Source: Roseococcus pinisoli (GTDB lineage Bacteria; Pseudomonadota; Alphaproteobacteria; Acetobacterales; Acetobacteraceae). Taken from it: a stretch of 64,000 nucleotides of DNA. The stretch is from positions 930,001 through 994,000 of the forward strand of contig NZ_JAHCDA010000001.1 in assembly GCF_018413645.1 (NCBI RefSeq), written 5' to 3'. This document shows, in pieces, positions 1-64,000 of this stretch. The translations under genes were made by a program, and so were the position numbers. Position 1 is the stretch's first letter; the number at the start of each line of letters is the position of its first letter. Under the pieces are notes generated by a model that was not told the origin of the DNA, ran no database searches, and saw only the letters and a list, made by a program, of their open reading frames with translations.

Positions 1-173
1 AGGCCGATGAGCAGCTTCAGCAGGGTGGACTTGCCGCAGCCCGAACCACCGAGGATCACGAAGATCTCGCCGCGCCGGACGTCGAAGGTCACGTCCTTGA
101 AGATGGTGCGGGAACCGAAGCGCATGGCCACGTCCCGCGCCTCGATGACCGCCTCGGGCCGATCTTCCGCCAT
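1..173 (-). CDS. Mla-type ABC transporter ATP-binding protein, partial (N-terminus only)
   Basis: The first 57 residues of an ABC ATPase are present; the rest lies beyond the window edge. They include a complete Walker A motif GGSGCGKST at residues 42-50, preceded by the usual N-terminal strand region. The ATG at 173 overlaps the stop of the upstream MlaE-like permease as TGATG, so the two are probably translationally coupled. With an MlaE permease as partner, the likely role is energising retrograde phospholipid transport between outer and inner membranes (MlaF-like). The signature motif and Walker B are outside the window, so the subfamily rests mainly on context. Confidence 0.85.
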   Translation of the reverse strand, partial: MAEDRPEAVIEARDVAMRFGSRTIFKDVTFDVRRGEIFVILGGSGCGKSTLLKLLIG

Positions 174-1315
174 CACCAGCCCAGCCTGAAGAAGAGGACG
201 GCGAAGAGCCCGTCCAGCAGCACCAGGGCCACGATGCCGCCGACGACGGCACCCGTGGCCGCATCGCCGACCGCGCGCGGCCCCCGGCCCGCGGAGAGGC
301 CCGCGCGGCACCCCACATAGCCGATCGCCAGCCCGAAGAACGCGCCCTTGCCGAGCCCGCCCGCGAGATCGCCGATCGAGAGCCACTGCCCGAGCTGGTT
401 CAGCACCGCGACGGGGGGATAGCCCAGCGTCGCCATCACGATGCCCATGCCGATCAGGCCGGTGATGTTCATGACCATGCTCAGGGCCGGCATGACCAGC
501 GTGGAGGCCAGGATACGCGGCACCACCAGCCAGGCCGTGGGGTCGAGCCCCATGGTCTTCAGCGCGTCCACCTCCTCGTTCACGCGCATGGTGCCGAGCT
601 CCGCCGCATAGGCCGAGCCGGTCCGCCCCGCGAGGATGACGCCGGCCAGCAAGGGGCCGAGCTCGCGCGTCAGCGAGATGCCGACGAGCTGCGGGATGAA
701 GATCTCCGCGCCGAACTGGCGCATGGGCACGGAGGACTGGAAGGCCAGGATCACGCCGATCAGCGTGCCCAGCAGGATGCAGAGCGGAAAGGCGCGGGTG
801 CCGGCCTCGTCGAGATGCCGCAGCACCTCCGACCAGCGCAGCCGCCAGGGCCGGGGCAGGAGGCTGAGGGCGGTGAGGACGGTCTCGCCCATGAAGGCGG
901 CTCGCTCGAGGAACTTCTCGTAGCGGCCGAGCGTATAGGCGCCGAGGGCGGAGATCGGGCGGAACTTGCGGGGCGGTGCCTCGCGCGCCTTCACCATGCC
1001 CAGACCGTTGCGGAAGCGCTCCAGGCTGCCGCGCGCCATCGCGTCCCGCGGCTCGATCCATTCGGCTTCGCTGCCCGCGAGCGAGGCCAGAAGCGCCGCG
1101 CCCCCGGAATCCAGCGCCGTCACCTCGCCGGCGTCGATGGTGACGGCGGTGGTGGCGCCACGGGCGCGATGCGCCTCCTCCCAGAGCCTGGCCGCGACAT
1201 CGCGTTCCAGCGGCCCCGAGAAGCGGAGGTGCAGCCGCCCCTCGCGGGTCTGGGCGCTGAACGCCTCCCTCGCGGGGGAGGCGGCAGGCTCGGCGGGAGA
1301 GGGCACGGGCTTCAA
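173..1315 (-). CDS. MlaE-family ABC transporter permease with N-terminal STAS-like domain
   Basis: The 380-residue product has an N-terminal ~110 residues resembling a STAS/MlaB-like domain (a 'VTIDAGEVTALDSGGAAL' stretch), followed by an MlaE permease domain of about 250 residues. That domain has the family's conserved ELGPLLAGVILAGR, MRVNEEVDAL and several membrane segments. MlaE forms the inner-membrane channel of the phospholipid transporter, and a fused STAS domain is common in alphaproteobacterial members. The start is a TTG that overlaps the stop of the upstream methyltransferase as TTGA; a GTG three codons later is an alternative. The downstream ATPase gene overlaps its stop. The family is clear; the transport direction is inferred. 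Confidence 0.9.
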   Translation of the reverse strand: MKPVPSPAEPAASPAREAFSAQTREGRLHLRFSGPLERDVAARLWEEAHRARGATTAVTIDAGEVTALDSGGAALLASLAGSEAEWIEPRDAMARGSLERFRNGLGMVKAREAPPRKFRPISALGAYTLGRYEKFLERAAFMGETVLTALSLLPRPWRLRWSEVLRHLDEAGTRAFPLCILLGTLIGVILAFQSSVPMRQFGAEIFIPQLVGISLTRELGPLLAGVILAGRTGSAYAAELGTMRVNEEVDALKTMGLDPTAWLVVPRILASTLVMPALSMVMNITGLIGMGIVMATLGYPPVAVLNQLGQWLSIGDLAGGLGKGAFFGLAIGYVGCRAGLSAGRGPRAVGDAATGAVVGGIVALVLLDGLFAVLFFRLGW

Positions 1316-2097
1316 GTGGCCTGGCGACGGGCGCTGGTCAGCGCGTGCATCAGGACGGCGGCGGCCGCCGCGACGTTGAGGCTCTCCACCAGGCCGGAGC
1401 CCGGCAGCGTGACGCGCATCTCGCAGGCGGCGAGGACGTCGGGCGAGAGGCCATTTTCCTCATGACCCAGCACGAGGGCGATGGGCTTGCCGCGCGGCAG
1501 CGCCTCGGGCGGGACGCCGCCGGACGCGGCCGCGCCGACTGTCAGCAGCTGGCCGGAAAGGCGCCGGAGGTTCTGGGCGAGGCTATCCGCCCGGATGACG
1601 GCAAGGTGCTCCAGCGCCCCTTCGGACGTCCGGAAGGCGGCATCGGAGAGATCGGCCTGCCGGGCATCGCCCGAAAGCAGCATGGCCTTGGCGCCGAAGA
1701 AGGCCGCACCACGGGCGATGGCGCCGAGATTGTGCGGATTGCCGATGCCATCCAGCACGGGAAGGATGGGCGAGGCGAAAAGGATCGGCTGCGGCGGGTT
1801 GCCCAGCGGCTCGGCACGGCGCGGATCGGCGATGGCGACGATGCCGCCGTGATGCTCGGTGCCGGCGATCCTGGCGAGCTCGTCCGGCAGGACCTCGCGA
1901 TAGGCCTTGTGATGGCGCGCGAGATATCGGCACAGCGGGCCCGCCACCGGCCGGCGCTCGGCGAGGTAGTGCAGGCGCTGCACGGCTTCGGGTCGGCGCA
2001 GGAAGAGCGCGCGGACCGCATTCACCCCGGAGATCCGCTGCGGCTCCGGCCGGCGCGGCGGCGGCGCGTAATCGGAGAAGGAAGAACGTTCAGACAT
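1312..2097 (-). CDS. TrmH/SpoU-family RNA 2'-O-methyltransferase (RlmB-like)
   Basis: This 261-residue SPOUT enzyme has all three SpoU motifs: a motif-1 block GIGNPHNLGAIAR, a motif-2 block LVLGHEENGLS and a C-terminal motif 3 GSGLVESLNVAAAAAV. The N-terminal ~90 residues resemble the SpoU substrate-binding domain (SGVNAVRALFLRRP). RlmB methylates the 2'-OH of 23S rRNA G2251, but TrmH relatives with other targets look alike, so the target is uncertain. The ATG at 2097 is the natural start. Its stop overlaps the TTG of the MlaE-like gene, suggesting co-transcription. A 23-codon reading frame overlaps its start upstream. Confidence 0.9.
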   Translation of the reverse strand: MSERSSFSDYAPPPRRPEPQRISGVNAVRALFLRRPEAVQRLHYLAERRPVAGPLCRYLARHHKAYREVLPDELARIAGTEHHGGIVAIADPRRAEPLGNPPQPILFASPILPVLDGIGNPHNLGAIARGAAFFGAKAMLLSGDARQADLSDAAFRTSEGALEHLAVIRADSLAQNLRRLSGQLLTVGAAASGGVPPEALPRGKPIALVLGHEENGLSPDVLAACEMRVTLPGSGLVESLNVAAAAAVLMHALTSARRQAT

Positions 2098-2914
2098 GCG
2101 GGAGCGCCTGGAGCTGATCGTTTAATTGTTTCGACACCGAAATACCTTCAGCCGTGGTCATCAACGTAGGGGCGACAGCGCCTGGCAGTCGGACCAGCCT
2201 CTTGGCCGGCCCTCTCACCGGGCTCCAGGGTTCTCATAGCATGCCGAGGATGGGATGGGTTGAGGGATGGCTCGGGAAGGGTCTCCAAATCGAAGGCGAC
2301 CGTTTGGGGCACCGAGGAGAAGATATCCACCCCCAACGCGGGAGCCGCCCTCGCGTTGCTGGTTGATGTGAGACGGCCCTTCCAGGGCCATGCGCCTGTG
2401 CGGGGCAGGCGGCCGGCGGCACTGGGTGCGCATCTCCGCCTCGGCTGCTGGCCCGACTTCTTCACCGCGACTTCAAGGCGGGAGATCTATAGCGATCAGG
2501 GTTGAGGAGGGGAGGTCGGGAGCGGGTTTCATCTATCTCCATCAGAAGGGAGCAGAGTGCCATGGCGGCATCGCCTGCAGGACGGCTGCGATTCACGAGG
2601 ACGAAGGTCCGCTGCGTGATACAGCTCTGGTCTCGATCATTTTGGAACACCTACGGGCGAGCGCAGCCGGATCGGCCATCCCATCCTACTCGCTCGACGC
2701 CGCGCTTCAGAGCAGCGCCGCTGATATGGCCTCACAAGAAGGTCGGCGTCCGTGGCTCGCAATTGGTCCTTCGCTGAACACCACCGGCTCTCGGCACGCG
2801 TCGCCACGCCGAAAGACAGCGCAATCGCGCACCGCCGATGTGCCGCGTCTCGGGGTTCCGCTTGGCAAGGCCCAGCAGCTCTGGCGTGATGGGCACGAAG
2901 CAGGAGACGCCATC
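2098..2914. other. 817-bp stretch without a recognisable gene
   Basis: No frame shows a family I recognise or the consistent GC-rich third positions of the neighbours. A plus-strand open frame runs through the right half into the serine hydrolase, but its translation before 2915 looks like random sequence and lacks a ribosome-binding site. Composition seems less GC-rich than the flanks, with segments such as the one near 2121-2150. It must hold the promoters for the minus-strand methyltransferase operon and the plus-strand hydrolase. It could be a decayed insertion, but I saw no terminal repeats or transposase motif. Confidence 0.5.
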
Positions 2915-4027
2915 ATGACCGCCCCTTTCCCCATGCAGGATGCTACCCCCGCCGAGCTCGGCCTCGACGCCTCCCGGCTCGAGCGACTTTGCGACCGGAT
3001 CGAGGCCGATATCGCGGCGGGCCACCACCCGGGTGCGCAGGTGGCCGTCGCCCGCCATGGCCGGATCGCCCTCTTCCGGACCTTCGGCCAAGCGCGCCAA
3101 GGCGTCGCGGCACGACCCGACACGCTCTGGCTGCTCTACTCCAACACCAAGGTCATCACCGCCGCCGCCCTCTGGGCTCTGGCCGAGGACGGGCTGATCC
3201 GCCTGACGGATACCGTCGCGCAGCACCTCCCAGGCTTCGAGGCCCATGGGAAGGGCGGCATTACCTTCATCCAGCTGCTCACCCACCAGGCCGGCTTCCC
3301 GAGCGCCGAAGTACCGGCCACGGCCTGGGAGGATCCGGCGATCCTGCGCGAGGTCGTGTGCAGCTTCCCGCTGGAATGGGAGCCGGGCAGCTTCGTCCGC
3401 TACCACCCGGCCACGGCGCATTGGGTCGCGGCCGCGGTGATCCGCGCGGTCACCGGCGAGGATCACCGCGCCTATATCCGCCGCCGCATCATCGCGCCGC
3501 TCGGCCTCGGCGACGAGCTCTTCGTCGGCCTGCCCGCCGAGGAGCAGGCGCGCGCGGCCGATATGCACGACGTCGACGGCACCGTCCGCATGCCCGAGGG
3601 CAGTGCCGCCGGAAGGGCGGCCGGCATCCCCGGCGGCGGTGGATACGGGACGGCGCGCGCGATGGCGGGCTTCTACCAGGCGCTGGTGAATGGCGGGTCC
3701 CTGAACGGGCAGCGCATCCTGTCGCGCCGCATGGTCGCCTATGCGATCCGCAACTACACGGCCGACCGGCTGGACGACTACAACGGCGTGGCGATGCATC
3801 GCGGCCTCGGCCCGCATCTGCGCGGGGAGACGCCCCTGGCGCGCGGGCTGGGCGCCATCGCCCACCCCAGGACCTTCGGACATGGCGGCGTCGGCTCGTC
3901 CTATTGCTGGGGCGATCCGGATTCCGGCGTGTCCTTCGCCTTCCTCTCCAACACGCGCCAGACGGACGAATTCCACGGGCCGCGCATGGATACGATCTCC
4001 ACGCTGGCCCATACGGCGATCATCTGA
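2915..4027 (+). CDS. Serine hydrolase of the class C beta-lactamase / EstB family
   Basis: The 370-residue product has the catalytic SxxK tetrad as SNTK (Ser76-Lys79) in 'LWLLYSNTKVITAAALWALA', followed by 'LLTHQAGFPS', typical of the beta-lactamase-related family. A late HGGVGSSY segment matches the region that closes the active site. There is no signal peptide, so it is probably cytoplasmic, which argues for an esterase or peptidase-like hydrolase rather than a resistance enzyme. The ATG at 2915 follows AGGAG by eight bases; the open frame extends upstream to 2390, but that part is not protein-like. It converges on parB. The substrate cannot be told from sequence. Confidence 0.88.
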   Translation: MTAPFPMQDATPAELGLDASRLERLCDRIEADIAAGHHPGAQVAVARHGRIALFRTFGQARQGVAARPDTLWLLYSNTKVITAAALWALAEDGLIRLTDTVAQHLPGFEAHGKGGITFIQLLTHQAGFPSAEVPATAWEDPAILREVVCSFPLEWEPGSFVRYHPATAHWVAAAVIRAVTGEDHRAYIRRRIIAPLGLGDELFVGLPAEEQARAADMHDVDGTVRMPEGSAAGRAAGIPGGGGYGTARAMAGFYQALVNGGSLNGQRILSRRMVAYAIRNYTADRLDDYNGVAMHRGLGPHLRGETPLARGLGAIAHPRTFGHGGVGSSYCWGDPDSGVSFAFLSNTRQTDEFHGPRMDTISTLAHTAII

Positions 4028-4041
4028 TTTCTCGGAACCGA

Positions 4042-4073
4042 CCAGGGGGCGATCAATGCGGATCGCGCCCTGG
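4042..4073. terminator. Hairpin between convergent genes
   Basis: A 13-bp stem with one mismatch (CCAGGGGGCGATC against GATCGCGCCCTGG) and a 6-nt loop lies between the serine hydrolase (+) and parB (-). There is no T-run on either side, so intrinsic termination is uncertain. Its position fits a bidirectional terminator or a 3'-end-stabilising structure. Confidence 0.5.
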
Positions 4074-4103
4074 CAACCGGGCCTCGGCTGAAGCCGGTCC
4101 GCG

Positions 4104-4952
4104 TCAGCCCTTGGCCGTGAGCAGCTGGACGATCCCGTCGAGCTGATCGAGATCCTTGTAGGACAGCACCACCTGCCCGCCGCGCGTGCCGTGGCGGATG
4201 GCGACCTTGAGGCCGAGATGGCCGCTGATCTGGCGCTCCAGCGCGCGGGTCTCGGCATCGCTCTTCGGTCGGCGCGGCGCCGGCCCACCCTTCTTCGACG
4301 CCGCCAGCGCTTCCGCCTGGCGGACGTTCAGACCGCGATCCACCACCGTCAGCGCCAGGGCCACCGGGTCCGTCGCCGTCAGCAGGGCACGTGCATGGCC
4401 CGCCGTTAGCGCGCCTTCACGCAGCAGCTCACGCACGCGCTCGGGCAGCTGCAGCAGGCGCAGCGTATTGGCGATATGCGGCCGGCTCTTGCCGATGGCG
4501 CGGGCCAGGGCTTCCTGCGTGAGGCCGAACTGCTCGGTGAGGCGGCCATAGCCTTCGGCCTCTTCCAGCGCATTGAGGTCCTGCCGCTGGAGGTTCTCGA
4601 CGAGGCCCGCGGCCATCGCCTCGCGGTCGGAGAATTCGCGCACCAGGGCCGGCACGTCATGCAGGCCGGCAGCTTGCGCGGCACGCCAGCGCCGCTCGCC
4701 GCCGATGATCTCGAAGCGGTCGGGCCGCCCCTTCATCGGACGCACGAGAATGGGCTGCAGCACCCCGTGCTCCCGCACCGAAGCGGCAAGCTCGGCCAGC
4801 GCCGCCTCGTCGAAGGCCTCGCGGGGCTGGAAGGGGCCGGCCTCCAGCGCGCCGACGGGCAGGGTGCGCAGCCCCGGCGCCGTCGGACTGACCGCGGCAG
4901 CGTCGCCCAGCAGGGCCGAGAGGCCGCGACCGAGGGCAGGGGGCTTGCTCAT
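4104..4952 (-). CDS. parB: Chromosome partitioning protein ParB (CTPase, parS-binding)
   Basis: The 282-residue product has the N-terminal 'ALGRGLSALLGD' signature of chromosomal ParB/Spo0J. It also has the CTP-binding boxes (GGERRWRAA near residue 85; VENLQRQDLNALEEA near 118), a helix-turn-helix region (LTQEALARAIGKSRPHIANTL) for parS recognition, and a C-terminal dimerisation segment. ParB loads at parS, slides as a CTP-dependent clamp and organises the origin region for segregation by ParA. The ATG at 4952 overlaps the parA stop as ATGA. Two consensus parS sites lie 1.4 kb upstream in the same operon. Length and order are typical of alphaproteobacteria. Confidence 0.97.
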   Translation of the reverse strand: MSKPPALGRGLSALLGDAAAVSPTAPGLRTLPVGALEAGPFQPREAFDEAALAELAASVREHGVLQPILVRPMKGRPDRFEIIGGERRWRAAQAAGLHDVPALVREFSDREAMAAGLVENLQRQDLNALEEAEGYGRLTEQFGLTQEALARAIGKSRPHIANTLRLLQLPERVRELLREGALTAGHARALLTATDPVALALTVVDRGLNVRQAEALAASKKGGPAPRRPKSDAETRALERQISGHLGLKVAIRHGTRGGQVVLSYKDLDQLDGIVQLLTAKG

Positions 4953-5776
4953 GCGTCGCGGCCTTCCGCCTTGGCGAGCTCACGGCGGCGCGCCCGGTGC
5001 CGGCGCAGGAACTCCGCCGCCAGGCGCGCATAGGCCTCGGCGCCCGGCGAGCGCGGATCGTAGGAGGTCACGGGCAGGCCGTGCGACGGCGCTTCCGAGA
5101 CGCGCACGTTGCGCGGGATCATCGTCTCGTAGACCTGCGTCTTGAAATAGGCGCGGACGTCGTTCTCCACCGCCTCGGAGAGGTTGTTCCGGCGATCGAA
5201 CATGGTCAGCACGATGCCCTCCAGCCGCAGCCCGGCATTGTGGCCGGCCCTTACGCGATCGAGCGTCTGGATGATCTGCGACACGCCTTCCAGCGCGTAG
5301 AACTCGGCCTGCAGCGGGATCATCACCGCATTGGCGGCCACGAGGCCGTTCAGCGTCAGCAGGCTGAGCGAGGGCGGGCAATCGAGAATGACCCAATCCA
5401 CGCCCTTCAGCGCCGTCACGCCCTCGGCCAGCGCGTCGCGCAGCCGCATCTCGCGTCGCGTGAGGTCCACCATCTCCAGCTCACCGCCGGCGAGGTTGGG
5501 GTCGGCAGGAACGATCGAGAGGTTGGGGATGGCGGTCGGCCGCAGCACCTCCGCCAAGGGTCGCCCCTCGACGAGCATGGCGTAGCTCCCCGCGCCGCGG
5601 GCGGCACGCGAGATGCCGAGACCCGTGGAGGCATTGCCCTGCGGATCGAGGTCGATGAGCACCACGCGCTGTTTCGCAGCGAGTGCGGCGGCCAGGTTCA
5701 CGGCCGTTGTCGTCTTGCCGACGCCGCCCTTCTGGTTGGCGAGAGCAAGGACTTGGTAGGTGGCGGGGTCAGGCAC
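4949..5776 (-). CDS. parA: Chromosome partitioning ATPase ParA (Soj)
   Basis: This is a deviant Walker A ATPase with KGGVGKTT at residues 16-23, including the signature Lys16, near the N-terminus, and 'DLDPQGNASTGLG' after it. The Walker B region is 'WVILDCPPSLSLLTLNGL'. ATP-dependent nucleoid binding by ParA moves ParB-parS complexes. I chose the GTG at 5776 (275 residues), which overlaps the rsmG stop in GTGCCTGA. A TTG 69 bases upstream would add 23 residues unlike the family and overlap rsmG by 77 bases. No strong ribosome-binding site precedes either start, so coupling to rsmG translation is plausible. ParB follows with an ATGA overlap. Confidence 0.96.
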   Translation of the reverse strand: MPDPATYQVLALANQKGGVGKTTTAVNLAAALAAKQRVVLIDLDPQGNASTGLGISRAARGAGSYAMLVEGRPLAEVLRPTAIPNLSIVPADPNLAGGELEMVDLTRREMRLRDALAEGVTALKGVDWVILDCPPSLSLLTLNGLVAANAVMIPLQAEFYALEGVSQIIQTLDRVRAGHNAGLRLEGIVLTMFDRRNNLSEAVENDVRAYFKTQVYETMIPRNVRVSEAPSHGLPVTSYDPRSPGAEAYARLAAEFLRRHRARRRELAKAEGRDA

Positions 5777-6383
5777 CGGCAGGACGGATCTCGCTAAGGC
5801 GGAGGATGGTCGCTTGGTCGTCGGTTCGGCTCTGGAACCGTTCAACCTGCATAAACCAATGCGGGGCGACCTCCGTCAACTCCGCATCGACGGAACGCCC
5901 CTTCGGAAAGACCGCAATACCATCGGGAGCCAGGAACCGCGCGGCCTGCGGCACCAGAAGTTTCAGCGGCGCGAGCGCCCGCGCGGTGACGACCTGGATC
6001 GCCGGCAGCCTCGCCGCCTCGATTCGGGCGGGATGCACGGTGACGTGGCGCAGCCCGAGCGCCCGGCTTGCCTCGATCAGGAAGGCCGACTTCCGGCGGT
6101 CGGATTCCACCAGATGGGTTTCCTGCTCGCGCCCGATCGCGATGACGATGCCGGGCAGGCCGCCGCCCGAGCCGAGATCGGCGAGAACGCCATCCGGCAG
6201 CAGCGGCAGGAGCTGCCATGAATCCAGGATATGGCGCCGCCAGAGCTGCTCCTCCGGCGCCTGCGCCACGAGGTTGATGCGGGCATTCCACGACTGCAGG
6301 AGAGCGAGATAGGCCCGCAGCCGCGCCTCTGTTTCACGTGGAACATCCAGAGTTCCGGCCTCAGGCAGTTTCACGTGAAACAC
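5769..6383 (-). CDS. rsmG: 16S rRNA (guanine-527 N7)-methyltransferase RsmG (GidB)
   Basis: The 204-residue product has the SAM-binding glycine motif [17 protein letters not shown] near residue 68 and the family block '[14 protein letters not shown]' near the N-terminus. RsmG methylates G527 of 16S rRNA, and loss gives low-level streptomycin resistance in other species. The start is a GTG at 6383, overlapping the 3' end of mnmG by 23 bases; the initiation region is itself a parS site, so bound ParB could affect its expression. A second parS lies in codons 13-18. An ATG at 6346 is in a different frame and is not the start. Confidence 0.94.
6330..6345. promoter_or_regulatory. parS: parS centromere site 1 (inside rsmG)
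   Basis: The 16-mer TGTTTCACGTGGAACA matches the bacterial parS consensus (TGTTNCACGTGAAACA) at all but one position and keeps the CACGTG core and both arms. It is 37 bp from a second site and about 1.4 kb from parB, whose product binds this sequence. Confidence 0.93.
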
Positions 6384-8232
6384 TCTTTCTCAGATGCACG
6401 GCCAGGGCCGCGATGGCCGCCGGCGTGATGCCCGGGAGGCGCCCCGCGCCACCCAGCGTGGCGGGGCGCGCCCGGCGCAGGCGGTCCCTCATTTCATTGG
6501 ACAGGCCGGCGATTTCCGCGAAATCGATCTCGGCCGGAATCTCAAGGGCTTCCTCCCGCGCCAGAAGAACGCGCTCCGCCTCCTGCCGGACCAGATAGGG
6601 GCCGTAGAGGGCTTCCGCCTCCACATGCGCGCGGACACGCGGCGGAAGTTCACGAAGCCAGGGGAAGAGCGCCTCGGCCGCCTCGGGCGACATGGCGGGA
6701 AGCGCCAAGGCGTCCAGCACGCTGCGCCAGCGCCCGTCCTGATTCACGGGAACACCGGCCGCGCCATAGGCCGCGGGCGTCGCCCCGTCGGTCCTGGCGC
6801 GGGCCATGGCGGCCTCCACCTGCGCGGCGAAGGCACGATGGGCGGCGGCGCGCTCGCTGCCGACACAGCCCCAGGCCACGCCCTTCTCCGTCAACCGCAT
6901 GCCGGCATTGTCGGCGCGGAGGCTGAGGCGAAATTCCGAGCGGGCCGTCAGCATGCGGTAGGGCTCGGAGACGCCCTGCAGCGTCAGGTCGTCGACCATC
7001 ACGCCCAGATAGGCCTCCGACCGCGAGAGCACGACCGGAGCGCTTCCGCCCGCCGCCTGATGCGCCGCATTCACCCCGGCCAGCAGCCCCTGCGCGGCAG
7101 CTTCCTCGTAGCCCGTCGTGCCGTTGATCTGGCCCGCCAGGTACAGGCCGGGCAGGGCGCGGCATTCCAGCGTGGGCCGCAGGGCGCGCGGATCAACATG
7201 GTCGTATTCGATGGCGTAGCCCGCCCGCAGGATCACGGCGCGCTCGAGCCCAGGGATGCTGTTGACCAGGGCGCGCTGCACCTCCTCCGGCAGGCTCGTG
7301 GAGATGCCGTTGGGATAGATGGTGGGGTCGTCCAGCCCCTCTGGCTCCAGGAAGATCTGGTGCCGCTCGCGATCCGCGAAGCGCACCACCTTGTCCTCCA
7401 CGGAAGGGCAGTAGCGGGGGCCGACGCCCTCGATCCGGCCGCCATAGACGGCGGAGAGATGCAGGCTCCCGCGAATGATGTCGTGCGTGCGGGGCGTCGT
7501 ATGCGTGACGCCGCATTCCACCTGCGGGTTGGTGATCCGCTCCGTCATCCACGAGAGGGGCTCCGGCTCCGCATCTCCCTTCTGCCGCTCGAGGCTCGCC
7601 CAATCGATGGTGCGGCCGTCCAGCCGCGGCGGCGTGCCGGTCTTCAGCCGGGCGAGGGGGAGCTCCAGCCGCTCCAGCGCCAGCGCGAGGCCGACCGAAG
7701 GGGCCTCTCCCGCACGGCCGGCGGGAATGCGCGTCTCGCCCTGGTGGATGACGCCGCGCAGGAAGGTTCCGGTGGTGATCACCGCCGCCCCACAGGCGAT
7801 GCGCCGCCCTGAGGCCGTGACAACGCCCTGCAGGCGGCCGTCATGCACGATCAGCTCTTCCGCCGCCTCGCCCAGCACGGTGAGGCCGGGCGTCGCCCGC
7901 AGGAGGTCCTGGATGGCGGCGCGGTAGAGGCGCCGGTCGGCCTGAGCACGCGGGCCGCGGACCGCGGGGCCCTTGCTGCGGTTGAGCAGCTTGAAATGGA
8001 TGCCGGCCGCATCGGCGGCCTTGCCCATCAGCCCATCCAGCGCATCGACCTCGCGCACCAGATGGCCCTTGCCGATCCCGCCGATCGCCGGGTTGCACGA
8101 CATCTCGCCGAGCTTGGCCGGGTCATGCGTCAGCAGCAGCGTTCGCGCGCCGCAGCGTGCGGCGGCCGCGGCTGCCTCGCAGCCCGCATGCCCGCCCCCG
8201 ATCACCACCACATCGTAGGTCGCGTCCTGCAT
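6361..8232 (-). CDS. mnmG: tRNA uridine-5-carboxymethylaminomethyl modification enzyme MnmG (GidA)
   Basis: The 623-residue FAD-dependent enzyme starts '[21 protein letters not shown]' with the dinucleotide-binding GGGHAG loop, then '[25 protein letters not shown]', a hallmark of GidA. With MnmE it installs the cmnm5 group at U34 of several tRNAs. The open frame extends upstream to 8400, but those 56 codons are not protein-like and overlap mnmE. The ATG at 8232 gives the family length and an 17-bp gap to mnmE. The C-terminal 'SVSRETA' is encoded by a parS site. It sits between mnmE and rsmG as usual for alphaproteobacteria. Confidence 0.97.
6367..6382. promoter_or_regulatory. parS: parS centromere site 2 (overlapping rsmG start)
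   Basis: The 16-mer AGTTTCACGTGAAACA matches the parS consensus at 15 of 16 positions, with a perfect 14-bp palindrome GTTTCACGTGAAAC. It overlaps the GTG start of rsmG and the last codons of mnmG, so it also encodes the 'VSRETA' end of MnmG and the 'VFHVK' start of RsmG. Confidence 0.94.
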
Positions 8233-8249
8233 GCGCGGCCGTATAGCAG

Positions 8250-9545
8250 CTATTTGCCGATGCAGAACTCGCCGAAGATGAGGTCGAGCACCTGCTCCAC
8301 ATCGACACGCCCCGTGAGGCGCGACAGCGCGCGCAGCGCATTGCGCAGCGCCTCCGCCCGCAGCTCCGGCAGGCCCGCCAGGGGCAGGCGGTCCAGCCAC
8401 TCCACGGCATCGCGCAGGGCCGCCCGATGGCGTGGCCGCGTCAGCGCCGCTTCCTCGCCCAGCCCCGCGCGTGCCGCTGCCGCGCCTTCCAGGCGTGCCC
8501 GCAATTCATCCAGCCCCTCGCCGGTTCGCGCCGAGACACGGATCGCGCCCTCGATCGCCACGTCCCCGAGATCAGACTTGTTGGCGACAACCAGCGCCTC
8601 CGGCCCCAGCAGCGACAGAGTGGCCGCGTCAGGCTCGGCATCCGCCGCGAAGACCAGCATCCGCAGGTCCGCTGCCTCGGCGCGTGCCAGCGCACGCCGC
8701 ACACCCTCGGCCTCGATTTCGTCCGCGGCCTCGCGCAGACCGGCCGTGTCCGCCAGCGTCACCGGCACGCCCGCGAGGATCAGCCGCACCTCCACCACGT
8801 CGCGCGTGGTGCCGGCGCGCGCCGAGACGATGGCCGCGTCCCGTCCAGACAAGGCATTGAGAAGAGATGATTTTCCAGCATTCGGCGCGCCCAGGATGGC
8901 GATGGCCAGCCCGTCCCGCAGCTTCTCCGCGCGCCCGCCATCGGCGAGCAGCGCCGCCATCTCCTCCCGCAGAACACCGGCCGCCAGGGAGACCTGCACG
9001 TCGAGATCCGTGGGCAGGTCCTCCTCCTCGAATTCGATGAAGGCCTCCTGACGCGCGAGGAGTCGCGTCAGCCGTGCCGCCCATTCCGCGTGCCGGGCCG
9101 CCAAACCGCCTTCCGCCTGGCGCAGGGCCTGGCGCCGCTGCGCCTCCGTCTCGGCCGCGATCAGATCCGCGATGCCCTCCGCCGCCGTCAGATCCATACG
9201 GCCATTGAGGAAGGCACGGCGGGTGAACTCGCCCGGCTCGGCAGGGCGCGCCCCCAGCGCCACCAGCGCCTCCGTCACGGCCGCCAGGACGGCAGGCCCG
9301 CCATGGAGGTGGAGCTCGGCGCTGTCCTCGCCCGTGTAGCTTCCTGGGCCAGGCAGCCAGAGCACGAGCGCCCGGTCCAGCACCACGCCCTCATGCGTCA
9401 ACCGCCGCAGGCTCGCGCGCCGAGGTTCGGGCAGGGCGCCGCACAGCACGGCCACCAGCTCCTCCACGCCGGCGCCGGACAGCCGAAGCAGCGCCACTGC
9501 GGCGCGGCCCGCGCCGCTGGCCAAGGCGAAGATCGGACCCGACAT
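8250..9545 (-). CDS. mnmE: tRNA modification GTPase MnmE (TrmE)
   Basis: The 431-residue product has the N-terminal formyl-THF-binding domain (starts '[20 protein letters not shown]'). A circularly embedded G domain follows, with P-loop [12 protein letters not shown] near residue 215, G2-like 'GTTRDVVE', G3 DTAGLR and G4 'NKSD'. The C-terminal CIGK contains the catalytic Cys. It partners MnmG in U34 modification. I chose the ATG at 9545 because GGGAG sits six bases before it; an in-frame ATG at 9572 would add nine residues. It is divergent from ogt and probably heads the mnmE-mnmG-rsmG-parA-parB operon. Confidence 0.96.
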
Positions 9546-9665
9546 CGAAACTCCCGTAAGAATGGGACCCATCTAGGGGCCGCGCCGGCCCGCGGGAAAG
9601 AGGGGCCCGCTTGACGGCGGGCTCCGGTGGGTGCTGCATCCTTCCCCCGTGCAATATAGGGAAAC

Positions 9666-10148
9666 ATGCCGCAACTTTCGCTCCATACGCCTCTCGGCGA
9701 GATCACCATCTCCGAGGAGGACGGCGCGATCGTCTCGCTCGATTGGGGACGTGGTTCCGACCAGGAATCCACCCCCCTGCTGCGCGAGGCTCGCGATCAG
9801 CTGCACGACTATTTCGACGGCAAGCGGGTCAGCTTCCAGCTGCCTCTGGCGCCCCATGGCACGCCCTATCAGCGTCGCGTCTGGGCCGCGCTGGTGGCGA
9901 TCCCCGCCGGCGAAACACGAAGCTATCTCGACATCGCCCGCGAGGTCGCTTCGGTCCCGCGCGCGGTTGGCCAGGCCAACGGCGCCAATCCGATCCCCAT
10001 CCTGATCCCCTGTCACCGCGTGGTCGGCGCCAATGGCGCCCTCGGCGGCTACTCGGGCGGCGATGGCCCCTCCACCAAGCGCTACCTCCTCGACCTTGAG
10101 GCGCGCGCGCTCAACCAGCCGTCACCGGCCCAAGGAACGCTTCTATGA
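9666..10148 (+). CDS. ogt: Methylated-DNA--protein-cysteine methyltransferase (Ogt type)
   Basis: The 160-residue product has the alkyl-acceptor motif PCHRV with Cys116 and the helix-turn-helix arginine-finger region 'YQRRVWAALVAIPAGETRSY'. It moves methyl groups from O6-methylguanine to its own cysteine. The N-terminal domain is short, as in Ogt rather than Ada. It reads divergently from mnmE, and its stop overlaps the ATG of the next gene as ATGA. A second, Ada-type enzyme is encoded at 23.4 kb, so the cell has constitutive-type and inducible-type repair proteins. I saw no Ada operator match upstream of this copy. Confidence 0.93.
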   Translation: MPQLSLHTPLGEITISEEDGAIVSLDWGRGSDQESTPLLREARDQLHDYFDGKRVSFQLPLAPHGTPYQRRVWAALVAIPAGETRSYLDIAREVASVPRAVGQANGANPIPILIPCHRVVGANGALGGYSGGDGPSTKRYLLDLEARALNQPSPAQGTLL

Positions 10149-11119
10149 ATCACGCCATCCGCATCCATGAATATGGCGGCCCCGAGAAGATGGTGTGGGA
10201 GGAAGTGCCCCTCCCGCATCCGAAGCCCGGCGAGGCCCTGGTGCGTCACAAGGCCGTGGGCCTGAACTACATCGACGTCTATTTCCGCACCGGCCTCTAC
10301 AAGGCCCCCTCGCTGCCGACCTCCATCGGCATGGAAGGCGCGGGCATCGTCGAGGCAATCGGCGAGGGCGTGACCGAGGTCGCGGTGGGCGATCGCGTCG
10401 CCTATGCCTCCGGCCCCATCGGCTCCTATGCCGAGGCGCGTGCCATGAAGGCCGACCGCCTCGTGAAGATCCCCGAGGGCGTGGATTTCGAGCAGGCGGC
10501 CTCGATGATGCTGCAGGGCATGACGGCCCAGTACCTGCTGCGCAGCACCTACCGCGTGAAGGCCGGCGAGACGATCCTCGTCCATGCCGCCGCCGGCGGC
10601 GTGGGCCTGATCATGGTGCAATGGGCCAAGGCGCTGGGCTGCACGGTCATCGGCACGGTGAGCACCGAGGCCAAGGCGAAGCTCGCGCGCGATCATGGCG
10701 CCGATCATGTCCTGCTCTCGGGCGAGGATCTGCCGGCGGCGGTCAAGAAGATCACCGGCGGCGCCATGCTGCCCGTGGTCTATGACAGCGTGGGCCGCGA
10801 CACCTTCATCCCCTCGCTCGACTGCCTGGCGCCGCTCGGCACGATGGTGAGCTTCGGCAATGCCTCGGGCGCCGTTCCGCCGATCGATATCGGCATCCTC
10901 GCCGCCAAGGGCTCGCTCTACCTGACGCGCCCGACGCTCGCCTCCTACACGACCAAGCGGTCGGACCTGGAAGCCGTCGCGGCGGACCTCTTCGACGTGG
11001 TGAAGAGCGGCAAGGTGAAGCTGAATGTGAACCAGCGCTATGCGCTGAAGGACGCGGCCCAGGGTCATATCGACCTCGAGGCCCGTAAGACCACCGGCAG
11101 CACCATCCTGCTGCCGTGA
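10145..11119 (+). CDS. NADPH:quinone oxidoreductase (zeta-crystallin-type MDR)
   Basis: The 324-residue product is a medium-chain reductase lacking the zinc ligands. It starts 'MNHAIRIHEYGGPEKMVWEE', has the cofactor loop 'HAAAGGVGLIMVQWAK' near residue 143, and ends in the family-typical 'AAQGHIDLEARKTTGSTILLP'. QOR enzymes reduce quinones or enones with NADPH. It starts with an ATG inside the ogt stop (ATGA), so the two are co-translated. A perfect 9-bp stem hairpin follows the stop. The family is secure; the physiological substrate is unknown. Confidence 0.92.
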   Translation: MNHAIRIHEYGGPEKMVWEEVPLPHPKPGEALVRHKAVGLNYIDVYFRTGLYKAPSLPTSIGMEGAGIVEAIGEGVTEVAVGDRVAYASGPIGSYAEARAMKADRLVKIPEGVDFEQAASMMLQGMTAQYLLRSTYRVKAGETILVHAAAGGVGLIMVQWAKALGCTVIGTVSTEAKAKLARDHGADHVLLSGEDLPAAVKKITGGAMLPVVYDSVGRDTFIPSLDCLAPLGTMVSFGNASGAVPPIDIGILAAKGSLYLTRPTLASYTTKRSDLEAVAADLFDVVKSGKVKLNVNQRYALKDAAQGHIDLEARKTTGSTILLP

Positions 11120-11125
11120 GCCCCT

Positions 11126-11149
11126 GCGGCGCCGTGAAAGCGGCGCCGC
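11126..11149. terminator. GC-rich hairpin between convergent genes
   Basis: A perfect 9-bp stem GCGGCGCCG / CGGCGCCGC with a 6-nt loop sits between the quinone oxidoreductase (+) and the GNAT gene (-). There is no T-run, so it is a possible bidirectional terminator or 3' stabiliser. Confidence 0.5.
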
Positions 11150-11161
11150 CTCCGCTTCCGG

Positions 11162-11905
11162 CTATTTCCGGGTGAAGTAGCTGTAGCGATAGCGCTCCCG
11201 CATGCCGATTCCGGCCTGCAGCGCGATCGACGCCTCGTTCGTGGCGGAAACCTGCGCGTAGAACTGCTCCGCGCCCTGTGCCGCCGCCCAATGCCCTGCC
11301 GCGCCGATCACCCGCCGGATCAGGCCCTGCCGGCGGAATTCCGGCCGCACGGCCAGGTCGAAGAGGCCGCAATACAGCCCATCGCAGGTCGTGGAGAGGA
11401 CGGCGGCCGGCACGCCCCGCACCCGGAGCACCATCCAGGCCGCCGGGATGGCGAAGAGCGGCACGGCTTCCAGCTTCTCGGCATGGCGCGCGGGCGACTG
11501 GTACTCGACGGTGCCCAGCACCTCGAACCAGGCCGCGTCCGGCGCATCCAGGACGGTCACATCGGCATCCGCGGCGGCAATGGGCGCCAGGGGCCCGCTG
11601 GTCACCAGGCTCTCGTCCGTCTCTTCCCAGCCGGTCGCGCGCAGATGCGCCCCCAGGCCCACGGGATCGAGCGGCGAGGACCGGATGCGCGGGGTCACGC
11701 CGAGCCGCCGGTAACGGGCGGCGATCCGCTCCACGCGCGCGGCCAGCTCCGGGTCGGGCGCGGGATCGAGCGAGCAGGCGGCATTGGCCCGCCCCGTGCC
11801 GCCCAGGAAGGCGCGCAGCACGAAGGGCCCGTCGAAGGCCACCCGGCGCGCCGGGAGGGAATTGAAGGTCGCGCGCTCCAGCGCGTGAACCAGCGCCGGC
11901 GCCAT
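11162..11905 (-). CDS. GNAT-family N-acetyltransferase
   Basis: The C-terminal half of this 247-residue product has the acetyl-CoA-binding motif A, 'PEFRRQGLIRRVIGAAGHWAAAQGAEQFYAQVSATNEASIAL', a clear GNAT signature. The N-terminal half is divergent ('MAPALVHALERATFNSLPAR'), as in fused two-domain GNATs of unknown substrate. The ATG at 11905 overlaps the stop of the upstream HD protein as TGATG; a GTG immediately before it is equally possible. It ends the minus-strand cluster that begins with two small lipoproteins. The acceptor cannot be predicted. Confidence 0.82.
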   Translation of the reverse strand: MAPALVHALERATFNSLPARRVAFDGPFVLRAFLGGTGRANAACSLDPAPDPELAARVERIAARYRRLGVTPRIRSSPLDPVGLGAHLRATGWEETDESLVTSGPLAPIAAADADVTVLDAPDAAWFEVLGTVEYQSPARHAEKLEAVPLFAIPAAWMVLRVRGVPAAVLSTTCDGLYCGLFDLAVRPEFRRQGLIRRVIGAAGHWAAAQGAEQFYAQVSATNEASIALQAGIGMRERYRYSYFTRK

Positions 11906-12459
11906 CACAGCGCCTCGCGCGCCAGGGAGGCCATGGCCTCCCGATAGGTGGTGTCGAAGAGTGCCTCCAGCCCCGCATTCGTGCCGCGCAGCCCGGCCAC
12001 CACGCGGCCGGCCCAGCCCACGTATTCGACGCGGCGGGCATGGTCCCAGGAGGCGGGCGGGGCGAGCATGATGGCCCGCAGGTTGGAAATCTTGTCGGCA
12101 AGCGTCACGAGTCTGGCACCTTCGGACTTCTTCGCCGCCATCTTCACCTGGATCGCCTTGCGCGTCTCCTTGGGAAGGCTGTTGTCGTCCGAGACCTCGG
12201 CCACGATGGAGGCGACCTCGGCACCGAAACGAGCCGTCAGCGCCTCCAGGGTCACCGGCTCGGGATCGGCGGCGCTGTCCTCGACGGTGTCGTGCAGCAG
12301 GCCGGCGAGGATCGCCGTCTCCGGCGCGCCGTGCTCGGCCAGGATCCGCGCGACCTCGAGCGGATGGTTGATATAGGGCTCCTGCGCGGCGCCCTTTCGC
12401 CGGTGGCCGGCGTGGACGGCGGCCGCGAAGCTCGCGGCCGCCAGAACGTCAGCGATCAA
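11905..12459 (-). CDS. HD-domain alarmone hydrolase (MESH1/SpoT hydrolase-like)
   Basis: The 184-residue product matches the stand-alone (p)ppGpp hydrolase fold. 'VHAGHRRKGAAQEPYINHPLEVARIL' supplies the first His and 'LAGLLHDTVED' the HD pair. 'VTLADKISNLR' then carries the later conserved Asp. Such enzymes remove the 3'-pyrophosphate from (p)ppGpp or dephosphorylate NADPH. There is no synthetase domain. The start is a TTG overlapping the stop of the preceding small lipoprotein gene as TTGA; no ATG or GTG lies nearby in frame. Function is inferred from motifs; activity on ppGpp versus other nucleotides is open. Confidence 0.85.
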   Translation of the reverse strand: MIADVLAAASFAAAVHAGHRRKGAAQEPYINHPLEVARILAEHGAPETAILAGLLHDTVEDSAADPEPVTLEALTARFGAEVASIVAEVSDDNSLPKETRKAIQVKMAAKKSEGARLVTLADKISNLRAIMLAPPASWDHARRVEYVGWAGRVVAGLRGTNAGLEALFDTTYREAMASLAREAL

Positions 12460-12692
12460 TAGCGCGGACGCTGCGGGGTGGTGATCACGCCGGTCGCTGC
12501 GCCCACGGCGCCGCCCGTGAGGGCGCCGATGGCCGCGCCCTGGCCGCCGCCGAAGATGGCGCCCAGCGCCGCACCCGAGCCCGCGCCGATCAGCGCGCCG
12601 CCGGCGGCGCGCTGGCCCTCGCTGTAGGGGTTGGTGCAGCCGGCGGTGCCAAGGGCGGCGACGAGGCCGAGGGGAAGAAGAAGCTTGCGCAT
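12456..12692 (-). CDS. Small glycine-zipper lipoprotein
   Basis: The 78-residue product has an N-terminal hydrophobic signal ending in a lipobox-like TAGC (Cys19). A glycine-zipper region follows, 'GGALIGAGSGAALGAIFGGG', with alternating small residues, typical of outer-membrane-associated YMGG/SlyB-like proteins. The ATG at 12692 gives the complete signal. It lies directly upstream of the alarmone hydrolase, overlapping its TTG start, and downstream of another predicted lipoprotein. The lipobox has Thr at -3, a less common residue, so lipidation is likely but not certain. Its role, perhaps envelope integrity, is not established. Confidence 0.8.
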   Translation of the reverse strand: MRKLLLPLGLVAALGTAGCTNPYSEGQRAAGGALIGAGSGAALGAIFGGGQGAAIGALTGGAVGAATGVITTPQRPRY

Positions 12693-12709
12693 GTGGTGTC
12701 TCCTAGAGG

Positions 12710-12979
12710 TCAGTTGCCAGGATGGGATGCCGGTTCCGGACGCGAGCCGAAAGCCCCGCCGAAGGCGCCGTTGTTGCTGCTGCGGTTGTCGGAATTCGAA
12801 CCACGACGATCCTGCTGCTGGTACCGCGAGTCGCGGTTCCGGTCAGCCGAACGGTCGTAAGGCCGGTAGGAGCCTGTATTGGGGCGATATCCGCCGCCGT
12901 AGCCGCGCGGGTTCTGATTGCAGGCAGCCAGGCCCAGAAGCCCGACCGACGCGACAACCAGCGTGCCTAGCCTGAACAT
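12710..12979 (-). CDS. Small predicted lipoprotein with Arg/Asn/Gly-rich tail
   Basis: From the ATG at 12979 the 89-residue product has a hydrophobic signal and a good lipobox LAAC (Cys20). A low-complexity tail follows, 'NPRGYGGGYRPNTGSYRPYD', rich in Tyr, Arg, Asn, Ser and Gly. The frame is open upstream to 13123, but that part is not protein-like and a GAGGGA lies before 12979. No domain is recognised. It probably shares a transcript with the glycine-zipper lipoprotein, which begins 18 bases later. The disordered tail suggests peptidoglycan or surface interaction, but this is a guess. Confidence 0.6.
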   Translation of the reverse strand: MFRLGTLVVASVGLLGLAACNQNPRGYGGGYRPNTGSYRPYDRSADRNRDSRYQQQDRRGSNSDNRSSNNGAFGGAFGSRPEPASHPGN

Positions 12980-13108
12980 CAGTAAAGGTTCCCTCAACGT
13001 CAGGCCATTGACCAGGGGAACGTGGCAGGAAAATGGGCGAAAGCCGGCATCGTCGCCACTTGCCGAGACCGGCGCCCAAGCATGGGCGCGGCTTCGCCGG
13101 AGGATCGG

Positions 13109-13138
13109 GGGCCCGGCGGTCAAACCGCCGCCGGGCCC
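13109..13138. terminator. Hairpin downstream of rho
   Basis: An 11-bp perfect stem GGGCCCGGCGG / CCGCCGGGCCC with an 8-nt loop begins six bases after the rho stop (minus strand). No T-run follows, so it is a likely 3'-end structure but not a textbook intrinsic terminator. Confidence 0.5.
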
Positions 13139-13144
13139 TCGCGA

Positions 13145-14419
13145 TCAGGTGTTCATCGCGTCGAAGAAGTCCTGGTTGGTCTTGCTGTACTTCAGCTTGT
13201 CCGTGAGGAACTCCATCGCATCCTGCGTGCCCATCGGGTTCAGGATACGGCGCAGCACCCACATCTTCGAGAGCGTGCCGCGATCCACCAGCAGCTCCTC
13301 CTTGCGGGTGCCGCTCTTGGTGATGTCGATCGCCGGGAAGACGCGCTTGTCCGAGAGCTTGCGGTCCAGGATGAGCTCGGAGTTACCCGTGCCCTTGAAC
13401 TCCTCGAAGATCACCTCGTCCATGCGGCTGCCGGTGTCGATCAGCGCGGTGGCGATGATGGTCAGCGAGCCGCCTTCCTCGATGTTGCGCGCCGCGCCGA
13501 AGAAGCGCTTCGGCCGCTGCAGCGCATTGGCGTCCACACCACCGGTCAGCACCTTGCCCGAGGAGGGCACGACCGAGTTGTAGGCACGGCCCAGGCGGGT
13601 GATGGAGTCCAGCAGGATCACCACGTCGCGCTTGTGCTCGACCAGGCGCTTGGCCTTCTCGAGCACCATCTCGGTGACCTGCACGTGGCGCGTCGCCGGC
13701 TCGTCGAAGGTGGAGGCCACGACCTCGCCCTTCACGGTGCGGGCCATGTCGGTGACTTCCTCGGGGCGCTCGTCGATGAGCAGCACCATGAGGAAGACCT
13801 CGGGGTGGTTCGCGCTGATGGACTTGGCGATGTTCTGCAGCATCACCGTCTTGCCGGTGCGCGGCGGCGCCACGATCAGGGCGCGCTGGCCCATGCCGAT
13901 CGGCGCGATCAGGTCGATGACCCGGTGCGTGTTGTCCTTGGTCGGACCCTTGCCGACGCTCTCGAGCTCCGGATTTTCCATCTTGAGGCGACGGGTCGGG
14001 TAGAGCGGCGTGAGGTTGTCGAAGTTGATGCGGTGACGGAGCGCCTCGGGCGGCTCGAAATTCACCGAATTGACCTTGAGCATGGCGAAGTAGCGCTCGC
14101 CATCCTTGGGGGCCCGGATCTGGCCTTCGACGGTATCGCCGGTGCGCAGGCCGAAGCGGCGGACCTGGGCCGGGCTCACATAGATGTCGTCGGGGCCGGG
14201 CAGGAAATTGGCCTGCGGGCTGCGCAGGTAGCCGAAGCCGTCGGAGAGGATCTCCAGGGTGCCTTCGCCGTAGATCGCCTGGTCGTTGTCGGCCAGCGTC
14301 TTGAGGATGGCGAACATGATGTCCTGCTTGCGCAGGATGGAAGCGTTCTCAACCCCAAGCTCCTCGGCGAAGGCGAGAAGGTCAGGCGGCGTCTTTGCCT
14401 TGAGTTCTGAGAGGTGCAT
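13145..14419 (-). CDS. rho: Transcription termination factor Rho
   Basis: The 424-residue product begins '[22 protein letters not shown]' (N-terminal helix bundle) and continues with an RNA-binding cold-shock-like domain ('[23 protein letters not shown]'). The ATPase core has Walker [11 protein letters not shown], '[14 protein letters not shown]' and the arginine-finger region '[12 protein letters not shown]'. The length matches alphaproteobacterial Rho. Rho is the hexameric RNA helicase that ends untranslated transcripts. It is flanked by hemJ upstream, as in many alphaproteobacteria, but separated from mnmE by ogt and the lipoprotein/GNAT cluster. The 235-bp leader could hold autoregulatory rut sites, which I cannot confirm. 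Confidence 0.98.
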
Positions 14420-14617
14420 GCAGCATCCGGGCTTGGGAAGTGGAAACGCGAAGCTTGGGAAAACGCCGGGGGCGCGAAGGAGGACCCGTGTCGCCCGGGG
14501 CTCATGAGCCAGGGGCGAAGCAGCGTTGGCAAGGGAGGGATCGGGTCCGCACGGGAGCCGACGGGAGGAACCTAGGGAGCCCGCAGGCCGGCGTCAACGG
14601 CAATCCGCCATTTCCGG

Positions 14618-14637
14618 GCCGCCGTCCCGACGGCGGC
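14618..14637. terminator. Hairpin downstream of hemJ
   Basis: A 9-bp stem GCCGCCGTC / GACGGCGGC with a 2-base loop (so the top pairs probably open) lies about 18 bases past the hemJ stop in the 235-bp hemJ-rho gap. No T-run follows on the minus strand. It is a candidate terminator or mRNA-stabilising stem between the two genes. Confidence 0.4.
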
Positions 14638-14654
14638 GGCCCTGGCGGGGGTCC

Positions 14655-15110
14655 CTAGAAGGGCTTCACGATCACCATGATGACGATGACGATCATCAGC
14701 AGCGTCGGCACCTCGTTGGCGATGCGCCAGTGCCGCTGCGTCTTCGGCCGCTCATCGGCCTCAAAGCGCCGCCGGTTGGCCGAGAGGTAGCCGTGGAAGC
14801 CGCTCATCAGCAGCACGCAGAGCAGCTTCGTGTGCCACCAGCCCGCCGTCCAGCTGATGACGCCCGGCGTCAGCACCAGCGTGATCCCCAGCAGCCAGGT
14901 CGCGATCATGGCCGGGTTGATGATGGCCTTCAGCAGCCGGCGCTCCATGGTGACGAAGCGCTCATGCTCCCGGCCGCCGCCCTGCGGGATCTCGAAATGA
15001 TAGATGAAGAGGCGCGGCAGATAGAGCATCCCGGCCATCCAGGAGATGACCGCGATCAGGTGCAGCGCCTTCACCCAGGGGTAAGCGGGCGCGAGGGCGT
15101 CGATCGTCAT
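14655..15110 (-). CDS. hemJ: Protoporphyrinogen oxidase HemJ
   Basis: The 151-residue membrane protein has four predicted membrane segments, an N-terminal 'KALHLIAVISWMAGMLYLPRLFIYH' with the conserved His, and 'VTMERRLLKAIINPAM', diagnostic of HemJ (UPF0093). It oxidises protoporphyrinogen IX in heme synthesis in bacteria lacking HemG/HemY. The ATG at 15110 overlaps the stop of the upstream phosphatase as ATGA; the open frame beyond it is only a frame shadow. HemH and HemE, the flanking heme-pathway steps usually found nearby, lie 39 kb away in this window. It is upstream of rho. Confidence 0.94.
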   Translation of the reverse strand: MTIDALAPAYPWVKALHLIAVISWMAGMLYLPRLFIYHFEIPQGGGREHERFVTMERRLLKAIINPAMIATWLLGITLVLTPGVISWTAGWWHTKLLCVLLMSGFHGYLSANRRRFEADERPKTQRHWRIANEVPTLLMIVIVIMVIVKPF

Positions 15111-15640
15111 GCCGCCACCAGCAGGCCCGCGACGAAGGCGTCCATGTCGCCGCCCGGGAAGAGATGGCCCGGAATTCCGGCGGCGGCCGCCGCCGCCAGA
15201 TCCGTCTCCCGGTCTCCGATCAGGAAGCTGCCCTCGCGCCGCAGGGCGAAATGCGCCAGCCAGTCCTCGATCATGCCCGGGCCCGGCTTCCGGCGGGCGC
15301 TGGTGCGGCGGTAGCGTTCCTCCTCGGCCGCGGGGTGAAACGGGCAATAGGCGAAGCCGTCGATCCGCGCGCCGGCGGCCCGCGCCTGCTCGGCCATCCA
15401 GACGTGAAGCCGCCCCACCGTCGCCTCGTCGTAGAGGCCGCGCGCCACGCCCGCCTGGTTGGTCACAAGGCACACCGCGAGACCCGCCGCGTTCAGCCGG
15501 CGGATCGCCGGCATGATGCCCGGGATCCACCGCACCTCCTCGATGCGGTGCGGATAGCCGGTGTCCTCGATCAGGACTCCGTCCCGGTCCAGGAAGGCCA
15601 CGGGGCGTAGGGGATTGGGCGAACGGGGCATGGCCTTCAT
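15107..15640 (-). CDS. HAD-IIIA phosphatase, D-glycero-heptose-1,7-bisphosphate 7-phosphatase-like
   Basis: The 177-residue product has the HAD motifs in order: FLDRDGVLIEDTGY (motif I DxD), 'CLVTNQAGVARGLY' (motif II), 'RKPGPGMIEDWL' (motif III Lys) and 'FLIGDRETDLAAA' (motif IV). The zinc-loop segment 'YCPFHP' is characteristic of GmhB and histidinol-phosphate phosphatase relatives. In the heptose route it makes D-glycero-manno-heptose 1-phosphate for LPS. Being divergent from hisB, it might instead serve as a histidinol-phosphatase, which has the same fold; the sequence alone does not settle it. The ATG at 15640 or one three codons later are both possible. hemJ follows with an ATGA overlap. 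Confidence 0.85.
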   Translation of the reverse strand: MKAMPRSPNPLRPVAFLDRDGVLIEDTGYPHRIEEVRWIPGIMPAIRRLNAAGLAVCLVTNQAGVARGLYDEATVGRLHVWMAEQARAAGARIDGFAYCPFHPAAEEERYRRTSARRKPGPGMIEDWLAHFALRREGSFLIGDRETDLAAAAAAGIPGHLFPGGDMDAFVAGLLVAA

Positions 15641-15669
15641 AGGACAGCAATCTAGCTTGCTAGCCTGAT

Positions 15670-15681
15670 AGCTAGCTAGCT
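15670..15681. promoter_or_regulatory. 12-bp palindrome in gmhB-like/hisB divergent region
   Basis: AGCTAGCTAGCT is a perfect palindrome. It lies in an 83-bp divergent promoter region and is the largest part of a cluster with four CTAG tetramers between 15652 and 15679. It is a candidate operator; no matching regulator is evident in the window. Confidence 0.35.
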
Positions 15682-15723
15682 CGGTGCTGGCCTTCCGCCA
15701 CGGGAGGGATTAGAGGGGCGACC

Positions 15724-16329
15724 ATGAACGCCGCCCCCCGCCGCGCCGAGATCGCCCGCCGCACCGCCGAGACCGACATCCAGGCGACCCTCACGCTGGA
15801 TGGCACAGGCCAGGCCACCATTTCCACGGGCGTCGGCTTCTTCGACCACATGCTGCACGCGCTCACGCGCCACGGCCTGCTGGACCTCGCGCTGACCGCC
15901 AAGGGCGACCTGCACATCGACTTCCACCACACGGTCGAGGATTGCGGAATCGTCATCGGCCAGGCGCTGAAGGCCGCGCTGGGCGAGAAGCGCGGCATCG
16001 CCCGCTTCGGCCATTGCCTGATGCCGATGGACGAGGCGCTGGCCGAATGCGCCATCGACATCTCGGGCCGCCCCTTCCTCGCCTGGAGCGTCGCCTTCCC
16101 GCGCGACAAGGTCGGCGAGATGGACACCGAGCTCTTCGAGGAGTTCTTCCGCGGCCTCGTGATCAATGCGGGCCTCACCTGCCACATCACGCTGAAGGCC
16201 GGCACCAACGCGCACCACATCGCCGAGGCCTGCTTCAAGGGCTTCGCGCGGGCGCTGCGCATGGCGGTCGAGACCGATCCGCGCGCCGCGGGCGCCATCC
16301 CCTCCACCAAGGGCGTGCTGGAGGGGTGA
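15724..16329 (+). CDS. hisB: Imidazoleglycerol-phosphate dehydratase HisB
   Basis: The 201-residue product is a monofunctional IGPD. It carries the metal-binding motifs 'GVGFFDHMLHALTRHG', 'HHTVEDCGIVIGQAL' and the second-half repeats 'AGTNAHHIAEACFKGFARALR'. It converts imidazole-glycerol phosphate to imidazole-acetol phosphate, the sixth step of histidine synthesis. The ATG at 15724 follows GAGGGG at a slightly short distance. The next gene starts inside its stop (TGATG). It heads a cluster holding hisH, hisA, hisF and hisE; hisG and hisD are not in the window. Confidence 0.97.
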   Translation: MNAAPRRAEIARRTAETDIQATLTLDGTGQATISTGVGFFDHMLHALTRHGLLDLALTAKGDLHIDFHHTVEDCGIVIGQALKAALGEKRGIARFGHCLMPMDEALAECAIDISGRPFLAWSVAFPRDKVGEMDTELFEEFFRGLVINAGLTCHITLKAGTNAHHIAEACFKGFARALRMAVETDPRAAGAIPSTKGVLEG

Positions 16330-16712
16330 TGCACAGCTGGACGATCCACCTGCCCCCGCCGGGCATCCAGCGCCATCCGGCGGTCCTCGTGCCGGAGCGC
16401 TTCAGCTTCTGGGCCTTCCTCTTCGGGCCCTTCTGGCTGTTCCGGCACCGCTGCTGGCTGGCGGGCATCGGCGCGCTCGTCGCCATGGTGCTGGCCGGCC
16501 TGAGCCCCGCGCCGCTGGACGCCGCGCTGCCGCTCGCTCTCGCGATCCTGCTCGGCCTGCACGGCCACGACCTGCGCCGCTGGACCCTGGAGCGCCGCGG
16601 CATGCCGGCGAGCCATGTCGTCCTCGGCCGGGACGAGGACACCGCGCTGCTGCGCGCGACCTCGCAGGACGAGGACCTGCTGCGCATCTTCGCGGCGCGG
16701 GTGACGCCATGA
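16329..16712 (+). CDS. DUF2628-type small membrane protein
   Basis: The 127-residue product has a segment 'FSFWAFLFGPFWLFRHRCWLAG' and further hydrophobic stretches, giving two to three membrane segments, followed by a hydrophilic tail. This matches DUF2628, often found among alphaproteobacterial histidine genes but with no known function. It starts at an ATG that shares an A with the hisB stop, and its stop overlaps the hisH start, so it is translated as part of the his operon. A role in anchoring or regulating histidine enzymes is only speculation. Confidence 0.75.
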   Translation: MHSWTIHLPPPGIQRHPAVLVPERFSFWAFLFGPFWLFRHRCWLAGIGALVAMVLAGLSPAPLDAALPLALAILLGLHGHDLRRWTLERRGMPASHVVLGRDEDTALLRATSQDEDLLRIFAARVTP

Positions 16713-17371
16713 TGCGCATCGCCCTCATCGATCCCGGCTCGGGCAACCTCGCCTCCGTGCGCCGCGCGCTGGAACGCGCCGCCGAGGCGCCCATCGACGT
16801 CGAGATCGTGCGCGAGCCCGAGGCGCTGATCGAGGCCGACCGCATCGTCCTGCCCGGCCAGGGCGCCTTCGCCGCCTGCCGCGCGGGGCTGGACGCGCTG
16901 GATGGCATGGTCGCGGCCCTCTACGAGCAGGTGCAGGTCCGCAAGAAGCCCTTCCTCGGCATCTGCGTCGGCCTGCAGCTCCTGGCGGAGCGCGGCCTCG
17001 AGCACGGCATTACCCCCGGCCTCGCCTGGCTGCCCGGCGAGATCGCCCAGATGGACCCGCGCGACGCCGCAGGCGCCGAGCTGCCGCTGCCCCAGATGGG
17101 CTGGAACGCGCTCGACTTCACGCCGGGCGCGCATCCGCTCCTCGAGGGTCTGCAGCCGGGCGACTACGCCTATTTCGTCCATTCCTATGCCTGGCGCGGC
17201 GGCCAGCCCAACGACCTGCTGGCCACCACCGACTATGGCGGGCCGGTCCCGGCGATCCTGGGTCGCGGCAACGTGGTGGGCACGCAGTTCCACGTCGAGA
17301 AGAGCGCCGATGTCGGCCTGCGGCTGCTCCGCAACTTCCTGAACTGGACCCCGCGGGAGGACACGGCTTGA
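16709..17371 (+). CDS. hisH: Imidazole glycerol phosphate synthase glutaminase subunit HisH
   Basis: The 220-residue class I amidotransferase begins 'MMRIALIDPGSGNLASVRRAL' and has the nucleophile elbow 'FLGICVGLQLLAERG'. It also has 'QMGWN' and a C-terminal 'FHVEKSADVGLRLLRNFL' supplying the His-Glu pair. HisH hydrolyses glutamine and channels ammonia to HisF for IGP and AICAR formation. The first of two adjacent ATGs overlaps the stop of the DUF2628 gene. The downstream GNAT gene starts at a TTG inside the hisH stop, so coupling continues. Its partner HisF lies 1.9 kb downstream. Confidence 0.97.
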   Translation: MMRIALIDPGSGNLASVRRALERAAEAPIDVEIVREPEALIEADRIVLPGQGAFAACRAGLDALDGMVAALYEQVQVRKKPFLGICVGLQLLAERGLEHGITPGLAWLPGEIAQMDPRDAAGAELPLPQMGWNALDFTPGAHPLLEGLQPGDYAYFVHSYAWRGGQPNDLLATTDYGGPVPAILGRGNVVGTQFHVEKSADVGLRLLRNFLNWTPREDTA

Positions 17372-17958
17372 GCGCCGATCCCTCCGTCGTCCACCAGCTC
17401 GCGATCGAACGGGTCGACAACCTCGAGCCCCAGGATCTCGCCGACCTCTGCGAGGCCACCAATGCGGCCATCGCCGAGGGCGGCGGCTTTGGCTGGCTCG
17501 AGGCGCAGAGCCGCGCCGCGCTGGAGCGCCATTTCCGCGGCGTGCTGCTCGTGCCCGAGCGCGAGCTCTTCATCGCCCGGCTCGACGGCGAGGTGGCGGG
17601 CAGCGCCCAGATGGTCCGCCCGCCCCGCAACAACGAGGCCCAGGGCTTCTCGGCCCAGCTGACCCACGCCTTCATCGCGCCCTATGCGCGCGGCTTCGGC
17701 TTGGCCCGGCTGCTCATCCGCAAGATCGAGGAGCGCGCCGCCGGCCTCGGCATCCGCGTGCTGAACCTCGACGTACGCGCCACGCAGAAAACCGCCATCG
17801 CGCTCTTCGAAGGGCTCGGCTACGTGCGCTGGGGCACGCACCCCGCCTATGCCCGCGTGAACGGCGAGACCGTGGCGGGCTATCACTACTACCGCGTCAT
17901 CGAGGTTCCGCACGGCCGCAGCTCGGCCGAGGCCCTCGGCGATTTCAAAGGCGACTGA
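17368..17958 (+). CDS. GNAT-family N-acetyltransferase within the his operon
   Basis: The 196-residue product has a GNAT core with motif A '[24 protein letters not shown]' and the following '[21 protein letters not shown]' typical of acetyl-CoA-dependent acetyltransferases. The start is TTG, overlapping the hisH stop as TTGA, with GGGAGG seven bases before; no ATG or GTG is available near. It sits between hisH and hisA, an arrangement I do not recognise as standard. Co-translation suggests a link to histidine synthesis or simple hitchhiking. The substrate is unknown. Confidence 0.85.
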
Positions 17959-17959
17959 T

Positions 17960-18697
17960 GTGACCGGCTTCACCCTCTACCCCGCGATCGACCTCAAGCA
18001 GGGCCACGTCGTGCGCCTCAAGCGCGGGGACATGGCCCAGGCCACCGTCTATGCCGAGGATCCCGGGGAGCAGGCGCGCGCCTTCGCCAAGCAGGGCTTC
18101 CGCTGGCTGCATGTGGTGGACCTGGACGGTGCCTTCGCCGGGCAGCCCGCCAATGCCGAGGCGGTAGCGCGCATCCTCGCGGCCTCCTCGATGCCCGTGC
18201 AGCTCGGCGGCGGCATCCGCAACATGGCGACGGTCGAGGCCTGGCTGGCCGCCGGCGTCACGCGCGTCATCCTCGGCTCCGCCGCCGTGAAGGATCCCGC
18301 CTTCGTGCGCGAGGCCTGCCGCACCCATCCGGGCCGCATCGTCGTGGGCATCGACGCCCGCGGCGGCATGGTCGCGACCGAGGGCTGGGCTGAGACCAGC
18401 ACCCTGCCGGCGCTCGACCTGGCGCTGCGCTTCGAAGATGCCGGCGCGGCCGCCATCATCTACACCGACATCGACCGCGACGGCATGCTGGGCGGCGTCA
18501 ATGTCGAGGCGACGCGCGAGCTGGCGCAGGCGCTGGCGACCCCCGTCATCGCCTCGGGCGGCGTCGCCTCGCTCGATGACCTCATCGCGCTGAAGGCGGC
18601 GCGCGAGGACGGCATCGAGGGCTCCATCCTCGGCCGCGCGCTCTATGACGGCCGGATCGACCCCGCCGCTGCGCTGGAACTCGCCGCCGCACCATGA
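17960..18697 (+). CDS. hisA: ProFAR isomerase HisA
   Basis: The 245-residue TIM barrel begins '[22 protein letters not shown]' (catalytic Asp in AIDLK). It has '[32 protein letters not shown]' and phosphate-binding '[15 protein letters not shown]'. It isomerises ProFAR to PRFAR, the substrate for HisHF. The start is a GTG at 17960, two bases after the upstream stop. The next GNAT gene starts inside the hisA stop (ATGA). Length and motifs are complete. Confidence 0.97.
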
Positions 18698-19143
18698 CCG
18701 GCGCGGCGATCCGTGCCGCGCGCGAAGGGGACCTGGCCGCCGTCCAGGAGCTCTACCTGCATCTGAACGCCGAGGACCCGCCGGCCGATCCCGCCTTGGC
18801 GGGGCCGGCCTGGGCCCGGCTGCTCGGCTCCGGCCTGACGACCGTGCTGGTCGCGGAGGTCGACGGGCGGCTCGTCGCTTCCTGCACGCTGGTGGTGATC
18901 CCGAACATCTCGCGCGGCGCCCGCCCCTACGCGCTGATCGAGAACGTCGTCACCCATGCCGGCCACCGGCGGCAGGGCCTCGGCCAGGCCGTCCTCGCCG
19001 CCGCGCAGGACCTCGCCTGGGAGGCGGGGTGCTACAAGATCATGCTGGCGAGCGGGTCCCGGCAGGAGGCGACGCTCCGCTTCTACGAGCGGGCCGGCTT
19101 CGAGCGCGGGGGCAAGACCTTCTTCCAGATCCGCCGGCCTTGA
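18694..19143 (+). CDS. GNAT-family N-acetyltransferase
   Basis: The 149-residue product is a compact single-domain GNAT. '[39 protein letters not shown]' contains the RRQGLG pyrophosphate-binding loop, and '[16 protein letters not shown]' follows. Its ATG overlaps the hisA stop as ATGA. It is the second acetyltransferase embedded in this his cluster and is not closely similar to the first. A 136-bp gap follows before hisF, so this gene may end the first transcript. The substrate is unknown. Confidence 0.85.
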
Positions 19144-19279
19144 AGCCGCCAATGGTCCTTCCGATCTCAACCGCTGGCTGAAGCCTCAAAAGCTTCGCTT
19201 GACCTTCTCGCAAAAAATGCCCATTCGCCGGGCCCCAGGCGCGCGGGAGCGCCTGGATGTTCTTCGGATTCATCCATAG
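19144..19279. other. 136-bp hisA-GNAT/hisF gap with a hairpin
   Basis: This is the only sizeable gap in the his cluster. It has a perfect 8-bp stem CCAGGCGC / GCGCCTGG with a 6-nt loop near 19235-19256, shortly before hisF. Its base composition is lower in GC than the neighbours, with AAAAAA near 19211. It may hold a secondary promoter for hisF-hisE. Confidence 0.4.
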
Positions 19280-20050
19280 ATGCTGGCTTTGCGCATCATT
19301 CCCTGTCTCGACGTCAAGGACGGTCGCGTCGTCAAAGGCGTGAACTTCGTCTCGCTGCGCGATGCCGGCGATCCGGTGGAGCAGGCGCGCGCCTATGACG
19401 CGCAGGGCGCCGACGAGGTGACCTTCCTCGACATCGGCGCGACGCACGAGAACCGCGCCACCATGTACGACGTGGTCTCGCGCACGGCGGCCGAGGTCTT
19501 CATCCCGCTGACCGTGGGCGGCGGCGTGCGCAGCGTGGAGGATATCCGCAAGCTGCTGCTCGCCGGGGCCGACAAGGTCAGCATCAACAGCGCCGCCATC
19601 ACCGATCCGGACCTGGTGCGCCGCGGGGCCGAGGCCTTCGGCAGCCAGTGCGTCGTCGTCGCGGTCGATGCCAAGCGCGTCGCCGACGGCCGCTGGGAGG
19701 TCTTCACCCATGGCGGCCGCCGCGAGACGGGGATCGACGCCGTGGACTGGGCGCGCCGCATGGCCGAGCTCGGCGCGGGCGAGATCCTGCTCACCTCGAT
19801 GGACCGCGACGGCACCAAGCAGGGCTTCGACCTCGAGCTGCTGAGGCGCGTGGTCGCCACGGTCCGCGTGCCGGTCGTCGCCTCGGGCGGCGTGGGGTCG
19901 CTGCAGCATTTCGTCGACGGGGCGCAGGCCGGTGCTACCGGCCTCCTCGCGGCGAGCGTTTTTCATGACGGGGTCTTTCGCATCCAGGAGGCGAAGGATG
20001 CCTTGGCGACGGCGGGGCTCCCCATCCGCCGCGTACGGGAGATGGCGTAG
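19280..20050 (+). CDS. hisF: Imidazole glycerol phosphate synthase cyclase subunit HisF
   Basis: The 256-residue TIM barrel begins '[20 protein letters not shown]' with the catalytic Asp11. It contains '[28 protein letters not shown]', '[16 protein letters not shown]' (second catalytic Asp) and '[16 protein letters not shown]'. With HisH it closes the imidazole ring and releases AICAR. Its TAG stop overlaps the GTG of hisE by one base. A 136-bp gap separates it from the first his block, unlike the overlapping genes before it. Confidence 0.97.
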
Positions 20051-20625
20051 TGGCCAAAGTGACGAAGAAAGCCGCCCCGAAGACGAAGAAGGCGGCCGCG
20101 AAAACCTTGAAGACCGCAAAGACGGTGAAGACCGTGAAGGTGGTGAAGGCGACGAACCTTCCCGTCCCCGGCAATATCCCGGCGGCGAAGGGGCGCATCA
20201 GCAAGGCGGTGCGCCGTGCCGAGACCGCCCATCTGAAGCCGCTGGAGCTGCCGCAGGACGGCGATGCCGCGGTGCTGGACCGCCTCTGGGACACTATCGA
20301 GGCCCGGCGCCTCTCCGGCGACGTGACCGTCTCGCACTCCGCGCGGCTGATCGCGCGCGGCACGCCCAAGGTCGCGCAGAAGCTCGGCGAAGAAGCGGTG
20401 GAGCTCGTGATCGAGGCCGTGGCGCGCAACCGCGAGGCGACGATCGCCGAGTCGGCCGACGTGCTCTACCACCTCATGGTCCTGCTGGCCGATGCCGGCA
20501 TCCGGCCCGCCGAGGTCTGGGGCGAGCTGCGCCGGCGCGAGGGCATCTCGGGCATCGTGGAGAAGGCCTCGCGGCCGCGGCCCAAGGCGCTGCTGGCCAT
20601 CGCGCAGACCAGCAAGCTGCCCTGA
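20050..20625 (+). CDS. hisE: Phosphoribosyl-ATP diphosphatase HisE with lysine-rich N-terminal tail
   Basis: The C-terminal ~115 residues are a typical HisE all-alpha NTP pyrophosphohydrolase. '[13 protein letters not shown]' opens the fold, '[18 protein letters not shown]' carries the metal-binding Glu residues, and '[22 protein letters not shown]' completes the site. It hydrolyses PR-ATP to PR-AMP. Unusually, about 65 residues precede this fold, the first 36 rich in Lys, Ala, Thr and Val with KT[AV]K-type repeats resembling histone H1-like tails. The GTG start overlaps the hisF stop. A later start would leave the canonical length, but no good ribosome-binding site was seen inside. Confidence 0.93.
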
Positions 20626-20732
20626 ACCGGCCCGGAGAATGGCGCGAGCCCTGAAAGGGCACCGCCATCGCCCGGATCGTCCTGCGGCGCGGCCCATGGC
20701 ATGCTGGGGCCCTGCATCACGGGACCCGATCC

Positions 20733-21113
20733 ATGTCCACCAACGGCCTTCCGCCCTACGATACCCAGAACGTCTTCGCGCGCATCCTGCGCGGCGAGAT
20801 CCCCAGCAAGCGCGTCCATGAGGACGAGTTCGCCTTCGCCTTCCACGACATCAACCCGCTCACGCCCGTGCATGTGCTGGTGATCCCGAAGGGCGAGTAC
20901 GTCAGCGCCGCCGATTTCCACGCCACCGCCTCCGATGCGGAGATCGCGGGCTTCTGGCGCGCGGTCGCGAAGGTGGCGAAGGACCTCGGCCTGGACGCCA
21001 CGGGCCACCGGCTGCTGTCCAACATGGGCGTCGATGGCGGGCAGGAAGTGCCGCATTTCCACGTCCATCTCTTCGGTGGAAGGCGGCTGGGCCGAATGGT
21101 CGCGCCGGTCTAG
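20733..21113 (+). CDS. HIT-family (HINT-type) nucleotide-binding hydrolase
   Basis: The 126-residue product carries the histidine triad as HFHVH (His108, 110, 112) in 'EVPHFHVHLFGGRRLGRMVAPV', with the usual 'NVFARILRGEIPSKRVHEDE' opening. HINT proteins hydrolyse nucleoside phosphoramidates and adenylated compounds. HIT genes commonly lie after hisE in alphaproteobacteria. A 107-bp gap precedes it and it is nine bases from the next gene. The start ATG at 20733 gives the complete fold. Confidence 0.93.
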   Translation: MSTNGLPPYDTQNVFARILRGEIPSKRVHEDEFAFAFHDINPLTPVHVLVIPKGEYVSAADFHATASDAEIAGFWRAVAKVAKDLGLDATGHRLLSNMGVDGGQEVPHFHVHLFGGRRLGRMVAPV

Positions 21114-21121
21114 GCTCGCCC

Positions 21122-21973
21122 ATGGCCTCCACACCGCAGGACGAAGCCCGCGCCGCCCTAGACGCCTCGGGACAGCTTCCCGACGACGAGCTGGATATCG
21201 GCGCGGTCGCCCTGCAATTCGCCCGGATCGACGCGCCGCAGGCCGATTGGCAGGCTGCGGCCTCCCAGCTCACCGGCATCGCGCGCCGCGCCGTGGAGCT
21301 GGCGGCGGCCGATGCGTCGGCGGATCGCGGCGACCCGGAGCGGCGGCGCCAGCTGCTGGCCCGCCTGCTGCACGAGGAATGCGGCCTGCTCGGCGATACC
21401 GAGACTTATGACGACCCGGCCAATGCCAATCTGATCCAGGTGCTGGAGCGGCGGCGCGGCCTGCCGGTGGCGCTCGGCATCCTGTGGCTGCATGCGGCCG
21501 AGGCGGCGGGCTGGGGCGCGCATGGCGTGAACGCGCCGGGCCATTTCCTGCTGGCGCTGGAGCATCCGCGCGGGCAGCTGATCCTGGACGTCTTCGGCGG
21601 GGGCATGCACCTCCAGGCGCAGGACATCCGCCGCCTCCTGAAGCTCGGCGAGGGCGACCAGACGGAGCTGCGGCCCGGCGTCCTGGCGCCGATGAACAAG
21701 CGCGACGTGCTGCTGCGGCTGCAGAACAACATCAGGCTGCGGCGGCTGGCGGCCAAGGATGCCGAGGGCGCGCTGGACTGCACGCGCGACATGCTGCGGC
21801 TGGCGCCGCGCCACGCCTGGCTGTGGCGCGAGGCGGGGCTGATCGAGCATCAGCTGGAGCGGATCGGCGCCGCGCTGCAAAGCCTGGACAAGGCCCTGGA
21901 GATCGAGCCCCGGGGCGAGGAGGCAACGCGTATCCGCAGCCTCGTGGAGCAGCTGAGGAACCGGCTGAACTGA
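21122..21973 (+). CDS. SirB1/transglutaminase-like protein with TPR-like C-terminus
   Basis: The 283-residue product matches the SirB1 (YchA) family: 'NANLIQVLERRRGLPVALGILWLHAAEAAGWGAHGVNAPGHFLL' is its core transglutaminase-like block. It is followed by 'DVLLRLQNNIRLRRLAAKDAEGALDCTRDMLRLAP', a TPR-like helical repeat. Members are linked to transcription or morphology in other bacteria, but no biochemical role is settled, and whether this copy has an intact catalytic triad is unclear. It is probably co-transcribed with the HIT gene, starting nine bases after its stop, and converges on an MFS gene. Confidence 0.85.
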   Translation: MASTPQDEARAALDASGQLPDDELDIGAVALQFARIDAPQADWQAAASQLTGIARRAVELAAADASADRGDPERRRQLLARLLHEECGLLGDTETYDDPANANLIQVLERRRGLPVALGILWLHAAEAAGWGAHGVNAPGHFLLALEHPRGQLILDVFGGGMHLQAQDIRRLLKLGEGDQTELRPGVLAPMNKRDVLLRLQNNIRLRRLAAKDAEGALDCTRDMLRLAPRHAWLWREAGLIEHQLERIGAALQSLDKALEIEPRGEEATRIRSLVEQLRNRLN

Positions 21974-21989
21974 GCCGGCCGGGCTGGAG

Positions 21990-23186
21990 CTAGGCCGCGG
22001 TCGGCATGGCCCTCAGCGTCACCAGCTTCGAGCCGAGCACCGCCGCCGTCGAGGCGACGAAGAGCGTCCCCGCCAGTGCGATGCCCCAGGCGGGGCTCAT
22101 CCCCGCCAGCCAGCCGCCGGCCAGTGCGCCGATCGGCCGCACCCCGTAGATCGCCACCTGCAAGGTCGCGCCCACGCGCCCCAGCATGGCGCGCGGCGTC
22201 ACGGCCTGGCGGATGCTCACCTGGCAGACCAGCCACATCATCGGCCCGAAGCCGACCAGGAACTGCGCGGCCAGGGGCAAGGCGAGGCCCTGGACCGGCG
22301 AGAGCGCCAGCAGCACCGGCGCCAGCACCGAGACGCCCGGCCCGATCACCAGCACGGCATTGGGCCCGAGGCGCCGCATGCAGATGGGCGCCAGCGCCGC
22401 GCCCGCCAGCAGCCCCGCGCCGTAGCCGCCCTGCACGAGCCCCACCTGGCCAGGCGACAAGGCCAGCGCCTGGAGGGCGAAGGGCACGAAGCCCGCCATC
22501 CAGGCGAAGAAGCCCATGTTCCAGAAGATCGCGCAGAGGCCGATACCGCGCAGCAGGGGATGGCCCAGCACGAAGCCCGCACCCTCGCGCAGCTGCGCCG
22601 CCAGCCCCGGCCGGTCGATGCGCGGCGCCGCACCCTGTCGCGGCAGGCGCGTCAGGGCGGCGAGGCCCAGCGCCGCGAGGCCCATCGCCAGCCCATAGGC
22701 CGCGTGCAGCCAGCCGATCGCGGCCAGGGCGCCCACGGCGGGCGCGGCCAGCAGCGTCACCACCGCGCGGCAGAGCTCCAGCCTGGCATTGGCCCGCGGC
22801 ATCGCCTCCCGCGCCACGAGGTCGGGCACGGCCGAGCCCGCCGCCAGCACGTAGAGCACCACCCCGGCCGAGGCGGTGAAGACGCCCAGCCCCAGCAGCG
22901 GCAGGCTTCCCGTCTCCGATCCGGCGAAGGCCAGGCCCATGCCGCCCAGGTTCAGGCTCGCCGAGAGCAGCAGCGCCGCCCGGCGCGGCACGCGATCCAC
23001 CAGCACCCCCGCGGGCAGGGAGCAGAGCAGCCAGGCCGCCGCCTGCACCGCCAGCAGCAGGCCGATCATCTCCGCCCCGGCCCCCAGGCCGAGGACGACG
23101 GTCAGCGGCAGCGCGGCCATGGCGACCTGGTCCGCCGCATGGGTGCCGGCGGCACCGCCGAGCAGGGAAGAGAAGGGGGCGGGCAT
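21990..23186 (-). CDS. MFS transporter
   Basis: The 398-residue protein has about 12 hydrophobic segments, with the cytosolic loop 'LPAGVLVDRVPRRAALL' after helix 2 as in drug-proton antiporters of the enterobactin/macrolide exporter type. The ATG at 23186 is preceded by GGAG; the open frame reaching 23405 adds a non-protein-like N-terminus. It is divergent from ada across a 217-bp region with an Ada operator match, so it might share control with the alkylation response. The substrate is unknown. Confidence 0.88.
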   Translation of the reverse strand: MPAPFSSLLGGAAGTHAADQVAMAALPLTVVLGLGAGAEMIGLLLAVQAAAWLLCSLPAGVLVDRVPRRAALLLSASLNLGGMGLAFAGSETGSLPLLGLGVFTASAGVVLYVLAAGSAVPDLVAREAMPRANARLELCRAVVTLLAAPAVGALAAIGWLHAAYGLAMGLAALGLAALTRLPRQGAAPRIDRPGLAAQLREGAGFVLGHPLLRGIGLCAIFWNMGFFAWMAGFVPFALQALALSPGQVGLVQGGYGAGLLAGAALAPICMRRLGPNAVLVIGPGVSVLAPVLLALSPVQGLALPLAAQFLVGFGPMMWLVCQVSIRQAVTPRAMLGRVGATLQVAIYGVRPIGALAGGWLAGMSPAWGIALAGTLFVASTAAVLGSKLVTLRAMPTAA

Positions 23187-23219
23187 GGGAGGTTCTCCGG
23201 AAGGACGGTCCCTCTCTGT

Positions 23220-23332
23220 GGCGGAGCGTGGCCCCGCGACGCGCTCCGGTTCTTGCCGCACAATCGGGAATGCTGGACCGCGGGGGGCGCCGTCCCCATC
23301 TCGAATTGCGCAGCAAGCGGCGGAGCGTGGCC
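23220..23332. repeat. 14-bp direct repeat flanking the MFS/ada promoter region
   Basis: GGCGGAGCGTGGCC occurs at 23220-23233 and 23319-23332, 99 bp apart, with the Ada operator match just before the second copy. Both copies lie in the divergent intergenic region. It could be a regulator-binding repeat or chance in GC-rich DNA. Confidence 0.5.
23304..23316 (+). promoter_or_regulatory. Putative Ada operator (AAT-N6-GCAA)
   Basis: AATTGCGCAGCAA fits the Escherichia coli Ada box of an A box AAT and a B box GCAA separated by six bases. It lies 87 bp upstream of the ada ATG, a position compatible with Ada acting as an activator of its own promoter. The motif is short, so function is inference supported by context. 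Confidence 0.6.
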
Positions 23333-23403
23333 GGCACCGGGCGGTGGCATCTGATGCTCCAGGACGCGGCCTCCCCCGGCCGCCCAGCTGAAGGACCATC
23401 GTC

Positions 23404-24471
23404 ATGCCTCTCGACCTCGAAACTGCCTACGAGACCGACGCCCAGCGCTGGCAGGCCGTGCAGGCCCGCGACGCCGGCGCCGACGGCCATTTCTTCTACG
23501 CCGTGCTGACCACCGGCGTGTATTGCCGCCCCTCCTGCGCGGCGCGGCCGGCGCGGCGGGAGAACGTCTCCTTTCACCTCACCCGCGAGGCGGCGGAGCG
23601 CGCCGGCTACCGCGCCTGCAAGCGCTGCCGCCCCGATGGCGCCAGCCCGGCGGAGCGCCACGCCGCCGCCGTGGCCGAGGCCTGCCGGATCATGGAGGCG
23701 GCGGAGGAGATCCCGACGCTGGAGGCGCTCTCCGCGGCGGTCGGCATGAGCCGCTTCCGCTTCCATCACGTCTTCAAGGAAAGGACCGGGGTGACGCCGC
23801 GCGACTATGCCGCCGCCCGTCGCACGGAGCGGCTGAAGCAGCACCTGGACGGCAAGGGCAGCGTGACCGAGGCCTTCCACGGCGCCGGCTTCGGCTCCAA
23901 CGGCCGCTTCTACGAGCAGGCGGGCAGCCTGCTCGGCATGCGGCCGCAGGAATGGAAGCAGGGCGGCCGCGACGCCGAGATCCGCTTCGCCCTCGGGCAA
24001 TGCTCGCTCGGTGCCGTGCTGGTCGCCGCGACGCAGAAGGGCATCTGCGCCATCCAGTTCGGCGAGGACCCGCAGAAGCTGCTGGACGGGCTGCAGGACC
24101 GTTTCCCCAAGGCCCGGCTCATCGGCGGCGACGCGGAATTCGAGGCGCTGGTGGCGCGCGTGGTGGGGCTGGTGGAGCGGCCGTCCGAGACGGTCTCCCT
24201 GCCGCTCGACGTGCGCGGCACGGCCTTCCAGCAGCGCGTCTGGAAGGCGCTGCGGGACATCCCGCCCGGCACCACGCTGACCTATGGCGAGCTCGCCGAG
24301 CGCATCGGCAGCCCCGCCGCCGTGCGCGCGGTCGCGACGGCCTGCGGGAGCAACGAGATCGCGGTGGCCATCCCCTGCCATCGCGTCATCCGCAAGGGCG
24401 GCGCCCTGGCCGGCTATCGCTGGGGCATCGAGCGCAAGCAGGCGCTGCTGGCCCGCGAAGGCGTGGCATGA
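23404..24471 (+). CDS. ada: Bifunctional Ada: transcriptional regulator and O6-methylguanine-DNA methyltransferase
   Basis: The 355-residue product has three parts. The N-Ada zinc domain has ligands Cys41, Cys45, Cys72 and Cys75 (TGVYCRPSC, ACKRC), with Cys41 the methylphosphotriester acceptor position. An AraC-type HTH follows ('ALSAAVGMSRFRFHHVFKE'), then a C-Ada domain with the PCHRV acceptor Cys325. Methylation at the N-terminal Cys turns Ada into an activator of alkylation-repair genes. The next gene, a 2OG-Fe(II) oxygenase, starts inside its stop (ATGA). An operator match lies upstream. The start ATG at 23404 is the natural one. Confidence 0.97.
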   Translation: MPLDLETAYETDAQRWQAVQARDAGADGHFFYAVLTTGVYCRPSCAARPARRENVSFHLTREAAERAGYRACKRCRPDGASPAERHAAAVAEACRIMEAAEEIPTLEALSAAVGMSRFRFHHVFKERTGVTPRDYAAARRTERLKQHLDGKGSVTEAFHGAGFGSNGRFYEQAGSLLGMRPQEWKQGGRDAEIRFALGQCSLGAVLVAATQKGICAIQFGEDPQKLLDGLQDRFPKARLIGGDAEFEALVARVVGLVERPSETVSLPLDVRGTAFQQRVWKALRDIPPGTTLTYGELAERIGSPAAVRAVATACGSNEIAVAIPCHRVIRKGGALAGYRWGIERKQALLAREGVA

Positions 24472-25223
24472 GCGCGGCCGATCCGCTGGCGGAGGCTGCC
24501 CTGTCTCCGCCACGCCTGGACATCGGCCCTCGCGTCGGCGCGCTCGATTGGGCGCGCATCGCGGCGGAGCTCGATGCGGAGGGCGCGGCGATAACGGGCC
24601 CGCTGCTCTCCCCCGCCGAATGCGCCGCGCTGGCCACACTCTACGACGAGGAGAGCCGGTTCCGCAGCAAGGTGATCATGGCCCGGCACGGCTTCGGCCG
24701 CGGCGAGTACCAGTACTTCTCCTATCCGCTGCCGCCGCTGGTGGCGGGCCTGCGCGGCGCGCTCTACGCCGCGCTCGCGCCGGTCGCCAATCGCTGGAAC
24801 GAGGCGATGGGGATCGGCACCCGCTTCCCCGCGACGCATGAGGAGTTTCTCGCGCGCTGCCATCCCGCGGGGCAGACGCGGCCCACGCCGCTGCTGCTGC
24901 GCTACGTCGCCGGCGACTACAACTGCCTGCACCAGGACCTCTATGGCGACCACGTCTTCCCGCTGCAGGTGGCCTTCCTGCTCTCCGATCCGGCGCGGGA
25001 TTTCTCCGGCGGCGAGTTCGTGCTGACGGAGCAGCGGCCGCGCCTGCAGTCGCGCGCCAGCGTCGTGCCGCTGCGCCAGGGGGAGGCAGTGATCTTCGCC
25101 GTGCATCACCGCCCGGTGCGGGGCACGCGCGGCACCTACCGCGTGAACCTGCGGCATGGGGTGAGCAAGCTGCGCGAGGGCCGGCGCCACACGCTCGGCA
25201 TCATCCTGCACGACGCGGCCTGA
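24468..25223 (+). CDS. 2OG-Fe(II) oxygenase coupled to ada
   Basis: The 251-residue product has the facial-triad start HQD (His155, Asp157) in 'YNCLHQDLYGDHVFPLQVAFLLSD'. The C-terminal 'FAVHHRPVRGTRGTYRVNLRHGVS' supplies the distal His and the 2-oxoglutarate-binding Arg. This is a proline-hydroxylase-type double-stranded beta-helix rather than canonical AlkB, but linkage to ada suggests a role in alkylation repair, as for AlkB in the Ada regulon. Its ATG overlaps the ada stop. The substrate, DNA lesion or protein, cannot be told from sequence. Confidence 0.85.
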   Translation: MSAADPLAEAALSPPRLDIGPRVGALDWARIAAELDAEGAAITGPLLSPAECAALATLYDEESRFRSKVIMARHGFGRGEYQYFSYPLPPLVAGLRGALYAALAPVANRWNEAMGIGTRFPATHEEFLARCHPAGQTRPTPLLLRYVAGDYNCLHQDLYGDHVFPLQVAFLLSDPARDFSGGEFVLTEQRPRLQSRASVVPLRQGEAVIFAVHHRPVRGTRGTYRVNLRHGVSKLREGRRHTLGIILHDAA

Positions 25224-25233
25224 GCAGGGGCCC

Positions 25234-26409
25234 TCAGGGCCTCTGCCAGCGCAGGAAAAGCAGGCTCGCGATCACCAGCGCCGCCGCGAAGGTCAGCAGC
25301 GCGGCGGCCACGCCGCCGAAGCCGGCCGCGATGCCGCTGATCCCCTGGAGCACGGCCGCGCCGCCGAAGAAGAAGATGTTCTGGGCCGAGAGCGCCCGGC
25401 CCGCCTCCTCCGGCCGCACCAGGCTGCGCAGCAGCGTGAAGCAGAGGATCTGGAAGGCGATGGCGAGGCCGAAGCCGGTCAGGATCAGCCCGTCCACCCA
25501 GGCGGGAAAGGCCAGCGGCCCGCCGATCACCAGCGCGACGATGAGGGCCGCGGCCAGCAGGTGCCCGCCCACCAGCAGCAGCCGCAGATGGCCTACCCGG
25601 CCCACCACCCAGCCTGCGAAGGCCGGCCCCACCACCAGCGCGAAGGTCACGCCCAGCAACAGGTTGCCCGCCGCCACGCGGCCCATGCCCTTGGCCTCCA
25701 TCAGCCAGGGCCCGCCCCAGAGGCCGCGCACGCCCAGCACGGCGCCGAAGGAGACGAAGGCCACCGCCATCAGCCCGCGCAGCCGCGGCGAGACGGCGAC
25801 GCGCATCACGTCCTTCGCGTCGCCCCAGGCGCTGCGCCCGGGCACGGGAACCGGCCGGTCGTGCCGCACCGTCAGCGAGACCGCCAGCGCGCCGATCGCC
25901 ACGATCCCCAGGCAGGCAAGGAAGCCGGCGCGCCAGCCCTGCGCCTCCACCAACCAGGCGAGCGGCGAGGCGGAGAGGATCATTCCCGAATTGCCCACGC
26001 TCTGGACCAGGCCGGCCCAGACGGAAAACCGCTCCTGCGGGACGGCGCGCGCCGCATAGGTCATCGGGCACATCATCATGCCCGAGCAGCCCATGCCGAG
26101 CACGATCTGCGCGAGCAGCATGGTGGAGGCCGAGGGCGCGAGGGCGGCCAGCACGGTGCCCACGGCGGCGATGGCCAGCAGCGAGAGCGAGACCGGCTTC
26201 ACGCCCCAGCGGTCCAGCGCCACGCCGACGGGGATCATCGCGGCGGCGAAGGCCGCGGGGAAGGCACCGGTGATGCCGGCCAGCGCCTCGGCCGAGACGG
26301 CGAGGTCCCGTGCCATCACGTCGCTCGCGACGGCGGGGAGCGTTCGGACGGCGTTCGAGAACATGTGCCCGAGCGTGAGCGCGAGCAGCGGCCAGGCGAC
26401 CGGATTCAT
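25234..26409 (-). CDS. MFS transporter
   Basis: The 391-residue product has about 12 membrane segments and the motif-A-like loop 'ALDRWGVKPVS' between helices 2 and 3. The N-terminus 'MNPVAWPLLALTLGHMFSNAVRTLPAVASDVM' resembles cyanate/nitrate-type or anion MFS transporters. It lies 26 bases after the FAD-linked dehydrogenase gene on the same strand, so it could import the substrate of that enzyme. It converges on the 2OG oxygenase with an 10-bp gap. The substrate is unknown. Confidence 0.88.
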   Translation of the reverse strand: MNPVAWPLLALTLGHMFSNAVRTLPAVASDVMARDLAVSAEALAGITGAFPAAFAAAMIPVGVALDRWGVKPVSLSLLAIAAVGTVLAALAPSASTMLLAQIVLGMGCSGMMMCPMTYAARAVPQERFSVWAGLVQSVGNSGMILSASPLAWLVEAQGWRAGFLACLGIVAIGALAVSLTVRHDRPVPVPGRSAWGDAKDVMRVAVSPRLRGLMAVAFVSFGAVLGVRGLWGGPWLMEAKGMGRVAAGNLLLGVTFALVVGPAFAGWVVGRVGHLRLLLVGGHLLAAALIVALVIGGPLAFPAWVDGLILTGFGLAIAFQILCFTLLRSLVRPEEAGRALSAQNIFFFGGAAVLQGISGIAAGFGGVAAALLTFAAALVIASLLFLRWQRP

Positions 26410-26435
26410 TTCGTTCCGCCGTGCGGTCCCCGGAG

Positions 26436-27830
26436 TTAGTTCCGGAAGATCTTTCCGGGATTGAGGATGCCCTTCGGGTCCATCGCAACCTTCAGCGAGC
26501 GCATGACCGCCATGGCCTCGACGCCATGCTCCGCCTCGAGGAACTCGCGCTTGCCGAGGCCGATGCCGTGCTCGCCCGAGCAGGTGCCGCCGAGGTCCAG
26601 CGCGCGCTTCACGATCTTCTTGTCGAGCTCCCAGGCCCGTTCCAGCGCCTGCGGATTGCCGTCCTCGACCAGGATGACGGTGTGGAAATTGCCGTCGCCG
26701 ACATGGCCGACGATGGGCGCCATCAGCCCGGATTCCTCGATGTCGCGCTTGCAGCCGAGCAGCGCGTCGGCCAGCCGCGAGATCGGCACGCAGACATCGG
26801 TCGCGATGCCGCGCGAGCCGGGCTGGGCCGCAAGGCAGGCCCAGAAGGCGTCATGCCGGGCCTTCCACAGCTTGTTGCGGCTCTCGGCGTCACGCGCCCA
26901 GGCGAAGCCCTCGGCGCCGTATTCGGAGGTGATGCCCTCCACCAGCTCCGCCTGCTCCACGACGCCGGCTTCCGTGCCGTGGAATTCCAGGAACAGGGTC
27001 GGGACGGGCTTGTAGCCCTCCAGCTTGGAGTAGCTGATGCAAGCGGCCATCTGCACCTCGTCCAGCAGCTCGATGCGCGCCACCGGCACGCCGGCCTGCA
27101 TGGTGGTGATGACGCTGTTCACCGCGGCCTCGAGGCTCGGGAACTGGCAGACGGCCGAGGTCATCGCCTCGGGGATGCCGTGCAGGCGCAGCCGCACCTT
27201 GGTGATGATGCCGAGCGTGCCCTCGCTGCCGATGAACAGCCGCGTGAGATCGTAGCCATTCGCCGCCTTGCGCGTGCGACCGCCCGTCTGGATCACGCGG
27301 CCATCGGCCAGTACGACTTCGAGGCCCAGCACGTTCTCGCGGATGGTGCCGTAGCGCACGGCGTTGGTGCCGGAAGCGCGCGTCGCGCACATGCCGCCGA
27401 TCGTGCAGACCGAACCAGGGTCGACCGGGAAGAACAGCCCCTGGTCGCGCAGGTATTCGTTGAGCTGCTGGCGCGTGACGCCGGGCTCGATGAGGCAGTC
27501 CATGTCCTCGGCATTCACCTCCAGCACCGCGGTCATGCGGCTGAGGTCGAGCGAGAGGCCGGCGCGGACGGGGTTCACGTGGCCCTCCAGCGAGGTGCCG
27601 GCGCCGAAGGGCGTGATCGCGACGCCATGCTGGTGGCAGAGCTTCACGATCTCTACCACCTCCTCCGTCGTCTCCACGAAGGCGACGGCGTCCGGCAGCG
27701 TCGGCGTCGTCGTGTCCTCGCCGCGACCGTGCTGCTGTCGGATGGCGTCGTTGGTCGACAGCCGGTCGCCGATCAGGGCGCGCGCGGTGGCGATGACGAT
27801 GGCGGCCGGGTTGGGAGAGAGCTCGTTCAT
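26436..27830 (-). CDS. FAD-linked 2-hydroxyacid dehydrogenase (D-lactate/glycolate oxidase-like)
   Basis: The 464-residue product has a PCMH FAD-binding domain ('GVAITPFGAGTSLEGH', 'VDPGSVCTIGGMCATRASGTNAVRYG'). The C-terminal cap has 'VGHVGDGNFHTVILV' and 'CSGEHGIGLGKREFLE', motifs of GlcD/DLD/D2HGDH enzymes. It oxidises a D-2-hydroxyacid, passing electrons to the respiratory chain or a quinone. The ATG at 27830 is preceded by AAGGA and by a perfect 18-bp dyad (27841-27858). It is divergent from an HpcH/HpaI aldolase and upstream of an MFS gene, suggesting a hydroxyacid or oxoacid catabolic unit. Confidence 0.93.
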   Translation of the reverse strand: MNELSPNPAAIVIATARALIGDRLSTNDAIRQQHGRGEDTTTPTLPDAVAFVETTEEVVEIVKLCHQHGVAITPFGAGTSLEGHVNPVRAGLSLDLSRMTAVLEVNAEDMDCLIEPGVTRQQLNEYLRDQGLFFPVDPGSVCTIGGMCATRASGTNAVRYGTIRENVLGLEVVLADGRVIQTGGRTRKAANGYDLTRLFIGSEGTLGIITKVRLRLHGIPEAMTSAVCQFPSLEAAVNSVITTMQAGVPVARIELLDEVQMAACISYSKLEGYKPVPTLFLEFHGTEAGVVEQAELVEGITSEYGAEGFAWARDAESRNKLWKARHDAFWACLAAQPGSRGIATDVCVPISRLADALLGCKRDIEESGLMAPIVGHVGDGNFHTVILVEDGNPQALERAWELDKKIVKRALDLGGTCSGEHGIGLGKREFLEAEHGVEAMAVMRSLKVAMDPKGILNPGKIFRN

Positions 27831-27840
27831 GGCTGGGTCC

Positions 27841-27858
27841 TTACCCCGGGAGGGGTAA
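27841..27858. promoter_or_regulatory. 18-bp dyad at the 5' end of the dehydrogenase gene
   Basis: TTACCCCGGGAGGGGTAA is a perfect 7+4+7 inverted repeat ending ten bases before the start codon (minus strand), just upstream of the AAGGA ribosome-binding site. It could be an operator or a hairpin in the leader. Confidence 0.5.
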
Positions 27859-27889
27859 CATGCGGGTTCTGCGGATCAAAGCAGGGCGT

Positions 27890-27906
27890 GGCTAAGCCCG
27901 GCTAAG
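27890..27906. promoter_or_regulatory. Tandem GGCTAAG direct repeats
   Basis: GGCTAAG occurs at 27890-27896 and 27900-27906, exactly ten bases apart, on one helix face, upstream of the predicted aldolase promoter. This is a candidate activator-binding site. Confidence 0.35.
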
Positions 27907-27931
27907 TGTTAGGAATTCCGCGGCCGACGCG

Positions 27932-27960
27932 TTGACGCCTTCCCGGCCCGCTCCTAGCGT
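27932..27960 (+). promoter_or_regulatory. Predicted sigma70-type promoter of the aldolase gene
   Basis: A -35 TTGACG (27932-27937) and a -10 TAGCGT (27955-27960) are separated by 17 bp, 29 bp before the GTG start. The -35 matches five of six consensus bases; the -10 is weaker, as is common in alphaproteobacteria. Confidence 0.5.
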
Positions 27961-27989
27961 CCGTCCCAGATTCAGAAGGAGGACCCGCA

Positions 27990-28751
27990 GTGGCCAACAA
28001 GGTTAAAGAAGCGTGGAAGGCCGGTAAGGCCGTGGTCAACGGGTGGCTCGCCATCCCCAACGCCTTCTCGGCGGAAATGTACAGCAAGGCCGGCTGGGAC
28101 AGCGTCACGGTCGACATGCAGCACGGCGTGCAGGACTACCTCTCCTGCGTGTCCTGCTTCCAGGGCATCCAGCTCTCCAGCGCGACGCCGATGGTGCGCG
28201 TGCCGTGGAACGAGCCCGGCATCGTCGGCAAGGTGCTCGACGCCGGCGCCATGGGCATCATCTGCCCGATGGTGAACACGGCCGAGGAAGCCCGCGCCCT
28301 GGTGCAGTACAGCAAGTACCCGCCGGCCGGCACGCGCTCGAACGGCCCGATCCGCGCTGGCGCCTACGGCTCCGCGGGTGGCTACCAGAAGACCGCGAAT
28401 GACGAGATCCTCGTCATCCCGATGATCGAGACGAAGCAGGCGATCGAGAACATCCAGGCGATCCTGGACGTCCCCGGCATCGACGGCATCTATGTCGGCC
28501 CGTCGGACCTTTGCTTCTCCTACGGCAAGGAGCCGAAGCTCGACGTCGAGGATCCCGAGGTTCTCGCGATCTACGACATGCTGCTGGCCGAGACGGCGAA
28601 GCGCGGCATCGCGGCCGGCCTGCACAACGGCACCGCGACCTACGCGAACAAGATGATCCAGAAGGGCTTCAAGCTCGTCACGATCGCGAACGAGGTCGGC
28701 CTGATGGTCCAGGCCGCGACGCAGGCCGTGAAGACCGCCCGCGGCAGCTGA
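27990..28751 (+). CDS. HpcH/HpaI-family aldolase
   Basis: The 253-residue TIM-barrel class II aldolase has 'GWDSVTVDMQHGVQDY', 'GAMGIICPMVNTAEEARALVQYSKYPPAGTRSNGP' and metal-binding 'MIETKQAIENIQAILDVPGIDGIYVGPSDLCFSYG'. The family cleaves 4-hydroxy-2-oxoacids to pyruvate or glyoxylate plus an aldehyde. The start is a GTG preceded by AAGGAGG. It has its own promoter and a strong terminator, and its codon use appears optimal, suggesting high expression. It is divergent from the FAD-linked dehydrogenase, a plausible metabolic partner. The exact substrate is unknown. Confidence 0.93.
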   Translation: MANKVKEAWKAGKAVVNGWLAIPNAFSAEMYSKAGWDSVTVDMQHGVQDYLSCVSCFQGIQLSSATPMVRVPWNEPGIVGKVLDAGAMGIICPMVNTAEEARALVQYSKYPPAGTRSNGPIRAGAYGSAGGYQKTANDEILVIPMIETKQAIENIQAILDVPGIDGIYVGPSDLCFSYGKEPKLDVEDPEVLAIYDMLLAETAKRGIAAGLHNGTATYANKMIQKGFKLVTIANEVGLMVQAATQAVKTARGS

Positions 28752-28778
28752 TCGCCGGCTTTCTGCGCAGTGCGACGG

Positions 28779-28804
28779 AAAGGGGGGCTTCGGCCCCCCT
28801 TTTC
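28779..28804 (+). terminator. Rho-independent terminator of the aldolase gene
   Basis: A perfect 10-bp stem AAAGGGGGGC / GCCCCCCTTT with a TTCG tetraloop is followed by TTTTC, 28 bases after the stop. This is a textbook intrinsic terminator, and its symmetry could serve the convergent LysR gene. Confidence 0.93.
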
Positions 28805-28817
28805 TGTTGGCGGCCCG

Positions 28818-29714
28818 CTACTTGAACCGCTGGCGGAACCCCGCCACCACCGCGTCGTAGACCACGCGCAGCCGGCGGGCGTGCCGCATGTCCGGATGCG
28901 CCATCACCCAGACGGGCAGCCGCTCCACGAAGCCCTGCGGCAGCACGCGCACGAGGTCGGGGTCGTCCTCCACCTCGAAGGTACGGATGGGGCCGATGCC
29001 GATCCCCGCGCGCACCGCCGCCTCCTGCGCCAGGCGGCTGTCGCTGCGGAAGACGAAGATCTTCGGCAGGAAGTCCATGCCGCGACGCGCCAGGATGTTG
29101 GTCATGGTGCGCTTGTCCCGGTCGGGGCCCACGAGGCGGTGCCGGGCGAGGTCGGCCAGGCTCGAGGGCACGCCGTGCCGGCGGAGATAGGCGCGGGAGG
29201 CGAACATCCCCACCTCGATCTCGCCCACGCGCTGGGCGATCACGTCGTCCTGGTCCGGCGGGTCGAGGCGGACGGCGATATCCGCGTCCCGGCGCAGCAG
29301 GTTCTCCTGGAAGTTGGAGATGGAGAGCTCGATCTCGATCTCCGGGTGCTCCATCGCCAGCCCGCCCAGGATGGGCACCAGCACCCGCGTGCCGATGATC
29401 TCGCTGGAGGAAAGCCGCACCGTGCCCGAGGGCGCGTCCGGATTGCCCATTAGCCCCGCCGAGAGCTCCGCCGCCGCCTGGTCGAGCGCCTCGGCCTGGG
29501 ACAGCAGGGCCAGGGCCCGGGCATTGGCGCGCAGCCCGCTCGGCACGCGGTCGAACAGGGCTTCGCCCAGCGCCTCCTCCAGCGTGCGGATCTGCCGGCC
29601 GAGGGTGGGCTGCGTGAGGTCCAGCGCCCTGGCGGCGGAGGACAGGCTGCCGTGCCGCATCACAGCGGCGAAGGCGCGCAGCAGCGACCAGTCGAGCGAG
29701 GCCAGCGCGGTCAT
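28818..29714 (-). CDS. LysR-family transcriptional regulator
   Basis: The 298-residue product has the N-terminal winged HTH 'LRAFAAVMRHGSLSSAARALDLTQPTLGRQIRTLEEALG' and a periplasmic-binding-type effector domain. I chose the ATG at 29714; the open frame starts at a TTG ten codons earlier. It converges on the aldolase terminator and is divergent from a small secreted protein. A CCCCAT-N10-ATGGGG dyad in the divergent gap is a candidate operator. The target is unknown. Confidence 0.92.
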   Translation of the reverse strand: MTALASLDWSLLRAFAAVMRHGSLSSAARALDLTQPTLGRQIRTLEEALGEALFDRVPSGLRANARALALLSQAEALDQAAAELSAGLMGNPDAPSGTVRLSSSEIIGTRVLVPILGGLAMEHPEIEIELSISNFQENLLRRDADIAVRLDPPDQDDVIAQRVGEIEVGMFASRAYLRRHGVPSSLADLARHRLVGPDRDKRTMTNILARRGMDFLPKIFVFRSDSRLAQEAAVRAGIGIGPIRTFEVEDDPDLVRVLPQGFVERLPVWVMAHPDMRHARRLRVVYDAVVAGFRQRFK

Positions 29715-29765
29715 CTCGGCGGACGGGCCATGTTGGTCATGCAATCCAGAATTTCACGTGCCTCA

Positions 29766-29787
29766 CCCCATACGATTTCGAATGGGG
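29766..29787. promoter_or_regulatory. Dyad CCCCAT-N10-ATGGGG in LysR divergent region
   Basis: This is an inverted repeat with 6-bp arms in the 175-bp gap between the LysR gene and the secreted-protein gene, about 52 bp upstream of the LysR start. Its location fits a LysR autoregulatory site. Confidence 0.4.
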
Positions 29788-29889
29788 GATGTACAACATT
29801 CGCGGCTGTCGGAATGGGAGGTGCGGAGTCATCTGACTGTCATCGAACGGGGTGAAAGCCCCCGCCGATTTCAGAAAGGACTAACTAAG

Positions 29890-30237
29890 ATGAACGCCAG
29901 TGTTACCCTCGCCGCCGCTCTTCTCGCCACCGGTCTGGCGGCCGGCGCGGCTTCTGCCCAGTCGTATCCCCGCCTGATCGGCGGCGCGGACAACTCCACC
30001 GTCGAATACGCCCCCGGCTCGATGAACAACGTGGTCGGCGGCGGCCCCGTGACCGTGATCACCGAGGAGCAGGGCAAGCCCGTCGCGCGCCATGCGCCGT
30101 CCTCCAGCGTGCAGCGGCCGCTGGCCGGCCTTGTGCCGGTGCTGGTCGGCCCCGAGAGCAGCTACGACATCGTCTGGGTGCCGAGCACGCCGTCCTCGAC
30201 CATGACGGCCTCGACCCCGAGCGCTCCGCGCGGCTAA
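29890..30237 (+). CDS. Small secreted protein of unknown function
   Basis: The 115-residue product starts with a clear Sec signal 'MNASVTLAAALLATGLAAG', cleaved after ASA in 'AASAQSYPR'. The mature part is about 92 residues rich in Pro, Ser, Val and Gly, without recognised domain. AAAGGA lies ten or so bases before the ATG. It is divergent from the LysR gene. It is probably periplasmic, with no membrane segment beyond the signal. I do not recognise a family. Confidence 0.72.
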   Translation: MNASVTLAAALLATGLAAGAASAQSYPRLIGGADNSTVEYAPGSMNNVVGGGPVTVITEEQGKPVARHAPSSSVQRPLAGLVPVLVGPESSYDIVWVPSTPSSTMTASTPSAPRG

Positions 30238-30279
30238 GCGCGCAGACAAGACCGGCCTTCCGGTTCAGAATGCCGCCCG

Positions 30280-32184
30280 ATGAAACGGGCGGCATTTCTG
30301 TTTCTGGGTGTCTTCGCCGCGCTGGCCGGCGCGGCCTGGATGCTCGACCGCGCCTTGCCGCCCCCCATGGCCCGCTTCGAGAATCTGGCGCGCGAGGTCA
30401 CGGCGCGCGACGGCCGCACACTTTCCGTCCTGCCCGCCGCCGGGGGCATCTGGCGGCTGCGCACGCGGCCGGAGGACGTGCCGCCGCCCCTCCTCGCGCT
30501 GCTGATCGCGGCCGAGGACGGCCGCTTCCACAGCCATCCCGGCGTCGATCCCCTGGCCCTCGCCCGCGCCGCCACGCAGTGGATCCGCGCGGGCCGCGTC
30601 GTCTCCGGCGGGTCCACGCTCTCCATGCAGGCCGCGCGGCTGTTGGAGCCGCGGCCCCGCAACCTGCGCAGCAAGCTCATCGAGATCGCCCGGGCGCTGC
30701 AGCTGGAATGGCGGTACGGCAAGCGCGGGGTGCTGGAGATCTGGCTGACCCTCGCGCCGCAGGGTGGCAACCTCGAGGGGCTGCGGGCCGGCTCGCTCGC
30801 CTGGTTCGGGCGGGCGCCCGCCGCGCTCGACGCGGCCGAGAGCGCGCTGCTGGTGGCCCTGGCCCGACGCCCGGAAGCCCTGCGCCCCGACCGCCATCCC
30901 GAAGCCGCCAGGCGCGCGCGGGACGCCGTGCTGCTGGCCCGCGCCCCCGAGGTGGCGAGCAGCGCGGAGATCGCCCTCGCCGGGGCCGTTCCGGCCGAAC
31001 GCCATCCGCTGCCGCGCCTGGCACCTCACCTGGCGCGGCAGCTCCGCGAGGGGCCGAGCACGCTCGACCTCGACCTCCAACGGGGGGTCGAAGGCATCGC
31101 GGGCGAGGCGCTGCAGCGCCTCCCCGATCGTGTCTCCCTCGCGATCATGGTCAGCGACCTGTCGTCCCGCGAGACGCGCGCCCTGGTGGGCGGCGACTGG
31201 ATGAACCCCTCGCGCGCCGGCGCGCTCGACCTCTCGCGGGCCGTGCGCTCGCCGGGCTCGGCGCTGAAGCCGCTGATCTACGCCCTGGCCTTCGAGGCCG
31301 GCACCGTCACGCCCGACACGGTGCTGGACGACCTGCCGCGCCGCTTCGGCGACTATGCGCCGGAGAATTTCGACCGCGCCTTCCAGGGCCGGCTGCGCAT
31401 CGCCGACGCGCTGCGCCAGAGCCTCAACCAGCCGGCCGTGGCGCTGCTCGACCAGCTCGGGCCGCTCCGCCTGGCCAGTGCCATGAAGGCCGCCGGCGTC
31501 CTGCCGCGCCTGCCCCCCGGCGCGGAGCCGTCATTGCCGCTGGCGCTGGGCGGCGTGGGCGTGACCCTGCGCGAGATGGTGGGGCTCTATGCCGTCCTCG
31601 GCGACGGCGGGCGCGCGGCAGGCGCGGGGCAGACGGTCGTGGAGGCCCGCGCCGCCGCCCTCGCCAGCGCGATCCTGGTGCAGCCCTTCCCGGGCGGCGG
31701 GCCGGCCGGCATCGCCTGGAAGACGGGCACGAGCTGGGGCGGACGCGACGCCTGGGCGCTGGGCATGGACCGCCGGCACGTGGTGGGCGTCTGGGTCGGG
31801 CGACCCGACGGCACGCCCATGCCGGGCGCGACCGGCGCGCGCCTCGCTCTGCCGCTGCTGGCACAGGTCTTCGAGCGCCTGCCCCCCGCGCCGCGCGCCC
31901 CGGCGCCGCAACGCGCCTTGGCCCTGGCCGCCGCCACGCCGATGACGGATGCGCTGCGGCTGGTCTTCCCGCCCCCCCATGCCGTCCTGCCGGAGGCGGG
32001 GCGGGTGGTGCTGCGCGCCGCGGGCGGGCGCCGGCCCTTCACCTTCCTGGTGGACGGTGCGCCGTTGACGACCGATCCGGCGCGGCGCGAGGCCGCCTGG
32101 ATCCCGCCCGGGCCGGGCTTCTACCGGATCACCGTGCTGGATGCGGAGGGCGCGGCGGCCGGGACGGCTCTTCGGGTGCGGTAG
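30280..32184 (+). CDS. pbpC: Penicillin-binding protein 1C (peptidoglycan glycosyltransferase/transpeptidase)
   Basis: The 634-residue product has an N-terminal membrane anchor and a GT51 domain with catalytic Glu79 (IAAEDGRFHSHPG) and 'SGGSTLSMQAARLLEP'. The transpeptidase has SALK (Ser327-Lys330), SLNQ and KTGTSWG (Lys481), and the C-terminal BiPBP_C segment is 'LRLVFPPPHAVLPEAGRVVL'. It is shorter than the ~770-residue Escherichia coli protein, mainly in linkers. PBP1C polymerises glycan strands; its usual partner, an alpha-2-macroglobulin, is not next to it here. The ATG at 30280 is 42 bases after the secreted-protein stop. Confidence 0.94.
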   Translation: MKRAAFLFLGVFAALAGAAWMLDRALPPPMARFENLAREVTARDGRTLSVLPAAGGIWRLRTRPEDVPPPLLALLIAAEDGRFHSHPGVDPLALARAATQWIRAGRVVSGGSTLSMQAARLLEPRPRNLRSKLIEIARALQLEWRYGKRGVLEIWLTLAPQGGNLEGLRAGSLAWFGRAPAALDAAESALLVALARRPEALRPDRHPEAARRARDAVLLARAPEVASSAEIALAGAVPAERHPLPRLAPHLARQLREGPSTLDLDLQRGVEGIAGEALQRLPDRVSLAIMVSDLSSRETRALVGGDWMNPSRAGALDLSRAVRSPGSALKPLIYALAFEAGTVTPDTVLDDLPRRFGDYAPENFDRAFQGRLRIADALRQSLNQPAVALLDQLGPLRLASAMKAAGVLPRLPPGAEPSLPLALGGVGVTLREMVGLYAVLGDGGRAAGAGQTVVEARAAALASAILVQPFPGGGPAGIAWKTGTSWGGRDAWALGMDRRHVVGVWVGRPDGTPMPGATGARLALPLLAQVFERLPPAPRAPAPQRALALAAATPMTDALRLVFPPPHAVLPEAGRVVLRAAGGRRPFTFLVDGAPLTTDPARREAAWIPPGPGFYRITVLDAEGAAAGTALRVR

Positions 32185-32190
32185 CTGGTC

Positions 32191-32213
32191 GTGAGAGGGC
32201 GCGGCCCTCTCAC
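32191..32213. terminator. Hairpin between convergent pbpC and CoA-transferase genes
   Basis: A perfect 10-bp stem GTGAGAGGGC / GCCCTCTCAC with a 3-nt loop begins seven bases after the pbpC stop. It is followed by CTCTCCC and no T-run. It is likely a bidirectional 3'-end structure. Confidence 0.6.
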
Positions 32214-32261
32214 ACTCTCCCGCCAAGGCTTTCAAAGCCCTGGACCCTGCCGTGTGGCCTC

Positions 32262-33707
32262 CTAGGCAAAGGCGCGCTCCTCGGCCCATTCGGGGCGATC
32301 GCCACCCAGGGTCGGCGTGGGCAGCGCCCAGCGGCACGGCGTCTCCGACAGGCGCAGGACGGGGCCGAGCGTCAGCAGATCGCCATAGGGCGATGCCTCG
32401 CGCACACAGAGCGGATCGAGCTGGGCGGCGGTGAGCTTCTCCGGCGCGTCCTCGAACCCCTCCACCAGGCCCTGGCGCTGGTAGAACATGGCCGATTGGC
32501 ACAGCGAAACCTGGACATGGTAGCTGCCGCCCTCGCGGGCCCGCCGCGCCAGCGCCACCATCGCGCCGAAGGCCGCGAGATATCCGGTCAGGTAGTCGCA
32601 CATCGGCGCCGGGGCGAGCTTGGGCTGCCCCGCGCCCGTGATGGTTCCATGGCTCAGGGCGATGCCGGTGACCGCCTGCGCGACCTGCTCCCACCCGCCC
32701 CTTTCCGCGAAGGGGCCGCCGGATCCGAAGCAGTTGATCGAAACATTGATGATGCCCGGACGGAGCCGGACCAGCTCCTCCATCCCGAAACCACGCCCCG
32801 CCAGCCGGCCGGGGCGATAGCCGTTGAGGAAGATATCGGCCCCCCGCGCCAGCTCGGCCAGGCGTTCGGCCTCCCCGGCGCGTTCGAGGTTGAGGAAGCA
32901 GCTGCGCTTGCCGTGGCTGAGGTCGCGGACGAATTCTGGCACCTGCGGGAGATGCGGCGCGGTCACCATCAGCACCTCCGCGCCATGCTCCGCCAAGGTC
33001 CGGCCCGCGGTGGGCCCGGCGAGAATTCGGGTGAGATCGAGCACGCGAATTCCCGACAGCGGCCTCTCGCCCGCGGGAAGCGGCTCGGGCGCGCTGTCGG
33101 CGATCCTGGTGATCTCCACCACCGGCCGGTTCGCGAGATAGGCGCCTTGCGGATGCGCCAACCACTCCTCCCGGCTCCGGATTTTTCCGCCGCAGGCCCG
33201 GGCCTGCGCGATGGCGTCCTCGAGCGCATCGGCCTTCCACTGGCCGACGGCGGCCTTCACGGCCTCGGACGTGCTCTCGCATCCCAGGACATCGAGCACG
33301 CGGCGCTCGAGATGCGGCAGGTTGAAATGGGGCAGGAACCAGCGCCCATCGGCGGTCGGCCAGGGCTGGGTGACGGACACCATGTGCTTCATGCTGTCAG
33401 AGCCAGGCAGGAAGGCATATTGGCCATCCGCGCCGCGCGCCCGCGTGTAGTTCACGACATGCAGGGACGCGGCCGCCTCATGCACCGCCACCTCGACGCG
33501 CTGGCGGCGCCCGCTGCGCATTTCCCAGAGGTCATTCGCCGCCACGCCGCTGGCGGCGAGGACCGCGGCCACCGTTTCGCCGATGCGGAAGGGCGTCCGG
33601 AAAAACGGATCGGCCCCGCTGATGGTGACTTCGCCCGCCGCTGGCGCCACGCCCGCGCGGACCTCCATCAGCTCGGAGAAGGCCGTGGACCGATCATTCT
33701 TCATCAT
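32262..33707 (-). CDS. CaiB/BaiF-family (class III) CoA transferase
   Basis: The 481-residue product has the class III CoA-transferase core: 'LSGIRVLDLTRILAGPTAGRTLAEHGAEVLMV', 'DLSHGKRSCFLNLE', 'DIFLNGYRPGRLAGRGFGMEEL' and 'CDYLTGYLAAFGAMVALARR'. The conserved nucleophile position follows the ADVLI-like segment, but I did not verify an Asp there. The N-terminal ~190 residues appear to be a partial second copy of the fold, as in double-domain members. Two adjacent ATGs (33707 and 33704) follow GAGGAAGCG. It moves CoA between acids; the substrate is unknown. It is convergent with pbpC. Confidence 0.88.
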   Translation of the reverse strand: MMKNDRSTAFSELMEVRAGVAPAAGEVTISGADPFFRTPFRIGETVAAVLAASGVAANDLWEMRSGRRQRVEVAVHEAAASLHVVNYTRARGADGQYAFLPGSDSMKHMVSVTQPWPTADGRWFLPHFNLPHLERRVLDVLGCESTSEAVKAAVGQWKADALEDAIAQARACGGKIRSREEWLAHPQGAYLANRPVVEITRIADSAPEPLPAGERPLSGIRVLDLTRILAGPTAGRTLAEHGAEVLMVTAPHLPQVPEFVRDLSHGKRSCFLNLERAGEAERLAELARGADIFLNGYRPGRLAGRGFGMEELVRLRPGIINVSINCFGSGGPFAERGGWEQVAQAVTGIALSHGTITGAGQPKLAPAPMCDYLTGYLAAFGAMVALARRAREGGSYHVQVSLCQSAMFYQRQGLVEGFEDAPEKLTAAQLDPLCVREASPYGDLLTLGPVLRLSETPCRWALPTPTLGGDRPEWAEERAFA

Positions 33708-33878
33708 TCGCTTCCTCGCCGTTCTGGACGATGTGCCGGAGGCGCCTTCGCCGGGGCGAGGGGCACCGCGTGACGTGCTCGACGAAGCACGAGCCACATC
33801 CTTGGACCTGCCGGACGCTCATCGTCGCTCAGGTCGCCGGCTTTGAGAACCGGGGCCGTTCGCCGCCTTTTTGAAGGC
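33708..33878. other. 171-bp gap without a gene
   Basis: It separates the end of the pseudouridine synthase gene from the CoA-transferase start. The promoter of the CoA transferase should lie here. I saw no clear dyad or promoter match. Confidence 0.4.
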
Positions 33879-34592
33879 CTAAGGGCCGACGCCGCAACGG
33901 GCGAGGGCGTCGCGCATATGATCCGGTACGGGCGCGGTCGCGCGGCGCTCGGGATCGAGCGGAAGGGTCAGCGCGCGCGCCAGCAGGTGCAGGCGGCCCT
34001 GGCCGCCGCCATACATCCCGTCGCCCAGGATCGGCCAACCGAGATGAGCGAGATGCGCACGGAGCTGATGCGTGCGGCCGGTGCGCGGCGTGAGCTCCAG
34101 GGCGGTGCGATCGCCGTCCCGGCCGATCACGCGCCATTCCGTCCGGCTCGGCAGGCCGGCGGGGTCGACGACCATGCGCCACCCCTCGGCCTTGGTGCTG
34201 CGCTTGAGCAGCGGCGCCTCGCAGACGCCCTCCTCGGCAGGCGGCGCGGCGGTCACCACGGCCCAATAGGTCTTGCGCGCCAGCCCCTCGGCAAAGAGGC
34301 GGTTGAGCGCGGCGATGGCCGGCTTGGTGCGCCCCAGCGCCAGGCAGCCCGCCGTGTCCGTGTCCAGCCGATGCGCGGGCTGGGGCAGGTGGCGCCGGCC
34401 CTGGCGCAGCGCGGGCAGCCAGTCCTCGAGGCTCGCGCCGCCACGCGGGCCGCGATGCACGGCGAGGCCGGCTGGCTTGTCGAGGATGAGCACCTCCTGA
34501 TCCTGATGCAGGATGCGCGCGGCCATCCAGTCGGGCAGCGGGACCTTCACGTCGGGCGGGGCACGGTCCGCATGGCGGCGTTTCGTTGGCAA
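33879..34592 (-). CDS. RluA-family pseudouridine synthase
   Basis: The 237-residue product has the catalytic motif HRLDTDTAGCL (Asp in RLD), 'ILDKPAGLAVHRGP' at the front and 'PRTGRTHQLRAHLAHLGWPILGD' later, all diagnostic of the RluA group. There is no S4 domain. It isomerises uridine in rRNA or tRNA; the target site cannot be assigned. The start is probably the TTG at 34592, which follows GGGGGA; a GTG 14 codons later or an ATG 22 codons later are alternatives. It is divergent from a Bug receptor gene. Confidence 0.9.
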   Translation of the reverse strand: MPTKRRHADRAPPDVKVPLPDWMAARILHQDQEVLILDKPAGLAVHRGPRGGASLEDWLPALRQGRRHLPQPAHRLDTDTAGCLALGRTKPAIAALNRLFAEGLARKTYWAVVTAAPPAEEGVCEAPLLKRSTKAEGWRMVVDPAGLPSRTEWRVIGRDGDRTALELTPRTGRTHQLRAHLAHLGWPILGDGMYGGGQGRLHLLARALTLPLDPERRATAPVPDHMRDALARCGVGP

Positions 34593-34775
34593 GGCGTCCC
34601 CCGGCGGCTCTCGCCCGTTCCGGCGCGGAGCGGGAAGGGGCTGGGTGGACCAGTTTCGCGCGTTTGGCGAGGCCCGCCGACGCCACCCCCACGCTATGCT
34701 TGACTTGCGATGGCCCGATGCCCTGCGATGCCGGGACGATCCGGCGGCAAGGCCGGACGTCAGGGAGGCTTCACG

Positions 34776-35774
34776 ATGCAGGACCAGCTTCGGGCGCAGG
34801 CCCGGCTGTCACGGCGTGCCCTCGGCCTCGGAATGGTGGGTCTCGGCGCGGCGGGCGCGGGGGCGGCCCAGACCCCCACCTGGCCCCTGGGGCCCACGCG
34901 CTTCATCGGCGTCTTTCCGCCCGGCGGCGGCACCGACATCCTCTCGCGCATCTGGTGCCAGAAGATGACGGAGCTGACCCAGCAATCCTTCGTCGTCGAG
35001 AACCGCGCGGGCTCGGCCGGCAATGTCGGCACCGAGGCCATCGCGCGCGCGGTGCCGGATGGCCGCACCATCGGCCTGGGCAGCATCGCGCCCATGGCCA
35101 TCGCGCCCTCGCTCTATCCGCGGCTGCCCTACGACGTGACGAAGGACTTCACCTATATCGCCGGGCTCTGGCAGCTGCCCAACATGCTGGTGGTGCACAA
35201 CGACGTGCCGGCCCGCTCGGTGCCGGAGCTGATCGCGCTGCTGAAGGCCAATCCCGGCCGCTACACCTTCGCCTCCTCCGGCTCGGGCACGACGGTCCAT
35301 CTCTCGGGCGAGCTGTTCAAGGTGATGGCGGGGGTGGACATGCTGCACGTGCCCTATCGCGGCGGCGCGCCCGCGCATGTCGACCTGCTGGCGGGCCGCG
35401 TGCACATGATCTTCGACAACATCCCCCAGGCGCTGGCCGAAGCGCGCGAGGGCCAGGTGCGCGCCCTGGCGGTGACGGGCGCGCAGCGCAGCCCGCAGGC
35501 GCCCGACGTGCCGGCCATGGCGGAGTTCCTGCCGGGCTTCGAGCTGACCTCCTGGGGCTCGGTCATCGGCCCGGCGGGAATGCCGGCGCCAATGGTGGAG
35601 CGGATCTCCCAACTGGCGAAACGCGCGCTGGAATCGCCCGACACCCAGCGTCTCTTCGAGGAGAACGGGGCGACGCCCTGGTGGACCTCGCCCGAGGATC
35701 TCGCGAGCTTCCGGGCGCAGAACGAGGCGACCTTCGCGCCGCTCGTCCGTGCCTCCGGCGCGCGGGTGGACTGA
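34776..35774 (+). CDS. Bug/TctC-family tripartite tricarboxylate receptor (1)
   Basis: The 332-residue periplasmic binding protein begins with a twin-arginine-like signal 'RLSRRALGLGMVGLGAAGAG'. Family motifs follow: 'FPPGGGTDILSRIW', 'VVENRAGSAGNVGTEAIAR', 'DGRTIGLGS', 'VPYRGGAPAHVDLLAGRVHMIFD'. Bug proteins bind carboxylates, nicotinate or similar compounds. The ATG at 34776 is preceded by GGGAGG. No TctA/TctB membrane genes are nearby, as usual for expanded Bug families, so it may donate ligand to a distant transporter or act in signalling. It converges closely with a LysR gene. Confidence 0.92.
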   Translation: MQDQLRAQARLSRRALGLGMVGLGAAGAGAAQTPTWPLGPTRFIGVFPPGGGTDILSRIWCQKMTELTQQSFVVENRAGSAGNVGTEAIARAVPDGRTIGLGSIAPMAIAPSLYPRLPYDVTKDFTYIAGLWQLPNMLVVHNDVPARSVPELIALLKANPGRYTFASSGSGTTVHLSGELFKVMAGVDMLHVPYRGGAPAHVDLLAGRVHMIFDNIPQALAEAREGQVRALAVTGAQRSPQAPDVPAMAEFLPGFELTSWGSVIGPAGMPAPMVERISQLAKRALESPDTQRLFEENGATPWWTSPEDLASFRAQNEATFAPLVRASGARVD

Positions 35775-35780
35775 GAGCCC

Positions 35781-36683
35781 TCAGGCCAGGAGCTCGCGCC
35801 GCAGCAGGGGTTCCAGCCAGTCCGCGAAGGTCTGCAGCCGGCGGGAGAGATGCCGGCGGTGCGGGTAGAGCAGGGTCATGCGCATCGGCGCCGCCCGGTG
35901 GCCGGGCATGACCTCGACCAGTTCGCCGGCGGCCAGGTGGGCCCGCACGTCATAGGCCGGGACCTGGATGAGGCCGAGGCCGGCGAGGCAGCAGGCGATG
36001 TAGGATTCCGCGCCGTTGACCGTGACGCGGCCGCGCATCGGCAGGCTGCGCGTCTCCCCGCCCTCCGTCCATTCCCAGGGCTCCACGCGCCCGCTCGTCG
36101 GCGAGGCGTAGTTGACCGCGATATGCGAGGCGAGCTCCTCCGGCGCCTGGGGCGTGCCGTGCCGGGCCAGGTAGTCGGGGCTGGCCACGTTCACGAGCGG
36201 CAGCTCCCCCATCCAGCGCGCGATGAGGCCGGAATCGCCGAGCGGCCCGACGCGCAGGGCGCAGTCCACGCCTTCGCCCACCAGGTCCACCGCGCGGTCC
36301 GTCACGCCGAGCTCGATGTCGATGCCGGGATGGCTGTCCAGGAAGTCGGGCAGGGCGGGGGCGATCACCAGCCGGCCGATGCGGCCCGGCACGTCCACCC
36401 TCAGGCGGCCCGCGGGCTCCCGCGCGCCGAGGCGGAACAGCCCTTCCGCCTCCTCGACATCGGCGACCAGGCGCTGCACGCGCTCGTAGAGGGCCAGGCC
36501 GTCCTGGGTGGCGGTGACGCGGCGCGTGGTCCGGTGGAGCAGCCGTGCGCCGAGCCGCACCTCCAGGTCTCGCACGCCGGTGGAGACGGTGGAGCGGGGC
36601 AGGCCCAACAGGTCCGCCGCGCGAGTGAAGCTGGCGCAGTCCACCACGCGGAGGAAGATCCGGAAGAGGTCGATGCGGTCCAT
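35781..36683 (-). CDS. LysR-family transcriptional regulator (CrgA-like)
   Basis: The 300-residue product starts 'MDRIDLFRIFLRVVDCASFTRAADLLGLPRSTVSTGVRDLEVRLGARLL', a LysR winged HTH, followed by the effector domain ('GRLRVDVPGRIGRLVIAPALPDFLDSHPGI'). It is divergent from an SDR gene across 97 bp containing two dyads, one overlapping the likely regulator promoter. It probably controls the SDR and itself. The effector is unknown. Confidence 0.93.
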   Translation of the reverse strand: MDRIDLFRIFLRVVDCASFTRAADLLGLPRSTVSTGVRDLEVRLGARLLHRTTRRVTATQDGLALYERVQRLVADVEEAEGLFRLGAREPAGRLRVDVPGRIGRLVIAPALPDFLDSHPGIDIELGVTDRAVDLVGEGVDCALRVGPLGDSGLIARWMGELPLVNVASPDYLARHGTPQAPEELASHIAVNYASPTSGRVEPWEWTEGGETRSLPMRGRVTVNGAESYIACCLAGLGLIQVPAYDVRAHLAAGELVEVMPGHRAAPMRMTLLYPHRRHLSRRLQTFADWLEPLLRRELLA

Positions 36684-36697
36684 TGTTCGTCATTTCC

Positions 36698-36710
36698 GAC
36701 AAGTCTTGTC
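36698..36710. promoter_or_regulatory. Dyad GACAAG-T-CTTGTC in LysR/SDR region
   Basis: This 13-bp inverted repeat with perfect 6-bp arms lies 15 bp from the LysR start. It is a candidate binding site for the adjacent LysR protein, probably for autoregulation. Confidence 0.5.
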
Positions 36711-36715
36711 AGAAT

Positions 36716-36728
36716 GACCAGATTGGTC
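36716..36728. promoter_or_regulatory. Dyad GACCA-GAT-TGGTC in LysR/SDR region
   Basis: This second perfect inverted repeat (5-bp arms) starts 6 bp after the first. Centres of the two dyads are 18 bp apart, compatible with a multi-site LysR operator. Confidence 0.5.
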
Positions 36729-36780
36729 GCGCCTGCCCAGTAATTCATCCTGCTCCTTCCAGACAGGAAGGAAGTCAGCC

Positions 36781-37554
36781 ATGGCCGATCACGGAATCCG
36801 CGGAAAGACCGCCCTCATCGCCGGCGGGGCGAAGAACCTCGGTGGGCTCCTGGCGCGGGACCTCGCGCAGCAGGGCGCCCGGGCGGTGGCGATCCACTAC
36901 AATAGCGATGCCGCCCGCGCGGAAGCGGAGGAGACGGCCGCCGCCGTCCGCGCCGCGGGCGCCCAGGCCGTCACCCTCCAGGCGGACCTGACCACGGCCG
37001 GCGCCATGCGCCAGCTCTTCGCCGATACCGTCGCCGCCATCGGCCGGCCGGACATCGCCATCAACACCGTCGGCCAGGTGCTGAAGAAGCCGATCCTCGA
37101 GATCACCGAGGCCGAGTTCGACAAGATGAGCGCGGTGAACGCGAAGGCGGCCTTCTTCTTCATCCAGGAGGCAGGTCGCCACCTCAACGACAACGGCCGC
37201 CTGTGCACGCTGGTGACCTCGCTGCTCGGCGCCTTCACGCCCTTCTACGCGGCCTATGCCGGCATGAAGGCGCCGGTGGAGCACTTCACGCGCGCGGCCT
37301 CGAAGGAATTCGGCGCGCGCGGCATCTCCGTGACGGCGATCGGGCCCGGCCCGATGGACACGCCCTTCTTCTATCCCGCCGAAGGGGCCGATGCAGTGGC
37401 CTATCACAAGACGGCGGCGGCGCTTTCGGCCTTCTCCAAGACCGGGCTGACGGACATCGAGGACATCGTCCCCTTCATCCGCTTCCTCGTCTCGGAGGGC
37501 TGGTGGATGACGGGCCAGACCATCCTCGTGAATGGCGGCTACACGACGAAGTAG
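36781..37554 (+). CDS. Short-chain dehydrogenase/reductase (SDR)
   Basis: The 257-residue product has a Rossmann start 'KTALIAGGAKNLGGLLARDLA' whose glycine pattern (GGAKNLG) matches NADPH-using classical SDRs. It has 'NTVGQ' in place of NNAG and a YxxxK active site as YAGMK in 'FYAAYAGMKAPVEHFTRAAS', ending 'WMTGQTILVNGGYTTK'. It oxidises an alcohol or reduces a ketone. The ATG at 36781 follows AGGAAG. Divergent from a LysR gene, which probably regulates it. The substrate is unknown. Confidence 0.93.
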   Translation: MADHGIRGKTALIAGGAKNLGGLLARDLAQQGARAVAIHYNSDAARAEAEETAAAVRAAGAQAVTLQADLTTAGAMRQLFADTVAAIGRPDIAINTVGQVLKKPILEITEAEFDKMSAVNAKAAFFFIQEAGRHLNDNGRLCTLVTSLLGAFTPFYAAYAGMKAPVEHFTRAASKEFGARGISVTAIGPGPMDTPFFYPAEGADAVAYHKTAAALSAFSKTGLTDIEDIVPFIRFLVSEGWWMTGQTILVNGGYTTK

Positions 37555-37604
37555 CCGCGGGAGGCGGCCGGCCGGTTTGCGACGCATTCCGGCCGGCGAA
37601 GGCG

Positions 37605-38582
37605 TCAGCCCAGCTGGATGCGCGCCGAGCGCACGACCTCGCCCCATTTCGTCACCTCGGCTTCGACGAAGCGCCGGAACTCCGCGCTCGTCGAACCGTG
37701 CGGCACGCTGAAATCCTGCCGCAGGCGCGCCAGCATCTCCGGCGTCTCCAACCCGCGGCGGACTTCCGTGTTCCACCGCGCCACGATCTCCGCCGGAGTC
37801 CGGGCCGGGGCGACCAGCCCGGTCCAGTTCACTGCCAGGAAATTCTCGTAGCCGGCCTCGATCATGGTCGGCACCTCGGGCAAGGCGGGCGAACGCTCGG
37901 CCGTGGTGACGGCCACTGCCCGCAGCTCCCCGGATTCGATCAGGCCGCGCACTGGCGGCGGGCTGGAGAAGTAGAAATCCACCCGCCCCGCCAGCAGGTC
38001 GGCGGTGACGGCGCCCGCGCCCCGATAGGGCACCACCAGCACCTCCTTGCCGAGGCGCTGGGCGAGCAGCTCGCTCGACAGATGGGCCAGCGTCCCGTTG
38101 CCCGGATGCCCCGCCTTCAGCGGCTCCGGCGAGGAGCGGATGGCCGCGGCCAGATCCTGCATCGTCTGCCAGGGCGAGGTCCTGGCCACCACGAGAACCA
38201 GCGGCTGCATCGCCAGCAGGGAGATGAAGGCGAAGTCGCGCAGCCCGTCGAAGGGCAGGTTGGGATAGAGGGCGGGATTCACCGCCAGATTGGCGCATTG
38301 GCCCATGCCGATCGTGTAGCCATCGGCCGGCGCCTTCGCGACGGCGTCGAGGCCGATATTGCCGCCGGCGCCGGGCCGGTTCTCCGGCACCACGGTCCAG
38401 CCCGCGACGGCCAGCATGCGGGCCCCGACCTCGCGGCTGATCGCATCCGTGCCGCCGCCGGGCGGGAAGGGCACGATGAGGCGGATGGGCCGCTCCGGAT
38501 AGGCGGCCTGGGCGCGCGCGAGGCTGGGGGCGGCGAGGGCGGTCGCCAGCAGGGCGCGCCGTGCGGTCGTGAATGAAGCCAT
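37605..38582 (-). CDS. Bug/TctC-family tripartite tricarboxylate receptor (2)
   Basis: The 325-residue product has a signal peptide 'MASFTTARRALLATALAAPS' ending in 'LARAQA', and Bug motifs 'VPFPPGGGTDAISREVG', 'VVPENRPGAGGNIGLDAVAKAPADGYTIGMG' and 'VPYRGAGAVTADLLAGRVDFYF'. The ATG at 38582 starts the signal; an upstream open frame to 39077 is antisense shadow. It converges on the SDR gene. No TctAB genes are present. The ligand is unknown. Confidence 0.92.
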   Translation of the reverse strand: MASFTTARRALLATALAAPSLARAQAAYPERPIRLIVPFPPGGGTDAISREVGARMLAVAGWTVVPENRPGAGGNIGLDAVAKAPADGYTIGMGQCANLAVNPALYPNLPFDGLRDFAFISLLAMQPLVLVVARTSPWQTMQDLAAAIRSSPEPLKAGHPGNGTLAHLSSELLAQRLGKEVLVVPYRGAGAVTADLLAGRVDFYFSSPPPVRGLIESGELRAVAVTTAERSPALPEVPTMIEAGYENFLAVNWTGLVAPARTPAEIVARWNTEVRRGLETPEMLARLRQDFSVPHGSTSAEFRRFVEAEVTKWGEVVRSARIQLG

Positions 38583-38719
38583 GTCCGCGGCCTCCCCGCC
38601 GCATCGTTCCTCAGGAAAGATCTGCCCGTCGGGTCCGACCCCGGCGATGAGGGGGATGTATATAGCCCCCATCATCGCCGGGGAGCGGCCTGCCCGTAAG
38701 ATCTCCCCGAGTTGCCAGA

Positions 38720-39073
38720 TCAGGCGGCCGGCACCTGGTCCAGGAAGCCGATCACCGCGCGGATCTTCCCACCCTCGACCACGAGCACGTCCGAGCCCTT
38801 GATCGGATGGTCCGGCCCCAGTCCCCAGGAGAAGCGCACGAAGTCGCCATGGCCGTCGGCCGGCTTCAGCAGGCCGAAGCGGAAGCCGGGGAAGCGCGCA
38901 TGCACCGCGCCGACCAGGGCATCGATCTCGGCGTGGCCCTGCCCCTTCATCATCGGGTCCACATAGGTCGCGGCCTCGGTCCAGCCCTGGGCGAGCATCG
39001 CCCGGCGGCGTCCCGCATCCGTCTCGTTCCATAGCGCGATGTAGTTCTCGGCGACGTCGTTGGCGTGGGTCAC
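38720..39073 (-). CDS. NTF2/SnoaL-like protein
   Basis: The 117-residue product fits the SnoaL-like fold: 'VAENYIALWNETDAGRRRAMLAQGWTEAATYVDPMM', then 'GFRFGLLKPADGHGDFVRFSWGLG' and 'VVEGGKIRAVIGFLDQ'. Members act as isomerases or hydrolases or have no known activity. The start is a GTG at 39073 with GAGGAGG six bases before. It is divergent from a DUF1330 gene across a gap carrying a long perfect inverted repeat. No substrate can be assigned. Confidence 0.85.
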   Translation of the reverse strand: MTHANDVAENYIALWNETDAGRRRAMLAQGWTEAATYVDPMMKGQGHAEIDALVGAVHARFPGFRFGLLKPADGHGDFVRFSWGLGPDHPIKGSDVLVVEGGKIRAVIGFLDQVPAA

Positions 39074-39138
39074 GCAAACCTCCTCATTCGATCGCCCGGC
39101 CATCCCGGACGGCGCGGAAGATGCGGAACCGGAAGCAG

Positions 39139-39169
39139 GCGCGCGATTACGCCGCAGGTAATCGCGCGC
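39139..39169. promoter_or_regulatory. 12-bp perfect inverted repeat in divergent promoter region
   Basis: GCGCGCGATTAC and GTAATCGCGCGC flank a 7-nt spacer, midway between the NTF2-like gene (-) and the DUF1330 gene (+). The ATTAC/GTAAT inner part in a GC-rich frame resembles an operator for a TetR- or MarR-size dimer; it could also be a cruciform or RNA hairpin. Confidence 0.6.
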
Positions 39170-39217
39170 GCCGCCAGGGCCCCGGCATAAGCGGGCCTCC
39201 AGCGAAGGAGACCTGCC

Positions 39218-39550
39218 ATGCCCGCCTATGCCATCGCCCAGCTCAACGACGTGCAGCACGGCCCGGAGATCGCCGACTACCTGCTGCGCATCGACGCCAC
39301 GCTCGCGCCCTTCCAGGGCCGCTTCCTCGTCCATGGCGTCGAGCCCGAAATCCTCGAGCCGGGATGGGCGGGACACCTCGTCGTGATCGCCTTCCCCGAC
39401 ATCGCGGCGGCGCGCGCCTGGTACGGATCGGCGGCCTATCAGGCGATCCTGCCGCTGCGGCTGAGAAACTCGCGCTCGACCGCCTTCCTCGTACAGGGCG
39501 TGAAGAAGGGCTACCGCGCGAAGGAGCGCGGCGAAAGCCTCATGGCCTGA
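39218..39550 (+). CDS. DUF1330 family protein
   Basis: The 110-residue product matches DUF1330: 'MPAYAIAQLNDVQHGPEIADYLLRIDATLAPFQGRFLVHG' and 'GHLVVIAFPDIAAARAWYGSAAYQAILPLR' form the ferredoxin-like dimeric alpha/beta barrel. The function is unknown. GAAGGAG lies before the ATG. It reads away from the NTF2-like gene and overlaps the end of the XRE regulator tail-to-tail by 11 bases. It may be induced with the NTF2-like gene. Confidence 0.9.
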   Translation: MPAYAIAQLNDVQHGPEIADYLLRIDATLAPFQGRFLVHGVEPEILEPGWAGHLVVIAFPDIAAARAWYGSAAYQAILPLRLRNSRSTAFLVQGVKKGYRAKERGESLMA

Positions 39551-40304
39551 GGGCCGCGGCCGTCGCGTCGTCGGCGGGCAGGAAGGCCTCGATGGCCAGC
39601 TCCGCCAGGCCGATGTCGCGCGGCGCGCCGAAGACCATGGAAGTGCTGATGAAGCTGAGCAGGCCCCGCTCTGTCCTCAGCTGCAGCGGCACCGCCAGCG
39701 CGGTGAGCTCGTCGCCCACGGCCTCGCCGCCCTCATGCGGCAGCGCTTCCAGCTCCTGGCGCAGGGAGGCGAGCACCGGATCGCCGCTATCCGCGATCTG
39801 CCTCCCGAGGCGGGACAGCAGGTGCTCGCGCCATTGCGCCAGGTTGGCGATGCGCGGCGCGAGGCCGGCCGGATGCAGGGAAAGCCGCAGCACGTTCACC
39901 GGCGGCGCGAGCAGCGCGGCGTCGACGCCGGCCAGCAGCGGGCCCACGCCGCCATTCATCGCGACGAGATTCCAGTGCCGGTCCACCGCCACGGCGGGGA
40001 AGGGTTCGTGCCCGGCCAGGATGCGCTGCACGGCCGCGCGGATGGCGGCGAAATCCGGATCGTCCAGCCCGCGCTCGCGATAGAGGGGCGCGTAACCCGC
40101 CGCCAGCAGCAGCGCGTTGCGCTCCCGGAGCGGGACTTCCAGCTGTTCCGCGAGCAGGACCACCATCTCGCGGCTCGGCTGCGCGCGGCCGGTTTCCAGG
40201 AAGCTCAGATGGCGGGCCGAGATGCCGGCATCCAACGCCAGGCCGAGCTGACTGAGGCGCCGCCGCTGCCGCCAGTCGCGCAGCAGATCGCCGACGGGGC
40301 GCAT
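39540..40304 (-). CDS. XRE-family regulator with MmyB-like ligand-binding domain
   Basis: The 254-residue product has an N-terminal HTH 'LLRDWRQRRRLSQLGLALDAGISARHLSFLETGRAQPSREMVVLLAEQL'. The C-terminal domain 'PFPAVAVDRHWNLVAMNGGVGPLL' matches MmyB-like PAS-related sensors that bind fatty acids. It converges on the DUF1330 gene with an 11-base overlap. It could control the divergent NTF2/DUF1330 pair through the inverted repeat at 39139, but this is inference. The ATG at 40304 is unambiguous. Confidence 0.92.
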   Translation of the reverse strand: MRPVGDLLRDWRQRRRLSQLGLALDAGISARHLSFLETGRAQPSREMVVLLAEQLEVPLRERNALLLAAGYAPLYRERGLDDPDFAAIRAAVQRILAGHEPFPAVAVDRHWNLVAMNGGVGPLLAGVDAALLAPPVNVLRLSLHPAGLAPRIANLAQWREHLLSRLGRQIADSGDPVLASLRQELEALPHEGGEAVGDELTALAVPLQLRTERGLLSFISTSMVFGAPRDIGLAELAIEAFLPADDATAAALRP

Positions 40305-40353
40305 CTAGCGCGCCGCCCTGCCGGGTGTCTCTGGCGGGGCGGCGCGCGTCATC

Positions 40354-41229
40354 TCACTCGGCGGCGACGGCCGCCGCGCCGACGACCTTCGGCTGCGACT
40401 GCATCCAGGCGAAATACAGCTCGCGCGCCTGCTTCGCGAAGGGGCCCGGCTGCAGCTCGCGGCCATTGTAGCGGTTGACCGGCTGCACCTTGGCGTAGTT
40501 GCCGGTGGAGAAGATCTCATCCGCGGTCTCGAGCTCCTCCGGGCGCACGCTGCGCTCCTCGACCGTCACGCCCGCCTCGCGCAGCAGGGCCATCACCCGC
40601 CGCCGGGTGATGCCCGCGAGGAAAGTGTGGTTCGGCGCCGGCGTCACCACCACGCCGTCCTTCGCGAACCAGATGTTGGAGGTGGCGAATTCGGCGATGT
40701 TGCCCGCGATGTCGCAGACCACGGCCACATCCGCGCCCTGCGCGCGCGCCCAGGCATTGGCGCGCTGGCTGTTCGGATAAAGGCAGGAGGCCTTGGCGTC
40801 CGTCGGCGCCATGTCCGGCGCCGGGCGGCGGAAGGGCGCGAGCGCGGCGGCGATGGGCTGCGCCGGCAGCGGCGCGTCGTAGATCGCCAGCAGGAACTCC
40901 GTGCTGTCGGGATCGGGCTGCGAGGAGCCGATGGAGCGGCGCACGAAGAACATCGGCCGCACATAGGCGACGGCGTCGGGCCCCAGGCGGCGGATGCCCT
41001 CGCGCGCCAGGGTCTCGATCTCCTCGGCGGTCTTGGAGGCCTTCATGCCCATGACGGTGGCCGAGCGGACGGCGCGGGCGCAGTGACGGTCGAGGTCGGG
41101 CGCCCAGCCGTTGATGGCGCGCGCGCCGTCGAAGATCACGGAGCCCTGCCAGAAAGCATTGTCCATCGGGCCGAGCAGCTTCGGCTCCTCGGTCGACCAG
41201 ACACCGTTGTAGTAGAACACGCCAGCCAT
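40354..41229 (-). CDS. Class IV PLP aminotransferase (branched-chain amino acid type)
   Basis: The 291-residue product has class IV features: 'MAGVFYYNGVWSTEEPKLLGPMDNAFWQGSVIFDGARAING', 'YVRPMFFVRR', a probable PLP Lys in 'DAKASCLYPNSQRANAWA', and 'CDIAGNIAEFATSNIWFAKDGVVVTP'. IlvE-type enzymes transaminate Leu, Ile and Val; D-amino-acid or aromatic relatives cannot be excluded. The ATG at 41229 is the natural start; the frame's extension upstream is not protein-like. It ends 50 bp from the XRE gene on the same strand. Confidence 0.9.
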   Translation of the reverse strand: MAGVFYYNGVWSTEEPKLLGPMDNAFWQGSVIFDGARAINGWAPDLDRHCARAVRSATVMGMKASKTAEEIETLAREGIRRLGPDAVAYVRPMFFVRRSIGSSQPDPDSTEFLLAIYDAPLPAQPIAAALAPFRRPAPDMAPTDAKASCLYPNSQRANAWARAQGADVAVVCDIAGNIAEFATSNIWFAKDGVVVTPAPNHTFLAGITRRRVMALLREAGVTVEERSVRPEELETADEIFSTGNYAKVQPVNRYNGRELQPGPFAKQARELYFAWMQSQPKVVGAAAVAAE

Positions 41230-41353
41230 GGGCTTTCCTCCGCAGGGCTCGGCCCGGGCTCCCGATCGAGCGCGAACCGGCTTCCGACTTGCCATTTTGC
41301 TCTCGCCGGGAGAGCGATGCGCCGCCTGGGCGGATCGCGCTCCGGCTTTCGCT

Positions 41354-42625
41354 TCAGACCGCCAAGCTTGTCATGGCCGGCGCCGCCGCGTAACCCGGGG
41401 GCGCCTGCTCCGCCCGCAGCATGTAGTCGCGATTGAGGGGCAGGGCATCGACGGTGCGGGTCAGCTGGAGCTGCCAGTTCATGTGTCCGCCATGGCGGAA
41501 GGCGCTTTCCGAACCCGCCAGATAGAATTCGAACATGCGGCAGAAGCGCTCGTCGTGGCGGGCGCGGATCTCCTCGCGATGGGCGGCGAAGCGGCGGCTC
41601 CATTCGCGCAGCGTCAGCGCATAATGCAGCCGCAGGATCTCCATGTCGGTGATCCAGAGCCCGGCCTTCTCCACCGCCGGCACCACCTCCGACACCGCGG
41701 GCGAATAGCCGCCCGGGAAGATGTAGCGGTTGATCCAGGGATTGGTGGCGCCCGGCCCCGTGGAGCGGCCGATGCCATGCACCAGCGCCACGCCATCCTC
41801 GCGCAGTGCGCGCGCGACGGCGCCGAAATAGGTGCCGTAGTGGTTGATGCCGACATGCTCCACCATGCCGACCGAGACCACCCGGTCCATCGGCCGGTCC
41901 CAGGCGCGGTAGTCCAGCAATTCGAAGCGCACCTGGTCGGCGAGGCCCGCGGCCTCCGCCCGGGCGCGGGCGATGGCCAGCTGCTCGCGCGAGAGGGTGA
42001 TGCCCGTCACCCGCGCGCCGTATTCGCGCGCGAGCGTCAGGGCCATGCCGCCCCAGCCGCAGCCGATGTCCAGGACCTCGAGGCCCGGCCGGTCCAGTTT
42101 CAGCTTGGCAGCGATATGCCGCTTCTTGGCGAGCTGGGCTTCCTCCAGCGTCTCCGTTCCCGTGGGGAAATAGGCGCAGGAGTATTGCCGGTCCTCGTCG
42201 AGGAAGAGGCCATAGACGGCCTCGTCGATGTCGTAGTGGTAGGAGATGCGGCGGCGCGCGAGGCCCGCGGGGTTGAGCTGGCGCAGGCGGCGCACGGCCC
42301 AGCGGCCCCAGTTCAGGATCCAGGAAAAGCCAGGGTCGCCGCTGAGGGTCTGGTTGAGGCTCAGCACGTCCAGCATGTCGTGCAGCGAGCCCGCGATCGG
42401 CTCGATCTCGCCCTCCATGTAGAGTTCGCCGAGGGCCAGGCTCGGATTGAGCATCATGCGGCGGACGGCATGTTCGGTCTTCAGATGCAGGCCGCCGGAA
42501 GGTTCGCCGCCGGGGCCGAGCATGGCCTCGCGGCCATCAGGAAAACGTACGAGAAGCGCGCCCCGTTGGACGAAGCGGCGCAACATGAGTTGCAGCACCC
42601 TGTCTCTCCCAACTTTCCAGGGCAT
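41354..42625 (-). CDS. cfa: Cyclopropane-fatty-acyl-phospholipid synthase
   Basis: The 423-residue product has an N-terminal lipid-binding region ('ALGELYMEGEIEPIAGSLHDMLDVL'), 'ISYHYDIDEAVYGLFLDEDRQYSCAYFPTGTETLEEAQ', the SAM motif 'VLDIGCGWGGMALTLARE' and 'RVVSVGMVEHVGINHYGTYF'. It adds a methylene bridge to unsaturated acyl chains of membrane lipids, often under stress. The ATG at 42625 fits. It is preceded by a long 689-bp region without a gene. No regulator is obvious. Confidence 0.94.
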   Translation of the reverse strand: MPWKVGRDRVLQLMLRRFVQRGALLVRFPDGREAMLGPGGEPSGGLHLKTEHAVRRMMLNPSLALGELYMEGEIEPIAGSLHDMLDVLSLNQTLSGDPGFSWILNWGRWAVRRLRQLNPAGLARRRISYHYDIDEAVYGLFLDEDRQYSCAYFPTGTETLEEAQLAKKRHIAAKLKLDRPGLEVLDIGCGWGGMALTLAREYGARVTGITLSREQLAIARARAEAAGLADQVRFELLDYRAWDRPMDRVVSVGMVEHVGINHYGTYFGAVARALREDGVALVHGIGRSTGPGATNPWINRYIFPGGYSPAVSEVVPAVEKAGLWITDMEILRLHYALTLREWSRRFAAHREEIRARHDERFCRMFEFYLAGSESAFRHGGHMNWQLQLTRTVDALPLNRDYMLRAEQAPPGYAAAPAMTSLAV

Positions 42626-43102
42626 GATGTTACACAGAAGCGGGCAGGGCTTCGCAAGTCGTCCTTGGGGGCTGGCGAGGGAATGCGCGACGCGCGGACG
42701 GGAATTCGTCTCTTTTTCACAAAATAGTGAGGGAATGGAAAAGCGCTCTCCATTTCCGGCCTTTCCGGCACGAGGGTTCGTGCGGGCATCGGCGGTCTTG
42801 GCAAGGCCGGCCTCTTCTTGTCGGCATTCGCACGCTGCCCATCGGACGGAGGCGCTGTCTCACCATCTGATGTCGGGCCCCTGAAGAAATTGAACATGGA
42901 CGGTGTCGGCCGAGCGCTGCTCTACTTCGCAACATGCTGCGCATGCCCAATTCCCGCCGGGACAGTGCCGGACCCGAGGCCTGGCGGGCAGGGCGATACG
43001 CGCTCCAGCCGGCAGCGCGAAACGCACCTTCGTGCGATTTCACATCGTTGATCCCTGCCTGGGATCGGCACCCTCACGCTACAAGCGGCGAGAGGGAATC
43101 AC

Positions 43103-43117
43103 TCACACAATATGTGA
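43103..43117. promoter_or_regulatory. Dyad TCACA-N5-TGTGA upstream of peptide transporter operon
   Basis: TCACACAATATGTGA is a perfect 5+5+5 inverted repeat; its arms resemble CRP/FNR-type half-sites. It lies about 210 bp upstream of the binding-protein ATG, in an AT-rich patch. Confidence 0.45.
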
Positions 43118-43135
43118 TATGCGGGAATATACATT

Positions 43136-43149
43136 GACCCTCCAGGGTC
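43136..43149. promoter_or_regulatory. Dyad GACCCT-CC-AGGGTC upstream of peptide transporter operon
   Basis: This 14-bp near-palindrome with 6-bp arms overlaps a TTGACC that could be the -35 element, a position suited to repression. It lies 19 bp after the TCACA dyad. Confidence 0.45.
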
Positions 43150-43314
43150 GAGGACTAAGTTCCGCCTCCGATGCCCGACCAGGGCCGTCGCGGCAGGAAG
43201 CGGGGCGATCACGTGACGTCGCGTGAATTGCGCCCCGAGGCGCTGCCGAACCCGCACTCCGAAACGCCCGCCGAGCCGCCACCGCCCATCAGCCCGCCCA
43301 AGGAATTCACGGCC

Positions 43315-44922
43315 ATGCCCTTCGCCTCCGATGCCGCGCGCTTCGCCCTTTCCCGCCGCCAGGCGCTGATGGGCGCCTCGGCCCTCGTCCTGGCGCCCCG
43401 CGCGCTTCGGGCGGAGCCGCGGCGCGGCGGCACGCTGACCATCGTGCTCTCCAGCGAGCCGACCTCGCTCGTCGCTGCCACCACCGTCGTCACGCCCTCG
43501 CTCAGCGTCTCCGGCAAGGTGACGGAGGGGCTGCTGCAATACGACTTCGACCTCAACCCGCAGCCCGAGCTCGCCACCGAATGGTCCGTCTCGGCCGATG
43601 GCCTGCACTACGTCTTCAAGCTCCGCCCCGGCGTGAAGTGGCATGACGGTCGGGACTTCACCTCGGCCGACGTCGCCTTCTCGCTGCTGCTGCTGAAGCA
43701 GGTGCATCCGCGCGGCCGCAGCACCTTCGCCAACCTGGCCGAGGTCGCGACGCCTGACCCGCTGACCGCCGAGCTGCGGCTCAGCCGGCCCGCGCCCTAT
43801 CTCATCAAGGCGCTGGCGAGCTCCGAGACGCCGATCCTGCCCAAGCACATCTACGAGGGCACGGACGCCGCCGCCAATCCGAACAACGCGGCGCCCATCG
43901 GCACCGGGCCCTTCCTCTTCAAGGAATGGGCGCGCGGCAGCCACGTGATCTACGAGCGCAATCCGAACTACTGGGATTCCGCCAAGCCCTATCTCGACCG
44001 CCTCGTCGTCCGCTTCATCCCCGATCCGGCCGCGCGCTCGGCCGCCTTCGAGACCGGTCAGGCCGACCTCGGCTACCGCACGCCCGTCGCCATGGCGGAT
44101 GTGGAGCGGCTGCGCCGCGTGGCCGACCTGCGCTTCGAGACGAAGGGCAACAGCTATTCCTTCAACGTCACCAAGCTCGAGTTCAACCTGGACAACGAGT
44201 ATTTCCGCAATCCCAAGGTGCGGCAGGCCATCGCTCATACCATCGACCGGGCGCAGATCGCGCGCATCGCCTTCTTCGGCAATGCCGAGCCCTGCGCCTC
44301 GCCGATCGCCCCGGGCCTGCGCGCCTTCCACGACCCGGCGCCCTCGCCCTACGGCTACGATCTGGCCCAGGCGGAAAAGCTGCTGGACGAGGCGGGCTTC
44401 CGCCGCGGCGCCAACCGCATCCGCTTCCGCGTGCCGCTCGACTTCAACCCCGTGCTCGACGAAGGCCGCCGCGTGGCGGACATCGTGCGCGCGACGCTGG
44501 GGCGCATTGGCATCGCCGTGGATGTGCGCGCGCAGGACACGGGCAGCTTCGTCCGCCGCGTCTACACCGAGCGCGACTTCGCCTTCACGGTGAACGGGCT
44601 GAGCAACCTCTTCGATCCCACGGTCGGCGTGCAGCGTACCTACTGGTCGAAGAACTTCATCCGCGGCGTGCCCTTCTCCAACTGCACGAATTATTCGAAC
44701 CCCGAGGTGGACCGGCTGCTGGAGACGGCGGCGGTGGAGAACGACGCCGCCCGCCGCGCCGAGCTGTTCCGCGAGTTCCAGCGCATCGTCGCGGTCGAGG
44801 TGCCGGACATCAACATCTGCTCGCCCACCTTCCTCACCATCTACAACAAGCGGGCGCATGGCCATTCGCTGACGGCGAACGGCATCGAGGCCAGCCTCGC
44901 GGACGCCTATGTGGACGCCTGA
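43315..44922 (+). CDS. ABC peptide/nickel-type substrate-binding protein (DppA-like)
   Basis: The 535-residue SBP_bac_5 protein has a twin-arginine-like signal 'FALSRRQALMGASALVLAPR' and the family blocks 'GKVTEGLLQYDFDLNPQPELATEWSVSADGLHYVFKLRPGVKWHDG' and 'PIGTGPFLFKEWARGSHVIYERNPNYW'. It binds peptides or other small ligands in the periplasm and delivers them to the two permeases that follow. I chose the ATG at 43315 because it precedes the signal; a frame open from 43171 is not protein-like. The downstream permease starts immediately after its stop. No ATPase gene follows. Confidence 0.93.
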   Translation: MPFASDAARFALSRRQALMGASALVLAPRALRAEPRRGGTLTIVLSSEPTSLVAATTVVTPSLSVSGKVTEGLLQYDFDLNPQPELATEWSVSADGLHYVFKLRPGVKWHDGRDFTSADVAFSLLLLKQVHPRGRSTFANLAEVATPDPLTAELRLSRPAPYLIKALASSETPILPKHIYEGTDAAANPNNAAPIGTGPFLFKEWARGSHVIYERNPNYWDSAKPYLDRLVVRFIPDPAARSAAFETGQADLGYRTPVAMADVERLRRVADLRFETKGNSYSFNVTKLEFNLDNEYFRNPKVRQAIAHTIDRAQIARIAFFGNAEPCASPIAPGLRAFHDPAPSPYGYDLAQAEKLLDEAGFRRGANRIRFRVPLDFNPVLDEGRRVADIVRATLGRIGIAVDVRAQDTGSFVRRVYTERDFAFTVNGLSNLFDPTVGVQRTYWSKNFIRGVPFSNCTNYSNPEVDRLLETAAVENDAARRAELFREFQRIVAVEVPDINICSPTFLTIYNKRAHGHSLTANGIEASLADAYVDA

Positions 44923-45909
44923 ATGAGCGTCGCGCTCCGCACCGGGCAGGCCCTGCGAAGGACGGCCATCCAGGCCGTCCCGACCATGCTCGGCATCATC
45001 GTCCTGTGCTTCCTGCTGCTCCAGCTCATGCCGGGTGACGTGGCCGATGTGCTGGCCGGCGAGTCCGGCGCCGCGACGGCGGAATCGCTGGAGGCCATCC
45101 GCAGCCGCGCCGGGCTGGACCAACCGCTTCTGGTCCAGCTCGGCCAGTATCTCTGGAACGTCGCGCATTTCGACTTCGGGCAGTCGACGCGCTTCGGCAC
45201 GCCGGTCTCGCAGCTCATCCTGGAGCGGCTGCCCAATACGCTGGTGCTGATGCTGACCGCGCTCGGCCTCGCGCTCGGCCTCGGCATCCTCACGGGTTCC
45301 GTGATGGCGGTCTATGCCGGCCGCTGGCCGGACCGCGTGCTGCAGCTCGTCGTGCTGTTCTTCTACTCGACGCCGGGCTTCTGGATCGGGCTCATGGCCA
45401 TCGTGCTCTTCTCCGTCCAGCTCGGCTGGCTGCCGAGCGGCGGGAGCCAGACCATCGGCGCCGAGCTCACGGGCCTCGCCGCGCTGCTCGATCGCCTGCC
45501 GTACCTGGTGCTGCCGGCGCTCGCCATGGCGTCCTTCTTCATCGCCGTCTATGCGCGCCTCACCCGCGCGGCGCTGCTCGAGGTCCTGCGGCAGGACTAT
45601 CTGCGCACGGCCGTGGCGAAGGGGCTTCCGCCCTTCGTCATCTACACGCGCCACGCGCTGCGCAACGCGCTGATCCCGGTCACGACCGTGGCGGGGATGC
45701 ATCTCGGCAACCTGCTCGGCGGGGCGGTGGTGGTGGAGACGGTCTTCAGCTGGCCCGGCATGGGCCGCCTCGCACTCGAAGCCGTGGCGGGGCGGGACTT
45801 CAACGTGCTGCTGGGCGTGCTGCTGCTCTCCTCCTTCCTGGTCATCGTGACCAACGTCGCGGTGGACCTGCTGCATGCCTGGCTCGACCCGCGGACCGAG
45901 GCCTCCTGA
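44923..45909 (+). CDS. ABC peptide-type permease (DppB-like)
   Basis: The 328-residue permease has six or so membrane segments and the BPD_transp_1 loop 'DYLRTAVAKGLPPFVIYTRHALRNALIPV' with the EAA-type contact. The N-terminus is 'RTAIQAVPTMLGIIVLCFLLLQLMPGD', typical of DppB. Its ATG directly abuts the binding-protein stop, and the third gene starts one base after its own stop. It forms a heterodimer with the DppC-like permease. Confidence 0.93.
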   Translation: MSVALRTGQALRRTAIQAVPTMLGIIVLCFLLLQLMPGDVADVLAGESGAATAESLEAIRSRAGLDQPLLVQLGQYLWNVAHFDFGQSTRFGTPVSQLILERLPNTLVLMLTALGLALGLGILTGSVMAVYAGRWPDRVLQLVVLFFYSTPGFWIGLMAIVLFSVQLGWLPSGGSQTIGAELTGLAALLDRLPYLVLPALAMASFFIAVYARLTRAALLEVLRQDYLRTAVAKGLPPFVIYTRHALRNALIPVTTVAGMHLGNLLGGAVVVETVFSWPGMGRLALEAVAGRDFNVLLGVLLLSSFLVIVTNVAVDLLHAWLDPRTEAS

Positions 45910-45910
45910 C

Positions 45911-46768
45911 ATGGCCGAGGAAAAGGGCCGGCCGCGCCACCGGGCGCTGAGGGCCATGCTGCGCAACCCCTCCTTCCTGGTGGGGATCGCGGTGCTGATC
46001 GCCGTCGTGGGGATCGCGCTCGCCGCGCCCTGGCTCTACCCCGGCGATCCGCTCGACATGGTCGCGGTGCCGACGCTCTGGCCGGGCGAGGACCCGGCCT
46101 ATCCGCTCGGCACGGACAGCCTGGGGCGCGACGTGGCGGCCGGGCTCGCCCATGGCGCGCGCGTCTCGCTGCTGGTCGGCCTGAGCGCGGCCGCCATCGG
46201 GCTGCTGATCGGGACGGCGGTGGGCGCGGTCGCGGGCTATGCCGGCGGCTGGATCGACAATGCGCTGGTGCGGATCACCGAGCTGTTTCAGACGGTGCCG
46301 ACCTTCCTGCTCGTCATCGTCCTGGTCTCCATGCGCGAGCCCACGGCCGTGGGCATCGCGCTGGCGATCGGCGTCGCCTCGTGGCCCACCGTGGCGCGGC
46401 TGGTGCGGGCGGAGTTCCGCGGGCTGCGCAGCGCCGATTTCGTGGCGGCCGCGGTGGTCTCGGGCGCGCGGCCCTCGCGCATCGTCCTGCGGCACATCCT
46501 GCCGAATGCGCTGGCGCCGATCGTCGTCACGACCTCGGTGATGGTCGCCAATGCGATCCTGACGGAGGCGGGGCTGTCCTTCCTCAATCTCGGCGACCCC
46601 AACCTCGTGAGCTGGGGCACCATGATCGGCGACGGGCGCCAGCTGCTGCGCACCGCCTGGTACCTGACTGCGCTGCCCGGCGCGGCCATCGCGCTGACCG
46701 TCATGGCGATCAACCTCGCCGGCGACGGGCTGAACGACGTGCTCAACCCGCGCTCGGGCAACCAGTGA
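45911..46768 (+). CDS. ABC peptide-type permease (DppC-like)
   Basis: The 285-residue product has the DppC-type N-terminal tail and first membrane segment 'PSFLVGIAVLIAVVGIALAAPWLYPGDPLDMV'. Family motifs 'YPLGTDSLGRDVAAGLAHGARVSLLVGL' and the ATPase-contact loop 'FVAAAVVSGARPSRIVLRHILPNALAPIVV' follow. The ATG at 45911 is chosen over an ORF start 12 codons upstream within dppB. It is the last gene of the cluster; the expected two ATPase genes are absent, so ATPases must come from another locus. Confidence 0.93.
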   Translation: MAEEKGRPRHRALRAMLRNPSFLVGIAVLIAVVGIALAAPWLYPGDPLDMVAVPTLWPGEDPAYPLGTDSLGRDVAAGLAHGARVSLLVGLSAAAIGLLIGTAVGAVAGYAGGWIDNALVRITELFQTVPTFLLVIVLVSMREPTAVGIALAIGVASWPTVARLVRAEFRGLRSADFVAAAVVSGARPSRIVLRHILPNALAPIVVTTSVMVANAILTEAGLSFLNLGDPNLVSWGTMIGDGRQLLRTAWYLTALPGAAIALTVMAINLAGDGLNDVLNPRSGNQ

Positions 46769-46793
46769 GCCTGGCCCTTCGGGGCCCGGCGAC

Positions 46794-47468
46794 TCAGACG
46801 GGCTCGAGCCCCTTCTCGGCGTAGAGCGGAGCGACCGAGGCGGCGGCGATCATGGCCACGAAGTCCCGCGCCTCCGCCGCCCTTGCCGTGCCGGCGAAGA
46901 GCCCGGCGGAGAAGATGGTGTCCGGCTGAATCTCCATCGGAATCTTGCCGAGGATGTCGATGCCCGGCACGGCCATCAGCTCGCTGACCTGCTGCACCGC
47001 CAGCTCCACCTTGCCGTCCAGCAGCAGCTGGCCCGTGAAGCCGGCCGGGATCACCGTGGCCTTGGCGTTCACCTCCTCGGCCAGACCCATCCGCTCCAGC
47101 AGGCCGGCGAAGAAGATGCCGCTCGCCCCCGCGCGAGAATAGCCGATGGTCTTCGCCGCCTGCAGCGTCTGCCGGAAGGCCTCCACGGTGGAGATGTCCG
47201 GGCGCGGCGCGCCTGGCGCGACCGCCATGCCGACATAGGAGCGCGCCAGGTCCACCCGGCTGCCCGGCGCCAGCACGCCCGAGGCCATGAGCTCGTCGAC
47301 CGCCTCGGAGGTCAGGATCGCGAGATCCGCGCGCTCGCCGGCCTGGATGCGTTCCATCAGGCGCTTGGTCGGCTCGTAGACCGCATCGACCGTCACGCCG
47401 AGGCGCGGCAGCAGCTCCTCCAGCACGGACACCACGCCGAGGGTGGAGAATAGTTTCAAATCAGACAC
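46794..47468 (-). CDS. ModA-like substrate-binding domain protein without signal peptide
   Basis: The 224-residue product fits the type 2 periplasmic-binding fold of ModA-like proteins: 'LKLFSTLGVVSVLEELLPRL', 'ERADLAILTSEAVDELMASGVL', 'YSRAGASGIFFAGLLERMGL', 'GKVELAVQQVSELMAVPGIDILGKIP'. The GTG at 47468 follows AGGAGG and starts right at the fold, so there is no export signal. It may therefore be a cytoplasmic ligand-sensing protein. No transporter genes adjoin it on its strand. The ligand is unknown. Confidence 0.8.
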   Translation of the reverse strand: MSDLKLFSTLGVVSVLEELLPRLGVTVDAVYEPTKRLMERIQAGERADLAILTSEAVDELMASGVLAPGSRVDLARSYVGMAVAPGAPRPDISTVEAFRQTLQAAKTIGYSRAGASGIFFAGLLERMGLAEEVNAKATVIPAGFTGQLLLDGKVELAVQQVSELMAVPGIDILGKIPMEIQPDTIFSAGLFAGTARAAEARDFVAMIAAASVAPLYAEKGLEPV

Positions 47469-47614
47469 ATGCGCCTCCTGGATCGGCGCGGATGTTCCTC
47501 GCTCTCCGCCGTGCCCGCAAGATGCGGGCCGCGACCGGCGCGACATTCCGGGACATTGCGCCGTGATGCCGACCGGGGATGCTAGGGCTCCGGCGCAAAG
47601 GGGGGCTCTGTTCG

Positions 47615-48574
47615 ATGTGGGATTTCTCGGCGAGGCGCTCGCTCGGCCTCATGGTCCGGACCATGCCCTTCGTCGCCTTCCGCCTGCTCGTCTATGCCGG
47701 CATCACCATCGCCTATGTGCTGGCGACGGGCTTGGGCGCAGGCCTCGGCTTTCTGATCGGCGCGGCCGGCAGCGCGGAGTTCCGCGCCGGCGCCACCGGG
47801 ATCGGCGGGCTGGCGGGCTTCGGCCTGGTCGCCGCAATGCTCTACTTCCTGCGCGAATACCTGCTCTACATCGTCAAGGCCGGACACATCGCCGTGCTGG
47901 TGGAGCTGATCGAGGGCCGGGCGATCCCGGCGGGGCGCGCGCAGATCGACCACGCCGCCACGGTCGTGCGCGCCCGCTTCACCGAGACGAACGCCCTCCT
48001 GGCGCTGGATCTCCTGATCAAAGGCGTGCTGCGCGTGATCATGGGCCTGCTGACGGGCATCGCCACGCTGCTGCCGATCCCAGGCGTGCAGACCCTGCTC
48101 GGCATGGCGCGCGCCGTGCTGCGCGTCTCGGTCGGCTTCACGGACGAGGTGATCCTCGCCCATGTCTTCCGCACCAAACCGGCCAACAGCTGGGAGGGCG
48201 GGCGCCAGGGCCTCGTGCTCTATGCGCAGAACGGCACGGCCATGCTGCGCAACGCGGTCTTCGTGACGCTGTTCATGTACGCGCTGACCTTCGTGGTCTT
48301 CCTGTTCATGCTCGCCCCGGCGGCGGCCGTCGCCTATGCGATGCCGGGCGGATGGTCGGCCGGCGGCATCGTCTTCGCGCTGCTTTTCGCCTGGGCCGTG
48401 AAGGCCGCGCTGATCGAGCCCTTCGCCATCGCCTGCATGATGCAGGCCTTCTTCCGCGTCTCCGCCGGACAAGTGTCCGACCCCGCCTGGGACGCCCGGC
48501 TGGAATCCGCCTCCCGCAAGTTCCGGGAGCTGAAGGCCAAGGCCATGGGCTGGGTGCCCCGCCCGGCGAATTGA
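47615..48574 (+). CDS. Multi-pass membrane protein of unknown function
   Basis: The 319-residue product has five to six predicted membrane segments: 'FVAFRLLVYAGITIAYVLATGL', 'LGFLIGAAG', 'GLVAAMLYFLREYLLYIV', 'GLLTGIATLLPIPGVQTLLG', 'FVTLFMYALTFVVFLFML' and 'GIVFALLFAWAVKAALIEPFAIACM'. I do not recognise a family. I chose the ATG at 47615 with an upstream G-rich ribosome-binding region; an ATG 12 codons earlier is possible. It is upstream of lysA by 40 bp and may be co-transcribed with it. Confidence 0.8.
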   Translation: MWDFSARRSLGLMVRTMPFVAFRLLVYAGITIAYVLATGLGAGLGFLIGAAGSAEFRAGATGIGGLAGFGLVAAMLYFLREYLLYIVKAGHIAVLVELIEGRAIPAGRAQIDHAATVVRARFTETNALLALDLLIKGVLRVIMGLLTGIATLLPIPGVQTLLGMARAVLRVSVGFTDEVILAHVFRTKPANSWEGGRQGLVLYAQNGTAMLRNAVFVTLFMYALTFVVFLFMLAPAAAVAYAMPGGWSAGGIVFALLFAWAVKAALIEPFAIACMMQAFFRVSAGQVSDPAWDARLESASRKFRELKAKAMGWVPRPAN

Positions 48575-48614
48575 GGGTGTTGTAGCGGAGCGGCCCCGCG
48601 CCTTATCTACCGCG

Positions 48615-49979
48615 ATGGCCGCTCCCGCTCCCCTTCCGATCCCGGGCTCCGAAACGCCCGATCCCTCCTTCGGCGACCTGCTCGCCGCGCGCCCCGCCCT
48701 GGCGATGGACCCGCTTGCCGGGCTGATGGTCGAGGAGGTGCCGCTCGCGCGCATCGCCGCCGCCGTCGGCTCGCCGACCTGGGTCTATTCCGCCGGCACG
48801 CTGCGCCGCCGCGCCCGGATGCTGAAGGACGCTCTGGCCGAGGCCGGGCTCGACGCCTCCATCCACTACGCCACCAAGGCCAACCCGGCCCTGGCCGTGG
48901 TGAACCTCCTCGCGCAGGAGGGCCTGGGCGCCGACGTGGTGAGCGAGGGCGAGCTGCGCGGCGCGCTGGCCGCCGGCGTTCCGGCCTCGGGCATCGTCTT
49001 CTCCGGCGTCGGCAAGACCGACCGGGAGATGCGCCTGGCGATCGCGGAGGACATCCTCCAGCTCAACATCGAATCCGCCGAGGAGGCGGAGATGCTGAGC
49101 GCCGTCGCCGCCTCGCTCGGCCGCAAGGCCCGGGTCGCGCTGCGCGTGAACCCCGATGTGGACGCCAAGACCCACGCCAAGATCACCACGGGCCTGACCG
49201 AGAACAAGTTCGGCGTGCCTATCGCCACCGCGCCCGAGCTCTATGCCCGGCTCTGCGCCCTGCCGGGCCTCGATCCGGTCGGCCTCACCGTGCATATCGG
49301 CAGCCAGATCGCCCAGGGCATCGGCTCCTACCGCGCGGCCTATCAGCGCCTGGGCGAGCTGGTGCGCGAGCTGCGCGCGGCCGGACACCCCGTCCATCGC
49401 GTGGATTGCGGCGGCGGCCTCGGCATCACCTACCGCGACGAGATCCCGGCGACGCCCGCCGCCCTGGCGGGCGCGATCAAGGCCGGCCTCGGCGATCTCG
49501 GCGTGAAGATCATGATGGAGCCGGGCCGCTGGATCGCGGGCCCCGCCGGCGTGCTGCTGACCCGCGTGATCGTGGAGAAGCACGCGACGACGCGCCGCTT
49601 CGTGATCGTCGACGCCGCCATGAACGACCTGCTGCGTCCCGCGATGTACGAGGCCTGGCACGGCATCCTGCCCGTCTCGCCCTCGGCCTTCCGGGCGCCG
49701 CTTTCCCCGGCAGATGTCGTCGGGCCTGTCTGCGAAAGCAGCGATACCTTCACCAAGGCCCGCGATCTGCCGCCGCTGCCCCCCGAATCCCTCGTGGCCA
49801 TCCTGGATGCGGGCGCCTACGGTGCCTCGATGAGCAGCACCTACAATGCCCGGCCGCTCGCGGCGGAGGTCATGGTGGAGGGGGCCCGCTTCTCCGTGAT
49901 CCGGGACCGCCAGTCCTATGACGCCCTGCTGGCCGGCCAGCGCCTGCCGAGTTGGACGGAAGGGCAGAACCCGGGATGA
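48615..49979 (+). CDS. lysA: Diaminopimelate decarboxylase LysA
   Basis: The 454-residue PLP enzyme of the alanine-racemase fold has the PLP Lys88 in 'IHYATKANPALAVVNLLAQEG'. It has 'KFGVPIATAPELYARL', 'HIGSQIAQ', 'VDCGGGLGITYRDE' and the C-terminal 'CESSDTFTKARDLPPL' and 'GAYGASMSSTYNARPLAAEVMV'. It makes L-lysine from meso-DAP in the last step of lysine synthesis. The N-terminus is about 25 residues longer than average. The downstream DUF4175 gene starts inside its stop (ATGA). Confidence 0.96.
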   Translation: MAAPAPLPIPGSETPDPSFGDLLAARPALAMDPLAGLMVEEVPLARIAAAVGSPTWVYSAGTLRRRARMLKDALAEAGLDASIHYATKANPALAVVNLLAQEGLGADVVSEGELRGALAAGVPASGIVFSGVGKTDREMRLAIAEDILQLNIESAEEAEMLSAVAASLGRKARVALRVNPDVDAKTHAKITTGLTENKFGVPIATAPELYARLCALPGLDPVGLTVHIGSQIAQGIGSYRAAYQRLGELVRELRAAGHPVHRVDCGGGLGITYRDEIPATPAALAGAIKAGLGDLGVKIMMEPGRWIAGPAGVLLTRVIVEKHATTRRFVIVDAAMNDLLRPAMYEAWHGILPVSPSAFRAPLSPADVVGPVCESSDTFTKARDLPPLPPESLVAILDAGAYGASMSSTYNARPLAAEVMVEGARFSVIRDRQSYDALLAGQRLPSWTEGQNPG

Positions 49980-52519
49980 CCGGGCCGGCCCTTCGCCGTA
50001 AGCGCGCCCTCGCCAGGGCCGCGCTGTGGTGGGAGGCCGCATGGCCGGCTGCCTGGCCGCCTTTGGGCGTGCTGGGCGCCTTCGCCGTCATCGCTCTGCT
50101 CGACCTGCCGGCGCGGCTGCCGGCCTGGCTTCATCTCGTCCTGCTGGTGGCCTTCCTCGGCGCGCTCGGCGGGGCCGGCTGGCGCAGCTGGAAGCTGTTC
50201 CGCCGCCCCGACGCCGCCGCGACGGACCGGCGGCTGGAGCGCGCCAGCGGCCTGCCGCACCGCCCGCTGGCCGCCCTGGCGGACCGCCCCTCCACCACCG
50301 ACCCGGCCGGCCTTGCCTTGTGGGAGGCCCATCAGGCGCGCATGCGGCGGATGATCACCCGGCTGCGCGTGGGGCCACCGCGCCCCGGCCTCGCGGCGCG
50401 GGACCCGCGCGCCCTGCGCGGCGGCCTGCTCGTGGCCCTGGCCGCGGCACTCGGCATCGCCGGGGCGGATGCGCCGGCCCTGCTGGCGCGCGGCCTCATG
50501 CCCGCCTTCGGCCGCGCCGCGCCGCCCGCGCCGCTGCATTTCGAGGCCTGGGTCACGCCGCCGAGCTACACGGGCGCGCCGCCGCTCTTCCTGCCCGCCG
50601 CCGGAGGCGCCGCCACCGTGCCGGCCGGCAGCCGCCTGCAGGTCGCGCTTTCAGGTGGCACCGGCGGCTCGCTCCCCGCCATCTCCGGCGCGCCGGGCCT
50701 CGCCTTCGAGGCGCTGGGCGGCGGCAGCCATACGGCCCAGGCCACGCTCTCGGCCGGGGCGCGGATCGCCATCCAGCGCGAGGGGCGGGAGCTGGTGGCC
50801 TGGAACCTCGCCGTCCAGGCCGATGCGCCGCCCGTCGCCGCCTTCACCGAGGCGCCCGGGCGGGTGCAGCGCGGCCTCGCCCTGCGCCTGCCCTGGCGCG
50901 CCGAGGATGACTGGGGCGTCGCCGCGCTCCGGGCCGAATTCCGCCTCGCCGCCCGGCCCGACGCGCCGCCCCTCACGCTCGACCTGCCCTTGCCCTCCGC
51001 CTCGCCGCGCCAGGCCCGCGGCCTCGCCCAGCCGGACCTCTCGGCGCATCCCTGGGCCGGGCTGCCGGTGGTCCTGCGCCTGATCGCCCGCGACGGCGCC
51101 AGCCAGGAAGGCGCCTCGGAGGAGGTCCGCCTCGACCTGCCGGAGCGGAGCTTCAACCATCCCGTCGCCCGCGCCCTGATCGAGGTGCGCAAGGCGCTCT
51201 CGGTGAATCCCGGCGCCCGCGGCGCGGCGATGCGCGAGCTGGACCGGATCGCCGGCGAGCCCGACGCCTTCGAGCATGATCCCGCCACCTTGCTGACGCT
51301 GCGCACCACGCGCGGCCAGCTCCAGCGCGACCGCCGGTCCGAGGCCATCGACGAGGTGCAGGAGCTGCTGTGGGAGGCGGCCCTCGCGCTCGAGGAAGGC
51401 CGGGACGGCCGCACCGCCCGTGCCCTGGCCGAAGCGCAGCGCCAGCTGAGCGAGGCGCTGAACGAGGCCGAGCGCAACCCGCAGGACGAGCAGCAGCGCA
51501 GCGAGGTCCAGCGCCGCATCGAGGAGCTGCGCGAGGCCATCCGCCGCCACCTGGAGGCCCTGGCCGAACGCCTGCAGCGCGAGAATGCGGAGGCGCTGCC
51601 CTATGACCCGCAGCAGCGCATGCTCGACCAGCGCGACATGGACCGCCGCACCCGCCGCATGGAGGAAGCCGCGCGCGAGAACCGCATGGAGGATGCCCGC
51701 CGCGAGCTGGCCGAGCTCGAGGAAATGCTCCGCGCCCTTCAGGAGGGCCGGATGGCCCGCGGCGAGAATCCCGAGCGGCAGCGGCAGCGCGAGCGCGGCC
51801 AGCAGCAGATGGGCGCCGTGCAGGACATGGTCCGGCGCCAGGGCGAGATGCTCGACCAGGGGCAGCGCCGCGCCGAGCAGCAGGAGCAGCGCGACCAGCA
51901 GGAGCGTCGGCAGCGGCAGCAATCGCCCTGGAGCCGCTCGCCCTCCCCGGATCAGGACCAGACCGGGCGCCAAGCCCAGAGCGACGCCCAGGCCGAGGGC
52001 CGCCGCCAGCGCGCGCTCCGCCGCGCCTTGGGCGAGCTCATGCAGCAGCAGGGCGACCTGACCGGCGAGATCCCCGAGGCCCTCGGCCGCGCCGATCAGG
52101 CGATGCGCGAGGCGCAGGAAGCGCTCGGCAATGGCACCGATGCCCGCCCGCACCAGCAGGAGGCCATGCGTCGCCTCCAGGAGGGCGGCCGCCAGATGGC
52201 GCAGCAGATGCAGCGCCAGTTCGGCCAGGGGCAAGGCGAAGGCCAGGGCGAAGGCGATGAGGGCGAGCCCGGCGACATGGAGATGGGCGGCCAGGGCGAC
52301 GAGGGCGAGCAGCAGCTGGGCGAGGGGCGCGATCCGCTCGGCCGGCGCAGCCGCGAGAGCACCGGCAATGCCGATAATGGCGGCGATACCCGCGTGCCGG
52401 AGGAAGCCGAGCTCCTGCGCACCCGCCGCCTGCAGGAGGAGCTGCGCCGCCGCGGCGCCGAGCGCGAGCGCCCCTCCGAGGAGCTGGAATACATCGACCG
52501 CCTGCTGCGGCGGTTCTGA
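49976..52519 (+). CDS. DUF4175/TIGR02302 family membrane protein
   Basis: The 847-residue product has two to three N-terminal membrane segments ('GVLGAFAVIALLDLPARLP', 'LHLVLLVAFLGALGGAGW') and a large beta-rich middle. From about residue 480 there is a long Gln/Glu/Arg-rich helical region with low-complexity repeats ('RRAEQQEQRDQQERRQRQQ'), then a Gly/Glu-rich acidic tail. This is the alphaproteobacterial TIGR02302 family, conserved but of unknown function; an envelope role is likely. It is coupled to lysA by an ATGA overlap. The coiled-coil region suggests oligomerisation. The last 60 residues carry an Arg-rich conserved end. Confidence 0.9.
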   Translation: MTGPALRRKRALARAALWWEAAWPAAWPPLGVLGAFAVIALLDLPARLPAWLHLVLLVAFLGALGGAGWRSWKLFRRPDAAATDRRLERASGLPHRPLAALADRPSTTDPAGLALWEAHQARMRRMITRLRVGPPRPGLAARDPRALRGGLLVALAAALGIAGADAPALLARGLMPAFGRAAPPAPLHFEAWVTPPSYTGAPPLFLPAAGGAATVPAGSRLQVALSGGTGGSLPAISGAPGLAFEALGGGSHTAQATLSAGARIAIQREGRELVAWNLAVQADAPPVAAFTEAPGRVQRGLALRLPWRAEDDWGVAALRAEFRLAARPDAPPLTLDLPLPSASPRQARGLAQPDLSAHPWAGLPVVLRLIARDGASQEGASEEVRLDLPERSFNHPVARALIEVRKALSVNPGARGAAMRELDRIAGEPDAFEHDPATLLTLRTTRGQLQRDRRSEAIDEVQELLWEAALALEEGRDGRTARALAEAQRQLSEALNEAERNPQDEQQRSEVQRRIEELREAIRRHLEALAERLQRENAEALPYDPQQRMLDQRDMDRRTRRMEEAARENRMEDARRELAELEEMLRALQEGRMARGENPERQRQRERGQQQMGAVQDMVRRQGEMLDQGQRRAEQQEQRDQQERRQRQQSPWSRSPSPDQDQTGRQAQSDAQAEGRRQRALRRALGELMQQQGDLTGEIPEALGRADQAMREAQEALGNGTDARPHQQEAMRRLQEGGRQMAQQMQRQFGQGQGEGQGEGDEGEPGDMEMGGQGDEGEQQLGEGRDPLGRRSRESTGNADNGGDTRVPEEAELLRTRRLQEELRRRGAERERPSEELEYIDRLLRRF

Positions 52520-52528
52520 AGCCTTTTT

Positions 52529-52558
52529 ACCCGATCGGATGGTTCCATCTGGTCGGGG
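52529..52558. repeat. 30-bp intergenic repeat, copy A
   Basis: This 30-bp imperfect palindrome (arms CCGATCGGATG / CATCTGGTCGG around GTTC) lies between two convergent genes. Its reverse complement matches copy B at 62837-62866 in 27 of 30 positions. It forms an 11-bp RNA stem with two G-U pairs. Confidence 0.75.
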
Positions 52559-52573
52559 CGAAGCCCCGCGCGG

Positions 52574-53800
52574 TCAGGCCAGCGCCGAGCGCGTCCGGTG
52601 CTGGCGCCTCAGCAGGAAGATCATGATCGCGAGCTGGACCAGGTTGAAGGCGATCCCCACCCACCAGGCCGCCGCGTAGAAGCCCACGCGATCGTAGATC
52701 GCGCCGGCGAGCCAGGCGCCGAAGGCCATGCCGCCCAGGCTGGCGAAGAGCATGAGCGGCACGCGCCAGCTGGCCTCCGCGGCGGGGAAGAGCGCCCGGA
52801 CCGCCATCACATACGCCGGGACGATGCCGCCGAAGCCCAGCCCATAGGCGGCCGAGACGAAGAACAGCCCAGCCTCGTCCTGCGTCGCGAGGAAGCCCAG
52901 CATCCCCACGACCTGCGCCAGGGATCCGAGGAAGATCGTCCACAATCCGCCGATCTTGTCCGACAGCCAGCCCCAGAATTGCCGGGCGACGAAAGCCGAG
53001 AGCAGCAGGACCGACAGCATCGAGGCGCCGCGCGACGCGGAGATGCCCAGATCGCCGCAGAAGGCCACCAGATGCGCCGCCGGCATCGCCATGGGCACGC
53101 AGCAGAGGAAGGAGCAGGCGGCGATCAGGAACAGCGCCATGTTGGGCGCCATGCCCAGCACACGGCCGCCGGAGGCCGCCTGGAGGGCGCCGGGCTCCAC
53201 CTGCGGCACCGGCGGCGGCCGCAGCACCGCCAGGGCGATGGCGAAGACGACGACGGCCGCCAGGATGCCATAGGCCTGCATGGTCGTCTGCCAGCCGAAG
53301 ACGGCGATGGTGCGCTCGAAGACGAAGGGCCAGATGAAGCCGGCGATGTACTGGCCCGAGGAGACCAGGGCCAGCGCCGCGCCCCGCCGCCGGTCGAACC
53401 ACAGCGAGACATAGGCGAACATCGGCGGAAACAGCGCGCCATTGCCGAAGAACCCCACACCGAGCCCGATTCCGACCAGCAGGGACCAGGAACTGCCGAG
53501 GGAGGCGAGAAAAAGCCCCGCGCAGATGGCCACGCCGCCCAGGATCGCCACGGCGCGTTGCCCGAACCGGGCCGCGAGCAGCCCGCAGGCGACCCCACCC
53601 AGCCCGCTGCCCAGATAGGCAACGGCACTTCCCAGCGAGGGCAGCGAGCGCCCGGTTCCGAGCGTTTCCGTGATGGGAACGAGGCCCACGACGACGATGA
53701 GCGGCGCCCCCGCGGCCATGGCGAGCATCGCCAGCGCCGCGATGGCGATCCGCCACGATTGGCGCGTCTCGATGCTGACCGTTCCGGCGGCATCCGGCAT
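52574..53800 (-). CDS. MFS transporter, oxalate:formate-antiporter-like
   Basis: The 408-residue product has about 12 membrane segments, the loop 'CGLLAARFGQRAVAILGG' after helix 2 and 'RQFWGWLSDKIGGLWTI' in the second half, with 'WFDRRRGAALALVSSGQYIAGFIWPFVFE' as in monocarboxylate/OxlT-type MFS members. The ATG at 53800 is preceded by GGGGGAA. Its end faces the DUF4175 gene across the 30-bp repeat. The substrate is unknown; carboxylates are typical of this branch. Confidence 0.88.
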   Translation of the reverse strand: MPDAAGTVSIETRQSWRIAIAALAMLAMAAGAPLIVVVGLVPITETLGTGRSLPSLGSAVAYLGSGLGGVACGLLAARFGQRAVAILGGVAICAGLFLASLGSSWSLLVGIGLGVGFFGNGALFPPMFAYVSLWFDRRRGAALALVSSGQYIAGFIWPFVFERTIAVFGWQTTMQAYGILAAVVVFAIALAVLRPPPVPQVEPGALQAASGGRVLGMAPNMALFLIAACSFLCCVPMAMPAAHLVAFCGDLGISASRGASMLSVLLLSAFVARQFWGWLSDKIGGLWTIFLGSLAQVVGMLGFLATQDEAGLFFVSAAYGLGFGGIVPAYVMAVRALFPAAEASWRVPLMLFASLGGMAFGAWLAGAIYDRVGFYAAAWWVGIAFNLVQLAIMIFLLRRQHRTRSALA

Positions 53801-53838
53801 GTGGTGTTTCCCCCGACCGTACTCTCGGCCGAAGCGAT

Positions 53839-54477
53839 TCAGCCGTCCAGGCCCGCCAGATAGCTCGCCACCTGCCCCATGCCGTCGACATGCGGCACGC
53901 CGAGGCCCGGCAGGATGCCCAGCACCCGGCATCCGGCGGCCACGCCGGCCGCGGCGCCCGTCGCGCTGTCCTCCACGACCAGGCATTCGCCGGGCGGCAG
54001 GCCGCAGGCGCTTGCCGCCGCCAGGTAGATGTCGGGCGCGGGCTTGGGCCGGGGGACGTCCTGGAAGCTGAAGATCCGGCCTTCGAAATAGGAACCGAAG
54101 CCAAGAACCCGCATCTTCATGGCCAGCTCCCCGCGCGAGGAGTTGGAGCAGAGCGCCATGGGCAGCCCAGCCGCCTCGGCCGCCCTCAGCGCCTCCTCCG
54201 CGCCCGGGATGGGCTGCAGGCCATGGGCGAATTCTCCCTCGATGCGCTTGCCGAGCGCCTGGGCCCAGCCCTGCGGCAGGGAGCCGAGGCGGGCCTCGAT
54301 CCGGACCTGCATGTCCGGCAGGGCCATGCCGAGGAATTCGCGCTGCGCGCCATGCGTGTCCATCGGCCAGCCGAGCGCCGTCAGCTCCTCCGCGACGATC
54401 CTGTTGGCCAGCCCTTCGCTGTCGGCGAGCACGCCGTCGCAGTCGAAGAGGACGGCACGGACGGGGAGGGGCCTCAT
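53839..54477 (-). CDS. HAD-superfamily phosphatase (beta-phosphoglucomutase/phosphoglycolate-phosphatase-like)
   Basis: The 212-residue product has HAD motif I 'AVLFDCDGVLADSEGLANRIV', motif II 'MALCSNSSRGELAMKM', motif III in 'PRPKPAPDIYLAAASACGLPPGECLVVEDSATG' and a cap of the beta-phosphoglucomutase subfamily. It removes phosphate from a small substrate, possibly a sugar phosphate. The ATG at 54477 overlaps the hemH stop as ATGA, so it is translated with hemH. The link with heme synthesis is not explained. Confidence 0.9.
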   Translation of the reverse strand: MRPLPVRAVLFDCDGVLADSEGLANRIVAEELTALGWPMDTHGAQREFLGMALPDMQVRIEARLGSLPQGWAQALGKRIEGEFAHGLQPIPGAEEALRAAEAAGLPMALCSNSSRGELAMKMRVLGFGSYFEGRIFSFQDVPRPKPAPDIYLAAASACGLPPGECLVVEDSATGAAAGVAAGCRVLGILPGLGVPHVDGMGQVASYLAGLDG

Positions 54478-55556
54478 GCCGCCTTCGCCGCCAGCGACTG
54501 GGCCCTGGCATGCGGGCAATCCGTGTGCTGCCGCGGGCATTGGCGCGCGCCGGCGAAGCTGCACAGCGTCCGCGCCGAATGCTGCGCCCGCCGCGTCAGG
54601 TCGGCCAGGGATTGGATGAAGGCATGGTCGGAATTCTGCGCCGGCACCCGGAAATATCCCGGAATTCCAAGGCTTTCACCAATATGGCGATATTCGACGT
54701 CGAGTTCGACGAGGGTTTCCGAATGCTCGGAAACGAAGGCGATGGGGCAGATCAGCACCGCCACCTTTTCGGCGGCGGCGCGTCGGATCTCCTCCTCCGT
54801 GGAAGGGCCGATCCATTTCTGCGGCGTGACGCGCGACTGGTAGCAGACCACGTGGTCGAGGCCCGGCTCGTCCATCGCGCCCACGACGGCAGCCATCGTC
54901 TGCTCCACCTGCCATTGGTAGGGATCGCCCGCCTTGATGATCCGCTCGGGCAGGCCGTGCGCCGAGAAGAGCACGCGCAGCTTCACGCCCTCCGGCAGCG
55001 CCGCGCGCGCCTTGGCCTGGGCCTCCCGGACCAGCCGGGCCGTGGCCCCCGCGAAGCCGGCATCGGAATGAAAGCAGCAGAGCGTCGTCGTCGGCCGCGC
55101 GAGGCCGATCGCGGCGCAGGCGTCGTGCCAGGCGGCGATGGAGCTTCCCGTCGTGGTCGAGGAATATTGCGGGTAGAGCGGAACCAGCAGGACCTCGGCC
55201 GGGTCAAAGGCCTTCACCGCCCGCGCGGCCTCGTCCGAGAAGGGGTGCCAGTAGCGCATCGCCACGAAGCAGCGGTACTCGCTGCCCGGCTCCTTCGCCG
55301 CCAGCGCGGCCTCGAGCGCGCGGGCCTGCTGCTCCGTCAGCTCGCGGAGCGGCGATCCCCCGCCGAGGATGTCGTAATTCTCGCGCGCGGCCTTGGTCCG
55401 GCGCCAGGCGATGAGCCGGCCGAGCCAGGGACGCACGAAGGACGGCACGCGCAGGATCGCCGGGTCGGTGAAAAGGTTGACCAGAAAGGGCCGCACAGCC
55501 TCCGGGCCGTCGGGCCCGCCGAGGTTGAAGAGCACCACCGCTATGCGCCGGGTCAT
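54474..55556 (-). CDS. hemH: Ferrochelatase HemH with C-terminal Cys-rich tail
   Basis: The 360-residue product has 'AVVLFNLGGPDGPEAVRPFLVNLF', 'YPQYSSTTTGSSIAAWHDA', 'FSAHGLPERIIKAGDPY', 'VVCYQSRVTPQKWIGPSTE' and 'PIAFVSEHSETLVELDVEY'. The catalytic His is in SAHGLPE. It inserts ferrous iron into protoporphyrin IX. The C-terminus has three cysteines spaced C-x7-C-x6-C, resembling the [2Fe-2S] ligand region found in some ferrochelatases. It lies just downstream of hemE, 61 bp away. Confidence 0.96.
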   Translation of the reverse strand: MTRRIAVVLFNLGGPDGPEAVRPFLVNLFTDPAILRVPSFVRPWLGRLIAWRRTKAARENYDILGGGSPLRELTEQQARALEAALAAKEPGSEYRCFVAMRYWHPFSDEAARAVKAFDPAEVLLVPLYPQYSSTTTGSSIAAWHDACAAIGLARPTTTLCCFHSDAGFAGATARLVREAQAKARAALPEGVKLRVLFSAHGLPERIIKAGDPYQWQVEQTMAAVVGAMDEPGLDHVVCYQSRVTPQKWIGPSTEEEIRRAAAEKVAVLICPIAFVSEHSETLVELDVEYRHIGESLGIPGYFRVPAQNSDHAFIQSLADLTRRAQHSARTLCSFAGARQCPRQHTDCPHARAQSLAAKAA

Positions 55557-55617
55557 CTGCCGATCCTGATCATCCCGGGGGACATACCCGCTCTTGCCCG
55601 GCTTACAAGCCTTCTGA

Positions 55618-56655
55618 TCACGCCGTCCGGAGCAGCCTCATCAAGGCCGATACATGTTCGGGCGGGGTCGGCTGCTCCACGCCATGGCCCAGGTTGAAGA
55701 TGAAGGGCCGCCCCTTCATGGCCGCCAGGATGCCCTGAGCTTCGCGCTGGAGGGCCTCACCCCCCGCCAGCAGGGCCTCCGGGTCCAGGTTGCCCTGAAG
55801 GGCCAGGGAGGCCGGGATATGGGCCGCAGCCCATACTGGATCCATGGCCGTATCCATCGCGACGGCCTGGACCCCCGTGGAGGCCGCGTATTCGACCAGC
55901 ATGGGGCCGGCGAGGCGGGGGAAGCCAATGACCGGAATGTCCGGCCGGGCCGCCTTCAGCGCCGCGCGGAGCCGCGCCGTGGGCTCGATCACCCATTTGC
56001 GGAAGGCCGAAGGGGGCAATTGGCCGGCCCAGCTGTCGAAGATCATCAGCACCTCGGCCCCCGCTTCGGCCTGGGCGAGCAGGTAGGCCAGCGTCGCCGC
56101 CTCCAGCTTCGCGAGGATTTCCCCGAAAAAGGCCGGATCCTGGTGCAGCAGCCGGCGGGCCTGCTTGAACTCGCCGCCGCCTTTGCCCTCGATCATGTAG
56201 CAGGCGACCGTCCAGAGCCCGCCCGAGAAGCCGATCAGCGTCGTCGTCGGGTGCTCGGCCTCCAGGGCCGCGCGCACGCGGCGCACCGTTTCCATGATGG
56301 GCGCGGCCTTGGCTGCCGCACCCGCGACGTCCAGCGCCTCGAGCCCCGCGCGGTCGCGGATGGGCGGCAGGCGGGGGCCCTCACCCTCCGCGAAGGTCAG
56401 GCCCTGACCCATCGCCCAGGGCACGATCAGGATGTCGGAGAACAAAATGGCCGCGTCGACGCCGTAACGCCGCACGGGCTGCAGCGTGACCTCGGCTGCG
56501 AGCTCAGGATTTAGGCACAGGCTCATGAAGTTGCCCGCCTGGGCGCGGGTTGCCCGGTATTCGGGCAGGTGACGACCGGCCTGGCGCATAAGCCAAGCGG
56601 GCGGGGGCCATACTCCCTCGCCGGAGAGGACCTTCAGAATGGGCTTCGCTGACAT
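55618..56655 (-). CDS. hemE: Uroporphyrinogen decarboxylase HemE
   Basis: The 345-residue product has 'PPPAWLMRQAGRHLPEYRATRAQAGNFMSL', 'AAILFSDILIVPWAMGQGLTFAEGEGP' and 'LIGFSGGLWTVACYMIEGKG', all hallmarks of HemE. It removes four carboxyl groups from uroporphyrinogen III. I chose the ATG at 56655; the frame is open to a TTG at 56739, but those 28 codons are encoded by the candidate oriC and look unstructured. hemH follows. A homopurine tract (56671-56694) lies 15 bp upstream. Confidence 0.95.
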   Translation of the reverse strand: MSAKPILKVLSGEGVWPPPAWLMRQAGRHLPEYRATRAQAGNFMSLCLNPELAAEVTLQPVRRYGVDAAILFSDILIVPWAMGQGLTFAEGEGPRLPPIRDRAGLEALDVAGAAAKAAPIMETVRRVRAALEAEHPTTTLIGFSGGLWTVACYMIEGKGGGEFKQARRLLHQDPAFFGEILAKLEAATLAYLLAQAEAGAEVLMIFDSWAGQLPPSAFRKWVIEPTARLRAALKAARPDIPVIGFPRLAGPMLVEYAASTGVQAVAMDTAMDPVWAAAHIPASLALQGNLDPEALLAGGEALQREAQGILAAMKGRPFIFNLGHGVEQPTPPEHVSALMRLLRTA

Positions 56656-56719
56656 GGCCGGGACCAAACCAGAGAAAAAGGAAAAGAAGAAGAGTCTGGG
56701 TGGTGGTGAAGGTAGGGCC

Positions 56720-56728
56720 TGTGGATAA
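56720..56728 (-). promoter_or_regulatory. DnaA box 1 (perfect)
   Basis: TGTGGATAA is the reverse complement of the consensus DnaA box TTATCCACA. It forms one arm of a 12-bp inverted repeat with the second box. Confidence 0.8.
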
Positions 56729-56751
56729 CGAGGACCCAATTCAGCGGGATT

Positions 56752-56760
56752 TTATCCACA
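56752..56760 (+). promoter_or_regulatory. DnaA box 2 (perfect)
   Basis: TTATCCACA matches the consensus exactly, 23 bp from box 1 and in opposite orientation. It is followed by GGC, which extends the inverted repeat to 12 bp. Confidence 0.8.
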
Positions 56761-56950
56761 GGCTTTTCCGCCGGATTGACTCGTTGCGAATCCCGCCGCG
56801 CGCTTCGCCGTCGTTAATCGATCCGGAATGCCGGAGACCTTGTCCTCGAATCATACAGGGGCGGGAAATTTGCGCCGGTTGTCCCCGCTGACACGCCCGC
56901 CATTGCCGCGACCCCCTTTCCATCCCCATCATCCCCACAACCCCACAAAG

Positions 56951-56959
56951 TGATCCACA
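56951..56959 (+). promoter_or_regulatory. DnaA box 3 (one mismatch)
   Basis: TGATCCACA has a single mismatch to TTATCCACA. It lies six bases before the start codon of the PPDK regulator, so a bound DnaA could also influence that gene. Confidence 0.55.
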
Positions 56960-56964
56960 GGCTT

Positions 56965-57855
56965 ATGTCCCCCCGGCCCACAACCAATCTCCACCTGGTC
57001 TCCGACAGCACGGGCGAGACGCTGAACAGCATCTCGCGCGCCGTCATCGCCCGTTTCGACAGCCCGGGGATCATCCAGCACCGGTGGTTCCTGGTCCGCT
57101 CGCGGATGAATCTCGACCGCGTGATCGAGGGGATCGAGCAGGAGCCAGGTCCCGTCATCTTCACCCTGGTGGACAGCAGCCTGCGCCTCGCGCTCGAGGA
57201 AACCTGCGCCCGCCTGGGCGTGGCCTGCCTCTCGGTCCTCGACGGCGTCACGGAGATCCTGCAGGCGGCGATCGGCACCCGGGCGCAGGAAAAGCGCGCC
57301 GCCCAGCATGTGATGGACGCCGACTACTTCCGCCGGATCGACGCCATGCACTACGTCCTCAGCCATGATGACGGGCAGGGCACGGCGGGCATCGCCAATG
57401 CGGACGTCGTGCTGGTCGGTGTTTCCCGCAGCAGCAAGACGCCGACCTGTTTCTACCTGGCCAACCGGGGGGTGAAGGCGGCGAACATCCCCTTCGTTCC
57501 GGGTGCGGCCACGCCGCCGGAGCTCGACAATCCGCCCTGCCCCGTCGTGGGCCTGACCATCGACCCGGCCGCGCTGATCGACATCCGCCGGCACCGGCTG
57601 CGCATCATCGGCGCCGACGGCATGCGCATGGGGGAGAGCCAATATGTGGACCCCGAGGCGGTGAAGAAGGAGATCCTCGCCGCCCGTCGCCTCTGCGCCG
57701 CGCGCGGATGGCCGGTCATCGACGTCACGCGCCGCTCCATCGAGGAGACGGCGGTGACGGTGATGCAGCAGGTCGACCTCTGGCACCTGAAGCACGCCAA
57801 GGCCTCGGTCGCGCCGGAGGATCCGGCGACCACCATCCTGGGCACCAAGCCGTGA
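56965..57855 (+). CDS. Pyruvate,phosphate dikinase/PEP synthase regulatory protein (DUF299)
   Basis: The 296-residue product has a P-loop-like GVSRSSKT near Gly152-Thr159 in '[33 protein letters not shown]', with the N-terminal '[24 protein letters not shown]' of this family. It is a bifunctional ADP-dependent kinase and phosphate-dependent phosphorylase acting on PPDK or PEP synthase. I chose the ATG at 56965; an in-frame GTG at 56950 overlaps a DnaA box. Its stop overlaps the GTG of maf. The family is the RP001-type origin neighbour in alphaproteobacteria. Confidence 0.95.
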
Positions 57856-58445
57856 GGATCATCCTGGCGTCGCAAAGCCTGGCCCGCCGCGCCCTGCTCG
57901 AAGGGGCGGGGATCCACTTCGAGGCCATGCCCGCCGCGGTGGACGAGGCCGCCATCAAGGAAAGCGCGCAGGCCGAGGGCCTGCCGCCGGCCGAGGCGGC
58001 CACCATGCTGGCCGATGCCAAGGCCGCGCGCATCGCGCGGCGGCATCCGGACGCGATCGTCATCGGCGCCGACCAGCTCCTGGTCTGCGAGGGCGAATGG
58101 TTCGACAAGCCGGCCGACCTGGAGGCAGCGCGCGCCCATCTTGAGCGACTGCGCCACCGCCCGCACGAGCTGGTGACCGCCACCGTCGTCTGGCGGGACG
58201 GCCAGCGCGCCTGGCATCACGTCGCCACGCCGCGGCTGGTGATGCGCGACTTCTCCGAGGCCTTCCTCGACGCCTATCTCGCGAAGGAGGGCGCTTTCGT
58301 GACCTCCAGCGTCGGCGCCTACCGGCTGGAGGGGATGGGCATCCAGCTCATGCGCGAGATCCGGGGCGATCATTCGGCCATCCTGGGCCTGCCGCTGCTG
58401 CCGCTGCTTTCCTATCTGCGGGATTCCGGCGTCATCGCCCGCTGA
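57852..58445 (+). CDS. maf: Maf-family nucleotide pyrophosphatase
   Basis: The 197-residue product starts '[30 protein letters not shown]' (SxxR motif with a Ser-Gln variation) and has '[18 protein letters not shown]' and '[30 protein letters not shown]'. Maf proteins hydrolyse non-canonical nucleotides and affect septum formation. The start is a GTG overlapping the stop of the preceding gene. This adjacency is common near alphaproteobacterial origins. aroE and coaE, often found next, are not present here. Confidence 0.93.
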
Positions 58446-58532
58446 ACGGATCGAGCTTCGCCGAAAAGTTGCCGGGCCTCCGGGCCCGCGCTACCAAAAC
58501 GGCAAGCAACGGCAAATAACAGGAAACGTCCC

Positions 58533-59504
58533 ATGCAGATCACGCGCCGCGCCGCCCTTGGCACCGCCATCGCCGTCCCGACCCTCGCGACGCCTGCCCT
58601 GGCGCAGGGCTGGCAACCGACGCGGCCGCTGCGGCTGGTCGTCACCTATCCGCCCGGCGGCGTGAACGACATCGTGGGGCGCATCATCGCCGAGCCGATG
58701 AGCCGCGAGCTCGGCCATCCCGTCGTCGTCGAGAACCGCGCCGGGGCGGGGGGCAATATCGGCACCGTCGCCGTCGCCCAGGCCGAGGCGGATGGCTACA
58801 CCATCCTCTTCGGCACGACGGCGATGTTCGGCGTGAACCCCATCCTCTACGCTAATTCCGGCGTCGACGCTGTGCGGGACTTCACGAGCCTCGGCACCAT
58901 CGGCGAGGTCGCCAATATCCTCTCCGTGGTGCCGGACCGCGTGCGCGCGACGAACATCCAGGAATTCGTGGCCGAGGCGAAGAGCCGGCCGCTGGTCTAT
59001 GGCTCGGTCGGCAACGGCTCGTCCTCGCATCTCTCGGCTACCGTCTTCCTGCGCATGGCCGGGATCGAGGCGACGCACGTTCCCTATCGCGGCTCCTCGC
59101 CGCTGGTCGCGGCCCTGCTGGCGAAGGAGGTCGATTTCGGCTTCGACACCACCGCCACCTCCACCGCGCAGATCCGCGCGGGCGCGATCCGTCCCCTCGC
59201 GGTCACGACGACGCGCCGCGCGAGCGCGCTGCCCGACGTGCCGACGATGATCGAGGCGGGGCTGCCGGGCTTCGACCTCGGCGTCTGGTTCAACCTCGCA
59301 GTGGCGAAGCGCACGCCGGCGCCCATCGTGGCCCGGCTCACCGAGGCGCTCGAGAAGTCGCGGGATGCGCTGACGGCGCAGCGCCTGGGCACCGCCTTCG
59401 TCGAGCCGCTGATCGTGCCGCGGGAGCAGAACCAGAGCTTCGTGGCGCAGAGCGCGGCGCGCTGGCAGGAAATTGCGCGGCAGGCGAACCTGCGGATCGA
59501 CTGA
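58533..59504 (+). CDS. Bug/TctC-family tripartite tricarboxylate receptor (3)
   Basis: The 323-residue product has a twin-arginine-like signal 'MQITRRAALGTAIAVPTLAT' ending in 'PALAQG'. Bug motifs are 'VTYPPGGVNDIVGRI', 'VVVENRAGAGGNIGTVAVAQAEADGYTILFG' and 'VPYRGSSPLVAALLAKEVDFGF'. It is an orphan: no TctAB genes adjoin. It sits where aroE or coaE would be expected after maf, so it may be a later insertion. The ligand is unknown. Confidence 0.92.
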   Translation: MQITRRAALGTAIAVPTLATPALAQGWQPTRPLRLVVTYPPGGVNDIVGRIIAEPMSRELGHPVVVENRAGAGGNIGTVAVAQAEADGYTILFGTTAMFGVNPILYANSGVDAVRDFTSLGTIGEVANILSVVPDRVRATNIQEFVAEAKSRPLVYGSVGNGSSSHLSATVFLRMAGIEATHVPYRGSSPLVAALLAKEVDFGFDTTATSTAQIRAGAIRPLAVTTTRRASALPDVPTMIEAGLPGFDLGVWFNLAVAKRTPAPIVARLTEALEKSRDALTAQRLGTAFVEPLIVPREQNQSFVAQSAARWQEIARQANLRID

Positions 59505-59534
59505 TCGCGGCTCTTTTGCCATGATCGGAACGGC

Positions 59535-59620
59535 GCGGGCGTGCCGGAATGGTAGACGGAAGGGACTTAAAATCCCTCGGCCGCAAGGCCGTGCGGGTTC
59601 GAGCCCCGCCGCCCGTACCA
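59535..59620 (+). tRNA. tRNA-Leu (anticodon TAA)
   Basis: The 86-nt gene includes the 3' CCA. The acceptor stem pairs GCGGGCG with CGCCCGT (one G-U), the anticodon stem AGGGA/TCCCT encloses a CTTAAAA loop with anticodon TAA reading UUA, a type II variable arm follows, and the T arm is GCGGG-TTCGAGC-CCCGC. It reads in the same direction as the Bug gene and the hydrolase and lies 30 bp after the former. Confidence 0.96.
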
Positions 59621-59657
59621 GCGCCGCCGATCTCACCCTGGATCATGGGAGCCGAGC

Positions 59658-60368
59658 ATGGACGCCCTCTCCTTCTCCGAGGAGGCACAGGCCGGCTGGC
59701 TGAGCGGCCGCCTTTCCGCCCGTCCGGGAAGCCCGATCGCGCCGCCGCTCCCCGCCGGGCTTCAGCACCCGCTGGGTGAAGGCGAGGGCCGGCCGCTGCT
59801 TCACGTCCCGGCCTCGCTGCCCGAGGGCGAGGTGCCCCTCCTCGTCATGTTCCACGGCGCGGGCTCCGATCCGGCGCGCGCGCTTCATCGCCTGGGCGGG
59901 GAGCCGGAGCAACGGCAATGCCTCGTCCTCGCCATCAAGTCGCGGAGCGCGACCTGGGACGTGCTGCAGGGCGGCTATGGCTATGACGTCGCGGTGCTGG
60001 ATTATGCGCTGACGGCGGTCTTCCGCCGGTTTCCCGTCGATCCCCGGCGCCTCGCGATCGCGGGCTTCTCGGATGGCGCCTCCTATGCGCTCTCGCTCGG
60101 CATCGCCAATGGCGATCTCTTTGCCCAGGCCATCGGCTTTTCGCCGGGCTTCGTGGCGCCGGGGCCGCGCCGCGGCCGGCCGGGCATCTTCGTCTCGCAC
60201 GGACGTGACGACGAGATCCTGCCCATCGACCGCTGCGGCCGCATGGTCACGGCCCTGCTGCGGGAGGAGGGATATGCCGTGCGCTACCTCGAATTCGAGG
60301 GCGGCCACATCCTCCCGCCCCAGATGGTGAGCGAGGCCCTGGCGAGCCTGGCGCCGCCCGCCGGCTGA
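59658..60368 (+). CDS. Alpha/beta hydrolase (phospholipase/carboxylesterase-like)
   Basis: The 236-residue product has the nucleophile elbow GFSDGAS, an acidic residue in 'VSHGRDDEILPID' and a catalytic His in 'EFEGGHILPPQ', the triad order of the phospholipase/carboxylesterase family. The N-terminal 'PLLVMFHGAGSDPARAL' carries the oxyanion-hole HGAG. It has no signal, so it is cytoplasmic. The ATG at 59658 is 37 bp after the tRNA. It probably has its own promoter. The substrate is unknown. Confidence 0.9.
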   Translation: MDALSFSEEAQAGWLSGRLSARPGSPIAPPLPAGLQHPLGEGEGRPLLHVPASLPEGEVPLLVMFHGAGSDPARALHRLGGEPEQRQCLVLAIKSRSATWDVLQGGYGYDVAVLDYALTAVFRRFPVDPRRLAIAGFSDGASYALSLGIANGDLFAQAIGFSPGFVAPGPRRGRPGIFVSHGRDDEILPIDRCGRMVTALLREEGYAVRYLEFEGGHILPPQMVSEALASLAPPAG

Positions 60369-60450
60369 CAATCGGGCGCCGCCCACGCTTTTCCCTTGCG
60401 TCGGCGCGATCCGGGCGGACAGGCTTCCCTCATTGGGAAAGGACGTCCGT

Positions 60451-62028
60451 ATGCGCCTCGTCGCCGTCGCTGCCGTGATCGGCGCGCTTGCCTTGCCTCG
60501 CCCTGTTCCCGCCGCCGACCTGTCGCTGGGCTATGGCGGCGCGATCACCTCGATGGATCCGCACTACCACGACCTGTCGCCCAACCACGCGGTGGCGCAG
60601 CACATCTTCGAGCAGCTGGTGACGACGGATTCCCAGATGCGGCCGATCCCCGGCCTCGCCCTCTCCTGGGGGGCGCTGAACGACCGGCTCTGGGAGGTGA
60701 GGCTGCGCCGCGGCGTCACCTTCCATGACGGCACGCCCTTCACGGCGGACGACGTGGTCTTCACCTATTCGCGCGTCCCCGAGGTCATCAACAGCCCGAG
60801 CTCGCTCGCGCGCTACACGCGCGCCGTCAGCCGGATCGAGGTGGTGGACGACCACACGATCCGCCTGCACACGGCCGAGCCCGTGCCGCTGATGCCGATG
60901 ATGATGGGCGCCTTCACCATCGTCTCCCGCCGTCACGGCACCGGCGCCGTGACGAGTGACTACAATTCCGGCCGCGCGGCGATCGGCACCGGCCCTTATC
61001 GCTTCGTCAGCTACGCGCCGGGCGACCGCGTGGCCCTGGCGCGCAATCCGAACTGGTGGGGGCCGGCCCAGCCCTGGGAGCGCGTGACCATCCGCATGCT
61101 GCCGAGCGACAGCGCGCGCGTCGCCGCGCTGCGCGCCGGCGACGTGGACGCGATCGACGCCGTGCCGACGCGCGACGTCGGGGCCATGCGGCGCGCCGGC
61201 AACCTGAACATCGTCGAGAAGCCGGGCCTTCGGCTGATCTACCTCTATCTGGACGTGAATCGCCCGGTGTCGCCGCTGGTCACCGACCATAACGGCCGGC
61301 CGATGACCGTGAATCCGCTGGGCGACCCGCGGGTTCGCCGCGCGCTGTCCATGGCGATCAACCGGCCGGGCATCGCGCGGCAGCTGATGGAAGGCTTCGC
61401 CGTGCCCACCGGGCAGCTCATGCCCGAAGGCGCGATGGGCTACGACCCCTCCATCCCCGTCCCCGCCTTTGATCCGGAGGGCGCCCGACGTCTGCTGGCG
61501 GAGGCCGGCTATCCCCAGGGCTTCCGCATCGCCCTCAACGGACCGAACGACCGCTACGTGAACGACGGCGAGATCGCGCAGGCCATCGCGCAGTTCTGGA
61601 CGCGGATCGGCGTGCGCACCGACGTCTCGGCCCAGCCGGCCAGCATCTTCTTCAGCCGCGTGCTGCGGGACGAATATTCGGCGAGCCTGATGGGCTGGTC
61701 CTCCAGCACCGGCGAGGCCGATACCCCCCTGACCGCGATCTCCGCCACCCAGGATCCGGCACGGGGCCGGGGCGCGGTCCTGCGGGCCTCGCACTACACC
61801 AATCCGGCGGTGGATACGCTGATCGACCGCGCGCTGGCGACCATCGATCCCCGGCAACGGGAGGCGCTCTACCAGGAGGCCATCCGCGATTCCATCCAGC
61901 GCGACGTGGCGGCGATTCCGCTGCATCACCAGGTCAATATCTGGGCCACCAGGCCCGGCATCACCTATGCGCCGCGCCTGCAGGAGACGTCCCGCGCCAT
62001 GGAATTCTCACCGGCGGCGCGGCGCTGA
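60451..62028 (+). CDS. ABC peptide-type substrate-binding protein, orphan
   Basis: The 525-residue SBP_bac_5 protein has a Sec signal 'MRLVAVAAVIGALALPRPVPAAD' and family blocks 'IFEQLVTTDSQMRPIPGLALSWGALNDRLWEVRLRRGVTFHDGTPFTADDVVFTYSRVP' and 'GTGPYRFVSYAPGDRVALARNPNWWG'. It binds peptides or related ligands. No permease or ATPase genes follow, so it may serve a transporter elsewhere, such as the ATPase-less cluster at 43-47 kb. The ATG at 60451 is preferred to a TTG six codons earlier, with AAGGA upstream. Confidence 0.92.
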   Translation: MRLVAVAAVIGALALPRPVPAADLSLGYGGAITSMDPHYHDLSPNHAVAQHIFEQLVTTDSQMRPIPGLALSWGALNDRLWEVRLRRGVTFHDGTPFTADDVVFTYSRVPEVINSPSSLARYTRAVSRIEVVDDHTIRLHTAEPVPLMPMMMGAFTIVSRRHGTGAVTSDYNSGRAAIGTGPYRFVSYAPGDRVALARNPNWWGPAQPWERVTIRMLPSDSARVAALRAGDVDAIDAVPTRDVGAMRRAGNLNIVEKPGLRLIYLYLDVNRPVSPLVTDHNGRPMTVNPLGDPRVRRALSMAINRPGIARQLMEGFAVPTGQLMPEGAMGYDPSIPVPAFDPEGARRLLAEAGYPQGFRIALNGPNDRYVNDGEIAQAIAQFWTRIGVRTDVSAQPASIFFSRVLRDEYSASLMGWSSSTGEADTPLTAISATQDPARGRGAVLRASHYTNPAVDTLIDRALATIDPRQREALYQEAIRDSIQRDVAAIPLHHQVNIWATRPGITYAPRLQETSRAMEFSPAARR

Positions 62029-62091
62029 CGCGCCCATAAATGCCACGGAACTGACACACGGCCGCCCGGTCGGACATGCTAAATCCCAGGC

Positions 62092-62169
62092 ATGAAAAAA
62101 GGATCTCGCTCGGGTAGCTCCCGGGCACGCGCCTGACAGCGTCCGCCTGGTCCTGAGGACCAGACGCCC
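62092..62169 (+). promoter_or_regulatory. Structured leader with short ORF and hairpin before a GNAT gene
   Basis: A 14-codon reading frame (62092-62136, MKKGSRSGSSRARA) precedes a 7-bp perfect hairpin CTGGTCC-TGA-GGACCAG near 62147-62163 with outer GCGT/ACGC pairs. A second hairpin GCCCC-AAG-GGGGC lies near 62166-62178. The arrangement recalls translational attenuators, but no T-run or ribosome-binding site decides it. Confidence 0.3.
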
Positions 62170-62208
62170 CAAGGGGGCTTCGGACATCAACAATTCTGTC
62201 AGGGTATC

Positions 62209-62829
62209 ATGTCTTCGTTCCGGGGCTATTCGCCCCTCGTCTACCGCCGGATCGGCCGCGCCGATCTGGCTCGCGTGGAATTGCTGGATCTCGATCCGGA
62301 GCAGGTCGAACGCTATCTCGACCCGCTGTCCGAGATCGTGGCGGCCGTCCGTAAGGGGCCGGCGCATTCGCTGATCGGCGTCGAGCTGGCTGGCGAGCTG
62401 ATCGGCTTCTACGTCGTCCATCCCGATCGCCGCGACGCCGCCTGCTGGTGGCTGGGCTGGCTCGCCCTGTCGCGCGCGCATCAGGGCTCGGGTCATGGCG
62501 GCGCCATCCTCGTCGCGGTGAGGGAGCGGCTGAGCCGCATCCCCGGCTGCCGGCGGATCCGCCTGCTGGTGGTCGCCGAGAATCACGGCGCTCGCCGCCT
62601 CTATGCCCGGCACGGCTTCCGGCTCGTGGACATCCGTCCCCGGACCGGCGACCTCGTGCTGGAGCATGATTGCGGCGACGGCCGGCCGGAGGGGCAGGTC
62701 ACCCCGCTTTCCCTCGGCCGGGGCTTCGCCTCCGACGCGTCGGGCCATCTGCGGCTGCGGCCGAAAGCCGGGCCGCATGCCGCCTGGGTCATCGGCGTGG
62801 AGCGTGGCCCGCCGGGCCTCGCCCCTTAG
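62209..62829 (+). CDS. GNAT-family N-acetyltransferase
   Basis: The 206-residue product has a GNAT core 'WLALSRAHQGSGHGGAILVAVRERLSRIPGCRRIRLLVVAENHGARRLYARHGFRLVD', with Q/R-G-x-G pyrophosphate loop HQGSGHG. The last ~50 residues are an extra Gly/Arg/Pro-rich tail after the fold. The ATG at 62209 follows AGGG by a few bases. It has a 180-bp leader with hairpins. Substrate unknown. Confidence 0.85.
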   Translation: MSSFRGYSPLVYRRIGRADLARVELLDLDPEQVERYLDPLSEIVAAVRKGPAHSLIGVELAGELIGFYVVHPDRRDAACWWLGWLALSRAHQGSGHGGAILVAVRERLSRIPGCRRIRLLVVAENHGARRLYARHGFRLVDIRPRTGDLVLEHDCGDGRPEGQVTPLSLGRGFASDASGHLRLRPKAGPHAAWVIGVERGPPGLAP

Positions 62830-62836
62830 CGCCTCA

Positions 62837-62866
62837 CCCCGATCAGATGGAATCATCCGGTCGGGT
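62837..62866. repeat. 30-bp intergenic repeat, copy B
   Basis: This is an inverted copy of the element at 52529-52558 with 27 of 30 identical positions. It begins eight bases after the GNAT stop. A second palindromic part, AGATCAT (62869-62875) and ATGATCT (62925-62931), extends the element up to the convergent enoyl-CoA hydratase stop. Confidence 0.75.
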
Positions 62867-62929
62867 AAAGATCATCGGAAAACAAAAGGGTAGAGCGTTT
62901 GCCGTGAGCCCTTGCGCACGGAAAATGAT

Positions 62930-63649
62930 CTAGCGGGAGGCGAGCATCTTCGCGCGATAGTCCTTCACGCGCTGGACCAGTCCGGGCCGCGCCATGGACC
63001 GCGCGAGGGCGGCGAGGTCGCCGTCGTCATCCGCCTGGCGCGAGCGGGCGTGCAGCATCGACACCGTCATGGGATCGAGCCGCTCGGCATCGCGCACGGC
63101 GGCGGGAACGACCTCATCCGCCGTGCCGATCGCGGTGGCGAAGCCCATCGCCAGGGCGGCCGGCGCATCGATCGGCTCGCCCTTGAGCAGCAGGGCCCGC
63201 GCCCGTGAATTCCCGACCAGCCCCGCCAGTCGCGCGGTGCCGAGCACCAGCCCGAAGGCCGGACCGGGGAAGCTGAAGCGCGCCTCTTCCTGCGCGACCC
63301 GATGGTCGCAGGCGGCGAAAAGATCCGCCCCCGCGCCGAAGATGCGGCCATTGCCGATGGCCATGGTCGTCACCGGTGCGCCATGCACCTTCTGCAGCAG
63401 CAGCTCGATCCGCAGGATGCGCAGCGCCAGATCGCCGTCGGAGATCGTGTCCAGGTCGCCGAGGTCGAGGCCGGTGCAGAAATGCTTGCCGGCGCCGCGC
63501 AGCACGATGAGCCGCGCGCCCGTCTCCACCGCCTCGTCGAAGGCGAGGGAGATCGCGTCCACCAGCTCGGCGCCCAGCGCATTGCCGCGATCCGGCCGGT
63601 CGAGCCATAGCGTCGCGACCGAGGCGTCGCGTTCAACCTTCACTGACAT
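62930..63649 (-). CDS. Enoyl-CoA hydratase/isomerase family protein
   Basis: The 239-residue crotonase has 'RPDRGNALGAELVDAISLAFDEAVE', 'IVLRGAGKHFCTGLDLGDLD' (oxyanion-hole region) and 'MAIGNGRIFGAGADLFAACDHRVAQEEARFSFPGPAFGLVLG'. The usual catalytic Glu positions are not both obvious, so isomerase, hydratase or another crotonase reaction is possible. The ATG at 63649 fits. It converges on the GNAT gene across repeat copy B. The pathway is unknown. Confidence 0.88.
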   Translation of the reverse strand: MSVKVERDASVATLWLDRPDRGNALGAELVDAISLAFDEAVETGARLIVLRGAGKHFCTGLDLGDLDTISDGDLALRILRIELLLQKVHGAPVTTMAIGNGRIFGAGADLFAACDHRVAQEEARFSFPGPAFGLVLGTARLAGLVGNSRARALLLKGEPIDAPAALAMGFATAIGTADEVVPAAVRDAERLDPMTVSMLHARSRQADDDGDLAALARSMARPGLVQRVKDYRAKMLASR

Positions 63650-63700
63650 GGGGTGACTCCGTGACCCTGGCGGGCCTGGGCCCGATTTCCTGGCGCATCC

Positions 63701-64000
63701 TCAAGGCGAGGGCAGCAGAACGATCAGCGCCCCCGCCCGGCGATCCACGCCGCTGCGGGTGAAGCCGCGCGTCCGTGCCTCGGCGCGGATGCGGTCGCGC
63801 TCGATGCCCATCCGGGAGAGCTCCAGCCCCACGGCGCGGGCGCGCCGCGCGGCCAGGCGCGCGCCGGTCTGCGCCCCGCCCTCATTCGCCGAAGCGAAGC
63901 CCAGGACGCAGATATTCCTCTCGCGATCGCCGCGCGCGAGCTCGGCGAGCGGTTCCAGCACGCCGCGGGCATCTGAACCCACGCGGTCCGCATTGCGGGC
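63701..64000 (-). CDS. OmpA-family domain protein, partial (C-terminus)
   Basis: The last 99 residues of a protein whose start lies beyond 64000 are present. They contain an OmpA-like peptidoglycan-binding fold: 'ICVLGFASANEGGAQTGARLAARRARAVGLELSRMGIERDRI', with the R-x-x-x-V/A pattern and Asp/Arg residues that contact diaminopimelate. It ends in 'GALIVLLPSP'. The open frame continues past the window, so the N-terminal domain and membrane location are unknown. Confidence 0.75.
   Translation of the reverse strand, partial: ARNADRVGSDARGVLEPLAELARGDRERNICVLGFASANEGGAQTGARLAARRARAVGLELSRMGIERDRIRAEARTRGFTRSGVDRRAGALIVLLPSP

Follow-up and report, generated by a model that had tools for sequence, protein, structure and literature searches.

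The window analysed here is a stretch of 64,000 nucleotides (G000:C1:930001-994000) from an assembly of 4,789,249 bp in 12 contigs. Near its right end, 309 bp separate two divergent genes, hemE and a gene encoding a PPDK/PEP synthase regulator of the PF03618/COG1806 type. The original prediction had named this intergenic region as a candidate oriC, bounded by these two genes and holding two perfect DnaA boxes in a 12-bp inverted repeat, a third near-match box abutting the next gene, four GANTC sites and a 24-base homopurine tract. All of these elements were confirmed, the neighbours by matches above their cut-offs, the GANTC sites and the purine tract by motif search, and the inverted repeat at the coordinates predicted. 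The features are as follows:

55621..56655, minus strand: hemE, start at 56655 (TIGR01464, 359 bits, above cut-off)
56656..56964: hemE/PPDK-regulator intergenic region, 309 bp between divergent genes, the proposed chromosomal oriC
56666..56696: candidate DNA unwinding element, the third least stable 31-bp stretch of the window
56671-56694: 24-nt purine run, inside the candidate DNA unwinding element
56692..56852: four GANTC sites (56692, 56778, 56788, 56848)
56698..56719, minus strand: GC spacer (GGCCC), then a three-base-periodic array, BUS-like with non-canonical trios, recognised by conservation and lag-3 identity in relatives
56717..56763: 12-bp inverted repeat formed by boxes 1 and 2, with arms GCCTGTGGATAA (56717-56728) and TTATCCACAGGC (56752-56763)
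56720..56728, minus strand: DnaA box 1, exact match to TTATCCACA, facing hemE
56752..56760, plus strand: DnaA box 2, exact match to TTATCCACA, 32 bp from box 1
56880..56890, plus strand: TGTCCCCGCTG block, kept in near relatives in the alignment
56923..56937, plus strand: two TCCCCA hexamers (56923, 56932), like Caulobacter W-boxes (PMC4285127)
56951..56959, plus strand: DnaA box 3, TGATCCACA, 5 bp before the ATG at 56965
56965..57855, plus strand: PPDK/PEP synthase regulator, ATG at 56965 (NF003742, 296 bits, above cut-off; PF03618)

The intergenic region has a G+C content of 58%, against 71% for the window (42% versus 29% A+T), and other stretches sampled on contig C1 lie between 66.5 and 72.6% G+C; its A+T content is above the genome level, as expected for origins of the hemE/COG1806 type. 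The purine run is the sole purine or pyrimidine run of at least 18 nt in the window, and the four GANTC sites within 309 bp are the window's densest GANTC cluster. A promoter/terminator scan of the region gave no matches, and near the region Rfam returned one sub-threshold microRNA match (E 0.25). In this genome the hemE reading frame (window 55618-56739) runs on upstream without a stop across DnaA box 1; a conserved N-terminal extension was ruled out by the frame shifts and stops that relatives show.

Both copies of TTATCCACA in the window lie in the hemE/regulator region, and there are eight genome-wide. The inverted pair (TGTGGATAA-N10-35-TTATCCACA) occurs at a single place in the genome. 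The shorter TNATCCACA has 67 genomic copies, and only at this region do three fall within 240 bp, an arrangement for which about 4e-4 occurrences would be expected if the 67 copies were placed at random. By the inverted-pair and TNATCCACA searches, DnaA boxes are clustered in the hemE/regulator region and nowhere else in the genome.

Conservation was assessed with a scan for the regulator protein, from which the best 80 of 406 matches were taken; most are labelled as Acetobacteraceae genera and some only as Rhodospirillales or Alphaproteobacteria, and the nearest relative among those listed is Roseococcus sp. SYP-B2431. Among these best 80, hemE lies divergently upstream of the regulator in all 79 testable relatives (locus L068, with only 62 bp upstream, was left out of the hemE test), with a gap of 291-884 bp, and together with the window these give 80 intergenic regions. 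Two perfect boxes are found in the window alone (1/80 regions); one perfect box is present in 20 of the 79 relatives, and the perfect inverted pair in none. What relatives conserve is a single box facing hemE, together with a weaker second box at a preferred spacing, TCCCCA-type hexamers and a box by the next gene. The perfect inverted pair of the prediction is particular to this genome.

TNATCCACA is present in the regions of 53 of the 79 relatives (77 copies against 0.5 expected at the flank rate, 154-fold), TCCACA in 77 (31-fold over flanks) and TCCCCA in 57 (15.7-fold over flanks), the flanks being mostly coding, such that an intergenic effect may make up part of any enrichment. Across the 80 regions, window included, a hemE-facing box lies 40-140 bp from hemE in 71, a second, oppositely facing box 25-50 bp further on in 57, a tandem TCCCC element by the regulator in 50, TCCACA no more than 45 bp from that gene in 44 and T[AG]TCCCCGC in 13, with all five elements together in four regions. 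Box cores are spaced by 35, as for boxes 1 and 2, in 44 of the 79 relatives (0 in 100 shuffle rounds) and by 47 in 15. GANTC sites number 325 in the 79 relatives against 88.5 expected from composition, the top ratio of 16 such palindromes, and a CcrM-like methylase with a RAMA domain is encoded at C1:233718 (NF050803, 607 bits, under the 830-bit cut-off).

The window's least stable 100 bp begin at 56662, and in 74 of the 80 intergenic regions the centre of the weakest 31 bp is no more than 100 bp from the hemE start. The most fitting reading of the purine run is as a component of the unwinding end. The only 31-bp stretches of the window less stable than the candidate unwinding element are two at 42600-43200; they precede a long frame (43171-44922) whose product, judged by eye, resembles an ABC-type substrate-binding protein.

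A full CtrA site (TTAA-N7-TTAA) is absent from the window and was found in 1 of the 80 intergenic regions, and a PF00486 search for a CtrA gene returned 14 regulators, none of which was singled out as CtrA. Scored for exact matches, the window contains no copy of WATCARNNNNTTR, the IHF consensus. Origins at the hemE/COG1806 boundary are described for Caulobacter and Rickettsia (PMC1914354), a published precedent for the position to which the prediction had appealed; Cori of Caulobacter crescentus and the Rickettsia origins share with this region the same two boundary genes, DnaA boxes and an A+T content above that of the genome. In addition, TGATCCACA and TCCCCA are identical to the Caulobacter G-box and W-box, respectively, as given in PMC4285127. 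Unlike these origins, the Roseococcus region has its two perfect boxes, of the E. coli type, arranged as an inverted pair and is without the CtrA site and the exact IHF consensus; CtrA sites are not universal at origins of this type, being reported as absent in E. ruminantium (PMC1914354).

The same window holds a chromosome segregation locus, about 50 kb from the boxes:

4104..5845, minus strand: parB and parA, beside rsmG, mnmG and mnmE (parB, rsmG, mnmG and mnmE over curated cut-offs; parA below the cut-offs of its matches)
6330..6382: two parS-like sites (6330-6345, 6367-6382), at the rsmG/mnmG boundary beside parAB and 50 kb from the boxes

The five genes occupy 4.1-9.6 kb of the window, and the two parS-like sites are the sole matches in the genome with 0-1 mismatch; at two mismatches parS matched 3 places against 8 for a reversed control pattern, which makes weaker matches meaningless. 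With at most one mismatch, parS was found in all ten relatives tried and the control pattern in none, and in the three of those ten confirmed to have both on the same contig it lies 13, 25 and 46 kb from the hemE locus.

Over the 820 kb sampled from C1, in a 12-contig assembly that yields no closed circle, GC skew averages -0.0149 to the left of the locus (233 bins of 2 kb) and +0.0090 to its right (177 bins; Mann-Whitney P = 2e-8, bins taken as independent). The best change points form a broad optimum at 1.04-1.25 Mb, versus 0.987 Mb for the locus. The GC-skew check that accompanied the prediction had no clean outcome: the sign change lies nearby but is broad, and a second polarity marker switches 177 kb away. 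Third-codon GC skew was dropped as origin evidence because it is confounded by gene orientation.

That second marker is GGGNAGGG, an octamer used to indicate replichore polarity. In this genome octamer polarity switches at about C1:810 kb, to the left of the locus, and the locus is worse than 810 kb by 19 log-likelihood units with GGGNAGGG and by 33 with the AIMS set, whose octamers were listed from PMC3751514. At the sharp GGGNAGGG switch, a segment of about 15 kb (C1:807-822 kb; L117, L118) has the opposite orientation in the collinear relative G006; this inversion is consistent with so sharp a switch, but leaves the plus bias at 820-980 kb (32 plus, 10 minus) unaccounted for. The relative G001, a single 5.48-Mb contig sampled as 40 stretches of 20 kb, has its best-supported origin by GGGNAGGG polarity at 550-570 kb, an interval that includes the locus (567 kb); the reversed control octamer peaks at 570 kb too, weakly (3.8 versus 29.8 units). 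In the same genome the AIMS set prefers 490-500 kb over the locus by 3.0 units, and by GC skew the locus comes 52nd among 274 rotations, whole-circle skew being uninformative. G005 has only a weak GGGNAGGG switch (30/46, 39/34) and G006 none (left 42+/50-, right 8+/14-). We judge the octamer signal to be unreliable close to the origin.

The switch at 810 kb in the genome itself raises the alternative that the true origin lies elsewhere, near C1:810 kb or near dnaA, and that the boxes described here are merely an inherited DnaA-binding site; consistent with the latter location, the origin of one Acetobacter genome has been predicted near dnaA (PMC3751514). However, C1:810 kb was rejected as the origin because DnaA boxes are lacking there (800-829 kb is free of TNATCCACA, and C1:800001-820000 of TNNTCCACA), and long open frames cover the switch point; the polarity switch itself stands as an observation. 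The dnaA gene is at C1:32 kb, 955 kb from the hemE locus. A dnaA-proximal origin was likewise rejected, as the 3.5-kb dnaA locus holds neither T.ATCCACA nor TT.TCCACA, and GC skew and octamers keep the same sign in the stretches sampled on either side (1-20 kb and 60-80 kb), with AIMS octamers minus-biased at both (7/17 and 4/24, respectively). Moreover, parS lies 50 kb from the hemE locus, against 126 kb from C1:810 kb and about 900 kb from dnaA, and dnaA is reported to lack a conserved position near ori in the Rhodospirillales, parAB being close to ori in nearly all the genomes of that study apart from some Rhodospirillales (PMC8116508). An origin elsewhere is, in our assessment, very unlikely. 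We consider it most improbable that the region lacks origin function and serves instead as a DnaA-titration site or as a divergent promoter region through which DnaA regulates hemE and the PPDK regulator. It does lie between divergent genes, and DnaA acts as a transcription factor in Caulobacter, but the conserved weak duplex and box spacing and the linked parS argue against this explanation, as does the lack of any sigma-70-type promoter match in the region, such a scan being weak evidence in this group. The same gene pair also bounds the experimentally identified Caulobacter origin (PMC1914354).

Taken together, position, the unique box cluster and its conservation, the weak duplex, the linked parAB/parS and the GC-skew sign change agree, and the candidate oriC is accordingly upheld: the hemE/regulator region is very probably the chromosomal origin of this Roseococcus-like member of the Acetobacteraceae. 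In place and kind such an origin is ordinary, being of the hemE/COG1806 type (PMC1914354) at the usual site in its class. Roseococcus-like Acetobacteraceae, here with dnaA far off, thereby gain a defined 309-bp origin open to direct testing.

From box 1 toward hemE, the order of elements is a GC spacer, an array reading C-N-A on the box strand (3'-GNT-5' on the other strand) and then the weak duplex. When 71 regions were aligned on the hemE-facing box and read on the box strand, the TNATCCACA-like boxes were followed by G-G-C-C-C (75, 72, 82, 87 and 85%), then by T or A, by A (87%) and by C (63%), after which a three-base periodicity sets in. Lag-3 identity after the hemE-facing box is 0.41 against 0.31 when shuffled (z = 8.0, 66 non-redundant rows), the shuffle statistics in this analysis ignoring shared ancestry. 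A second cut of 72 distinct strings gave a lag-3 z of 9.0 after the hemE-facing box and 2.3 after the first regulator-facing box; random stretches in this cut gave a lag-3 z of -1.4, but a lag-1 excess (z 5.6).

Runs of at least two C-N-A units follow the hemE-facing box in 46 of 75 regions (6.2 by shuffle) and runs of at least three in 19 (0.4 by shuffle), counts that are descriptive because the pattern was derived from this Acetobacteraceae set. After the regulator-facing box the corresponding numbers are 5 and 1 of 74, and in random stretches 1 and 0 of 80. The window is itself a weak example of the array, because its best C-N-A run is only 2; its best NAN run is 1.

This arrangement resembles the basal unwinding system (BUS; PMC8287927, PMC10721633) in having a box, a GC-rich spacer, a three-base array leading away from the box and then a weak duplex. 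It differs in the array, which is C-N-A on the box strand (3'-GNT-5') rather than NAN. Under the published BUS rule, a spacer no longer than 16 bp is followed by a minimum of three NAN trios (PMC8287927); three NAN trios in a row are absent from the window's array, and the rule held in 7 of the 71 regions with a hemE-facing box (window included), rarer than the 19.0 given by shuffling. Allowing trios with a central A or C did no better, either in the relatives (14/75; 48.7 by shuffle) or in the set of other families described next (12/21; 14.3 by shuffle). Because the trio rule was tested and failed, the opening end is not classed as a BUS, and we think nonetheless that it would work like one. 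We found no publication describing a C-N-A array in alphaproteobacteria, the supplementary tables of PMC8287927, which may already list some of these origins, lying outside the search.

To extend the comparison across the class, 115 genomes were used, one per family and two for the family of this genome; the regulator was found in 69, and the best-scoring 30 of these 69 loci were taken. None of the 30 is from the same family, which makes them an independent check, though not a random draw. hemE is divergent upstream in 28 of these best 30, and 21 of the 28 have a hemE-facing box. Lag-3 z was 3.6 after the hemE-facing box, against 0.1 for 13 strings following the other box and -0.6 for 28 random stretches. 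At least two C-N-A units were present in 11 of 21 loci (1.5 by shuffle) and at least three in 5 (0.1 by shuffle), compared with 1 and 0 of 13 after the other box and 4 and 0 of 28 in random stretches, while three NAN trios in a row were found in 2 of 21 against 4.7 by shuffle. Where the box lies within 160 bp of hemE the array is present in 10 of 11 loci (the exception being L216), and where it lies farther in 1 of 10, the cut having been chosen afterwards.

The DnaA protein of this genome was aligned to B. subtilis DnaA (8BTG). It has Tyr at the position of Asn187, Ile at Ile190, Leu at Ile193, His at Asn196 and Lys at Arg202, with Glu at both Glu183 and Glu228. At the Asn187 position, 2z4r, presumably a T. 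maritima DnaA chain, has Asn, and 1l8q/3r8f (A. aeolicus) has Gln. A DnaA match was obtained in 112 of the 115 class genomes, and the best-scoring 30 of these 112 loci were taken, 26 of which could be anchored by motif; this set and the 30 regulator loci share only 9 genomes. Among the 26 read, position 187 is Tyr in 22, Phe in 2 and His in 2, position 202 is Lys in all 26, and position 228 is Glu in 25, with 1 unread. In B. subtilis DnaA, Asn187 and Glu183 contact the central adenine of the trio, and Arg202 and Glu228 its guanine; C can substitute for the central A, and central G or T slow opening (PMC10721633). According to the same paper, none of the trio-reading residues (Asn187, Ile190, Ile193, Arg202 and Glu228) is universally conserved. 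Tyr in place of Asn187 is a further difference between the arrangement described here and the BUS. The motif thus keeps the guanine and loses the central adenine, and DnaA retains a positive and an acidic residue where guanine would be contacted and changes one adenine contact, a correlation only.

These observations suggest, tentatively and with a likelihood that we would place close to even but short of it, that alphaproteobacterial hemE origins use a variant unwinding module, in which a hemE-facing box and a GC spacer are followed by 3'-GNT-5' trios that lack the central adenine and are read by a DnaA with an aromatic residue (Tyr or Phe) or His at the Asn187 equivalent and with the guanine-reading Lys202 and Glu228 kept. 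If so, the module would be the kind of deviant trio whose existence the BUS authors suspected (PMC8287927). Against this stands the possibility, which we take seriously and hold to be somewhat less than even, that the array within the origin is a conserved site of hemE, a promoter or another site for a protein, which is periodic by chance, and not an opening element. In the window its distance upstream of hemE is some 40-65 bp, and a DnaA of the B. subtilis type would be expected to open 3'-GNT-5' trios poorly, because in B. subtilis a central G or T slows strand separation and only C replaces the central A well (PMC10721633). However, the repeat is tied to the hemE-facing box and seldom follows the other box or occurs in random stretches. 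A coding origin of the periodicity was also rejected, because the box-to-hemE distance falls in all three frames (26, 24 and 21 regions) and 35 of 71 have an in-frame stop. Were the array an opening element, the proposed widespread unwinding mechanism would reach a class in which, on the sets tested, the published rule for the motif mostly does not hold, and the altered DNA motif would have its counterpart in an altered DnaA residue, the one reading that motif.

For the proposed oriC as a whole, we infer a sequence of events from these features. DnaA would bind the strong inverted box pair by hemE, helped by the weaker TCCCCA and TGATCCACA sites by the next gene. A DnaA filament might then grow from the hemE-facing box over the GC spacer into the three-base-periodic array and open the weak purine/pyrimidine duplex adjoining hemE. 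Newly copied origins would subsequently be captured via parS, about 50 kb away, and the GANTC sites may report methylation state, presumably through CcrM.

Elsewhere in the window, a tRNA-Leu (TAA) lies at 59535-59620; no other tRNA was found in the window, and in an Rfam scan of the window one tRNA alone reached the gathering threshold. Outside it, two similar stretches 1.2 kb apart at G000:C1:127266 and 128452 (L004), each with TTATCCACAGG followed by a shared GGGGATAGTTGGAAG, possibly represent a repeated gene or element.
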